This document shows positions 1-30,653 of a DNA stretch of 30,653 nucleotides, one piece after another. The translations under genes were made by a program, and so were the position numbers. Location of the stretch: IMG/VR virus record IMGVR_UViG_3300031566_000243, positions 1 to 30,653 of that record. One strand, 5' to 3'. Origin of the DNA: a virus. Numbering within the stretch: the first letter of the stretch is position 1; each line of letters opens with the position of its first letter. Under the pieces are notes generated by a model, which was given only the letters and a program-made list of their open reading frames with translations, searched no databases and was not told the origin of the DNA.

Positions 1-1036
1 TCGTGTCCGCGTCCCCCCGCCCGACTAGAATGTAGAGGCCCTGGCGGATAACCTGCTCAGGGGCAAAGCGCAGCCTTTCAAGTGAAGTCCTCGTGTAGAC
101 CGCTCCGTCAAGTACCACGGTCACAATCCCGCCGGTGTATTCCCAGTTCACCAGCCTCGCGGGTACCAGGTAGGTAGGCAGCAGCACACCGCCATGGTAC
201 AAGTCGCCTACGGTCACGCCGTCCGACAAGGACACCGCGCGCTTGGCTCCGAAAGTATCCCCGGATACCACGCCATCCGAAAACCCTACCGGACGAACCG
301 CACCGAAGGCGTCGCTTGCAAGAACGCCATCGGCAATGTTCACCGTCATTCTCTTGACGACCGCGAACGCGTCGCTTGCGACAACCCCGTCCGAAACGGT
401 CACCGGCCCTTGAGAGCCGAAGCCATCGGACACAATAACTCCGTCGGACAGATGCGCTTGCCTCGTGGTCTGGACTCCGCTGAACGCATCGGACAGAACG
501 GCGCCGTCGGATAGATGCGCCTGCCGGGTGGTCTGGACTCCGCTGAATGCATCGCTGACTACAACGCCGTCGGAAATCGAAACCGGGGTAGCAGCCGCAT
601 ACTCGCCTTCAATCCGCACGTCGTACAATTCCACCACCATGTAGTCGGCGCCGCCTTCGCTGTAGCGCGCCTGGACGCGGAACTCCGCTAGGGAGGTATC
701 GAAGTTGGTGGTGCAGGTGTAGGAGCCGGTGGTCTTGACTTGGGCGGCCCAAGACCAAGCGACCAAGACAATCGTGTTTGCCCACGCGTCCTCGGTGAAC
801 TCAATCTGGAACTCAGCACTCTGGTCGTTGGCGTCGTCCGCTGCCCAGACATACTTGAGGACGGTTGCGCTGTGAGTTTGGCTTTTTGCCGTCCAGGTAT
901 GAAGGGTGAACTCCACTCCATCCTTAGCGCTGGTGGTGGAGTTGTTCGCCTCGTTACCGTTATAGGCGTTCGCCTCGTCCACCGTGCGCGCGGTGTGGTC
1001 AGTATGCGCCGTTGGTCTAAGCGTCTCAGTTGCCAC
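1..1036 (-). CDS. Tail fibre/adhesin with SDG-repeat array (3' end runs off the window)
   Basis: The frame is open from a GTG at 1036 (GGGAG lies 9 nt upstream) to base 1, giving 345 codons with no stop. It lies directly after the 165-aa tail-tip protein gene, so it is probably a receptor-binding or fibre protein. Residues 1-150 look like a beta-rich virion domain (TLHTWTAKSQTHSATVLKYV, then a Trp-rich stretch). Residues 155-279 hold seven tandem 18-21 residue repeats beginning SDGVxxSDAF. Residues 280-345 form a separate domain. The last base (A) joins in frame with the bases at 30653-30652 to make Ser, and the reading continues into the FN3 ORF at the other end of the window. I infer one gene of about 564 codons split by the choice of contig ends. 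The family is not recognised; the fibre role is inferred from position and repeats. Confidence 0.82.
   Translation of the reverse strand, partial: MATETLRPTAHTDHTARTVDEANAYNGNEANNSTTSAKDGVEFTLHTWTAKSQTHSATVLKYVWAADDANDQSAEFQIEFTEDAWANTIVLVAWSWAAQVKTTGSYTCTTNFDTSLAEFRVQARYSEGGADYMVVELYDVRIEGEYAAATPVSISDGVVVSDAFSGVQTTRQAHLSDGAVLSDAFSGVQTTRQAHLSDGVIVSDGFGSQGPVTVSDGVVASDAFAVVKRMTVNIADGVLASDAFGAVRPVGFSDGVVSGDTFGAKRAVSLSDGVTVGDLYHGGVLLPTYLVPARLVNWEYTGGIVTVVLDGAVYTRTSLERLRFAPEQVIRQGLYILVGRGDADT
200..574 (-). repeat. Seven tandem 18-21 aa SDG(V/A)xxSDAF repeats in the fibre gene
   Basis: Units begin at residues 155, 176, 197, 215, 235, 253 and 271 of the fibre. The first two are 21 residues long and share SDAFSGVQTTRQAHL; their DNA (512-574 and 449-511) is highly similar but carries synonymous changes. 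Later units are 18-20 residues and more diverged. The last is incomplete. The pattern suggests a beta-strand repeat rod that grew by tandem duplication. Confidence 0.88.
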
Positions 1037-1066
1037 GGGCTATCGCTCCCTCACGTGCGTCCCCTC

Positions 1067-1564
1067 TTAGACCCCATCATCGGCAAGGCTGAGCGTCAGC
1101 GTCACGGCAAGGACATTGCCGGATACGCAAGCCTGGTCACCTTCGTCGAACACGGCCGCGTCGTAAAGGACGCCCGCGGTTCCGGTTGCGGCGGTATTGA
1201 GAAACGCACCCTTGATAACCTCCGTATCGTTCATCGTGAAGTCCACCGATACCGCGTTCGTGATGGACTGACCCGACGCCGCGCCCTCAGTCCATTCCTT
1301 GCGGTCGCCGGCGTATTCGTTCGCCTCTTCCCAGCCTGCATGACTGGCCATCGTATCGGCAGCGGCGATAGCAGACCAGTTGTCGTCTCGGATAAGCCCG
1401 ATATACCACGTGGCGTGCTGGGCCGCGGCGTGAAAATGCACGTCCAACTCATCGTCCACGCCCACGTTCGTAACCAGGTTGTGGGCCGTTGCCTTCCAGC
1501 GAACCGGCCCGTCCTGGAACTCGTAGCAGATGACATCAAACCGACCCTTTATCCTCACAGTCAT
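1067..1564 (-). CDS. Tail-tip/fibre-adapter-like virion protein, 165 aa
   Basis: ATG at 1564 follows an AAGGAG site. The protein contains the run WYIGLIRDDNWSAIAAADTM followed by SHAGWEEANEY, and a SGQSI...VDFTMND...IKGAFL segment. I recognise this pattern from a widespread family of small phage virion proteins encoded near tail-fibre genes (function usually unassigned, probably fibre adapter or tail tip). No signal peptide or membrane segment is visible. It lies between the DNRLRE-like tail protein and the repeat-containing fibre, with 30 nt separating it from the fibre start. The family match is from memory; the structural role is inferred from position. Confidence 0.72.
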   Translation of the reverse strand: MTVRIKGRFDVICYEFQDGPVRWKATAHNLVTNVGVDDELDVHFHAAAQHATWYIGLIRDDNWSAIAAADTMASHAGWEEANEYAGDRKEWTEGAASGQSITNAVSVDFTMNDTEVIKGAFLNTAATGTAGVLYDAAVFDEGDQACVSGNVLAVTLTLSLADDGV

Positions 1565-1568
1565 CGTC

Positions 1569-1607
1569 TCACTCCTTTCTCAGTTTGGCATTCCAGTAAG
1601 TTCGCAT
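1569..1607 (-). CDS. Possible 12-aa leader peptide
   Basis: Between the genes at 1618 and 1564 lies a mini-ORF, MRTYWNAKLRKE, with an AAGGAG site ideally placed before its ATG at 1607. It ends at TGA 1569, and its last codons (AAG GAG) form the ribosome site of the next gene. It could be a translational-coupling leader, a remnant, or chance. No homology can be judged at this length. Confidence 0.33.
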   Translation of the reverse strand: MRTYWNAKLRKE

Positions 1608-1617
1608 CGCTTTCTCC

Positions 1618-2670
1618 TTATGCTGGGTTTGCTTTCATATAGAAGGAGGTGTTAAATATCCACGGGCACATTGCTCGCACCTGTAAGCGTGCTAAGTCTG
1701 TCCCCGCCTCAACCGTCCAGTACAACATGAAACCTGTCCCCGATGATGGGGGCGTCGTGTCATAATACAAACCCACAAGGGGCCTACGTATTGCACCCCC
1801 TTCATTGCTTGTTGCACCGACATTCCCAATACAACCAACATCAAGCACCTGTCGCGGAATCCCAGCAACAGCGGGCATGGTATTCCAGGTCACGGTTCGC
1901 GGATTCCATTCCCCTGTGATTGCGTCGATGTAGATGCCCCCTGCTGCATCCCTACCATCGACGTTTTGCACGTGCAACCAAGCATCTGCATAGGCAGTGC
2001 TGGTTGACCTGGTTTGCAGAAGCACCCCATCCAAGCCCTGGGGTGGGATATCCCAGGCAATCAGGATGCGCTTTTCGGTTCCGCCGTTATTCTCCGCGTA
2101 CATGATGGCGGAGGTCGTCGTTGTGTAGTAGTTGGTATCGGGATTGCCTTCGTCAACGTAGGTGATAGCGTCGGCGAAGGCTACGTTAGGGTTTACGTCT
2201 ATCCTCGCCCAGATATAATCTTTGCTATCGGCGTCGCTGAGTGCATCAAAGCCAAAGCCGTTACCAACCTCGCAATACCACTGACCGGAAGTAGGCGTAA
2301 GGGGGTTCCGCACAACAACCGTCGCGCCGGGTTTCACGCGCAGTTTATAAGGCCCGCCGCTCAGCGCTACCAGTCCGACCTTCCCGTCGCTGATGGGTTG
2401 GAGCGCTATGCCGTAAGGCCCTGTACCCGTGGGCTTCTGGAACTCCAGGATGTCCGAGTCGGCAACGTTCCGTCCGGTTATCTCCACCGGCGCGTAGATG
2501 GGACAGTTCTCACCGGCACCGTTACGACAGTGAAGGACGGAGTCGCGGTTCCGGATGCGGCCCAGACTACCCGCACCCAAGCGAGGGCCCTCTTCGGTTC
2601 CGATAAGCGTGTTCAGGCGCCGCGCGGTCAACTGGTCGCCGCTCCGCCACGGTGTTGGCTTGGGTTTCAC
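1618..2670 (-). CDS. Tail protein with C-terminal DNRLRE-like domain
   Basis: 350 aa. The start is GTG at 2670, preceded by AAAGGAGAGAGC. Residues 1-35 (PTPWRSGDQLTARRLNTLI) resemble the short N-terminal segment common in phage tail-tip proteins. Residues about 40-165 form a beta-rich, Gly/Pro-rich region. From about residue 185 the sequence fits the DNRLRE type of adhesin domain: KRILIAWDIP, then AWLHVQNV, then EWNPRTVTWNTMPAVAG. Such domains occur in secreted and surface-binding proteins, so a role in host contact is likely. It follows the 251-aa distal tail gene and precedes the 165-aa virion protein. The domain assignment rests on motif recognition only. Confidence 0.7.
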   Translation of the reverse strand: MKPKPTPWRSGDQLTARRLNTLIGTEEGPRLGAGSLGRIRNRDSVLHCRNGAGENCPIYAPVEITGRNVADSDILEFQKPTGTGPYGIALQPISDGKVGLVALSGGPYKLRVKPGATVVVRNPLTPTSGQWYCEVGNGFGFDALSDADSKDYIWARIDVNPNVAFADAITYVDEGNPDTNYYTTTTSAIMYAENNGGTEKRILIAWDIPPQGLDGVLLQTRSTSTAYADAWLHVQNVDGRDAAGGIYIDAITGEWNPRTVTWNTMPAVAGIPRQVLDVGCIGNVGATSNEGGAIRRPLVGLYYDTTPPSSGTGFMLYWTVEAGTDLARLQVRAMCPWIFNTSFYMKANPA

Positions 2671-2682
2671 GCTCTCTCCTTT

Positions 2683-3438
2683 CTACGGCCAGACATAATT
2701 GTTGAAGTCAATCTCGTCATAAATGGTAGAGGTATGGACGGCGCCGATGGGCACTTCAGCAAGTTCCGTTCCGTCGTCGCTTTGCGTCCAGGTGCCATCC
2801 ACCCAGGTGCCAGTCTGCTCCTCTGTTGTCCACCACTCGTATTGCCAGCCGTCGGCCGAATAAGCAAACTCCCACTCCACCCGCCACAGGTCATTTGTGT
2901 CCCGTGCGATTTGCGCCCCAAGACAGAGCCACTTACCCGAAGCCCCACCTTTGAAGGTTGTGGAGTTGACCTTGCCAACGAGCGAGAGTACGATGCTCGC
3001 ATCCCAACTGTCCCAGTCCCGCCACGTGGTGAGACGCAGCGTAACCTGCGGGACAAGGACGTCTACACCTTCGGCGCGCATCCCAATCCCATTGTCCAGT
3101 AAATCCGTTATCCTCGTCTGACTTCGCGTGCCGAAACTCCACTGCTCGATAACCTCCGTTGCAACGTCGTCCGCGGGTGCATACTTCCACGCGATGTTCG
3201 GCAAATCCGTATACGTGACTGCCACCTCGAAATTGTCTTTGTCCCTGGGCCGGGCCTGAAGATTGGTTACTGTGATGCTGGGCACGTTGGGATACGCATC
3301 GCCAAGAGAGGGCAAGGTGGCATCGGCCAGCGCCGTGATTCCGTCAGTCGCGGCCACCAGGAACACTCGCTCCGCCTCGTACCCGTTCGCCGTGCGCGTC
3401 AGCCGCCGGGATTCATATCGTTCGCCTGGTACTGCCAT
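2683..3438 (-). CDS. Distal tail/baseplate-region protein, 251 aa (unrecognised family)
   Basis: ATG at 3438 lies 3 nt after the tape-measure stop. The protein is beta-rich and acidic, with many Trp residues in the second half (WRDWDSW, WEFAYSADGWQYEWW, GTWVDGTW). No membrane segment or signal peptide is visible. Its position directly after the tape measure is where siphoviruses place the distal tail protein or tail-tip hub, so a structural tail role is inferred. I do not recognise a family signature. Confidence 0.68.
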   Translation of the reverse strand: MAVPGERYESRRLTRTANGYEAERVFLVAATDGITALADATLPSLGDAYPNVPSITVTNLQARPRDKDNFEVAVTYTDLPNIAWKYAPADDVATEVIEQWSFGTRSQTRITDLLDNGIGMRAEGVDVLVPQVTLRLTTWRDWDSWDASIVLSLVGKVNSTTFKGGASGKWLCLGAQIARDTNDLWRVEWEFAYSADGWQYEWWTTEEQTGTWVDGTWTQSDDGTELAEVPIGAVHTSTIYDEIDFNNYVWP

Positions 3439-3441
3439 CGG

Positions 3442-5010
3442 TCACCCCAAAGTTAGAACTGGTTTTGTCTCTCGGAGTTCCTGCCGAATATCCGTTAGCA
3501 GCCCCGTTTGCTTCTGGTCTTCTCGCAAGATTTGTTCCGCAGGCCCTTTCGCAAAGGCCGCGGGTGGTTGGCCAAGAGAAAACATGGCAGCGCTGCGGGT
3601 GAACATGGTACGCAGCGCACGCTCAGGAACAACATCGTCGTCTCCAAATCCCGGCCTTTCGGGAACTTTTTCCGCCGGCGGTCTTTTCCACGGCGTACCC
3701 AAGTCTATTCGCAAGTCTTCCAACAGCCGAAGCGTTTCCTTTAGCTCAGCCTCCCTTTCCACATTGTGTGTTCTGAGTTCCGCTTGAAGGGCCTCGCGCG
3801 TTGCCTGAAGTATTTTCTCCTGCTTCAGCTGTTCCTTGAATGACTTTTCTCTTCGTTTTTCATCGTCATCAAGACGTTGGTCTCGTCTCGCTTTGCGCTC
3901 CTGTTCCATTCGCTCGCAGGTTATCAGATAATCTTCTGTCGATAGCGTTGCCTTGAGCATGGCCTTGGCGATTGCATCCCTCACATCGTCCGCCACTTCC
4001 GTCCAACCAACAGCGATTATAGACGCCTGCCTCTGTATAAACCCGGCTGCCTTTGCATAGGCCGTTTGCAAATATGTAAACCCCTCAGCGGTGCCGGTAA
4101 GCCATTCATCAAAACTCTCTCGCAATACTGCCCACGCCGTGTTTACAATCTTCGCAAAGGCAATGAAAGCATCCGCGGTCGTTAGGAGCGCTTTCTTGGT
4201 CTTCGTCTGAAGTACCTCGGCAAGACCTTCGTGGGAACGAATCCAGTCCCTAACACCGATAGCGACTTTGCCAATCAGCACCACAAAGTCCTGCATCAAG
4301 GGCGCTAAGGTAGCCCCAATGACACGACCGATAGAGGCTAGGCTTTCTTTAGTCCTAGTCCATGCGTCTGTCAGGTCTTCCGCTTGTCGGTACTCTTCCT
4401 CTGTCAATCCTGAGAGTTTCGTGCCTTCGGCTATCTGCTTACGTAGTGCATCGGTGCCTGCGTTGATAATGGGTATCAGTGTTTTCCCGCCACGCCCAAA
4501 CATCACTTGTGCGAGTGCGGCTCGTCTACTGACATCAGTGATTCCGTGTAAGCCCTCAACGACTTTCAAAAACTGTTCTTCGGGCGAAAGACCGGCAAGA
4601 GTTTCGTATGCAATCCCCAAGTCCTTAAATCCATCAACCGCGGTTGACAACCCGCTACTTGCGTCATAGACATTTCGGGCCAGCCTGGCGAAGGCCGTTT
4701 CAATCGCTGCCATCTCAGTCCCGGACAATCGCGCAGCATGGCGCAGGCCCGCCATTGTCTCAGCAGCAACCCCGATACGTCGGGCACCCTTCGCAATCTC
4801 ATCCCCAAAGTTCGCAAACTGGCGGGTCAATGTAACGGCTGCGGCGGATGCGGCGACTACTGCGGCTATACCAGCAGCAGCGGCTATGCGGCCGAAGCGG
4901 CGAAGGGTCTGCCCAGCCTGAGCCAGGCCGCGCTTCAACGGGTCTAGACGCGCGCCGATTTCGATATAAGCCTGCCCCGCCTTTACCGCTCCGGCTCCTC
5001 CAAGTGGCAT
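3442..5010 (-). CDS. Tape measure protein
   Basis: 522 aa from ATG 5010, chosen over the upstream in-frame start because GGGAGG lies 7 nt before it. Residues about 10-45 (YIEIGARLDPLKRGLAQAGQ) form the usual tape-measure N-terminus, followed by an Ala-rich hydrophobic helix (IAAAAGIAAVVAASAAAV, about 45-65). The middle is helical (IGVAAETMAGLRHAARLSG, then FARLARNVYDASSG), as in TP901/lambda-like tape measures. A second hydrophobic stretch sits near the centre, and a charged coiled coil spans about 365-430 (ERMEQERKARRDQRLDDDEK). Its start overlaps the end of the T frame by 28 nt, the standard chaperone-tape order. At this length the tail should be short. No lytic transglycosylase or peptidase domain is visible. 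Confidence 0.92.
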   Translation of the reverse strand: MPLGGAGAVKAGQAYIEIGARLDPLKRGLAQAGQTLRRFGRIAAAAGIAAVVAASAAAVTLTRQFANFGDEIAKGARRIGVAAETMAGLRHAARLSGTEMAAIETAFARLARNVYDASSGLSTAVDGFKDLGIAYETLAGLSPEEQFLKVVEGLHGITDVSRRAALAQVMFGRGGKTLIPIINAGTDALRKQIAEGTKLSGLTEEEYRQAEDLTDAWTRTKESLASIGRVIGATLAPLMQDFVVLIGKVAIGVRDWIRSHEGLAEVLQTKTKKALLTTADAFIAFAKIVNTAWAVLRESFDEWLTGTAEGFTYLQTAYAKAAGFIQRQASIIAVGWTEVADDVRDAIAKAMLKATLSTEDYLITCERMEQERKARRDQRLDDDEKRREKSFKEQLKQEKILQATREALQAELRTHNVEREAELKETLRLLEDLRIDLGTPWKRPPAEKVPERPGFGDDDVVPERALRTMFTRSAAMFSLGQPPAAFAKGPAEQILREDQKQTGLLTDIRQELRETKPVLTLG

Positions 5011-5348
5011 TTGTATGCCTCCCACCGCTTATGGACTTCTGCTTCCGGCAACGTAGCCGGCAACTTGGCTTTCGCTTCCGCCATCCATGCTTTCATCTGT
5101 GCGCGCGACATGGTCTGCTCTGCCTTGGCAAACGGATTGTAGTCTGCGGGCTTCGGATGCTTCACCCCGTGGCAGCCCGCTATCACCGCACAGAGCCAGG
5201 ATGTGTGCGTCCATGCTTCCGCCCGCTTGGCTTCCGCCCGCCATTCCAACTCCGCTAACGTATAATTCCACGGCTCTACTCCTGCGAGGGCTGCGAGTCC
5301 GTGGACGTATTCCCAACTCCACGGCTCGCCGGTAGAGGGTTTTCGGCT
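4983..5348 (-). CDS. Tail assembly chaperone T part, reached by -1 frameshift from G
   Basis: This frame has no convincing start codon of its own. It opens after a TGA at 5349-5351 and stays open to 4983. It overlaps the last quarter of the G gene in the -1 frame. In the overlap it encodes protein-like sequence (EPWSWEYVHGLAALAGVEPW, then TLAELEWRAEAKRAEAW) that continues into KPADYNPFAK. I recognise that layout from phage G-T chaperone extensions, which end close to a (P)ADxNPF motif. The expected product is a G-T fusion that binds the tape measure during tail assembly. No classic X XXY YYZ heptamer is seen. The best slip tract is the G AAA ACC run at 5338-5344. Confidence 0.72.
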   Translation of the reverse strand, partial: SRKPSTGEPWSWEYVHGLAALAGVEPWNYTLAELEWRAEAKRAEAWTHTSWLCAVIAGCHGVKHPKPADYNPFAKAEQTMSRAQMKAWMAEAKAKLPATLPEAEVHKRWEAYKCHLEEPER

Positions 5349-5644
5349 TCACCTGCTTTCGGGGCAGGGAAGGAGGCTTCTATGGCTGCATTCAAAGCAG
5401 TCATGGAATCCGGAAGCGCCTCTCCGCTCAACGCATCGCAAAAAGCATCATAGTCAATCTTGCGTTCGTGCACCTCTCGAATAACCGATTCGTAAAGTAG
5501 GCGCGAGAAATGACCGAGGTTCTTAAACACTTCGGTCGTATCACCCAGAAGCGAAATCCCCGCCACCTCTTCAAAACGCCGCATAGTCAGCACGGTTATG
5601 CGCGGGTGCCAGGTACGGCCTTCAGTATCCTTGAACTCAGTCAT
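5276..5644 (-). CDS. Tail assembly chaperone G
   Basis: 122 aa from ATG 5644, which overlaps the tail-tube stop as TGATG; GGGGAGGG lies upstream. The sequence (EFKDTEGRTWHPRITVLTMR, then FEEVAGISLL, then LLYESV...KIDYDAFCDALSGEAL) is a small helical protein. It sits exactly between the tail tube and tape measure genes, the place of the first tail chaperone. Its C-terminus (after AENPLPASRG) is low in structure, and this is where the -1 frame takes over. Expected to coat the tape measure before tube polymerisation and to be absent from mature virions. Confidence 0.82.
   Translation of the reverse strand: MTEFKDTEGRTWHPRITVLTMRRFEEVAGISLLGDTTEVFKNLGHFSRLLYESVIREVHERKIDYDAFCDALSGEALPDSMTALNAAIEASFPAPKAGEAENPLPASRGVGNTSTDSQPSQE
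5338..5344 (-). promoter_or_regulatory. Candidate -1 ribosomal frameshift site
   Basis: Within codons GCC GAA AAC CCT of the G gene, slipping back one base switches reading into the open T frame just after that frame's TGA (5349-5351). The A4 run and C3 run are the only slippery tract in the early part of the overlap. The heptamer is C GAA AAC, not a canonical strong site, so the exact slip point is uncertain anywhere in 5279-5348. Confidence 0.42.
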
Positions 5645-6039
5645 CAACTACCCTCCCCTTGAACAGTAACCGCACCGGAACTCTGCAACTCGATAGTGCA
5701 CATAACAGCATCCGGCTGATTTTGAGGCCCCGGATGGAAGTTGGTCACAATGGCATTGCCAGTGCGGCCGTTGCCGTCTTCATCCGCCCAAACCACCGAA
5801 ACCACCGTACCCGCGACGTAAGCATTCCAGAGCGCTTGAATGGCCGCTTCGCTCGGCACCCACAAAGTGGTTATCGTTGCCGTCCACCGCTTCAGTCCAC
5901 CCTGGAACTCCTCCCACCCGTCCGAGTCCCGCGTAGTGATGCCCTGTGAGTCCGTAGTATAGGTCGGGTCGAAGTCCGCGGCTTTGCCCAACGTCTCCGT
6001 GCCAATTTTCAGCGTACAGTCATAGCCTCGTGCAGCCAT
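5644..6039 (-). CDS. Major tail tube protein
   Basis: 131 aa. ATG 6039 follows GGAGGTGTGAC, just after the tail-terminator stop. The protein starts AARGYDCTLKIGTETLGKA and has a beta-sandwich look, with GITTRDSDGWEEFQGGLKRW and a later strand-rich half (VVSVVWADEDGNG). This is the pattern of small siphovirus tail tube proteins that stack as hexamer rings around the tape measure. Position between the tail terminator and the chaperones supports it strongly. Confidence 0.82.
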   Translation of the reverse strand: MAARGYDCTLKIGTETLGKAADFDPTYTTDSQGITTRDSDGWEEFQGGLKRWTATITTLWVPSEAAIQALWNAYVAGTVVSVVWADEDGNGRTGNAIVTNFHPGPQNQPDAVMCTIELQSSGAVTVQGEGS

Positions 6040-6040
6040 G

Positions 6041-6463
6041 TCACACCTCCAAGAATCTAACCGTCAACCGAATCATGTACCCAGGAAAACCGTCCTCGTC
6101 AGTAAGGCCCGCTGGCAAGTCCGCCATGCACCCAATCTCGTCATAACCCGACAGGCTAAGATGCGCTCGTTCAAGAGCCGTCCATACGGCCCAAGACAAT
6201 TCACGCAGCGCCTTCCAGGAGCGTTTCTTGTCGCCCCATATCATCACGTCTACATCGGCCTCCCCGCCCTTGTTACCCTGCGTCCCCCAGCGAGAGCCGG
6301 ACACCTGCGATATCGCTATGGCGGGCAATGAAGCGTCGTTCGGCACCGGGTCAAAGGTAAAGACCGCGGGCCCTTCGCTGGCATCCCCGAAATCATAAGT
6401 CGCAAGCGCTGCCGTGACCGTGGTATCGGCAACAAGCACGTCTCTTATGGCCTTGACAATCAT
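6041..6463 (-). CDS. Tail terminator / DUF3168-like tail completion protein
   Basis: 140 aa. The ATG at 6463 overlaps the previous stop as ATGA. The N-terminal helix (MIVKAIRDVLVADTTVTAAL), the PAIAISQVSGSRWGTQG strand and the YMIRLTVRFLEV C-terminal strand match the layout of DUF3168 tail-completion proteins. These cap the tail tube and join it to the neck. It sits between the gp10-like protein and the tail tube gene, the standard position. Confidence 0.82.
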   Translation of the reverse strand: MIVKAIRDVLVADTTVTAALATYDFGDASEGPAVFTFDPVPNDASLPAIAISQVSGSRWGTQGNKGGEADVDVMIWGDKKRSWKALRELSWAVWTALERAHLSLSGYDEIGCMADLPAGLTDEDGFPGYMIRLTVRFLEV

Positions 6464-6864
6464 ATCGCCCCTCCGTAGAGTGGCATGTTCTTGAACTCCT
6501 TCGGGAACTTCTTCATCGCGTTCCTGAGCGCCGGTCGCATAAACGGTCGCTTGGGATGGTGACGTCCGCCGAACTCATGTACCTTACCATAGCGCTCCGT
6601 CGGGCCTACAATCGCACCGTCCTTTGTGGCGGCGGTTTGGATAGAGTTCTTCAAGGCCGCCGTGCGCACTGCCGGTGGCTGAGGTGCGACGGACGGCTCA
6701 TACCCGCTTTTGCCCACGCGCTTTGCCTTCTTGCCAAGCAGGCGTTTGGCTTCTCGTTCAACGAGCAAAGCACAACGGACGGCTGCCTTCTGACTGGGCT
6801 TCTTCACCGCCGCCTTAATCTTCGGCGTGAACATTCGCAGCCCGGCTAATCGCATACTAATCAT
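6460..6864 (-). CDS. HK97 gp10-like tail-neck protein
   Basis: 134 aa. The start ATG 6864 overlaps the previous stop (ATGA). The protein is strongly basic, with VRCALLVEREAKRLLGKKAK, a disordered linker, then GPTERYGKVHEFGGRHHPKR and PFMRPALRNAM. The YGxxxEFGG...RPFMRPA pattern is characteristic of the HK97 gp10 family of tail-neck proteins. The gene is flanked by head-closure and tail-terminator genes, as expected. Confidence 0.88.
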   Translation of the reverse strand: MISMRLAGLRMFTPKIKAAVKKPSQKAAVRCALLVEREAKRLLGKKAKRVGKSGYEPSVAPQPPAVRTAALKNSIQTAATKDGAIVGPTERYGKVHEFGGRHHPKRPFMRPALRNAMKKFPKEFKNMPLYGGAI

Positions 6865-7139
6865 GGGACTATCGGCCTTTCCGTCCGTTCGGCAATCGCC
6901 ATTTGCCAGGGTGCTTCGGTCGCTGACACGAGCGCCACAATACGGTAGTAGGCGTTGCCCGCATCAATGATGTCCTCGACGTGCAAGTCATCTCCATACC
7001 GATGGCTAATGCGTATCTCGGACTCGTGTATCTGCACAGCCCCATAGAGGGCGGTCGCTTCGCCCAGGGTGTCCGTCCAACCACCTTCTCCGTCACTTGT
7101 GCGTGTAGGCCGGTAGAGTTGCAGCCGTGTAGGTCTCAT
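6861..7139 (-). CDS. Head closure / head-tail adaptor protein
   Basis: 92 aa. ATG 7139 overlaps the connector stop by 4 nt. The N-terminus LQLYRPTRTSDGEGGWTDTL and the following strands (LYGAVQIHESEIR, then VEDIIDAGNAYYRIVAL) fit the SPP1 gp16 / phage head-tail joining fold, a small beta barrel that closes the connector after packaging. Order (gp6-like, this gene, gp10-like) agrees with HK97-type phages. Confidence 0.82.
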   Translation of the reverse strand: MRPTRLQLYRPTRTSDGEGGWTDTLGEATALYGAVQIHESEIRISHRYGDDLHVEDIIDAGNAYYRIVALVSATEAPWQMAIAERTERPIVP

Positions 7140-7672
7140 ACTAATGGCCTCGGGTTGTAGGCTCTCAAGCGTATCATCGTATCCGAGTCAAGCAGACTCG
7201 CAAAGTTGGTAGACCAGCCGGCGGCGCTTTCGCTCTGGGCACCTACGCGATTCTCATATGCCCGCGCCACAAGGCCGAGCAGTTCAAGTTTCAGTCCCGC
7301 CGGTACAGCCTGGGTTGTCCCGTAACCGCCTGTGTAAATGACCCGCCAGCGCCCCCGGCCATCCTCCCAGCGTCCTTCGCCGTCTTGGATAATCTGTAGC
7401 GAGTTTCGGAGATTGTAGTCGTCCGCATCGCTAGTGTTTTCGGTTACGGCATCGTAAACACTGGTGATGGAGATGACCGGGTAACGCTGCGGCCAAAGTG
7501 CTCGCATACCACCATCGAGATAGTCCGTCTGCGTTGTCTCAGACAAGCCAAGGCCGAAGGTGCGTTCCGTCCATTCCTCCACGCCGTCGACGATAAGTTG
7601 TATCAGCACGTCGTCATTGCTATGGCCGACGCGGAGGTACGACTTCGCCTGAGTCAATGTCAAGGCGCTCAT
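7136..7672 (-). CDS. Head-tail connector, gp6-like
   Basis: 178 aa. ATG 7672 follows AGAGGA. LTLTQAKSYLRVGHSNDDVL, then IQLIVDGVEEWTERTFG, is the classic N-terminus of the gp6-like head-tail connector family. A beta segment follows (YPVISITSVYDAV), with RWRVIYTGGYG and a helical end (LKLELLGLVARAYENR). Rings of this protein attach below the portal. The start overlaps the 3' end of the preceding 102-aa gene by 53 nt in another frame. Confidence 0.92.
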   Translation of the reverse strand: MSALTLTQAKSYLRVGHSNDDVLIQLIVDGVEEWTERTFGLGLSETTQTDYLDGGMRALWPQRYPVISITSVYDAVTENTSDADDYNLRNSLQIIQDGEGRWEDGRGRWRVIYTGGYGTTQAVPAGLKLELLGLVARAYENRVGAQSESAAGWSTNFASLLDSDTMIRLRAYNPRPLV

Positions 7673-7928
7673 GATATTCCTCTAACTGGACTCTCTCGAT
7701 TTCCACCATTGCCAAGCCCGCTCGTGTTTTCCCCCTGTCGAAGTCCGGTTTGGTTTTCCGCAGTTCCGCAAGCCGCTTGCCAATCTCGCGATTGAGCGGC
7801 TCGAAGATGTCCCTCCGCCAGTTGAGCCACTCCGCCGCGGGGAGCGTCCCGACACGAAAGGCTTCACCTTTTAGGTTATGCAAACGCCGCAACTTCTCTT
7901 GAGCCGCAACTGTCGTCCGTAATGTCAT
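7620..7928 (-). CDS. Hypothetical neck-region protein, 102 aa
   Basis: The start ATG 7928 is chosen for its 4-nt overlap (ATGA) with the upstream stop and the nearby TGAGGA. The protein is helical and charged (VAAQEKLRRLHNLKGEAFRV, then GKRLAELRKTKPDF, then IERVQLEEYHERLD), with no membrane segment or cysteine motif. Its last 17 codons are shared, in another frame, with the start of the gp6-like connector gene. I do not recognise the family. Location suggests a structural or assembly role. Confidence 0.68.
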   Translation of the reverse strand: MTLRTTVAAQEKLRRLHNLKGEAFRVGTLPAAEWLNWRRDIFEPLNREIGKRLAELRKTKPDFDRGKTRAGLAMVEIERVQLEEYHERLDIDSGEVVPPRRP

Positions 7929-8107
7929 CGTGTCCTCACCCACATAACGAACAGATTGCCCGCAGTGACAAGAACGCCCATCGCCCCAACCACCTTGTAG
8001 TTGAAGCGCTCTACATGGCGGAGTCGCGTTTCCAAGTGCTCAAGGCGGCCTTGGATGTCTTTAAGTGCGTCCCGCACAAAGTCCCATCTACCGTTTTCGT
8101 TAGTCAT
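7925..8107 (-). CDS. Small coiled-coil/membrane protein, XhlA-like (holin candidate)
   Basis: 60 aa from ATG 8107, which overlaps the preceding stop by 8 nt; GGGGAGCAAGG lies before it. Residues 8-36 form an amphipathic helix (FVRDALKDIQGRLEHLETRL). Residues 37-58 form one membrane segment (VVGAMGVLVTAGNLFVMWV). A heptad helix followed by a C-terminal membrane span resembles hemolysin XhlA-type proteins that occur with phage holins. A small neck-region membrane protein with another role is equally possible, because the gene lies among connector genes rather than lysis genes. Confidence 0.6.
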   Translation of the reverse strand: MTNENGRWDFVRDALKDIQGRLEHLETRLRHVERFNYKVVGAMGVLVTAGNLFVMWVRTR

Positions 8108-8285
8108 CCTTGCTCCCCATTCGTCGGTTGTTCGCATCCTCCCCGATGACCTCACACAGCCCAGTAGTTACCCACGCGCGCGCGGCACTGACCGACACAA
8201 AATCTTCTTCGCCGCGCACCCGACGGCACGCTCTTGCGTCCAAGGGCACAGTCGTATTCCGAAGCCAGCGCACCAAGACGTTCAC
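8100..8285 (-). CDS. Small head/neck-associated protein, 61 aa
   Basis: GTG at 8285 overlaps the glycosyltransferase stop as GTGA. The sequence MNVLVRWLRNTTVPLDARAC, then GEEDFVSVSAARAWVTTGLCEVI, resembles the very small phage proteins (opening with a KxxRNTTV-like strand and ending in an 'hxxhxxxGxAE' helix) that often sit next to connector genes. Function is unknown. A similar 'LHPGQLVDVLNRHEARTLLR' element forms the N-terminus of the large glycosyltransferase upstream, so the fold may be a shared small module. Confidence 0.62.
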   Translation of the reverse strand: MNVLVRWLRNTTVPLDARACRRVRGEEDFVSVSAARAWVTTGLCEVIGEDANNRRMGSKDD

Positions 8286-9046
8286 AGGTCTATCCTCGTC
8301 GTGTGGTCTAATAAGTTCAGCAAGAGAGGCTCAGAGATTGGCTCTCTCTTCTCCCAGTCGCGCGGGCGCCCTGGCGCCTCAGTCCCCGCATGGTCATGGT
8401 GGATATGGAAGTGCCGATAGTCCTGGACGACTGTATATCCCATCTCTTCCGCGCGGCTAACGAAGTCATTATCGACGTGCAGGTTTTGGTGCACCATTGC
8501 CCAGCCACCGATGTCCTGGTAGGCATAGCGAGAGAACCCGCAGAAGTCCCCCGCGGCCGCCGTGAAGTCGCGCATGACCGTCGCTATCAGCGACGGGTCA
8601 AGAACATAACCCCGCGGTATCTCATGCCTTATCGCTCGCACAACCCGTCCGTCGGCGATGTCCGTAAGCACCTGGTCAAAGCCCGCCGCGGGAAATATGT
8701 TGTCCGGGTTGCAGACGATGAGAGTATCGCTTCCCGCAAGGCGGATGCCTATCTCCTTTGCGACATATTCGTAGAAGGGAAATGGCTTCCCGGCGTGGTC
8801 AGCGTCCAACTCCGCTTGGAGTCCCGCGTCGACGGTCACAATCGAGACGGGCTGCCCCTCCAGGAACGTTCGCATTGACGGACGGTCTGCAGGCGGGTTC
8901 CATTCGACGATGATGATTTCGGACTTGACATCAAGAGCAACGATGCTTTCGACCGTGGCCTGCAAGCGCGCCATTGCGAAGTTTTCGACGCCTTCGAGTT
9001 CGCCGCCGTATCCGTCGTTTCGCGCTGCCATAATCCAACTAATCAT
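8282..9046 (-). CDS. GT-A type glycosyltransferase
   Basis: 254 aa. ATG 9046 overlaps the methyltransferase stop as ATGA. The N-terminus SWIMAARNDGYGG, then ATVESIVALDVKSEIIIVEW, is the nucleotide-sugar-binding start of GT2-like enzymes. DTLIVCNPDNIFPAAGFD holds a DxD-like acidic pair (NPDN). HVDNDFVSRAEEMGYTVV is a typical acceptor or catalytic segment. It is the last of four sugar genes between the capsid gene and the connector genes. The substrate is unknown; it probably glycosylates the virion or a precursor linked with the cassette. Confidence 0.75.
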   Translation of the reverse strand: MISWIMAARNDGYGGELEGVENFAMARLQATVESIVALDVKSEIIIVEWNPPADRPSMRTFLEGQPVSIVTVDAGLQAELDADHAGKPFPFYEYVAKEIGIRLAGSDTLIVCNPDNIFPAAGFDQVLTDIADGRVVRAIRHEIPRGYVLDPSLIATVMRDFTAAAGDFCGFSRYAYQDIGGWAMVHQNLHVDNDFVSRAEEMGYTVVQDYRHFHIHHDHAGTEAPGRPRDWEKREPISEPLLLNLLDHTTRIDL

Positions 9047-9696
9047 CGCTTCGTCCCCCAGAGCATTTGATACTTGCCTTCGAGTTCATGCCAGCGCGCG
9101 ACCGTGATGCCAGCCTGCTCGCACATCCGCGGGAATGAGTCATCCGTCCAACCCCACAAGTGCGTGGAGTCGTGCTTCTTACCGTCGTCCAAGAGGGGCA
9201 CGCTGAACAATACCTGGGTGCCTCCGGGGATACGCTCCAGGAACCCCGCCGGGTCAAGAAGATGCTCAAGCGTCTCGGTCATAATCAGGAGTTCCGGCCA
9301 GGTGATGTCTTCGTCCAGGGCGGTTGTGAAATCAAGCACCTTGGCATCGATGCCGCGACTCATTGCCATGTCAACATTCAGGGGCTGAAGGTCGTACCCC
9401 CACAGAACCGGCCACTCAAGCGGTGTCGCCGCTATCGTGTTGTAGCCCTCCACCATCAAGCAGTTCGCTAGCTGGTCGGAGAGCAGGAGCAAAAGGCCCC
9501 CTGTTCCGCACCCGAAATCAGCAGCCGTTAGAAGTCGCTCGAAGCGCATCAGATACGCCGCATAGCCGGCCAGCAAGTGTAGGCGCAATGCGGACGGACG
9601 TTGATACAAATGGTCTGCGGCCTCGCGGTTGAGGTAGAACTCCGGGCTGTACACATCCCGCGGTTTGTCCGGGTCGAAGAATCGATTGATGCTCAT
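9043..9696 (-). CDS. SAM-dependent methyltransferase (class I)
   Basis: 217 aa from ATG 9696, which overlaps the epimerase stop (ATGA) and has GAGGGAG upstream. Residues 60-67 (DFGCGTGG) form the SAM-binding glycine loop. LLIMTETLEHLLDPAGFLER is the motif IV/post-motif segment of small-molecule methyltransferases. GTQVLFSVPLLDDG follows. Enzymes of this shape methylate sugars or other small substrates. In context, methylation of the glycan made by the flanking genes is the simplest reading. DNA methylation is less likely because no NPPF/DPPY motif is seen. Confidence 0.82.
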   Translation of the reverse strand: MSINRFFDPDKPRDVYSPEFYLNREAADHLYQRPSALRLHLLAGYAAYLMRFERLLTAADFGCGTGGLLLLLSDQLANCLMVEGYNTIAATPLEWPVLWGYDLQPLNVDMAMSRGIDAKVLDFTTALDEDITWPELLIMTETLEHLLDPAGFLERIPGGTQVLFSVPLLDDGKKHDSTHLWGWTDDSFPRMCEQAGITVARWHELEGKYQMLWGTKR

Positions 9697-10643
9697 AGCA
9701 CTCCCTCTCTCCACATGTGCATACCCTCATCGAGTGAGATGTTTGCGCGTACCCTGCAGGCATGAGTCTTGGCCATGTCTGCCACCCGCCAATAGACTCC
9801 CTCGGGCTTGCTCTTGTTGTGGCATATCGCTGCCTGCTTATCGCAAGCGGCCAGAGCGCGCGATGCGAAATCGATGAACTTGACGGGTATGCCAGTCCCG
9901 AGGTTGTACGTGCCCCCGCCATGTAACTGGTGTAACTCAAACGCCATGCGGCAGATATCGTTTATGTGAATCCAGTCCCGGCATTGTGTCCCAGAACCCC
10001 AGACCACGACCGGGTCTTCTCCGTCGACGACTCGCTGCATAATCGCCGGGAAGGGGTAGGCAAGTCCTTGGTCTGTACCGTAGCCACTGAACGGCCGGAA
10101 GATTGTGACCTGGGTATCAGCGAGGAACGAGCAGAGATATTCGCCGGTGACTTTTGCCCAGCCGTAGGTCATGTCGGGCCGGCCTATCCAAGCCGACTTC
10201 TCAAGCGCTATCATGTCCTCGCTCAACAGGCGCTTGGTGCGACGTTTCTGCCAACACGTTGGGTAGGCCGCCGAGGACGAGAAGTACATGAGTTCCTTAG
10301 CCATCCCACCATGCACAGCAGCTATGACCGCCTGGTCTATCGCCAAGTTCTCAGCAACGTCGATAGCGCGGTTCTCGATTTCCAATCTGCCCCCGACGCG
10401 AGCCGCCAGATGAATGCACAAGTCGAATCGCTGTTTCCGCTTCAGGAACGCCCGCACGTCCATTTCCCAGAACCGGTCAAACTGGGTGTACAGTTCCTGC
10501 TTATCCCACTCCTCGCGGCCCTCGGAGAAATCGTCCACGCCAACGAGATGAACGTTTTCGAGATTCCGGCGTATCCACCGCGTGAACGCGCGGCCCACGA
10601 AACCCGCTGCTCCTGTGATTAGGATTAGTCTGTCAGGACTCAT
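9693..10643 (-). CDS. NAD-dependent sugar epimerase/dehydratase (SDR family)
   Basis: 316 aa from ATG 10643, which overlaps the preceding stop by 11 nt. GAAGFVG (residues 11-17) is the Rossmann GxxGxxG motif. A SSS triad segment (122-124) and Tyr160-xxx-Lys164 (YGWAK) complete the extended-SDR active site. DLCIHLAARVGG and WIHINDICRM also fit the family. The pattern is close to GDP-fucose synthase and UDP-hexose epimerases. It should supply a modified nucleotide sugar to the adjacent transferases. The exact sugar cannot be told from sequence reading alone. Confidence 0.9.
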   Translation of the reverse strand: MSPDRLILITGAAGFVGRAFTRWIRRNLENVHLVGVDDFSEGREEWDKQELYTQFDRFWEMDVRAFLKRKQRFDLCIHLAARVGGRLEIENRAIDVAENLAIDQAVIAAVHGGMAKELMYFSSSAAYPTCWQKRRTKRLLSEDMIALEKSAWIGRPDMTYGWAKVTGEYLCSFLADTQVTIFRPFSGYGTDQGLAYPFPAIMQRVVDGEDPVVVWGSGTQCRDWIHINDICRMAFELHQLHGGGTYNLGTGIPVKFIDFASRALAACDKQAAICHNKSKPEGVYWRVADMAKTHACRVRANISLDEGMHMWREGVL

Positions 10644-12702
10644 CGTGTATCGCCTTATAGGCCCGCGAGACAATATCAGGGACAGTCCAGTCGACGCCCC
10701 GGACTATACCGTCGCCGCAATCTCCTATCTGCCCCTTCCACCGCAGCCACGCGTCCGCCTGCTGCACGTGCTTGTCACGCTGCTTGTAATAGCCCTTCTT
10801 GAGCGTCATAAACTCGCGTGGCATACAGTGCCCCATGTGATACAGCACGCAGGTTGTACCTAGCGCCTCTACGGTCTTGCGATTGTTGTGCGACGCCCAT
10901 GCAATCTTTTTCGAGGCTGCGGCATACGGCACGATGTGCGAGTGCCAATAGTGACTTGCCCGCCACGGCAGGATGCGGACATGCGGCCAGACGGCACCGT
11001 AAGGTTTGACTTCTTCGCCCCACCGATACAAGCCGCTTGATACAATGTGATGTCCGAGGTCGTGCCAGAAGGTGACAGCGAGCGGACAGCCGCCGTCGAT
11101 AGTACCCTTGCCAAGTGCGGCCACGTAGTTCTCGAAGCCCGTCCAGATTTCATCCGAGTCCAGAATCATCAGGTAGTTGCCGGTGATTCGCTCCACCGCT
11201 GCGTCTCGCATTGCCTGCCGACAGGCTTTGCCGTCTGTACCAGGCCAGACATCCTTAGCGATTATCTGTATCTTGCCGTCCGGGTCAGGGAAGTTACGAA
11301 GCACCTCCAGGGTGTTGTCCTCAGGCCACGGCCATGCTTGCTCTCGGCCATACGAGATGATGATTTCGTGGACGTGTGGGTATACCGCTTCGAGAGCGAA
11401 GGGGACAACCTTAGCGCAGGCGTAGGCGTTCATCACTGCCGAGATGCGAGGCTTGGAAGAACAGAAATAGGGTAGGTCATCAATGGCCTCGCGCTGCGCT
11501 GCCATGCCCAAGGTCTTGAGTATCGCCCCTTGCTTGCGCTTGCTCACCACGTGTTTCTTGGGTGCGCTTAACACACTATGTGCCGCTATTGTGTACGCCT
11601 GCTTATTTCCGCGCTCAACGTAGGTTAGCGCATCACCGTATTCCTGCCTCAGTACCGGCAGGTCGTAGACAATGACGGGAGTGCGGACGGCCAAGGCCTC
11701 GGCTGGCACCATGCCAAATCCCTCGAAGTCGCTAGGCGCAAGTACCGCCACCGCCTCGCGCATCAGAGCGAACTTCACGCGGTCGCTTACATTCGGGAAA
11801 TGGTGCACCTTGTGCAGCGGGCCGGGTATGGCGTTTGGGCCTCCATTAAGTCGGCCTACTTTCACCCAGTCCATTTGCTTGCCGTAGGCAAACACGACAT
11901 CGCAGGCCAATTGGTCGTTCTTGTATCCGCTCCCCCGGCCACAGCTCACGATAAACTTACGACCTTGCAGACCCTTCGGCACCTTGCCCCCTTCGAGGGC
12001 AGTCTCGTTGACCGCAGGGTTTATCACTTCGAGTGGGGCGTCCTTATCGTCAAGCCACAAACGGAGAAACGCTGCGGACTCGTCAGACGTAGCGAGCATC
12101 AAATCCGCCGCTCGAAAGACGTCCTTGTAGTCGTCGTGATATGCAATCAGTTTCGCAACATCCGGCCTGAACTGCGTGAACCAATTCGGCGTCTCGAAGT
12201 TCCAGGCTACAAAGGGAACTCCATGCTCCCTTGCGTATTGCAGTCCTTGCCGTGCCACCGCGTTCTTGCCGTCCACGACGACAAGGTCGAAATCGGGGAT
12301 GATGCTCGGGGAGTCCTTCGAGGTATCCCACAGCACCAGGTTGTCCAATGCCGGGTAGTCATTCCACCAAGGCGGCGTTGAGTCGGTCGCAACCGTTACG
12401 TGATTGCCAAGTTGAGCGAGGTTCCAAGCGAACTGGGTTAGGTGCACTCGGCCGCCAGAGTAGAACTTCTTCATCGGGAACCAGCAGAGCAGCCGCCGGC
12501 GGCCCCCCGGAATCACGGGGGATATAAGTAGCCGTTTGTCCGCCTGGCTTGTGCTCAACTCCTTGGGGATTATGACTCCCTTGCGTAGGAGTGTCCGGGC
12601 CTCGTGTCGGTTGAGGACGTCAACGAGTTGGCCGGGGTGGAGAACTACAGCCTTCCCCATCTGGTCGTGAAACTCGAACTCAGTTAGTACTCTGAACCAC
12701 AT
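10633..12702 (-). CDS. Bifunctional glycosyltransferase (GT4-like + GT2-like)
   Basis: 689 aa with three parts. Residues 1-48 form a small module (VVLHPGQLVDVLNRHEARTL) like that of small phage neck proteins. Residues about 68-385 form a GT-B fold with GGRVHLTQFAWNLAQLG and the EX7E motif E327-E335 (DFEGFGMVPAEAL), typical of GT4. Residues about 418-689 form a GT-A domain starting RISAVMNAYACAKVVPFALE, with DSDE at 515-518 as the metal site. The gene begins 77 nt after the capsid stop, behind a GC-rich hairpin. Two transferase domains in one chain imply sequential sugar additions. The substrate is unknown; virion decoration is the likely purpose. Confidence 0.88.
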   Translation of the reverse strand: MWFRVLTEFEFHDQMGKAVVLHPGQLVDVLNRHEARTLLRKGVIIPKELSTSQADKRLLISPVIPGGRRRLLCWFPMKKFYSGGRVHLTQFAWNLAQLGNHVTVATDSTPPWWNDYPALDNLVLWDTSKDSPSIIPDFDLVVVDGKNAVARQGLQYAREHGVPFVAWNFETPNWFTQFRPDVAKLIAYHDDYKDVFRAADLMLATSDESAAFLRLWLDDKDAPLEVINPAVNETALEGGKVPKGLQGRKFIVSCGRGSGYKNDQLACDVVFAYGKQMDWVKVGRLNGGPNAIPGPLHKVHHFPNVSDRVKFALMREAVAVLAPSDFEGFGMVPAEALAVRTPVIVYDLPVLRQEYGDALTYVERGNKQAYTIAAHSVLSAPKKHVVSKRKQGAILKTLGMAAQREAIDDLPYFCSSKPRISAVMNAYACAKVVPFALEAVYPHVHEIIISYGREQAWPWPEDNTLEVLRNFPDPDGKIQIIAKDVWPGTDGKACRQAMRDAAVERITGNYLMILDSDEIWTGFENYVAALGKGTIDGGCPLAVTFWHDLGHHIVSSGLYRWGEEVKPYGAVWPHVRILPWRASHYWHSHIVPYAAASKKIAWASHNNRKTVEALGTTCVLYHMGHCMPREFMTLKKGYYKQRDKHVQQADAWLRWKGQIGDCGDGIVRGVDWTVPDIVSRAYKAIHDES

Positions 12703-12722
12703 CGTCTACCATCCTCATATTA

Positions 12723-12763
12723 TGCGGGGGAGGCAACCGGAGAGAGAAGCCACCTCCCCCGCA
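12723..12763 (-). terminator. GC-rich hairpin after the capsid gene (attenuator or mRNA-stabilising stem)
   Basis: Perfect 11-bp inverted repeat: TGCGGGGGAGG at 12723-12733 and its complement at 12753-12763, with a 19-nt loop that can add three more pairs. It lies 17 nt after the capsid stop and 21 nt before the glycosyltransferase start. No T-run follows on the minus strand (ATAATAT instead), so it is more likely a partial terminator or RNA stabiliser that lets capsid mRNA exceed glycosylation mRNA. Confidence 0.75.
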
Positions 12764-12779
12764 CGGCCCAGGGGTGAGA

Positions 12780-14126
12780 TTATGAACTCGCATCCTCCAG
12801 GATGGCAAAGGCTCGCGGCTGAACCGCACGCCCGCCGACAATCACACACACAGTGTACGCGACTTTGTTGTTCTGGAACTTGTAGTGCTCGCTCCGCTTG
12901 ACCACAATGTCCTGCTCCATCGCGACATAGTACTGTGAGAAATCGCCGAAGACGATATCTCCAGAAGTACCAATCGCCTGAAGCCGCTCAGTTGTGAGCC
13001 AAGGGAAGCCGAGCAAGCGGTCGAGAACGCCAGCCGCCACGCTTGCCGCAAACAACGGCCGGTTCTGACCATCGACCGTTCCGAGCAAGGCACTGCGAAC
13101 CCCGTCGTTCATAATCCAACGAGCGCCGCTTCGGTGGTACGCTCGAAGCAGCCCTTCGAGATTCACCAGGTCTTGGTACAACACAGTGCCCGCGGTGCCT
13201 CTGGCGACAGTGCGGATGCCAGTGGTATTCACGACGCCCAGAGGCTGGCCGGTACCGCTCCCAGTCAGGAACACGTTGTCCAACTGGTGGCGGACGCCCT
13301 CACGGAACAGGTTGGTCAGGTACGCTTCGAGCGTTATCGCCGACCGGGTCAGCATCAGGTTAGTCGCCTCGGTATAGCCCGAGAGTTCGTAGGTCGTGAT
13401 TGTGACCTGTTCGAATTCGGGTTCGGTGTCGGTTTTCTCGCCACCCTCGCTCGTCCAGGTGAACGACATCCCGCCGTATTCGCCGCCCGCGTCCGATTGC
13501 ACAAGCCTCGGGAAGGTGAGCACTCCCGTCTTGCACGGCAGAACAGTAGCGAAGTCCAGGATGTGCGCAGCCTCGCCGGGCAACTGAAGCACCGAAGGAA
13601 TGTACTCTTGCGGAATCAGCGCCGTATCGACGTTGCTCGCAAGGGCTTTCGCGGTCAGGCCCATCTGGTCAGCCCAGCGCTTGCCCATGATGTTCATCGT
13701 CATAAGCGGAGGCAGGGTTACGGCATCGTCGCCCGCCTTGGCGGAGTGCGTGGGCCGAATCAAGGCCGACTCGTTCCCACTCAATCCCTCGTGGCGAATC
13801 CACTTGCCGAAGATGTCGTTCTTCGCCATGAGTTCTTTGCCTGCGTCCTTCGCCTCAGCGCCTTCCTTCGCGGTGAGGTCAAGGTTTGAGGCTTCCTTCG
13901 CGGACAGAGCGTCCAACTCAGTCAACGCCTCCCGACGCTTTGCCGCCGACTTCGCCTCTTCGATATCCTTCACGACGCCGGCGAACTCTACCTTCTTGGC
14001 TTCAATCTTGGTGGCGATTGCCACCTTCGCTTCGTCCCCTTCGGCTGCGTCCCTCTCTTCGAGGAGTTTGCTCAATTCCTCGTTGAGTTTCGAGCCAAGG
14101 GCTTTCAGTTTTGTCAAGTCCAACAT
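12780..14126 (-). CDS. Major capsid protein (HK97 fold)
   Basis: 448 aa. ATG 14126 follows GGAGAACGAG. Residues 1-105 form a charged coiled coil (LKALGSKLNEELSKLLEERD, AKVAIATKIEAKKVEF), the scaffolding delta domain removed by the protease. The shell domain follows, with DTALIPQEYIPSVLQLPGEA, then ILDFATVLPCKTGVLTFPRL, SFTWTSEGGEKTDTEPEFEQ, YELSGYTEATNLMLTRSAI and WIMNDGVRSALLG near the P-domain helix. This is the full HK97-type layout. The protease gene lies immediately upstream. Confidence 0.95.
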   Translation of the reverse strand: MLDLTKLKALGSKLNEELSKLLEERDAAEGDEAKVAIATKIEAKKVEFAGVVKDIEEAKSAAKRREALTELDALSAKEASNLDLTAKEGAEAKDAGKELMAKNDIFGKWIRHEGLSGNESALIRPTHSAKAGDDAVTLPPLMTMNIMGKRWADQMGLTAKALASNVDTALIPQEYIPSVLQLPGEAAHILDFATVLPCKTGVLTFPRLVQSDAGGEYGGMSFTWTSEGGEKTDTEPEFEQVTITTYELSGYTEATNLMLTRSAITLEAYLTNLFREGVRHQLDNVFLTGSGTGQPLGVVNTTGIRTVARGTAGTVLYQDLVNLEGLLRAYHRSGARWIMNDGVRSALLGTVDGQNRPLFAASVAAGVLDRLLGFPWLTTERLQAIGTSGDIVFGDFSQYYVAMEQDIVVKRSEHYKFQNNKVAYTVCVIVGGRAVQPRAFAILEDASS

Positions 14127-14137
14127 CTCGTTCTCCT

Positions 14138-14965
14138 TCAGTCTATGTCAGCAGTCAACAACTCAAAGGTGCGTCTGAGTCCTTCTATTTCCCGCCGCAG
14201 CGCGAGCCATCCAGCCGCTTGCGAGCGGGTGTTCTCGGCTTCCTCAGCATTCGCTACGGGCGCGTCGTCAGAACTGCCCGCGGACGAAACCGCTTTGGCC
14301 GCCGTGATAACTGACCCCTCATTTGCAGGTAAGAGCGTCAACGTCACCTCGTATAGTTTGGCCGACGTGATTTCCCAGGCCGGTTCGCCGTCTTCCCAAT
14401 CAAGTTGATTGCGACTCAGGACTTCCGCCCCGAGGCTCATTGCGTTGATAAGACCTTCAAGGACTTTCTGGCGGGCGTCCTGGGCAACTGGCGTCGCCGA
14501 CAATTCAGCGTGAATCCATAAGCCATAGTCGTCTTCCTTGGCCGCCGTGATGATGCCGATGAGGTCAGCAACATCTCCACCGTGAGCATAATGGCGTACC
14601 ATGAGTTTGACTTTCCCCGCAGGCACGCGCTCCCGAATGGACTGGGCGAAGGTACCAGGCCGGATTATCTCTCGCTGCTTATCGAGAACATTGTACTGAT
14701 TTGCATAGCCCTCAATCCAACCGGGGTCGTCCACGGCAGTCGCGGCCTTCGCAGTCACCTCGTGAGGTGCGGACTCGAAATGATAAATGGCATCGCGCTC
14801 CAACGTCCGGAGCATCGACTTGCCGCGCACGTCCCGCCATTGTGTGAAGCAGACCGCCGCCCGCTTCTCTCTGTCGCCGTACTCTTCGGCCATCGTATCG
14901 TTCGCCATGCACCGCGCGACAAAGGCAGTGCGGGTTTCTCCAGTATTCGGTTTCGGTAGTGGCAT
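14138..14965 (-). CDS. Prohead protease, HK97 family (S78)
   Basis: 275 aa from ATG 14965. Residues 1-45 carry the GETRTAFVARCMANDTM module (ending FTQWRD) often fused in front of phage head proteases. The protease proper has EGYANQYNVLDKQREIIRPG and TFAQSI, then a His segment LMVRHYAHGGDVADLIG (H125/H128) and a Ser segment INAMSLGAEV (S177), ending YEVTLTLLPANEGSVI. It removes the capsid delta domain during prohead maturation. It stands between the minor head protein and the capsid gene, 11 nt before the latter. Confidence 0.92.
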   Translation of the reverse strand: MPLPKPNTGETRTAFVARCMANDTMAEEYGDREKRAAVCFTQWRDVRGKSMLRTLERDAIYHFESAPHEVTAKAATAVDDPGWIEGYANQYNVLDKQREIIRPGTFAQSIRERVPAGKVKLMVRHYAHGGDVADLIGIITAAKEDDYGLWIHAELSATPVAQDARQKVLEGLINAMSLGAEVLSRNQLDWEDGEPAWEITSAKLYEVTLTLLPANEGSVITAAKAVSSAGSSDDAPVANAEEAENTRSQAAGWLALRREIEGLRRTFELLTADID

Positions 14966-14987
14966 ATCAATCCCGCCTTTCTCAACG

Positions 14988-15728
14988 TCACGCTATCGAC
15001 GCCGCGCTCGTACACATGCAATTCGGGTGTGCCGGTGGATGTTGCACCCCGACGGAGAATGATTGGTCAAGGTCAACGACCTCTCCATTCACCGGCTCGC
15101 AAATCAAGGGGCACGCGTCAGATGACGCTATCCATTCTTTCCGTTTCACACCAAGGTCTTTGTAGCCTGCCTGAGCACCCTCGTTGTAACTCCACGAGGT
15201 CGATGTACGCGCTATGAGGTTTGCTCGATTGCGAGACTCCACCAGCCCCCAGGCGTCCAGACCGCGCGCTATCTCTACCGCGGTATCCCCCGCTTCCTGC
15301 CCCGTGCGCACATACGCACCTATGCGTTTCGCAGCGGTCGCACTTTCGACGGTGATGGTATCGGCAAGGTACTTATCTACCTCGGCCCCGAGTTGGTTGC
15401 GTCTCAAGATGCGCTCCTGGTCAAGGGCTGCGTCCTTCAGGAGTTCGAGTTCTGCCCGCGCCCCTGCATAACCTTCCGCGGCCATGCGGGTCAGCATCTT
15501 CGACTGGGCCTGCATCAAGTCCTGCTTCAGGTGGCCTTCGGTCTGCGCGAGGATGTTGTCGATGGGTGCGCCCGTCTTGAGTTCCGCCGCGACCTCCCGG
15601 ATATACCGCCTCAGCACGCGCGCCACCGCCCGGTTCAGTTTGGGAATCCACATGAGCGCGCGCCGCGTCCTCTCCAAGCGCACGTGCTCACGCCGACTCG
15701 TCCGGGATTTCGTCATCATCTTGAGCAT
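14988..15728 (-). CDS. Minor head protein, SPP1 gp7 / Mu gpF-like
   Basis: 246 aa if ATG 15728 is used (AGGA 5 nt before it), overlapping the portal end by 41 nt. In-frame GTG 15680 and ATG 15653 are alternatives. The C-terminus KRKEWIASSDACPLICEPVN, then GEVVDL, and HPPAHPNCMC is the defining Cys/His pattern of the Mu gpF-like head-morphogenesis family. The N-terminal two thirds are helical. It acts in procapsid assembly next to the portal. A CPLC motif is expanded here to CPLIC. Confidence 0.9.
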   Translation of the reverse strand: MLKMMTKSRTSRREHVRLERTRRALMWIPKLNRAVARVLRRYIREVAAELKTGAPIDNILAQTEGHLKQDLMQAQSKMLTRMAAEGYAGARAELELLKDAALDQERILRRNQLGAEVDKYLADTITVESATAAKRIGAYVRTGQEAGDTAVEIARGLDAWGLVESRNRANLIARTSTSWSYNEGAQAGYKDLGVKRKEWIASSDACPLICEPVNGEVVDLDQSFSVGVQHPPAHPNCMCTSAASIA

Positions 15729-16998
15729 CAGGTTCCTCGTCTACGGAATAGTGCATTGCAGACACAGGTTCACTGTAGATATTCCCGCTATCGTCAGGCT
15801 GGAAACCAACCAATTTGCGGGCCTCGTTACGCGTTACCACGCCACCTGCATATAGCCTCGCTGCTCGTTCGGCAGTGATATTGCTCTCTTCCTGGAGGGC
15901 CTTCACGCCGTCTATCTTCGTCTCGAAATACAAGCCCTCCTCGCCCTCGTCCTGGAGCAGACTCCGAGTCAGGGCGCTATCGAGCGCCTTCAGGAGCGGC
16001 ACCATGGTCTCCTGCCAGAAACTTCTTCGGGCAGTGGCGTAGTTCGCATAGGTGCTCTTCTCCAACCCGGCCCGGGCGCCAATCAAGATGGGTGGCACCC
16101 CGAAGGCAGCGCAGATGCGCGACTCCGTCAGCATGTTGAGGCCAGGCATGTCCAAGTCCGCAAGCGGATTATGGAGTGTGATTGTAGCGTCGCTACCTTC
16201 GATGACCAGCGGCTTGCCTCGTTTCCCCTTGCCGGTCTGGTCGTCCAATGATGCCTTGACCTCTGCACGGTTAGCAGGGCTAAGAGGGGTGGGCACCGCA
16301 ATGCTCAGGCCCGGCACCTTCAAGTTCGTTAGCATCTCGATGAGATAGTCCTGTTGCTCGGCGTCCAACTGATACGAGTGGAGGGCGGCTTGCAACGGCC
16401 CAAGCCCATCGTGCACGTTCCGCGGGTCAGGGAACCAGAGGTACAGCATGTCCTTTGCCCCGACAATCGTATTGGGCTTGCCTTGGCTATTGCTAATTGT
16501 GTAGCCCTTGAGGAGCGGTTCCCCTTGACTCCTGTCGCCGGTGACAAAACTAACCCTCCTCGTCGGCACAGGCCATAGGCCCAGAAGCCCGCCGGCGCGG
16601 TTCCGCTCCTTCAGCACGAAGGACTTGCCAGTCAGCAGCAGTCGGCTCACGATGTATTGGATTAGCAGGTTGCCATCGTACATCTCGTTGGGCCGCTGCA
16701 GGCAGTCAAGGATTGGATGCGAGAGTACCTCGTCAGGCCCCTCATCTCCTGGCCGCAATAGGACTCTCTCTGGTTCAGTCGCCGAGGTCGCAATCATACG
16801 GACGCAGGCATAGACCAATTCGCACTTGCTGTAGGCTGCTTCGAGTTCGCTTGCCGAATAGGTTGTCCAAGGCGAATCCGCCGACGCCCATTCGCCCCCG
16901 CCCTGGTAGCCGGACAACAGCGACCAACCCGGGCCTGCATCCTGCGCACCCTTGGCCGTGATGTGAGGCCCAACCGGCTTCTTGTCAAATGGCCACAT
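15688..16998 (-). CDS. Portal protein (HK97 type)
   Basis: 436 aa. ATG 16998 comes 3 nt after the terminase stop, with GGGAG upstream. The sequence has YSKCELVYACVRMIATSATE, HPILDCLQRPNEMYDGNLLI, TGKSFVLKERNRAGG, LWPVPTRRVSFV and later ICAAFGVPPILIG with STYANYATARRSFWQETMVP, all standard landmarks of the HK97 portal family. The acidic tail (EEPDAQDDDEIPDESA) is the part overlapped by the minor head gene. It forms the dodecameric DNA entry channel docked by the terminase. Confidence 0.95.
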   Translation of the reverse strand: MWPFDKKPVGPHITAKGAQDAGPGWSLLSGYQGGGEWASADSPWTTYSASELEAAYSKCELVYACVRMIATSATEPERVLLRPGDEGPDEVLSHPILDCLQRPNEMYDGNLLIQYIVSRLLLTGKSFVLKERNRAGGLLGLWPVPTRRVSFVTGDRSQGEPLLKGYTISNSQGKPNTIVGAKDMLYLWFPDPRNVHDGLGPLQAALHSYQLDAEQQDYLIEMLTNLKVPGLSIAVPTPLSPANRAEVKASLDDQTGKGKRGKPLVIEGSDATITLHNPLADLDMPGLNMLTESRICAAFGVPPILIGARAGLEKSTYANYATARRSFWQETMVPLLKALDSALTRSLLQDEGEEGLYFETKIDGVKALQEESNITAERAARLYAGGVVTRNEARKLVGFQPDDSGNIYSEPVSAMHYSVDEEPDAQDDDEIPDESA

Positions 16999-17001
16999 AG
17001 T

Positions 17002-18210
17002 TTACCACTCCCAGACCGTCACTTCTGGCCGCTCTAAATGCATAACCGCATACCGCAGAGCGTCCATGGCGTGGTCGTATTCCTTCACGGGTTCGTCCTT
17101 ATTCTTTTTCCACTGGTACGTCTGCAGTTCGCGGAGCGTCTCTTCGCACGTCGGCGATACGGTGAGTCGCGGTAGGCCATCGCCGGCACAGGCAAGGCGG
17201 GTCTGGACGGCCTGAATACCCTCAAAGACGGCGTTGTTGGCCGCGACGGCATCGATGCCCGCTTGTCGCAATGCTTGGATTAACCCGGCGGCGGAGGGGT
17301 CAACAACCGCTACCTCGGCCCCCGTCTCAGTTGCCATGGCCTTGACAGTGCGCACGAACTCATCCTGCAACACTTGGGCACGGTAGAACTCTTTGAACAC
17401 ATGCCCCCGGCCGTCCGAGTCCAGGCCCAGCGCCACAATGACCGCTGGGTTCGTGTAGCCTTCATCGACGCCCAAGACAACGCGCTTCCAAGGCCCGGGC
17501 TTTTCAATCACGTGCTTGTCACGGTCGAAGGAATCGTAGACGAGACCCTCGAAGCCGACCCAGTTGCCCATCACGTAGCGGTCATATGAGGTGCCCGTGA
17601 AGGACTTCAGCAGGGCAATGTAGTCGTCTGGTAGGTAGGGGTTCTCCAGGCTGTTGGTCTGGATGAGTTGACGCTCGGCGTGCGGGCGGTCGATGAAGCG
17701 CTCGAAGAGAAAGTGGGTAGGCGGCCCGGGGTTGGTAGCCGTAAAGATTTGCCTGACCGCTGCGGCGGTGTTTCGGATACGGCCCAGGAGCATCGTGTAT
17801 TCGTCCTCGTCCAGTTCAATCCCCTCATCAATGCCCACAGCCCCGAAGTTCAGCGAGCCGCGCTTCAGGGGTGAGTCGAAGCCGAAGTAGAATATCTCAC
17901 CGCCTCCCTGCATCTGGATAGTGTGCTCGCTCTTGTTGTGCAGGTAGGTTCCCTCGGGGAGCACCGGAGGCAAGTCGCCTTCTTCTTGCAGGAGAGTTTT
18001 GAGGGTTGTCGCTCTCAAGTCGGCATAGGTTTTCCGGCATAGTCCGACGCGGTTGCCGGGGACGACCGCATGGGTCAGGAGTTTGTGGCACAGGCCCCGG
18101 GTCTTGCCTGCGCCGAAGGCCCCGGAATACAAGACCTCCCGCACGTCCGAGCGGACGAAGTCCCACTGCTTCGGGAGCAACTCAACGTCAACTTCCGTCG
18201 CTGTCGTCAT
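17002..18210 (-). CDS. terL: Terminase large subunit
   Basis: 402 aa. Walker A is SGAFGAGKT (29-37), Walker B is AVGIDEG with D128/E129, and the coupling motif is TATNPG (157-162). The C-terminal RNase H-like nuclease has acidic residues at D249 (LGVDEGYTNP), D304 (VVDPSA) and D379/D383 (YDHAMDALRY). ATG 18210 overlaps the small-subunit end by 23 nt. The protein translocates DNA into the portal and cuts concatemers. Both ATPase and nuclease centres look intact. Class assignment (headful or cos) cannot be read from motifs alone, although the apparent circular permutation favours headful packaging. Confidence 0.96.
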   Translation of the reverse strand: MTTATEVDVELLPKQWDFVRSDVREVLYSGAFGAGKTRGLCHKLLTHAVVPGNRVGLCRKTYADLRATTLKTLLQEEGDLPPVLPEGTYLHNKSEHTIQMQGGGEIFYFGFDSPLKRGSLNFGAVGIDEGIELDEDEYTMLLGRIRNTAAAVRQIFTATNPGPPTHFLFERFIDRPHAERQLIQTNSLENPYLPDDYIALLKSFTGTSYDRYVMGNWVGFEGLVYDSFDRDKHVIEKPGPWKRVVLGVDEGYTNPAVIVALGLDSDGRGHVFKEFYRAQVLQDEFVRTVKAMATETGAEVAVVDPSAAGLIQALRQAGIDAVAANNAVFEGIQAVQTRLACAGDGLPRLTVSPTCEETLRELQTYQWKKNKDEPVKEYDHAMDALRYAVMHLERPEVTVWEW

Positions 18211-18562
18211 GCCTCACCTTGAAGTTGATGACTAGGGGGGACTCGCTGACTCCCGCGTGCTCGATGCGCTCCGTTTCTTGCCAGTGGTATTGACACTTCA
18301 GGGTGAACAGGGCTGGTGTGGGGTTCTTGCACCGTCGCATTTCGTTGACAAGGGCTTGCTCAGTTTCGGCCCGGGCTGTTTTAATGCGCTGTGAGAACTT
18401 TTCTTCCTCTGGTGTCTCTGGATTTGCAAGCCACGTGAACCCGCTTTTCTGGGAAATCCCAGCGCCATCGAAGGCCAGTCGGAGCGAACCCCCAGCCAGA
18501 ACGTGGGCTACCACGTAGTCAGTGATTGTTTCGGAGCACTTGCGCGGACGCCCTATCGCCAT
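18188..18562 (-). CDS. Terminase small subunit
   Basis: 124 aa from ATG 18562, chosen because AGGAGG stands 7 nt upstream. Starts MAIGRPRKCSETITDYVVAH, then an HTH-like region with SLRLAFDGAGISQKSGFTWL, and a helical second half (FSQRIKTARAETEQALVNEM) for oligomerisation. This is the phiBT1/terS-like arrangement, a DNA-binding N-terminus that recognises the packaging site. It lies directly upstream of, and overlaps, the large subunit. The DNA 5' of this gene would be the first place to look for a pac site. Confidence 0.88.
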   Translation of the reverse strand: MAIGRPRKCSETITDYVVAHVLAGGSLRLAFDGAGISQKSGFTWLANPETPEEEKFSQRIKTARAETEQALVNEMRRCKNPTPALFTLKCQYHWQETERIEHAGVSESPLVINFKVRHDDSDGS

Positions 18563-18639
18563 ATACAATCCTCCTGGGTTAATATTGGCGTGTACAAACA
18601 GGGCGCGCAAGGCAAAAAACGGGATGCTGCGAAAGTCTG

Positions 18640-18665
18640 TACGACTTAGTACGACTTAGTACGAT
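18640..18665 (-). repeat. 10-bp direct repeats before the terminase genes (operator or pac candidate)
   Basis: TACGACTTAG occurs twice head to tail (18640-18649, 18650-18659), followed by a partial third copy TACGAT. The period is one helical turn. The repeat contains the stop codon of the HTH gene and lies 78-100 bp upstream of the small terminase. It may bind the HTH protein just encoded or the small terminase. Confidence 0.5.
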
Positions 18666-18843
18666 TTCTTTCCCCTGCGGACAATCGCACCATCGCATCT
18701 ATGGTCTCGGCTGGGAACCTCCAATCGCCGCGCAGATGCACCTTGCGCGCCGGCAGAAGTCCCTGACGTGCGAGCGCGCGAACTCGCCAGACAGAATAAC
18801 CAAGACGGGCTGCTACTTCATGGGTGCGGTAGGCGCGACTCAT
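18646..18843 (-). CDS. Excisionase/MerR-like small HTH protein
   Basis: 65 aa from ATG 18843, which has GGAGG 7 nt upstream. YRTHEVAARLGYSVWRVRAL, then ARQGLLPARKVHLRGDWRFP and AETIDAMV, is the AlpA/Xis-type winged helix: helix-turn-helix followed by a beta hairpin ending in W-R-F. No integrase is present, so recombination directionality is unlikely. A regulator at the boundary between early and late genes is a better guess. The gene ends inside 10-bp direct repeats that could be its binding site. Confidence 0.8.
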   Translation of the reverse strand: MSRAYRTHEVAARLGYSVWRVRALARQGLLPARKVHLRGDWRFPAETIDAMVRLSAGERNRTKSY

Positions 18844-18918
18844 TGTTCGTCCTCCAGTTTGGGGCATCGGTGTTTTTGGTCTTGTGCCCGTTCCTCTTCT
18901 ATATGGTAAGGATTTGGC

Positions 18919-19188
18919 CTACGCACTCATGGTATCAAGCATGGCAACGCGGGCGTCTGTGACATCGAAATCGGCTTGTTTGCGCGCCGATGCCAGTGCT
19001 GCGACAGCATCCTCACGCGACGCGTATGCTTGCCAGGGGGACCTGAGGTCACCAATACTTGACCAGTACCACTTACCCGGCCCCCTGTAGTACCACAGGC
19101 CCTTCCACTCGTCGATTTCCTTCACCAGGCCCTTCCACTCGCCGTCGATTTCCTTCACCACAAAATACGGTCGTTTGCTATCCATCAT
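18919..19188 (-). CDS. Small hypothetical protein with internal duplication, 89 aa
   Basis: ATG 19188 overlaps the preceding stop by 11 nt. The protein has an internal tandem repeat, VKEIDGEWKGL then VKEIDEWKGL, followed by WYYRGPGKWYWSSIGDLRSP and a helical C-terminus (YASREDAVAALASARKQ). The C-terminal part resembles small phage proteins in which a strand pair is followed by an 'F-xs-xedA' helix. Function unknown. Confidence 0.66.
   Translation of the reverse strand: MMDSKRPYFVVKEIDGEWKGLVKEIDEWKGLWYYRGPGKWYWSSIGDLRSPWQAYASREDAVAALASARKQADFDVTDARVAMLDTMSA
19096..19158 (-). repeat. Recent 30-bp tandem duplication inside a coding sequence
   Basis: 19096-19125 and 19126-19158 are the same 30 bases except for a 3-bp insertion (GCC, adding one Gly codon) in the second copy. 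Sequence identity is otherwise complete, so the duplication is recent and kept the frame. Confidence 0.85.
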
Positions 19189-19810
19189 TCACCCCTTCCA
19201 GTTTGTCTTGTGCTGGCCAGGGCCGCCCGTCTCTTTGTGCAATTGCCATCTCGACCTGCATCGAGTCGAGGAAGGCGTAGTTATCCCTATCCCGGATTTC
19301 GGCATAGCACTCAGCCAGGTTGTCGAGGGTTTTCCAACTGTCCCCGTGCTTGGCTTCACCGCAAATCAAGCCACGCCTACAGGCCTGCGAGAACTCATCT
19401 CGGCGTCGCATCAGATATTGGCGGCCACCGTCGTCCGGTTTGATGGCTGGCACCTCGCCCATAGACGTGAACATCCACAGGCCAAGCCGCCTCGCTTCCG
19501 CCTCTTCCATGCACGCTCCTTTGGACTGCTCCCAACCCGGCAGAAGGTAGATAGCATCGCAGCAACGCAGCCAAGCGAAATCAAGCCCGTTGACCAGCCA
19601 TTCGTAACTCTGGAACTCCGGCTCCGGTTGCTCTTCCCAATCGAGGGTCGCGGTGTGTGGGCAGTAGGGCCAGTGCCCCCAACGGAAAAACGTCTGAGCG
19701 ACCAGACGCGCCACGCCTACATTGGCTCTTTTTTCTGGCCCCGAATACGGGCCTGCAATGTAAATCCGCAACGGGCAACATACCGGGCGAGGCAGGGTGT
19801 CAGACAGCAT
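19178..19810 (-). CDS. DUF4406-like (deoxyribosyltransferase-fold) protein with extra C-terminal domain
   Basis: 210 aa from ATG 19810 (AAGGAG upstream, 11-nt overlap with the previous gene). Residues 15-23 (IYIAGPYSG) begin a nucleoside-deoxyribosyltransferase-like Rossmann fold. GHWPYCPHTATLDW and CDAIYLLPGWEQSKGA, then EEAEARRLGL, are the signature of DUF4406 phage proteins. Residues about 125-210 form a second helical domain (RRRDEFSQACRRGLICGEAK, HGDSWKTL) that may be an independent nucleotide-pool module. Probable role: nucleotide or nucleoside metabolism; the substrate is unknown. Confidence 0.76.
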   Translation of the reverse strand: MLSDTLPRPVCCPLRIYIAGPYSGPEKRANVGVARLVAQTFFRWGHWPYCPHTATLDWEEQPEPEFQSYEWLVNGLDFAWLRCCDAIYLLPGWEQSKGACMEEAEARRLGLWMFTSMGEVPAIKPDDGGRQYLMRRRDEFSQACRRGLICGEAKHGDSWKTLDNLAECYAEIRDRDNYAFLDSMQVEMAIAQRDGRPWPAQDKLEGVNDG

Positions 19811-21143
19811 TAGGTATCTCCTTTCCGTGCTTGTAGTGTGATATATCGACGTGGATATCCTGCACGCTTTCCAGTCCGTAGTCGCGGTTCCACACGAAAA
19901 ACTGAGCCGTCTTCGTGGTCTTGACGTACCCCTTGCGGAAATGCCAGGCATCGGTTCCGACAAGACTGGGAATGGTGCGCACGACAACACCCCCATAGGT
20001 TTCGACGCCCGCAAACCACAGTTCGTCCTTCTTGTGGGTGTGCCCCCGGTGGATTTCCCGGTACTGATTTGGCGCCCACACGTCCGCGGCTTCGCTTGCG
20101 AATAGGCCCGCCAGTGCCTTTTCGTTCTTGGCTGCGAGGTCGGCCCCATGCAGGAGCCAGATGAGGTTGATACCGTACTGCACTACCTTGCGGGGTTTAG
20201 GCGACGTGTCTACAATCACCCGCTCATCGTCCCGGTACCATGCAGCCAACTCCCGCAGCAACCAATACGAGGTTTGCGGGTCGTGATTTCCGGGCACCCA
20301 GATGAGTTTGACCGGAGCGATGTCCGATAGCATCCCCACCGCATCCCGCATCGCCATGCCGACCTCTTCGATGATTTTGGGTAGGCGCGTATCGACATCG
20401 AGTTGGTTTCGGCTCGCAGGCGTCAGGCCCGTCGGGTCGTTGATGTGGAACAGGTCGTTCCCGATGGGGAATAGAAACTCCGTTACCCCAAGGCCCTTTG
20501 TGCGGTCAGCGATTTGAGCAATGGCGTCGGCGGTCACACGGCGGGCAATGGACACGTCATAGTCCTCTCCAGTTTCCGGCGCCCACGCGAGCATCCCAAA
20601 GTGCAAGTCGTACAGAGCCACTTCCACCATCCGCTCCCCGGTGCGGTCGGCGGCTTTTGCTTTGAGTCTCCGCTCAGCGGGCATCCGCTCGACCAAGGCT
20701 TCGAGGGCTACTTCTAAGGCCGAGGCAACCTTGGGCTTGAGCCACACCACCACCTGCCAGAGCGGCGTGACCTGAGGCTGCTTATCTGCATCGAGGGAGG
20801 CAGATTCCCAGTAGTTGATTTTAGACCTCTCCACCACCCACTTCTCAAGGTCGATTTCGGCATAAGCCAAGGCATCGTCAACAGTTCGGATTTCCCGACT
20901 GACGGTAACGAGTTTGGCCGCGTGCTCTGATTCCTCATAGGCTACGCTTTCGTCTGCATCTGGTTCACTATTCGCCTCACGCGTGACTTGGCGTCGGGCT
21001 GCTTCACGAGCGACCATTTTTGCCCGATGGCTCCCTATCCGAAAGTGCATCTGCAAGGCGGGGACTCCTGCGTGATTGTACCGGGAGTCCGCGGGATTGG
21101 CGATGCTCCAGAGCACCATCTCCTCAAAGGCTGTTGGACTCAT
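19800..21143 (-). CDS. Metallophosphoesterase with N-terminal helical domain
   Basis: 447 aa. The C-terminal part holds every calcineurin-type metal motif: DLHFG (D179, H181), GND (228-230), GNHD (285-288), LLHGAD (H332) and GHTH (367-370). Residues 1-60 look like a DNA-binding HTH segment (PADSRYNHAGVPALQMHFRI), and the middle is helical. Phages often carry such enzymes beside replication genes, where they may act on nucleic acid or nucleotides. SbcD-like nuclease activity is possible but not shown by sequence. It follows the 128-aa helical protein by 47 nt. Confidence 0.9.
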   Translation of the reverse strand: MSPTAFEEMVLWSIANPADSRYNHAGVPALQMHFRIGSHRAKMVAREAARRQVTREANSEPDADESVAYEESEHAAKLVTVSREIRTVDDALAYAEIDLEKWVVERSKINYWESASLDADKQPQVTPLWQVVVWLKPKVASALEVALEALVERMPAERRLKAKAADRTGERMVEVALYDLHFGMLAWAPETGEDYDVSIARRVTADAIAQIADRTKGLGVTEFLFPIGNDLFHINDPTGLTPASRNQLDVDTRLPKIIEEVGMAMRDAVGMLSDIAPVKLIWVPGNHDPQTSYWLLRELAAWYRDDERVIVDTSPKPRKVVQYGINLIWLLHGADLAAKNEKALAGLFASEAADVWAPNQYREIHRGHTHKKDELWFAGVETYGGVVVRTIPSLVGTDAWHFRKGYVKTTKTAQFFVWNRDYGLESVQDIHVDISHYKHGKEIPNAV

Positions 21144-21190
21144 GCGCTATTCTCCTCTGTCTTCTTCTTCTCCAAGCACGGCCTCAACCG

Positions 21191-21577
21191 TCATGACTCC
21201 TCCGCCTTCTCTACCGCCGCCTGTAGGTCTTTGACCTGTGCTCGCAAGCGTTGTTCTGTCCTTCGCCACGCGTTCTTTTCCTTCGCGTGCGCCACTGCTG
21301 TTCTCGCGGTCTCGGCTCTGAGAATGGCGTGGAGAGCACTGTTGAGAGCCTTGTTTAGTGTTCCCTCCGCCTGCAAGCGCTTGACCTCGGCAAGCGCTTC
21401 TTTGGCATCCGCCACCGCGCTCCAGCCCGCGTCGCAGGCACAATGCCACGCCCACAGGTAGCGCGCATCAATTACATCATCGCGATTATGGAGCAGGTGA
21501 TTGGATTCGCTGAGTTCTTTGTCAATCAGTGCCAGACTCCGCTCGTGGCTGGCAATCTGTTCCTCAGTCATTCCCAT
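21191..21577 (-). CDS. Helical coiled-coil hypothetical protein, 128 aa
   Basis: ATG 21577 is preferred (GGAGG 6 nt upstream); ATG 21571 is possible. Almost wholly helical and charged: EEQIASHERSLALIDKELSE at the start, AVADAKEALAEVKRLQAEGT in the middle, EKNAWRRTEQRLRAQVKDLQ at the end. One central segment differs (ARYLWAWHCACDAGWS). No enzyme motif or membrane span is seen. Unrecognised; it may be an oligomeric accessory protein. Confidence 0.68.
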   Translation of the reverse strand: MGMTEEQIASHERSLALIDKELSESNHLLHNRDDVIDARYLWAWHCACDAGWSAVADAKEALAEVKRLQAEGTLNKALNSALHAILRAETARTAVAHAKEKNAWRRTEQRLRAQVKDLQAAVEKAEES

Positions 21578-21624
21578 CGGCGGCCTCCTCATCCTCAATC
21601 GCCCGCTCGATTAGCGCGTGCAGG

Positions 21625-22251
21625 TCAAAGTCTGCCGCCGTCTCCGCCGCCTTCTCCGCCGCCAACTCCGCCGCCAACGCCGCCTCCCACGCCGCCGCCG
21701 CCTTCCGCCCCCTCGCACAGCGCCCGTTGCTCGTCCGTCAAGTCCTTGCGCTCCTCGGCAATCCGAGCGCAGCCGTCGGCGTCTGCCCCCGCGATACACG
21801 CTGACACCTGCTCATTCGTCAAGTCCTCGCGGTTAATGGCAATCCGGGCGCGGCCATACGTGTCAGTCCCCGCGATGCACGCTGAGATTTGCTCGTCCGT
21901 CAAGTCCTTGCACACGCTAACAATCCAGTGGCGGCCATTCGCGTCTGTCCCCGCGATGCACGCTGAGATTTGCTCGTCCGTCAAGTCCTTGCACCCCGAA
22001 GCAATCCGCTCGCAGCCGTAGGCGTTCGTCCCCGCGATACAAGCATCGACTTGCGCGGGGGTCAGTCCTGGATAGTGCGTGACGAGCCAACCGAGGAAGC
22101 CCCTCAGTTCGTCGTCCGCAGCCAGCCGCTCAATTAGTTCGTCTGCTAGGGCGACTCCGTCGGGGTACGTTTCGCCAAACCATTCCATCGCCTCGCATTC
22201 CTCTATCGCTCCAACGCTCAACAAGGTTTTGCGTGTGATTGTTTCGGTCAT
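21625..22251 (-). CDS. Four-repeat (27 aa) protein with glycine-rich tail
   Basis: 208 aa from ATG 22251, which overlaps the DUF5131 stop as ATGA. Residues 1-65 are acidic and helical (AIEECEAMEWFGETYPDGVA). Residues 68-175 are four tandem 27-residue units with consensus xSACIAGTDAxGxxRIAxxxKDLTDEQ. The last 26 residues are almost only glycine, broken by single V, E and D. Each repeat ends in an N-capped helix start (LTDEQ), so an alpha-solenoid for protein binding is likely. A bacterial or phage function is not known to me. Confidence 0.8.
   Translation of the reverse strand: MTETITRKTLLSVGAIEECEAMEWFGETYPDGVALADELIERLAADDELRGFLGWLVTHYPGLTPAQVDACIAGTNAYGCERIASGCKDLTDEQISACIAGTDANGRHWIVSVCKDLTDEQISACIAGTDTYGRARIAINREDLTNEQVSACIAGADADGCARIAEERKDLTDEQRALCEGAEGGGGVGGGVGGGVGGGEGGGDGGRL
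21727..22050 (-). repeat. Four tandem 81-bp repeats
   Basis: 324 bp, exactly four units of 81 bp (27 codons), starting at 22050, 21969, 21888 and 21807 on the minus strand. All keep A-C-I/L-A-G and (K/E)DLT(D/N)EQ. The two central units share CKDLTDEQISACIAGTD at DNA level, showing recent duplication. Confidence 0.9.
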
Positions 22252-23018
22252 GTCACTATTCCTTCCGGGAACTCTTGGATGAGCGGTTCCCCCCACACCT
22301 CGGCCAGATTATTCTTGAGGAACACCGGAATGCCCGCTTGTCGGGCAGCGGCCACAAGGTGACGCAGCCACACCCGTTCCACCGGATACTGTTTCGCCTT
22401 CGGGCCGGTCATGGCACCCACGATGAGCCAGGCCAGGCGCGAATGCGAACGGGCTATACTATCGAGAGCGGCGCCCGTCGGCCAGTGATACCGCGGTTCC
22501 AACGAACCATAGATGTTTGTGACCGTCTCGTCGTTTTTGGTGTAGGCCGTAATTTCCATTTCCCGAGAAAGAACTTCACTTAAGCTCGGGCCGGAAACTC
22601 CGAGCCAGGCATTGTCGGGGAAAAACAATGCCGTTGAATGGCCATATCCAAAGGGGTTCTTGGTCAAAAAGAGGTAGGTATGCTGCGGTGTCTGCTCACA
22701 GACCGCAAGCACGTCTTCTTGCCACGGCTCGGGAACCCAATCACCCCAGAGGTCGCCCATGCTACTGACGAAGATACGTGCGGGCTTCTTGCGATAGAGG
22801 GGCGAGTGTTTGCGGTCGAATTGAGCATTGTGGAAAATCGGCCTGAACGGGTCGCCTTCGGCAGGATAGCCGCTCCGGCCTTGGAGCCGCCTCGCGAACC
22901 TTTCTGCATAACAGCCGGGACAGCGATTTGGGTTCTCCACTGTTCCCTCCGGCCCCCAGCAGCCAGTCACTGGATTCCACGTGTGCGTTGCCCACTCAAT
23001 TCCGGTACGGTTCATCAT
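22248..23018 (-). CDS. DUF5131 (phage Gp37/Gp68) family protein
   Basis: 256 aa from ATG 23018 (ATG 23015 is equally possible; GGGAGAGG precedes). The TGIEWATHTWNPVTGC start, the spaced cysteines C20, C33 and C36 (CPGCYAERFA), RIFVSSMGDLWGDWV, HTYLFLTKNP, then WLIVGAMTG and a C-terminal GIPVFLKNNL mark the DUF5131 family. Its three cysteines and barrel-like pattern resemble radical-SAM enzymes, though the biochemical role in phages is not established. A longer upstream in-frame extension exists but lacks a good ribosome site and overlaps the zinc-finger gene. Confidence 0.92.
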   Translation of the reverse strand: MMNRTGIEWATHTWNPVTGCWGPEGTVENPNRCPGCYAERFARRLQGRSGYPAEGDPFRPIFHNAQFDRKHSPLYRKKPARIFVSSMGDLWGDWVPEPWQEDVLAVCEQTPQHTYLFLTKNPFGYGHSTALFFPDNAWLGVSGPSLSEVLSREMEITAYTKNDETVTNIYGSLEPRYHWPTGAALDSIARSHSRLAWLIVGAMTGPKAKQYPVERVWLRHLVAAARQAGIPVFLKNNLAEVWGEPLIQEFPEGIVT

Positions 23019-23026
23019 CCTCTCCC

Positions 23027-23266
23027 TCAGTCCCAGTTCTTTATCAGAAACCCCTGCTCCAACAAAGTCCATCCGCCAAGCACGCGCGCCGTTGCGCCCC
23101 GACGCCTCGCGTTTATCCGTGCACAGTCGTCGCAAATCCGATTGCCGATGCTGCTTGATACAAACTCCTTGCCGCACCGCAAGCACTGTCGCTGCGCCCG
23201 GAACTGGTGCATGGCAGCGAAGTCGGCCTTCGCATCTCTGTCCCAACCCGTTCGTTTATGCACCAT
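23027..23266 (-). CDS. Small zinc-finger protein
   Basis: 79 aa from ATG 23266, overlapping the RuvC-like stop as TGATG (GTG 23269 is an alternative with GTGA overlap). Two CxxC pairs, CLRCGKEF and CDDC 15 residues later, form one zinc site. A basic linker (ARINARRRG) follows. It probably binds nucleic acid or protein. Unknown family; such small zinc proteins are common beside phage resolvase genes. Confidence 0.75.
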   Translation of the reverse strand: MVHKRTGWDRDAKADFAAMHQFRAQRQCLRCGKEFVSSSIGNRICDDCARINARRRGATARVLGGWTLLEQGFLIKNWD

Positions 23267-23736
23267 CACTCACCCCCTTCCGCAATCCCAACCTCACGCA
23301 TTCCATAGGCCAGCAGCCACAAGGCATCGGCCTGGTCGTCATCGGCGACATTCTGTTCAGGCCAACGCTCCCGAGCCGCCGCAAGCATCTCTGCTTTCGA
23401 AGCGTTCCCCCTTCCGGTCGCAAACTTCTTGAGCGTGCCTGAGTGGACGGGACAGATTTCCACTTCGGCCTCCGCTGCCTTCATCAAGAGCACCGCCAGC
23501 AAGCCCTCGGCGACGCTTGTCGCTGCTCCCCCACGGTGGTGGGTCTGCTCATAGTAGACCACGGTCGGGGCGTTGTCCGCAAGCATCTTCGCCAGCCACG
23601 CCGCAAATCGCAAGAACCGCATCCCGGGCGATTCCCCTCGTTGCAAGTCGAATCGCTGCACGCCGCTATACCGCGAGGCCCCCGTCCAAAGCGCCCAGCC
23701 GGTGCGTGTCGCCATGTCAAGCGCGAGGAGTGTCAC
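23266..23736 (-). CDS. RuvC-like Holliday junction resolvase
   Basis: 156 aa from GTG 23736, which overlaps the previous stop (GTGA) and has GGGGGG 8 nt upstream. The four catalytic acids sit close to E. coli RuvC positions (D7, E66, D138, D141): D7 (LLALDMATRTGW), E63 (VVYYEQTHHRGG), D134 and D137 (DDDQADALWLLAYG). The SKAEMLAAARERWP helix also matches. It should cleave branched replication and recombination intermediates before packaging. Codons upstream of this GTG belong to an unrelated frame. Confidence 0.9.
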   Translation of the reverse strand: MTLLALDMATRTGWALWTGASRYSGVQRFDLQRGESPGMRFLRFAAWLAKMLADNAPTVVYYEQTHHRGGAATSVAEGLLAVLLMKAAEAEVEICPVHSGTLKKFATGRGNASKAEMLAAARERWPEQNVADDDQADALWLLAYGMREVGIAEGGE

Positions 23737-23855
23737 GAGCAATCCCCCCATTCTGAAAGCGTGTGACGGCTCGTCCCCCCTGCGAGATGCGCTCCGTGAA
23801 CGCCGCAATAGGGCCTTCCGAGCCTTTCTCGCCTCTTCCACACCTTGTCACTCAC
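23733..23855 (-). CDS. Small basic protein, 40 aa, coupled at both ends
   Basis: GTG 23855 overlaps the previous stop by GTGA, and its own stop overlaps the RuvC start by GTGA. Both junctions share the bases TTGCTCGTGA with a G-run just before. Sequence begins MSDKVWKRRERLGRPYCGVH and ends WGDCS. Basic, no known family. Two exact 4-nt couplings make a real gene likely despite the size. It could also be a nearly non-coding spacer kept open for translational coupling. Confidence 0.62.
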   Translation of the reverse strand: MSDKVWKRRERLGRPYCGVHGAHLAGGTSRHTLSEWGDCS

Positions 23856-24196
23856 GAGCAACCCCCTAACCCGCCACAGACACACTGAGCGGCCTCTGTC
23901 AACGTCTCCGATTGCTTGTCGCCTTCGACGCTTTCGATTTCCCGCTTGGCTTGAGCCAAGGCCCAGTCGGCCGGGACGTATCGCCGGCGGACAACGGAGG
24001 CGATTGCCCACGCCGCCGGGTTGGCTTTGTGGGGAGCGACCAGGAGCAGAGCGTGAATGCGTTGGCGCTCGTCGCGCCCCGGCTCACAACCCTGGATGCA
24101 GCGGGCTAGGTAGGAGACGGCGTTGTACCTTTCCGTTGCCGTGTCCGGCCAGTCTCTCAAGAGCCGAAATGCATTACGGTTGACTTCAGTCTCCAT
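23852..24196 (-). CDS. Hypothetical protein downstream of the origin, 114 aa
   Basis: ATG 24196 has AAGGAGG 5 nt upstream. Helical and mixed in charge: RNAFRLLRDWPDTATERYNA, VSYLARCIQGCEPG, then HALLLVAPHKANPAAWAIAS and VVRRRYVPADWALAQAKREI. The end is Gly/Cys-rich (CVCGGLGGCS). It is the first gene after the proposed replication origin, so a replication accessory role is plausible but unproven. No motif for helicase loader or primase is seen. Confidence 0.68.
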   Translation of the reverse strand: METEVNRNAFRLLRDWPDTATERYNAVSYLARCIQGCEPGRDERQRIHALLLVAPHKANPAAWAIASVVRRRYVPADWALAQAKREIESVEGDKQSETLTEAAQCVCGGLGGCS

Positions 24197-24262
24197 GCGA
24201 GCCTCCTTAAGACCAGAGAAGGTTAATAGCCTAGCCGTTAATCCGTTTGGCTTTTGTATCTG

Positions 24263-24294
24263 TTTATTGTCCTCTTGTCTTCTTGTCTTCTTGT
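24263..24294. repeat. 8-bp tandem repeats in the AT-rich part of the origin region
   Basis: On the plus strand TTTATTGT, CCTCTTGT, CTTCTTGT and CTTCTTGT stand head to tail. The stretch is pyrimidine-rich on one strand and weakly paired, a plausible duplex-unwinding element. A stem around TACG-TTTT-CGTA lies next to it at 24307-24318. Confidence 0.6.
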
Positions 24295-24338
24295 ATTAAG
24301 CGGAAATACGTTTTCGTACTTCCTGCACGACGTGACTT

Positions 24339-24803
24339 TCATGTGACATCCCCGTGACCGCGCTGCCGTCTTTTCCGTAACGTGTTTCCCTGCCTACGGT
24401 TAGCGTTCCTTCGCAACCTGCGTGACGTGAGCGTGACGCGGGGCGTGACGGTCACGGAAATGGACGAGTTATTCACAGCCTTTTGAGACGTTTTTGAGAC
24501 GTTTTTGAGTGTCTTTTGAGGGCCTTCATCTCCATTCGTTCGTTTCCCCCGGGCGAAGTAGACGCCGCAAACCCTCTTTGAGTGGAGTTCGGCGACGGCT
24601 TTTTCGACAACACGTGCCTCGCTCCTGGTCAGCCTGGCGAGTTCAGCGAACGTTCCCGACACCTTGTATTCGCCGGTCTGCCACATCACACACAGGCATT
24701 CAATCCAGAACCCTCGGGTCGCCAGGTCGCACCGTCCGAGTTCCGCGTCGGCCGCCCATGCTTTCGGCCAGAACTTGACCCAGTGAAACCTATCGGTTAC
24801 GAT
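24339..24803 (-). CDS. Replication-initiator-like protein (DUF1376-type N-terminus), non-canonical start
   Basis: The frame runs from just after a TGA upstream of the annealing-gene stop down to TGA 24339. Conserved sequence begins before any ATG/GTG: codons from 24791 encode DRFHWVKFWPKAW..., then CDLATRGFWIECLCVMWQTG and EYKVSGTFAELARLTRSEAR. This is the winged-helix N-terminus of phage replisome-organiser-like proteins. GAGGGGG lies 8 nt before an ATC at 24803, the best start I can see (MVTDRFHW if read as Met; about 154 aa). GTG 24689 would cut the domain in half. The basic C-terminus (RRLRRNANRRQGNTLRKRRQ) is encoded by DNA carrying iterons. It probably binds the origin and recruits host replication proteins. 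Confidence 0.72.
   Translation of the reverse strand: MVTDRFHWVKFWPKAWAADAELGRCDLATRGFWIECLCVMWQTGEYKVSGTFAELARLTRSEARVVEKAVAELHSKRVCGVYFARGKRTNGDEGPQKTLKNVSKTSQKAVNNSSISVTVTPRVTLTSRRLRRNANRRQGNTLRKRRQRGHGDVT
24421..24456. repeat. CGTGAC repeats and palindrome
   Basis: CGTGAC at 24421, 24432 and 24444 (spacings 11 and 12), the last forming CGTGAC-G-GTCACG with 24451-24456. Further copies lie at 24331 and 24353. Helical phasing and inverted symmetry suggest binding of a dimeric protein. Confidence 0.62.
24469..24477 (+). promoter_or_regulatory. DnaA-box match
   Basis: TTATTCACA fits the relaxed DnaA consensus TTATNCACA exactly. It stands 3 bp from the first 11-bp iteron and 12 bp from the CGTGAC palindrome. 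A single box could be chance, but its location between two repeat clusters raises the likelihood. Confidence 0.55.
24481..24524. repeat. Four 11-bp iterons inside the replication gene
   Basis: TTTTGAGACGT (24481), TTTTGAGACGT (24492), TTTTGAGTGTC (24503), TTTTGAGGGCC (24514). All keep TTTTGAG, with an exact 11-bp period. Because 11 is not a multiple of three, the conserved repeat cannot be explained by a repeated peptide; it indicates selection on DNA. Confidence 0.85.
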
Positions 24804-25678
24804 TTCTTGTCCCCCTCATCAGAGTCCTTATCAAAGAGATTGTCAACCGCAGGCCCGGGTTGCTCGGCTGGGGGCTTGCGGTTTCCCACATCGGCGAACG
24901 CGTCGGCAACCGTGATTTCGCCCTGGGCAATCGCGTTGTACAGGCCCCTCATTCTGGTATACTCAGCATCCCCGAAATCATCCAGGCCCATGCAGGCTAC
25001 AGCCTCAATCATCTTGCGGGTCACATCGAACTCCATAAAGGCGGCCAGGAGCCTCGCTCCACGTGTGCTCTTTGTGTTGGCTATGGTCTTGGGATTGCTC
25101 AAGACCTCCACCACCTTGTGCCGGTAGGCGTGTTTGAGTCCGTTGGGTAGACTCCGCAGGATTGTCTCGCGCAGGAGTTTGCTCATTGCCGCCGGGACGG
25201 TCACGCTGTGAAAACGGTCTTCCGGCGTTCGCGTCATCTTGCCATATCGGTCTTTGTAGTAGCGGCTAATGGTGAGGCTTCGCTGATGACGCACATTGCT
25301 CTCATAATCCAACCAGACCGCTACCAGGACAACGGCTGTCCCGGTATCGCTTGCAATCTCGCAGCCATAGGCACTATTAGACCAGCGGTTGGCGAGGTCT
25401 TCGGCAGCCCGAATCGACAAGCCTTCGACGTGGAGCATCTTACCACTTTTGTCTTTGCCGACTGGCTTGCTGTAGAGCGCTTCGTCCGCTGCCTCTGGAT
25501 AGCGTTCAAGACCTTCCAGGGCGGCCTTCAAGATTGCCGTCTCGTCCCGCTTCTCCACCCGTGCGATTTGCATCTGAGTCGTATTTTCCAGGCGAGCCAG
25601 AGCAACCCCGTGGTCAATCAAGTCCATCGGGTTTTCCGCAATGACTTCGCTCTCAAAGACGTCGTCTTTCTCTGCCAT
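24797..25678 (-). CDS. Candidate recombination (single-strand annealing-like) protein, 293 aa
   Basis: ATG 25678 follows AAGGAGAGAGAG. Core sequence: LHVEGLSIRAAEDLANRWSN, TAVVLVAVWLDYESNVRHQR, SLTISRYYKDRYGKM, VTVPAAMSKLLRETILRSLP, NGLKHAYRHKVVE. The layout (Gly-Ser-Ile-Arg-x-Ala, then a strand with RYY, then a conserved helix before a basic end) is what I know from phage proteins found beside RecB-like nucleases and thought to act in recombination. The tail (KPPAEQPGPAVDNLFDKDSD) is disordered and acidic, as in single-strand DNA-binding partners. Neighbouring the Fe-S nuclease supports a two-gene recombination unit. A clear RecT/Erf/Redbeta match is not visible. Confidence 0.6.
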   Translation of the reverse strand: MAEKDDVFESEVIAENPMDLIDHGVALARLENTTQMQIARVEKRDETAILKAALEGLERYPEAADEALYSKPVGKDKSGKMLHVEGLSIRAAEDLANRWSNSAYGCEIASDTGTAVVLVAVWLDYESNVRHQRSLTISRYYKDRYGKMTRTPEDRFHSVTVPAAMSKLLRETILRSLPNGLKHAYRHKVVEVLSNPKTIANTKSTRGARLLAAFMEFDVTRKMIEAVACMGLDDFGDAEYTRMRGLYNAIAQGEITVADAFADVGNRKPPAEQPGPAVDNLFDKDSDEGDKKS

Positions 25679-25688
25679 CTCTCTCTCC

Positions 25689-26498
25689 TTAGCCCACTGG
25701 GACAGTTACAGGGTGACTAGCATACGGGCAAACATGCCAATAGCCACACCACTTTTCAGAACATCCCCACCAGTCCAAAGCCGCGGGGACAAACACTCCT
25801 TTGTCAAGCATATTCTGCAAGGCCGCGAACCGGTTCAGTACGACCTGCACCTGTGCCTTGACACGTACGGTTTGACGGATAACGGCCTTCGGGCCTCCTT
25901 TGAGATTGACGAGGCCATCCAGGGCCGCTTGCACAGGTTCCGACGATTGCCGCTCTTGCATGGCGGCCATCGCGTAGACGGTGATTTGCTCAAGTGAATC
26001 CGCAACCGCCTGAGATACCCGGCCAGATTGGCCGGTGGTTTTCAGTTCGCGGACGACCCCATCAGAGTCCTCGACATCGACATATCCGATGATGGGTCGC
26101 AGCCCTGCCACATTCACCGTGACCTTCTTCTCAATCGCTACGGGGGTGATGTGTGGCAGGATGTCAGACCGGTCGCAGAGAGCCAAGGCAATCGCCGCGT
26201 CCTTCGTCTCGCCGGCGACAACCGCAGGATTGTCATCAGCGGCGAACTCGACCTCCCCGGCAAAGGCTGCTGTCACGTCGTCACTGACCAGGGCAGCAGA
26301 TTCGTCAGGGGTGAGCAATTCTCCAGTCTCGCTTTTCGCCATCAGCGACCGCCGATGAGTTTGATGTACCGCACTCCCGCGAATCAGGGCAGCCCCCGGC
26401 GGACGCTTCAAGCCGTCCACGTAGCGAAACCGATACTGCTGACCGCAATGCTCTGCCATCAGGAGTTGCGTGGCCGAATAGTGCTCTGCGTGGGTCAC
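25689..26498 (-). CDS. PD-(D/E)XK exonuclease with Fe-S cluster (RecB/Cas4-like)
   Basis: 269 aa from GTG 26498, which overlaps the previous stop by 4 nt (GTGA) with GAAGGTG upstream. Motifs in order: C18 (LMAEHC), GSAVH (41-45), D141 (IIGYVDVEDSDG), E151-K153 (ELKTTG), Q171-xxx-Y175 (EQITVY), and C246, C251, C257 (CSEKWCGYWHVCPY). One early and three late cysteines match the 4Fe-4S ring of AddB and Cas4-type nucleases. Probable 5' or dual-polarity exonuclease that prepares single strands for the adjacent annealing-like protein. All catalytic residues are present. Confidence 0.92.
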   Translation of the reverse strand: MTHAEHYSATQLLMAEHCGQQYRFRYVDGLKRPPGAALIRGSAVHQTHRRSLMAKSETGELLTPDESAALVSDDVTAAFAGEVEFAADDNPAVVAGETKDAAIALALCDRSDILPHITPVAIEKKVTVNVAGLRPIIGYVDVEDSDGVVRELKTTGQSGRVSQAVADSLEQITVYAMAAMQERQSSEPVQAALDGLVNLKGGPKAVIRQTVRVKAQVQVVLNRFAALQNMLDKGVFVPAALDWWGCSEKWCGYWHVCPYASHPVTVPVG

Positions 26499-26851
26499 CG
26501 TGCCACCTTCATCGCTTGCCGCCACGCCTGCCAGAGCATCGGCGGGGTAGCGATATAGCGCTCTTCGCGGCACGCGCAGAAGTCCCTACAGTTCTCTTCC
26601 GCCCAACCGGGCAGGTCGATGTCATGACCGACTATGAGCGCCTCGACGCGCTCAAACAAATTATCGTCCTCTGCGAGCAGGTGCATATAGGCGTAGATGG
26701 CCGCCTGCCTAATGTCCGTCGTAAAGACCGGTTCCCCTGGGATAGTGGCTTCGAGGAGCGTCTCGGCCAGGACGGTCAACTGCTCGTCCCCCCCCAAGTA
26801 ACGAAACCAATCTGCGATTGTCCGTAAATCTTGTTCCTCTTTAACCATCAT
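26495..26851 (-). CDS. Hypothetical early protein, 118 aa
   Basis: ATG 26851 overlaps the previous stop (ATGA) with a G6 run upstream; ATG 26848 is also possible. Mostly helical and acidic: LRTIADWFRYLGGDEQLTVL, FTTDIRQAAIYAYMHLLAED, RVEALIVGHDIDLPGWAEEN, then a Cys segment CRDFCACREERY. The end is WQAWRQAMKVAR. It is translationally coupled to the nuclease gene downstream. Family not recognised. Confidence 0.66.
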   Translation of the reverse strand: MMVKEEQDLRTIADWFRYLGGDEQLTVLAETLLEATIPGEPVFTTDIRQAAIYAYMHLLAEDDNLFERVEALIVGHDIDLPGWAEENCRDFCACREERYIATPPMLWQAWRQAMKVAR

Positions 26852-27111
26852 CCCCCCCATTTCGGCCCAGTTAGGTGACCTTGGAAGAGCAGTTGTGGCG
26901 TCTCGCTCGTGCCTATCGCCCGCTCCTTCTCGATGGCATGGGCCACGACATCAGGCAAACAGCGCAATTGCGTATCAGTCAGATGGAGTGACACCATATT
27001 GCCATCGGCGAAGACTTCAAACACATACCACGGCTCATCCCCCTCAGCCGCCGGGAAACTCTGAATCAGGATTGTCGCATCCTTCTTGCGCAAAAACATA
27101 GTCGCGTCCAT
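26848..27111 (-). CDS. Hypothetical early protein, 87 aa
   Basis: ATG 27111 uses the repeated leader AAGGAGGACTGAG. Two beta hairpins are likely at the start (ATMFLRKKDATILIQSFPAA, WYVFEVFADGNMVSLHL), then a helix (LRCLPDVVAHAIEKERA) and a terminal segment with LLFQGHLTGPKWGG. No cysteine cluster or membrane span. Function unknown. Confidence 0.66.
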   Translation of the reverse strand: MDATMFLRKKDATILIQSFPAAEGDEPWYVFEVFADGNMVSLHLTDTQLRCLPDVVAHAIEKERAIGTSETPQLLFQGHLTGPKWGG

Positions 27112-27124
27112 CTCAGTCCTCCTT
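27108..27124 (-). promoter_or_regulatory. Repeated ribosome-site leader, copy A
   Basis: AAGGAGGACTGAGATGG, identical to copies at 27415-27431 and 27901-27917. Here it encodes the last residues KED and stop of the upstream gene and the start of the next one. Confidence 0.8.
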
Positions 27125-27418
27125 CCGGTCGCTAATCAAACATACGTCGCCAGCGAGTTCGATTTGGTGGTGAAGGTAGGCGTCTTTGCAAAAGGTATGG
27201 GGGTCAAGGCACTTGCAAGAGACAACACTCCCCACTAATTTCTCCCGCTGAGGGGACTTCACTCCGCCATCGACCAGAAGGTCAACTTCATGTCTCTGGC
27301 CGTTCTTGTCTAGGCACATATAACAGTCGGTTTTTTCAACATATTCTCCGACCCTCAGCACTATCAGCCCGTCCTGCTCCGCTTCCCTCGTGAGCGGTGT
27401 ATCTTCCCATTCGGCCAT
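27113..27418 (-). CDS. Hypothetical early protein with Cys pairs, 101 aa
   Basis: ATG 27418 (AAGGAGGACTGAG upstream). Starts MAEWEDTPLTREAEQDGLIV, then LRVGEYVEKTDCYMCLDKNG and, later, VVSCKCLDPHTFCKDAYLHH. Cysteines at CYMC, CKC and C-K-D give a possible metal site. Acidic overall. It ends with KED read from the next copy of the shared leader. Family not recognised. Confidence 0.66.
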   Translation of the reverse strand: MAEWEDTPLTREAEQDGLIVLRVGEYVEKTDCYMCLDKNGQRHEVDLLVDGGVKSPQREKLVGSVVSCKCLDPHTFCKDAYLHHQIELAGDVCLISDRKED

Positions 27419-27431
27419 CTCAGTCCTCCTT
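27415..27431 (-). promoter_or_regulatory. Repeated ribosome-site leader, copy B
   Basis: Same 17 bases as copies A and C, but here the internal TGA belongs to no gene: the upstream gene already stops at 27445. The sequence is kept as a leader, which suggests it was duplicated as a unit with a gene start. Confidence 0.8.
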
Positions 27432-27444
27432 CCCAGCCTCGAAG

Positions 27445-27678
27445 TCATTCCTTATCCAGAATTGGCACCACCACCAGTCGTTTGTATATTAAGTACTCAT
27501 CGTGTTCTTGGGGGGCGGCGTGGATTTCTTCAATGGCTTTTTCGGCCTCTTCAGCCGAATTGAATATCCACGCCGCCCGGCCGTAGCATACCCACCCGTC
27601 GCCGGAAAAATCCCCGTGCAAGTAGCCTGCTTGTTTCTCCCCCTCCCAGACCTCGACAATGTACCGTTGCTCAGACAT
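27445..27678 (-). CDS. Hypothetical early protein, 77 aa
   Basis: ATG 27678 (MSEQRYIVEVWEG...) is chosen because GAGGAG precedes it; two ATGs further up lack a good site. SEQRYIVEVWEGEKQAGYLH, FSGDGWVCYGRAAWIFNSAE, EAEKAIEEIH, then LIYKRLVVVPIL. The strand-helix-strand order with AAWIFNSAEEAEKAI is typical of tiny phage accessory proteins. Function unknown. Confidence 0.68.
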   Translation of the reverse strand: MSEQRYIVEVWEGEKQAGYLHGDFSGDGWVCYGRAAWIFNSAEEAEKAIEEIHAAPQEHDEYLIYKRLVVVPILDKE

Positions 27679-27712
27679 CGCGCTCCTCATCTTGAGGTGA
27701 CATGCCATGTTT

Positions 27713-27904
27713 TCAGTCGTCGAAGAGTCCACGATTACTCGCGGCGAAGATGCGGTCAGCAAGTCCGGCAATGCGTATATCGAGCGCACTGTCCAGCTGG
27801 GCCTCGGTTGGCTTCACAATTCCGAGGGCTTCAAAGTCGTCGCACACGTCTTGCAAGAAGAAATCTCGCAATGTCTGCTCGAACAATCCGCTTTCCTTCC
27901 CCAT
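27713..27904 (-). CDS. Hypothetical early protein, 63 aa
   Basis: ATG 27904 uses the same leader AAGGAGGACTGAG. All helical and acidic: GLFEQTLRDFFLQDVCDDFE, ALGIVKPTEAQLDSALDIRI, AGLADRIF. No motif recognised. Stops 34 nt before the next start at 27678. Confidence 0.64.
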   Translation of the reverse strand: MGKESGLFEQTLRDFFLQDVCDDFEALGIVKPTEAQLDSALDIRIAGLADRIFAASNRGLFDD

Positions 27905-27917
27905 CTCAGTCCTCCTT
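27901..27917 (-). promoter_or_regulatory. Repeated ribosome-site leader, copy C
   Basis: Third identical copy of AAGGAGGACTGAGATGG. As in copy A, it encodes the KED end of the upstream small membrane protein and the next start. Confidence 0.8.
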
Positions 27918-28082
27918 TCCTTTGGCCTTCACCAAGTCCCAGGCCCGCGTGCCGAGAAACGCCATGCACGCCGCACCCATCAGCCAAACCGCAGTGACCA
28001 TCGCAGTGCCCGGCTCCATGCCGCAGAGCACAAACAGAATCCCCAGACCGGCTAGACCGCCAAGTATCATCTGCTCAGACAT
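27906..28082 (-). CDS. Small two-span membrane protein, 58 aa
   Basis: ATG 28082 overlaps the preceding stop (TGATG), with AGGAGG 8 nt upstream. Two membrane segments, about residues 5-21 (MILGGLAGLGILFVLCG) and 25-46 (TAMVTAVWLMGAACMAFLG), then a basic-acidic tail (KAKGKED). A small holin, an anti-holin or a superinfection membrane protein are all possible. It is paired with another two-span protein immediately upstream. Confidence 0.72.
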   Translation of the reverse strand: MSEQMILGGLAGLGILFVLCGMEPGTAMVTAVWLMGAACMAFLGTRAWDLVKAKGKED

Positions 28083-28249
28083 CACTTGTCCCTCCTCAGA
28101 ACCACTATAGCGGCAACCACGAAAAGCAGTATAACCATGCCACAAGGCCCGAGGGCTTGGTACACGGAGGCATCCTCCGGAAGGGTTGCGAGAAGAAGTA
28201 TAGTCATCGCAACACAAAGCATCGAAAGGGCTAAGCGCATCTCGGCCAT
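28082..28249 (-). CDS. Small two-span membrane protein, 55 aa
   Basis: ATG 28249 overlaps the stop of the HTH gene (TGATG), with GAGGGGG upstream. Spans about residues 5-22 (RLALSMLCVAMTILLLATL) and 33-50 (GPCGMVILLFVVAAIVV), ending LRRDK. A longer upstream reading frame exists but lacks a ribosome site. Tandem with the 58-aa membrane protein; the two may form a pair. Role unknown. Confidence 0.7.
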   Translation of the reverse strand: MAEMRLALSMLCVAMTILLLATLPEDASVYQALGPCGMVILLFVVAAIVVLRRDK

Positions 28250-28443
28250 CACTTTGCCCCCTCTTCCGTGAGATAGCGCTCCAGTGCCGAACGATACAAT
28301 CCCGTTGGCATGGCATTTCCTTGCCACCAGCGCGCGACCGTCTGAGTGTGGCAGTTCAACATCACAGCCACATCCTGCTGCGTGTGGCCCCGCGCCCGCG
28401 CGGTCTCGCGGAGGCGCTTTGCAAACATCTTGTCATTCGCCAT
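28249..28443 (-). CDS. XRE-type HTH regulator, 64 aa
   Basis: ATG 28443 (GGAGG 8 nt upstream) gives MANDKMFAKRLRETARARGH, then TQQDVAVMLNCHTQTVARWW and a C-terminal helix. This is the five-helix Cro/C1 fold: helix 2 TQQDVAVML, helix 3 HTQTVARWW, the normal spacing of lambda-like repressors. It is the second gene after the early promoter, so autoregulation of that promoter is a natural guess. No dimerisation or cleavage domain is present, so it is Cro-like rather than CI-like. Confidence 0.84.
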   Translation of the reverse strand: MANDKMFAKRLRETARARGHTQQDVAVMLNCHTQTVARWWQGNAMPTGLYRSALERYLTEEGAK

Positions 28444-28519
28444 CGTCTTGCCCTCCAACTCATTGTCCCTTGGGCCATTGGCCCCCGCGTCCCGACCCCG
28501 CAGGGCCGGGAAGTCGAGG

Positions 28520-29083
28520 TCACCGACTTCGCTTCTGCCATTTCTTCCCACCGCTCAGCGCTTCGTACAAAGTGCCTTTGCCAACTTTCTTCTCCAACCG
28601 GTCGCAAATCCTTTCCTGCATCTGGCACGCTGCCGGCCGATTGCCGCCGACCCGCTTGAAGTTCGCAATCTCTTCCGGCAAGAGGAGGTCTCGCACTTTA
28701 TGCCAGCGGGCCTTGCGCTCGGCCTCACGCCGGCTTTCCTCTTTCAGTCCCTCGGCTTGCATCTTTTTCCAGGTCGGGTCGAGTTCGACCTTGGGGAATG
28801 CCCCTGGCCCCTCGGCGAGGGCTTCCAAGACGTGCTCGACTGACCAGCCGGTCAGGGGGTCGACCGTGACCATCCGCCGCCCCTCATATTGTTCGAGGTA
28901 GACTTCGGCGTGGTCGGCAATGCGAATAGTAACCTCTTCACCGCCACGTTCCAAGGTGAGGTATGCAGAGCCGGTCTGGGCGAAGGAGGTCTTGGAGGCC
29001 GACCAACCGTTCCGCTCGGCTGTCGCTTCAATCCTGTCGGCCACCTTCATCTCTCTCTCCTTCCTGGTTCCCTTGTCCTGCAT
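28520..29083 (-). CDS. First early gene, hypothetical, 187 aa
   Basis: ATG 29083 has AGGAG 6 nt upstream and is about 15 nt downstream of the predicted transcription start; ATG 29050 (MKVADRIEATAERN) has an even stronger AAGGAGAGAGAG site. Residues 12-75 are mixed strand and helix (WSASKTSFAQTGSAYLTLER, IRIADHAEVYLEQY). A charged helix follows (KKMQAEGLKEESRREAERKA), then an end with PEEIANFKRVGGNRPAACQM and a KKVGKGTLYEALSGG segment. No enzyme signature is recognised. First-expressed position suggests a host-takeover or regulatory role. Confidence 0.76.
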   Translation of the reverse strand: MQDKGTRKEREMKVADRIEATAERNGWSASKTSFAQTGSAYLTLERGGEEVTIRIADHAEVYLEQYEGRRMVTVDPLTGWSVEHVLEALAEGPGAFPKVELDPTWKKMQAEGLKEESRREAERKARWHKVRDLLLPEEIANFKRVGGNRPAACQMQERICDRLEKKVGKGTLYEALSGGKKWQKRSR

Positions 29084-29104
29084 CTCCGGCTCCTCTTTAT
29101 GTAG

Positions 29105-29133
29105 ACTATACCCTGAGGTACGCCACGTGTCAC
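29105..29133 (-). promoter_or_regulatory. Sigma70-type early promoter
   Basis: On the minus strand: -35 GTGACA (29133-29128), a spacer of exactly 17 bp, -10 TATAGT (29110-29105). Each hexamer has five of six consensus bases. The expected start near 29098 leaves a short leader before the first early gene at 29083. It is the best promoter-like sequence I saw in the window. Confidence 0.76.
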
Positions 29134-29312
29134 GTTAAATCTGGGGATTTTGCGAAAGTTTTTTTGGCGTTGTCACGGGCCGTATGAGGCGGTTTGTCGT
29201 CGCCCGAAGTGTATCTACTCGTCTGGCCCAAACAGAAGGCCTTGTAGGGCACTTTTTGTTTGGCGTAACCCGTGTCTGTGTAAGGGGTTAGGGAAACACG
29301 GTATGTCCCGGG
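29134..29312. other. Gene-free region between lysis and early genes
   Basis: Largest intergenic space. It lies between the lipoprotein stop at 29313 and the early promoter. I see no ORF with a ribosome site, no strong terminator (only a weak 6-bp CCGTGT/ACACGG stem at 29270-29300 without a T-run), and no tRNA. It may hold regulator binding sites or the end signal of the late transcript. Confidence 0.6.
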
Positions 29313-29564
29313 CTATTGCGTAGATTGCCCTGGGTCAGGCAGGCAGAACCATCCCGCGGGTAGGTCAACGCGCCCGGCGACCTCCTGGCCGCTTTCGTCA
29401 GCGACCCAGACCTTCGCCCGCCGAATTGTCGTCCTGAGTCTCACCGGCTCCCCGGTCGGTACCAGGATGGTATGACTCGCGCAGCCGGCCAAGCAAGCGC
29501 TCGCGCAGAGAGTCCCGGCGACCGCCAACTTCGAGAGGGTTGTCCAAGGCGTTTCGTATCGCAT
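29313..29564 (-). CDS. Lipoprotein, o-spanin-like candidate, nested in another gene's frame
   Basis: 83 aa from ATG 29564. MRYETPWTTLSKLAVAGTLC, then ASACLAGC, is a signal peptide with lipobox LAGC (Cys28). The mature part VPTGEPVRLRTTIRRAKVWV, then ADESGQEVAGRVDLPAGWFC, is a strand-rich segment I recall from a common small phage protein family of unknown function. The first 167 nt overlap the 81-aa gene in a different frame, like Rz/Rz1. An outer-membrane lipoprotein in a lysis cluster suggests a spanin role. The partner lacks a clear N-terminal membrane helix, so the assignment is tentative. Confidence 0.72.
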   Translation of the reverse strand: MRYETPWTTLSKLAVAGTLCASACLAGCASHTILVPTGEPVRLRTTIRRAKVWVADESGQEVAGRVDLPAGWFCLPDPGQSTQ

Positions 29565-29643
29565 CGGCAATAATCTCCGAGAGGATGGGGGCGCACTCCG
29601 CGAGCACGCCCCCGAGGAATCGGCCCAAGGAACTCGCAATCAC
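29398..29643 (-). CDS. Lysis-cluster protein, 81 aa, partly overlapped by the lipoprotein gene
   Basis: GTG 29643 overlaps the holin-like stop (GTGA). Residues 2-35 form an amphipathic helix (ASSLGRFLGGVLAECAPILS, EIIADAIRNAL), residues 36-58 a charged helix (RRDSLRERLLGRLRESY), and the end is disordered. I know similar small proteins next to holin-like genes in other phages, with no defined function. The position of the nested lipoprotein would fit an inner spanin partner, but the N-terminal helix is too polar for a confident membrane anchor. Confidence 0.66.
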   Translation of the reverse strand: MIASSLGRFLGGVLAECAPILSEIIADAIRNALDNPLEVGGRRDSLRERLLGRLRESYHPGTDRGAGETQDDNSAGEGLGR

Positions 29644-29813
29644 TTGGCATCATCCTTTGCGAAGTAGAGGCCGAACGCGGTTGTGACCGCGGCCACGGCC
29701 AAGCCCCATTGTGGGACGGTTGAGACGTCGCCGTCGAGCAGCGGTATAACCACCAAGGTTCCAACCGCGGCGATGATTGCCAACACTCCACATACAGTCG
29801 TTCGCCAACTCAT
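29640..29813 (-). CDS. Holin-like small membrane protein, 57 aa
   Basis: Too short for ordinary ORF cut-offs. ATG 29813 overlaps the zinc-ribbon stop (ATGA) with GGTGAGGA upstream, and its TGA overlaps the next GTG. SWRTTVCGVLAIIAAVGTLV is membrane span one, a polar DGDVSTVPQWG turn follows, then LAVAAVTTAFGLYFAKDDAK is span two. The W-[K/R]-T-T start, the D-G-D-xS-TVP-xWG turn and the FAKD end are features of a widespread holin-like phage protein. Expected in the inner membrane, timing lysis. Confidence 0.8.
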   Translation of the reverse strand: MSWRTTVCGVLAIIAAVGTLVVIPLLDGDVSTVPQWGLAVAAVTTAFGLYFAKDDAK

Positions 29814-29995
29814 TCCTCACCCTCCATTCTGTTCTCCGGCTGGCCACCGTAGGTCACGTTCCCGTCGGCGTCAAGCCGCATATAGTTCTTGCACTGCCCG
29901 CAGAGAATCATCTTGTCCTCACCCTCGCGCGGGATGTCGGTTGGGTATGTCCAGGCCCGACACCAAGGACATTGCACTTGCTGGTAGTCACTCAT
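29810..29995 (-). CDS. Zinc-ribbon protein, 61 aa
   Basis: ATG 29995 overlaps the fibre stop as TAATG. Two CxxC pairs (CPWC at residues 9-12 and CGQC at 32-35) form a zinc ribbon. Acidic C-terminus (GQPENRMEGEE). It sits between fibre and holin-like gene. Possibly a structural or assembly protein; the family is not recognised. Confidence 0.74.
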   Translation of the reverse strand: MSDYQQVQCPWCRAWTYPTDIPREGEDKMILCGQCKNYMRLDADGNVTYGGQPENRMEGEE

Positions 29996-30653
29996 TATAC
30001 CACCTCCCCGCTCAGGGTTATACTGTCCGGGGCGTCACTGTTCGGCGTGGCTGTGTGCTCGTCCACATTGGTAGTCTCGATACCACCTGGGTCATTGTCG
30101 GTAGCGATGCGGACAACGAAGCGATATTCCGTCTCGTCAACCAGCGCGGCGCTCGTCCAGGAATAGCGGTCGATGTCGGTGGGATTGTTCATTGCCACCG
30201 TGCCCACGACCGACGTATAGTCTACCGTCCCGGTGCCGTTGTCATAGTAAACGCGAGCCTCTTTTGCGACGTAGCCGCTATGTGGAATATAGGTGAACCC
30301 GACCGTCACCTTACCACCGCCAGCGGAGTCCGCGGTTACGAACTGCGGATTGTTGGGAGCGGCCTGCTCCGCTCCGCTTACGGTGTGTATTGTCACCGCC
30401 TGGTCGATATTGCCCTCGACATTGCCGTCGGTGTCGCGCGCCCTGACCAAGAAGATGTAGGTTCCGGTCAAGCCGGTCATGTCCTTCTGCCAGGTCACGG
30501 TCGGGTGGTTGACAGTGGCAACGACGCTATCGGCGCTGAGCAACAACTTGCTCTCGCCGTCGCTTGAGTAGACCCGATAGTCCTGAATGTCCGCGGATGT
30601 GCTGGCTGTCCAGGTCAGCGTCAGGGTCACATCAACCATGCTCACCGCGAGGC
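29995..30653 (-). CDS. C-terminal part of the fibre: fibronectin type III domains (5' end outside window)
   Basis: The frame is open from the window end to a TAA at 29995. VDVTLTLTWTASTSADIQDY, then RVYSSDGESKLLL and GTYIFLVRARDTDGN, is a clear FN3 domain. A second (NPQFVTADSAGGGKVTVGFT ... TEYRFVVRIATDND) follows. The only in-window start, GTG 30645, has no ribosome site. If the ends are joined, the frame continues from the fibre gene at base 1 (junction codon AGC), giving GDADTSLAVSMVDVTLTLTW as one run. FN3 modules are common in phage tail proteins and bind surface sugars weakly. Confidence 0.84.
   Translation of the reverse strand, partial: LAVSMVDVTLTLTWTASTSADIQDYRVYSSDGESKLLLSADSVVATVNHPTVTWQKDMTGLTGTYIFLVRARDTDGNVEGNIDQAVTIHTVSGAEQAAPNNPQFVTADSAGGGKVTVGFTYIPHSGYVAKEARVYYDNGTGTVDYTSVVGTVAMNNPTDIDRYSWTSAALVDETEYRFVVRIATDNDPGGIETTNVDEHTATPNSDAPDSITLSGEVV

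Follow-up and report, generated by a model that had tools for sequence, protein, structure and literature searches.

The location of a replication origin inside the gene of its own initiator is already known. The rep genes of TP901-1 and Tuc2009 contain internal regions rich in direct repeats, to which Rep binds and which function as the ori (PMC8965321). The annotation of Tuc2009 orf16 itself reads "contains origin of replication", and this gene harbors CAACCA at locus positions 1438, 1449, 1460, and 1471, i.e., with a spacing of 11 bp, followed by AT-rich repeats; r1t orf11 harbors GGAACC at 3211, 3222, 3233, and 3244 (again 11 bp), also followed by AT-rich repeats. In lambda, the iterons start 348 nt into gene O and precede a purine-biased AT-rich tract. 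A further case is that of SPP1, whose oriL is located inside gene 38 (PMC6316719).

The window analysed here is the whole IMG/VR virus record IMGVR_UViG_3300031566_000243 (30,653 nt, positions 1-30,653). A sequence-only reading of it had proposed an iteron-type origin within an initiator gene, and this is still the best explanation of the locus, in view of the protein family, the repeats harbored by the relatives, a segment of the unwinding type, and the Tuc2009 precedent. Taken together, sequence, fold model, and analogy make it very probable that the site is the theta-type replication origin of the phage, embedded in the gene of its own winged-helix initiator as in lambda and Tuc2009; the same layout appears to recur in many viruses that are only distantly related. 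The recognised genes of the window are nearly all on the minus strand and the GC skew is below zero almost everywhere; since nearly all the genes are on one strand, the skew is uninformative for placing the origin in this record. The Rfam scan of the record found nothing. Minus-strand ORFs, both resembling structural repeat proteins, run off the two ends (1-1036 and 29995-30653), and it may be that the record represents an almost complete, circularly permuted genome, opened within one gene. Elsewhere in the window, a 10-bp tandem repeat (GTACGACTTA, 2.6 copies, 18639-18664) is located just upstream of a small-terminase-like gene (18188-18610, minus strand) and represents a candidate packaging site; the gene at 21625-22296, without a PHROG match, contains 81-bp (27-aa) tandem repeats (DLTDEQISACIAGTD...) ahead of a glycine-rich tail; lastly, ORFs that on reading the sequence are glycosyltransferase-like, methyltransferase-like, and NAD-epimerase-like form a run (8282-12702) placed between the capsid and the tail genes of this 30-kb phage.

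The putative origin is associated with a winged-helix replication-initiator-like gene on the minus strand (24339-24803), coding for 154 aa. The ORF listing shows this gene from an internal GTG only, and the homology extends from the very first part of the frame; no ATG, GTG, or TTG fits ahead of the domain, and the likely start codon, as read from the sequence, is an ATC at 24803, which overlaps the stop codon of the preceding gene (ATCGTAA). The gene ends within the second block of repeats described below, without the C-terminal domain of most relatives, and no such domain follows even in frame, because the frame closes again 26 codons after the stop. The ORF at 23855-24196 was considered as a split-off C-terminal domain of the initiator and discarded, having no support and no match among all the fetched ORFs. 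Direct matches of the 154-aa protein are weak: the PHROG match was a primosomal protein (phrog_9327, E 0.009), phage_O_Nterm (NCBIfam TIGR01610, phage replication protein O) scored 13.6 bits (E 0.071), below the curated cut-off of 45.5 bits, and no Pfam family, Phage_rep_org_N (PF09681) included, matched at E 0.01, while tblastn retrieved Pseudanabaena phage Pam1_56 (E 1e-5). The AlphaFold2 model (mean pLDDT 84) is a winged helix in which a disordered loop (approximately aa 85-121) separates the two wing strands and is followed by a long basic helix. In the PDB, Foldseek retrieved nothing at E 0.001; when its matches were re-aligned with VIA-align, the winged-helix N-domain fold of the plasmid initiators 4pt7 (Z 8.1), 4pql (Z 8.0), 4pta, and 5kbj (both Z 6.9), whose titles name an initiator or a Rep-DNA complex, was recovered, with 4pt7 and 4pql in the top three. 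However, sequence identity with these four is 4-11%, and their scores are not clearly above those of unrelated winged helices, some of which score nearly as high. The initiator-like nature previously assigned to the gene is nonetheless borne out by its homology to a winged-helix initiator family and by the fold model, and on this basis the 154-aa protein is a relative of winged-helix replication initiators. Among the ORFs scanned in the record, no other replication initiator, and no phage helicase or loader, was recognised.

Inside this minus-strand frame, TTTTGAG (CTCAAAA on the minus strand) starts at 24481, 24492, 24503, and 24514, forming an array (24481-24520) that encodes the disordered wing loop at approximately aa 95-108. 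The four copies and their exact 11-bp period in coding DNA are as originally described. The copies pass through all three frames (1, 0, 2, and 1), and the period-11 score of the gene was matched by none of 200 codon shuffles, in agreement with the statement that such a period cannot come from a repeated peptide. Among 2000 synonymous-codon shuffles of the gene, a single one contained a 7-mer four times, and no phased CTCAAAA run appeared in 120 strands when the dinucleotides of the whole record were shuffled. Ten unrelated viral contigs also harbor CTCAAAA-N4 arrays with the same 11-bp period, which are mostly intergenic and in some cases stand just ahead of genes. As possible origins these were rejected, being located between genes or in unrelated frames, so that CTCAAAA alone marks no origin; the occurrence of such arrays outside initiator genes counts against the origin reading. 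The array of the record may consist of extra or altered iterons, or may be the site of another protein.

Two additional blocks, each formed by three GTCAC on the minus strand, are found downstream in the direction of transcription. Block 1 (24422-24449) includes copies at 24445-24449, 24433-24437, and 24422-24426, spaced by 12 and 11 bp, and encodes the second wing strand; block 2 (24332-24358), with copies at 24354-24358, 24343-24347, and 24332-24336 (11 and 11 bp), lies at and just beyond the 3' end of the gene. An inverted repeat, GTGAC-C-GTCAC (24445-24455), stands at the head of block 1. No phased GTCAC run appeared in 120 strands obtained by dinucleotide shuffling of the whole record. 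The CGTGAC repeats of the sequence-only reading are thus real and more numerous than it described, since they form two phased triplets of GTCAC, and what it called a perfect palindrome is a 6+6 inverted repeat about one base, CGTGAC-G-GTCACG. Its suggestion that the iterons be sought in related genomes had a mixed outcome, in that GTCAC recurs, whereas the TTTTGAG (CTCAAAA) array is not common to the relatives; the conserved iteron, judged from these comparisons, is GTCAC and not TTTTGAG.

Directly 3' of block 2, the DNA has a low stability. The nearest-neighbour stability minimum of the whole record for 60, 80, and 100 bp falls at about 24208-24307, and the least stable 60 bp (24239-24298), with 67% AT and purine up to 80% on the minus strand, represent a putative duplex-unwinding element. 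This element contains a purine-rich 8-bp unit, TTGTCTTC, which reads GAAGACAA on the minus strand and is present in 3.5 tandem copies (24267-24294), so that the AT-richer 8-bp repeats already reported are confirmed and fall inside the least stable 60, 80, and 100 bp. The sequence features of an intragenic origin of the lambda/Tuc2009 kind are found together at this locus, i.e., a gene coding for a replication initiator (through family homology and fold model, the direct PHROG and NCBIfam matches being weak), at least three phased direct repeats in the initiator coding sequence, and an AT-rich, easily melted segment adjoining the repeats (24239-24298). A DnaA-box match had also been counted as part of the origin. 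The single DnaA-box-like site, TTATTCACA (24469-24477, plus strand), does exist, but it is within chance expectation: exact TTATNCACA was found once, with about one expected by chance in 30 kb (both strands, base counting), and ten times against 11.2 expected when one mismatch was allowed. A DnaA box is present within 200 nt in 3 of 49 arrays. The single site is probably not part of the origin, and on these two counts DnaA boxes were discarded as a general origin part; a DnaA-dependent (oriC-like) origin would have a cluster of DnaA boxes, and the record has one exact box.

Relatives of the gene were picked by protein first and not by repeats. The 154-aa protein alone, used as a query, retrieved no relatives from viral or genome contigs, and the neighbouring phrog_3657 gene retrieved no near relatives from viral contigs; relatives were reached only with profiles A2 and A4. 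The profile search yielded 432 relatives in viral contigs, and a narrower profile yielded 61 (best E 2e-15) plus 8 in bacterial genome bins, including Planctomycetota and Acidobacteria; the best relatives (E 1e-14 to 1e-15) share 38-45% identity over the domain. Of the 61 unique genes in this narrow set, 41 (67%) harbor a pentamer at least three times at 10-12 bp, versus 20 of 364 neighbouring ORFs (5%), the corresponding values being 15% versus 5% for chains at 13-15 bp and 5% versus 4% for chains at 16-18 bp. The commonest phased motifs in this set are GTAAC and GTCAC. At least four phased GTNAC are present in 21 genes, where the copies of one gene are usually all of one type (at least 80% uniform in 14 of the 21) and form two blocks, at around nt 235-290 and nt 335-440. 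Two-block GTCAC/GTAAC arrays are harbored, as an example, by L256, L267, L269, L304, L306, L288, and L246, and the two blocks are often located as in the record, that is, in the wing and in the linker; in L267, L269, and L243, the first block falls where the wing region is extended or carries an insertion, like that of the record's gene. L243/L163, which are 43-45% identical to the 154-aa protein over the domain, carry four inverted GTGAC at the place of the four CTCAAAA of the record, as well as a GTGAC-T-GTCAC junction, i.e., the same GTGAC-N-GTCAC junction as that at 24445-24455. By homology over the domain and a two-block GTNAC array, which define the winged-helix initiator family of profiles A4/A5 (L163, L241, L256, L304, and others), the locus, with its six phased GTCAC, belongs to this family.

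The repeats persist in distant relatives. Ranked by local instability, the segment following the array is among the top 10% in 25 of 44 pattern-selected relatives and in 8 of 19 protein-selected ones, and in many relatives a second short tandem repeat follows the array. In the wider set (63 genes), other repeats exist at the DNA level in the linker, namely GATAA with a spacing of 12 bp and CCAGAAG with one of 7 bp. In some A2 relatives (L041, L061, L162, and others), the linker CCAGAAG has an exact 7-bp period and, read in three frames, encodes QKPEARSQKPEA; chains of CCAGA spaced by 7-9 bp are present in 30 of the 63 genes and adjoin 12-bp GATAA/GTTAAC repeats.

At least 120 viral contigs contain four GTCAC spaced by 11/12 bp, compared with 23 for the same motif at 13/14 bp, taken as a control. 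The GTCAC arrays fall in ORFs of at least 150 aa in 77 of 122 cases, 51 of these 77 standing 180-620 nt into an ORF of the same strand, and an ORF matching the winged-helix profiles accompanies 23 of 122 arrays versus 0 of 23 controls. PHROG replication families were matched by 14 of 20 array ORFs (sampled evenly); over 61 array ORFs, the leading PHROG classes were replication initiation, DnaD-like loader, and replisome organizer, and Phage_rep_org_N was the commonest Pfam match (11/61). GTAAC arrays were also detected in at least 120 contigs, only 35 of 125 being located in ORFs of at least 150 aa, and those within initiator-like ORFs mostly have the opposite orientation, with GTTAC on the coding strand. 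Because most of these arrays are outside long ORFs and the initiator-like ones are mostly reversed, the motif count alone is not specific for GTAAC. As an example of the reversed type, the initiator-like ORFs of L310, L316, L319, L341, L372, and others (e.g., MSWIKLETHIFDKLEIF) harbor, 144-390 nt after the ORF start, 11-bp arrays of GTTAC on their coding strand.

With Rep2009/orf16 of Tuc2009 and orf11 of r1t (lactococcal P335-type phages), the likeness consists in an origin within the initiator gene, known from experiment in Tuc2009, and in four iterons with an exact 11-bp period that stand after the N-terminal domain and before AT-rich purine-biased repeats. However, the iterons are CAACCA or GGAACC in those phages and GTCAC/CTCAAAA in the record, no array is seen there inside the wing, and their proteins keep the C-terminal domain, r1t having in addition a neighbouring DnaC-like loader. 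The lambda ori in gene O (and the Stx-phage origins) is also located in the middle of the initiator gene, with four iterons followed by an AT-rich purine-biased segment (PMC7466680). The lambda iterons contain CTCAAAA, like the array of the record, a likeness that may be due to chance, but they are about 18-20 bp long, have a dyad (TCCCTC...GAGGGA), and are spaced by 20-24 bp, whereas the record has an 11-bp period and CTCAAAA without a dyad; the 18-20-bp iterons with dyad symmetry of the lambda ori subtype are thus not those of this locus. SPP1 oriL is similar by description, consisting of direct repeats and an AT-rich unwinding element within the gene of the origin-binding protein (PMC6316719); it differs, again by description, in that both a loader and a helicase are encoded by SPP1 itself, which also possesses oriR as a second origin.

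On the model of these systems, copies of the initiator would bind the GTCAC iterons, possibly in a cooperative way, the iterons being one helical turn apart and therefore on one face of the DNA. Binding would take place in two blocks about 90 bp apart, and the assembled complex might strain and open the adjoining purine-rich, AT-rich repeats (24239-24298), where the replicative helicase could then be loaded. Loading would probably be accomplished by host factors, since no phage counterpart was recognised among the ORFs scanned.

Phased sites are often used by cooperative DNA-binding proteins, and some of the CTCAAAA arrays of other contigs are just ahead of genes, as would be expected if the arrays were operators for transcriptional repression or activation by the initiator or by a different phage protein, with the origin located elsewhere. 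The GTCAC arrays, however, lie within coding DNA, 200-600 nt downstream of the initiator-gene starts and not at promoters, and are followed by the low-stability segment; moreover, autoregulation and origin function are compatible, so that operators standing in place of an origin appear unlikely. A different objection comes from the gene itself which, without a standard start codon and without a C-terminal domain, could be decaying, the site being a mere remnant in a phage that relies on another replication system. The ATC as the sole plausible start, the stop within block 2, and the renewed closure of the frame 26 codons on would fit such a decay; nevertheless, the winged-helix frame is intact, as are the unwinding element and the six GTCAC sites with their phasing, and the scanned ORFs revealed no other initiator, which leaves little probability for a decayed origin.

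The 11-bp period is also that of R1 parC, whose iterons are bound by ParR, and a partition (centromere) site might be thought of. It appears very improbable here, since the genes scanned with PHROGs and Pfam, several of them without any match, included no recognisable par gene, and the arrays track initiator genes and not par genes. The linkers of this initiator family are low in complexity, which might suggest that the repeats are a by-product of the linker peptide or of codon bias; yet the 11-bp period moves through all three frames, the repeats exceed those of codon shuffles, and VTxxSRxxHxxVT, the common peptide of the relatives, is just what GTCAC repeats spell when read in three frames, so that such a by-product is extremely improbable. 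An intragenic replication origin is thus the preferred reading.

As far as the partial open-licence literature shows, what is new is the 11-bp GTNAC iteron common to very different initiators and the location of the first iteron block in the wing codons themselves; no description of a GTCAC phage iteron was found in open-licence full texts. From the sequences compared, it is conceivable, even though we regard it as possible rather than probable, that the GTNAC iteron is shared by very different winged-helix initiators and that, in the subfamily of the record, block 1 is made up of codons for the DNA-contacting wing, whereby a site that changed from GTCAC to GTAAC would also turn a wing His into Asn. 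If this is true, the binding site would evolve together with the binding domain, as a single DNA segment. The overlap between iterons and wing codons is an unusual constraint, since the same segment, read in all three frames, would be a binding site and would also encode part of the binding domain. To our knowledge, most phages known only from metagenomes have no mapped origin, and the skew shows no origin when nearly all the genes are on one strand. An 11-bp GTNAC code in initiator genes, adjoining a local stability minimum, would give a direct way to place origins, which, if the proposal is true, would become readable from thousands of uncultured phage genomes.

Follow-up and report, generated by a model that had tools for sequence, protein, structure and literature searches.

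In the phage studied here the gene for the likely replication initiator lacks any standard start codon, and we consider it probable that this gene is weakly translated from an AUC codon at 24803, aided by a strong Shine-Dalgarno site. The window, that is the whole stretch of virus DNA analysed, comprises positions 1-30,653 of IMG/VR record IMGVR_UViG_3300031566_000243 (30,653 bases). Its long genes, those for terminase, portal and major head protein among them, lie on the minus strand. The replication gene has an upstream gene, P0001, on one side and on the other a small gene whose ribosome site, at 24196, is strong. The features that concern its start are:

24339..24803, minus strand: replisome-organizer-like gene of 154 codons plus a TGA stop (24341-24339), recognised from its open frame, its 119 relatives, the family matches of the aligned relatives and a winged-helix-like model
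24797..25678, minus strand: P0001, the upstream gene (phrog_3657), whose stop TAA (24799-24797) and the proposed start overlap in the form ATCGTAA
24801..24803, minus strand: ATC, the proposed start codon, the sole near-cognate codon between the upstream stop and the conserved Trp
24809..24818, minus strand: Shine-Dalgarno site TGAGGGGG, with 8 bp of pairing, a spacing of 6 to the ATC and a duplex energy of -11.4 kcal/mol
24817..24819, minus strand: ATG outside the gene's frame, behind a Shine-Dalgarno site of moderate strength (-5.9 kcal/mol, spacing 4); this ATG would be in frame if a five-G run were one base shorter

Reading frame and ribosome site of the replication gene

The replication gene has a minus-strand frame that is closed upstream by tandem TGA stops at 24821-24816 and is open from there to the TGA at 24341-24339. 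Its first part reads CTC TGA TGA GGG GGA CAA GAA ATC GTA ACC GAT AGG TTT CAC TGG, and from the stop to the conserved Trp at 24782-24780 it has no ATG, GTG, TTG, CTG, ATT or ATA. The earliest standard start in the frame is GTG 24689, followed by ATG 24686, and both come after the beginning of the conserved N-terminal motif at 24782. The claim of the first-pass annotation that this gene is without a standard start is thus borne out, as is its placing of an ATC at a good distance from the ribosome site GAGGGGG, which lies just upstream of the ATC at 24803-24801. Its description of the upstream ORF as an annealing gene found no support, P0001 matching phrog_3657, a family with no assigned function. 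A code in which TGA is read as sense was considered and rejected; 20 of the 28 reference genes end at TGA, and the upstream TGAs are therefore taken as stops.

The Shine-Dalgarno helix before the ATC is formed of 8 continuous base pairs at a spacing of 6 nt, and a stronger site is present at just four of the 28 reference genes of the phage, the ATC site ranking fifth of 29. Among the 322 ATC triplets of the minus strand only one, that at 24803, has so strong a site so placed, and an equally strong site at a spacing of 4-8 is found at 80 of 30,593 minus-strand positions (0.26%). Chance also produces such sites, for of the 27 strong Shine-Dalgarno-like sites on this strand 10 others are without a standard start in their vicinity. 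The proposed start and the stop of P0001 overlap as ATCGTAA, a geometry that would suit coupled re-initiation, and overlaps of 4 bases occur in three gene pairs of the reference set. Another overlapping gene start is found at 28249-28262, where GAGGGGG is followed by 7 nt and then by an ATG directly at the upstream stop. The layout of its ribosome site is the same as at ATC 24803, but the codon is standard.

We infer from this arrangement how initiation at the AUC might take place. The strong Shine-Dalgarno site 6 nt upstream would hold the ribosome over the AUC, and ribosomes reaching the end of the upstream gene, which is only a few bases beyond, could re-initiate there with initiator tRNA. 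The weak codon would keep output low and would probably be sensitive to IF3, and with low output from the AUC the initiator would stay scarce. It is reasonable to suppose that such a low initiator dosage could serve copy control.

The conserved N-terminus in relatives

Relatives were taken from the best 80 of 430 viral-contig matches, 37 loci of GTDB genomes and 4 named records, 121 loci in all, of which 119 could be aligned with the window protein; the other two gave no match at the cut-off and were left uncounted. All 119 aligned relatives, which are not independent of one another (99 are distinct within the first 100 residues), begin with a standard codon, and this stands -1 to 13 codons ahead of the aligned Trp, with a median of 5. 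The codon is ATG in 91 of them, GTG in 23 and TTG in 5, and in a first, smaller set 84 of 84 loci likewise had a standard start in that range. The ATC at 24803 falls inside the same range, 7 codons before the conserved Trp. An alignment of homologues with a comparison of their start codons had been proposed in the first-pass annotation, which held that homologues starting after residue 38 would speak against its view; none of the 119 does so.

In a 67-row alignment residues F11, W16, D19, G31, W33 and L73 are invariant, and five of these six are in the first 38 residues, the part that would be lost with a start at 24689. The codon usage of 24794-24690, which lies outside the upstream gene, is gene-like, with a score of 0.095 where the in-frame mean is 0.115 and the off-frame mean -0.147; 103 of 2216 off-frame windows score as high. 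Judged on its conservation and codon usage, the conserved N-terminus upstream of the first GTG is a real part of the gene.

Close relatives were sought by single-protein scans with the replication gene and its upstream neighbour, and none was found. When the terminase and a piece of the exonuclease-like protein were used as queries, kin at about 56-57% identity turned up, and a profile search of these kin stretches for a relative of the replication gene gave no match. One locus, L006, has relatives of both the replication gene and P0001; its replication gene starts at ATG, several hundred bases past the upstream relative and without overlap. In the phage itself the exonuclease-like gene (phrog_69, 3.8e-11) is at 25689-26573, two places upstream of the replication gene, and together with P0001 it would fit a recombination pair.

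Alternative readings of the start

Besides the chance occurrence of strong Shine-Dalgarno-like sites, two points argue against an AUC start. The trait does not appear to be conserved, a non-standard start being present in 0 of the 119 relatives, though all of these are distant, and the third base of the ATC rests on one assembled record. What probability lies beyond the AUC reading belongs mostly to a sequence error or a recent mutation. A standard start codon could have stood at the position of the ATC, altered by a base-calling error or by a recent mutation in the phage, and the same Shine-Dalgarno site and position would fit this equally well; the standard start of every aligned relative also speaks for it. 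We nevertheless think it unlikely, in that a wrong base is seldom left in the consensus of a short-read assembly, if the record is of that kind, and the long genes elsewhere in the record are intact. It is also conceivable that the five-G run at 24812-24816 differs in length by one base, again through assembly error or mutation, and that the real start is ATG 24819, which has an AAGGA site of its own (-5.9 kcal/mol, spacing 4) and is separated from the frame of the gene by this run alone. That site is ordinary, however, being matched by 7.1% of positions, and the -11.4 kcal/mol site by the ATC would have to be a coincidence; there are 60 G or C runs of at least 5 in the record, yet the long genes examined are intact. 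A one-base difference in the G run is given a low probability, below that of a wrong or mutated base.

Loss of the start together with the function of the gene, which would then be decaying or made only as a truncated protein from GTG 24689, has if anything a slimmer chance. The protein is short (154 codons, against 134-460 in most of the relatives listed) and in codon usage its final 66 codons do not look like a gene (-0.12, with 4 of 441 in-frame windows as low), although the origin-like layout described below may account for the abnormal usage at the 3' end. Decay is opposed by a frame that is open throughout and by an N-terminal domain that is conserved and gene-like in codon usage, and among 11 proteins scanned no other replication initiator was found. 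GTG 24689 itself has no good Shine-Dalgarno site (-3.1 kcal/mol, spacing 13), and a start there would remove residues 1-38, with two helices and most of a third helix of the predicted domain, half of which would be lost. For its lack of a good site and the cut through the conserved domain, this internal start was rejected.

The first-pass annotation had offered a choice between low-level AUC initiation and entry of ribosomes by slippage from the overlapping gene. A -1 slippage producing a fusion protein would make use of the overlap of the two frames, the replication gene being in the -1 frame, but the canonical X XXY YYZ pattern is missing from all 6 in-phase heptamers that were examined there, slippage would leave the Shine-Dalgarno site without explanation and the relatives have their own starts. 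Slippage seems to us very improbable, and with no canonical heptamer among these six it was rejected as the means of entry; it is the AUC half of that interpretation that the Shine-Dalgarno site, the stop overlap and a position like that in relatives support.

The product, a candidate origin and known systems

The product of the gene is probably a winged-helix replication initiator or replisome organizer that starts DNA replication. Taken alone, the window protein has a sole and weak family match, to phrog_9327 'primosomal protein' (0.0094); a Pfam search with it gave no match, nor did a family search of its own record with phrog_9327. Its relatives are more informative: among 69 aligned members, 42 match phrog_13246 'replisome organizer', 22 'primosomal protein', 14 'replication initiation O-like' and 12 'DnaD-like helicase loader'. 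Through these shared relatives the protein appears to be related in sequence to named replisome organizers and O-like initiators. A structure model made with the 67-row alignment has a confident winged-helix-like domain at about residues 8-78 and is of weak confidence after about residue 78, the C-terminal part being poorly predicted and the protein short. The best matches among solved structures include the initiator domains 5kbj, 4pql and 4pt7 and DnaD (Z 6-7.5), although unrelated winged helices score alike (Z < 8) and the comparison does not single out initiators.

A layout resembling an origin is found around the 3' end of the gene:

24332..24449, plus strand: six iteron-like GTGAC repeats in two blocks, at 24332, 24343 and 24354 and at 24422, 24433 and 24445, 11-12 bp apart
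24469..24477, plus strand: DnaA-box-like TTATTCACA, which occurs 2 times in the record where 1.1 would be expected, no more often than by chance, and so weak alone
24481..24509, plus strand: 11-bp tandem repeat TTTTGAGACGT, 2.6 copies
24215..24324, no strand: the most A+T-rich 110 bp of the record (61.8% A+T), a candidate unwinding region

GTGAC occurs 6 times in 136 bp and at best 2 times in such a length elsewhere in the record, in a count made after the cluster had been noticed. A probable replication origin is predicted at 24215-24509, a stretch that takes in the 3' end of the gene and the sequence just past it, and the iteron-like GTGAC repeats are candidate sites for binding of the initiator beside its gene. 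In phage lambda the origin is inside the initiator gene O. The phage replisome organizers and O-like initiators (phrog_13246, phrog_345, phrog_9327) appear to resemble the window gene, via shared relatives, in the predicted N-terminal winged-helix-like domain, and may do so in the iteron-like repeats and A+T-rich block at the 3' end; the window gene differs in being shorter than most and in having no standard start. Repeats of another kind are found at 21727-22038, where about 4 copies of an 81-bp tandem repeat lie within a minus-strand ORF (21625-22251) coding for protein repeats of about 27 residues and then a glycine-rich C-terminal tail. Residues 223-368 of a 689-aa protein (10633-12702), encoded next to the major head protein gene, are glycosyltransferase-like (phrog_2170, 1.3e-10).

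Initiation at weak codons behind strong ribosome sites is a mechanism of known kind, and it is the AUC codon and the phage replication setting that are unusual. Mutation and blot have proved a GTC start for Streptomyces sigR, the ribosome site of which, AGGAGGTG, is very strong (PMC5472188). The gene described here would be like it in its non-standard start, its strong ribosome site, its place in a coupled operon and in being missed by gene finders restricted to ATG, GTG and TTG; sigR differs in that it encodes a cellular sigma factor, starts at GTC rather than ATC and is experimentally proved. In Staphylococcus aureus infC (AUA), cvfC1 (AUU) and ccpN (AUA) have weak starts behind strong sites, and in poor medium the output from such starts was about 10% of that from AUG (PMC13009471), and the AUU start of Escherichia coli pcnB is cited in the same paper. 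The likeness to these genes is in the non-AUG AUN start behind a strong or extended Shine-Dalgarno site, whereas their codons are AUU or AUA and here there is an AUC, in a phage replication gene that overlaps an upstream stop and for which conservation was not seen. Two features of the infC, sigR and ccpN type are present in the window gene, namely no standard start at the position used by homologues and a near-cognate codon well spaced from a strong site. A tendency for stronger Shine-Dalgarno sites to accompany weaker start codons is reported in a survey of start-codon evolution (PMC5622118). In an E. coli study of re-initiation, non-AUG re-initiation was obtained with initiator tRNA anticodon mutants, and excess IF3 inhibited less when a Shine-Dalgarno site was present (PMC2268962). 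No phage gene with an AUC start was among the papers that literature searches listed; what one of these searches returned was mostly animal mitochondrial genomes.

A more complete scheme, in which an AUC-limited phage initiator is gated by re-initiation from the overlapping upstream gene that follows the exonuclease-like gene, is put forward tentatively, as a possibility that we lean against. If it were true, the supply of initiator would track the expression of the operon and the level of host IF3. This gene, and hence the likely replication initiator of the phage, would be overlooked or cut short by gene finders limited to ATG, GTG and TTG. If the AUC start is real, the weak-start strategy of infC, pcnB, sigR and ccpN would extend to a phage replication gene, which would provide a simple and testable case of dosage control by the start codon.
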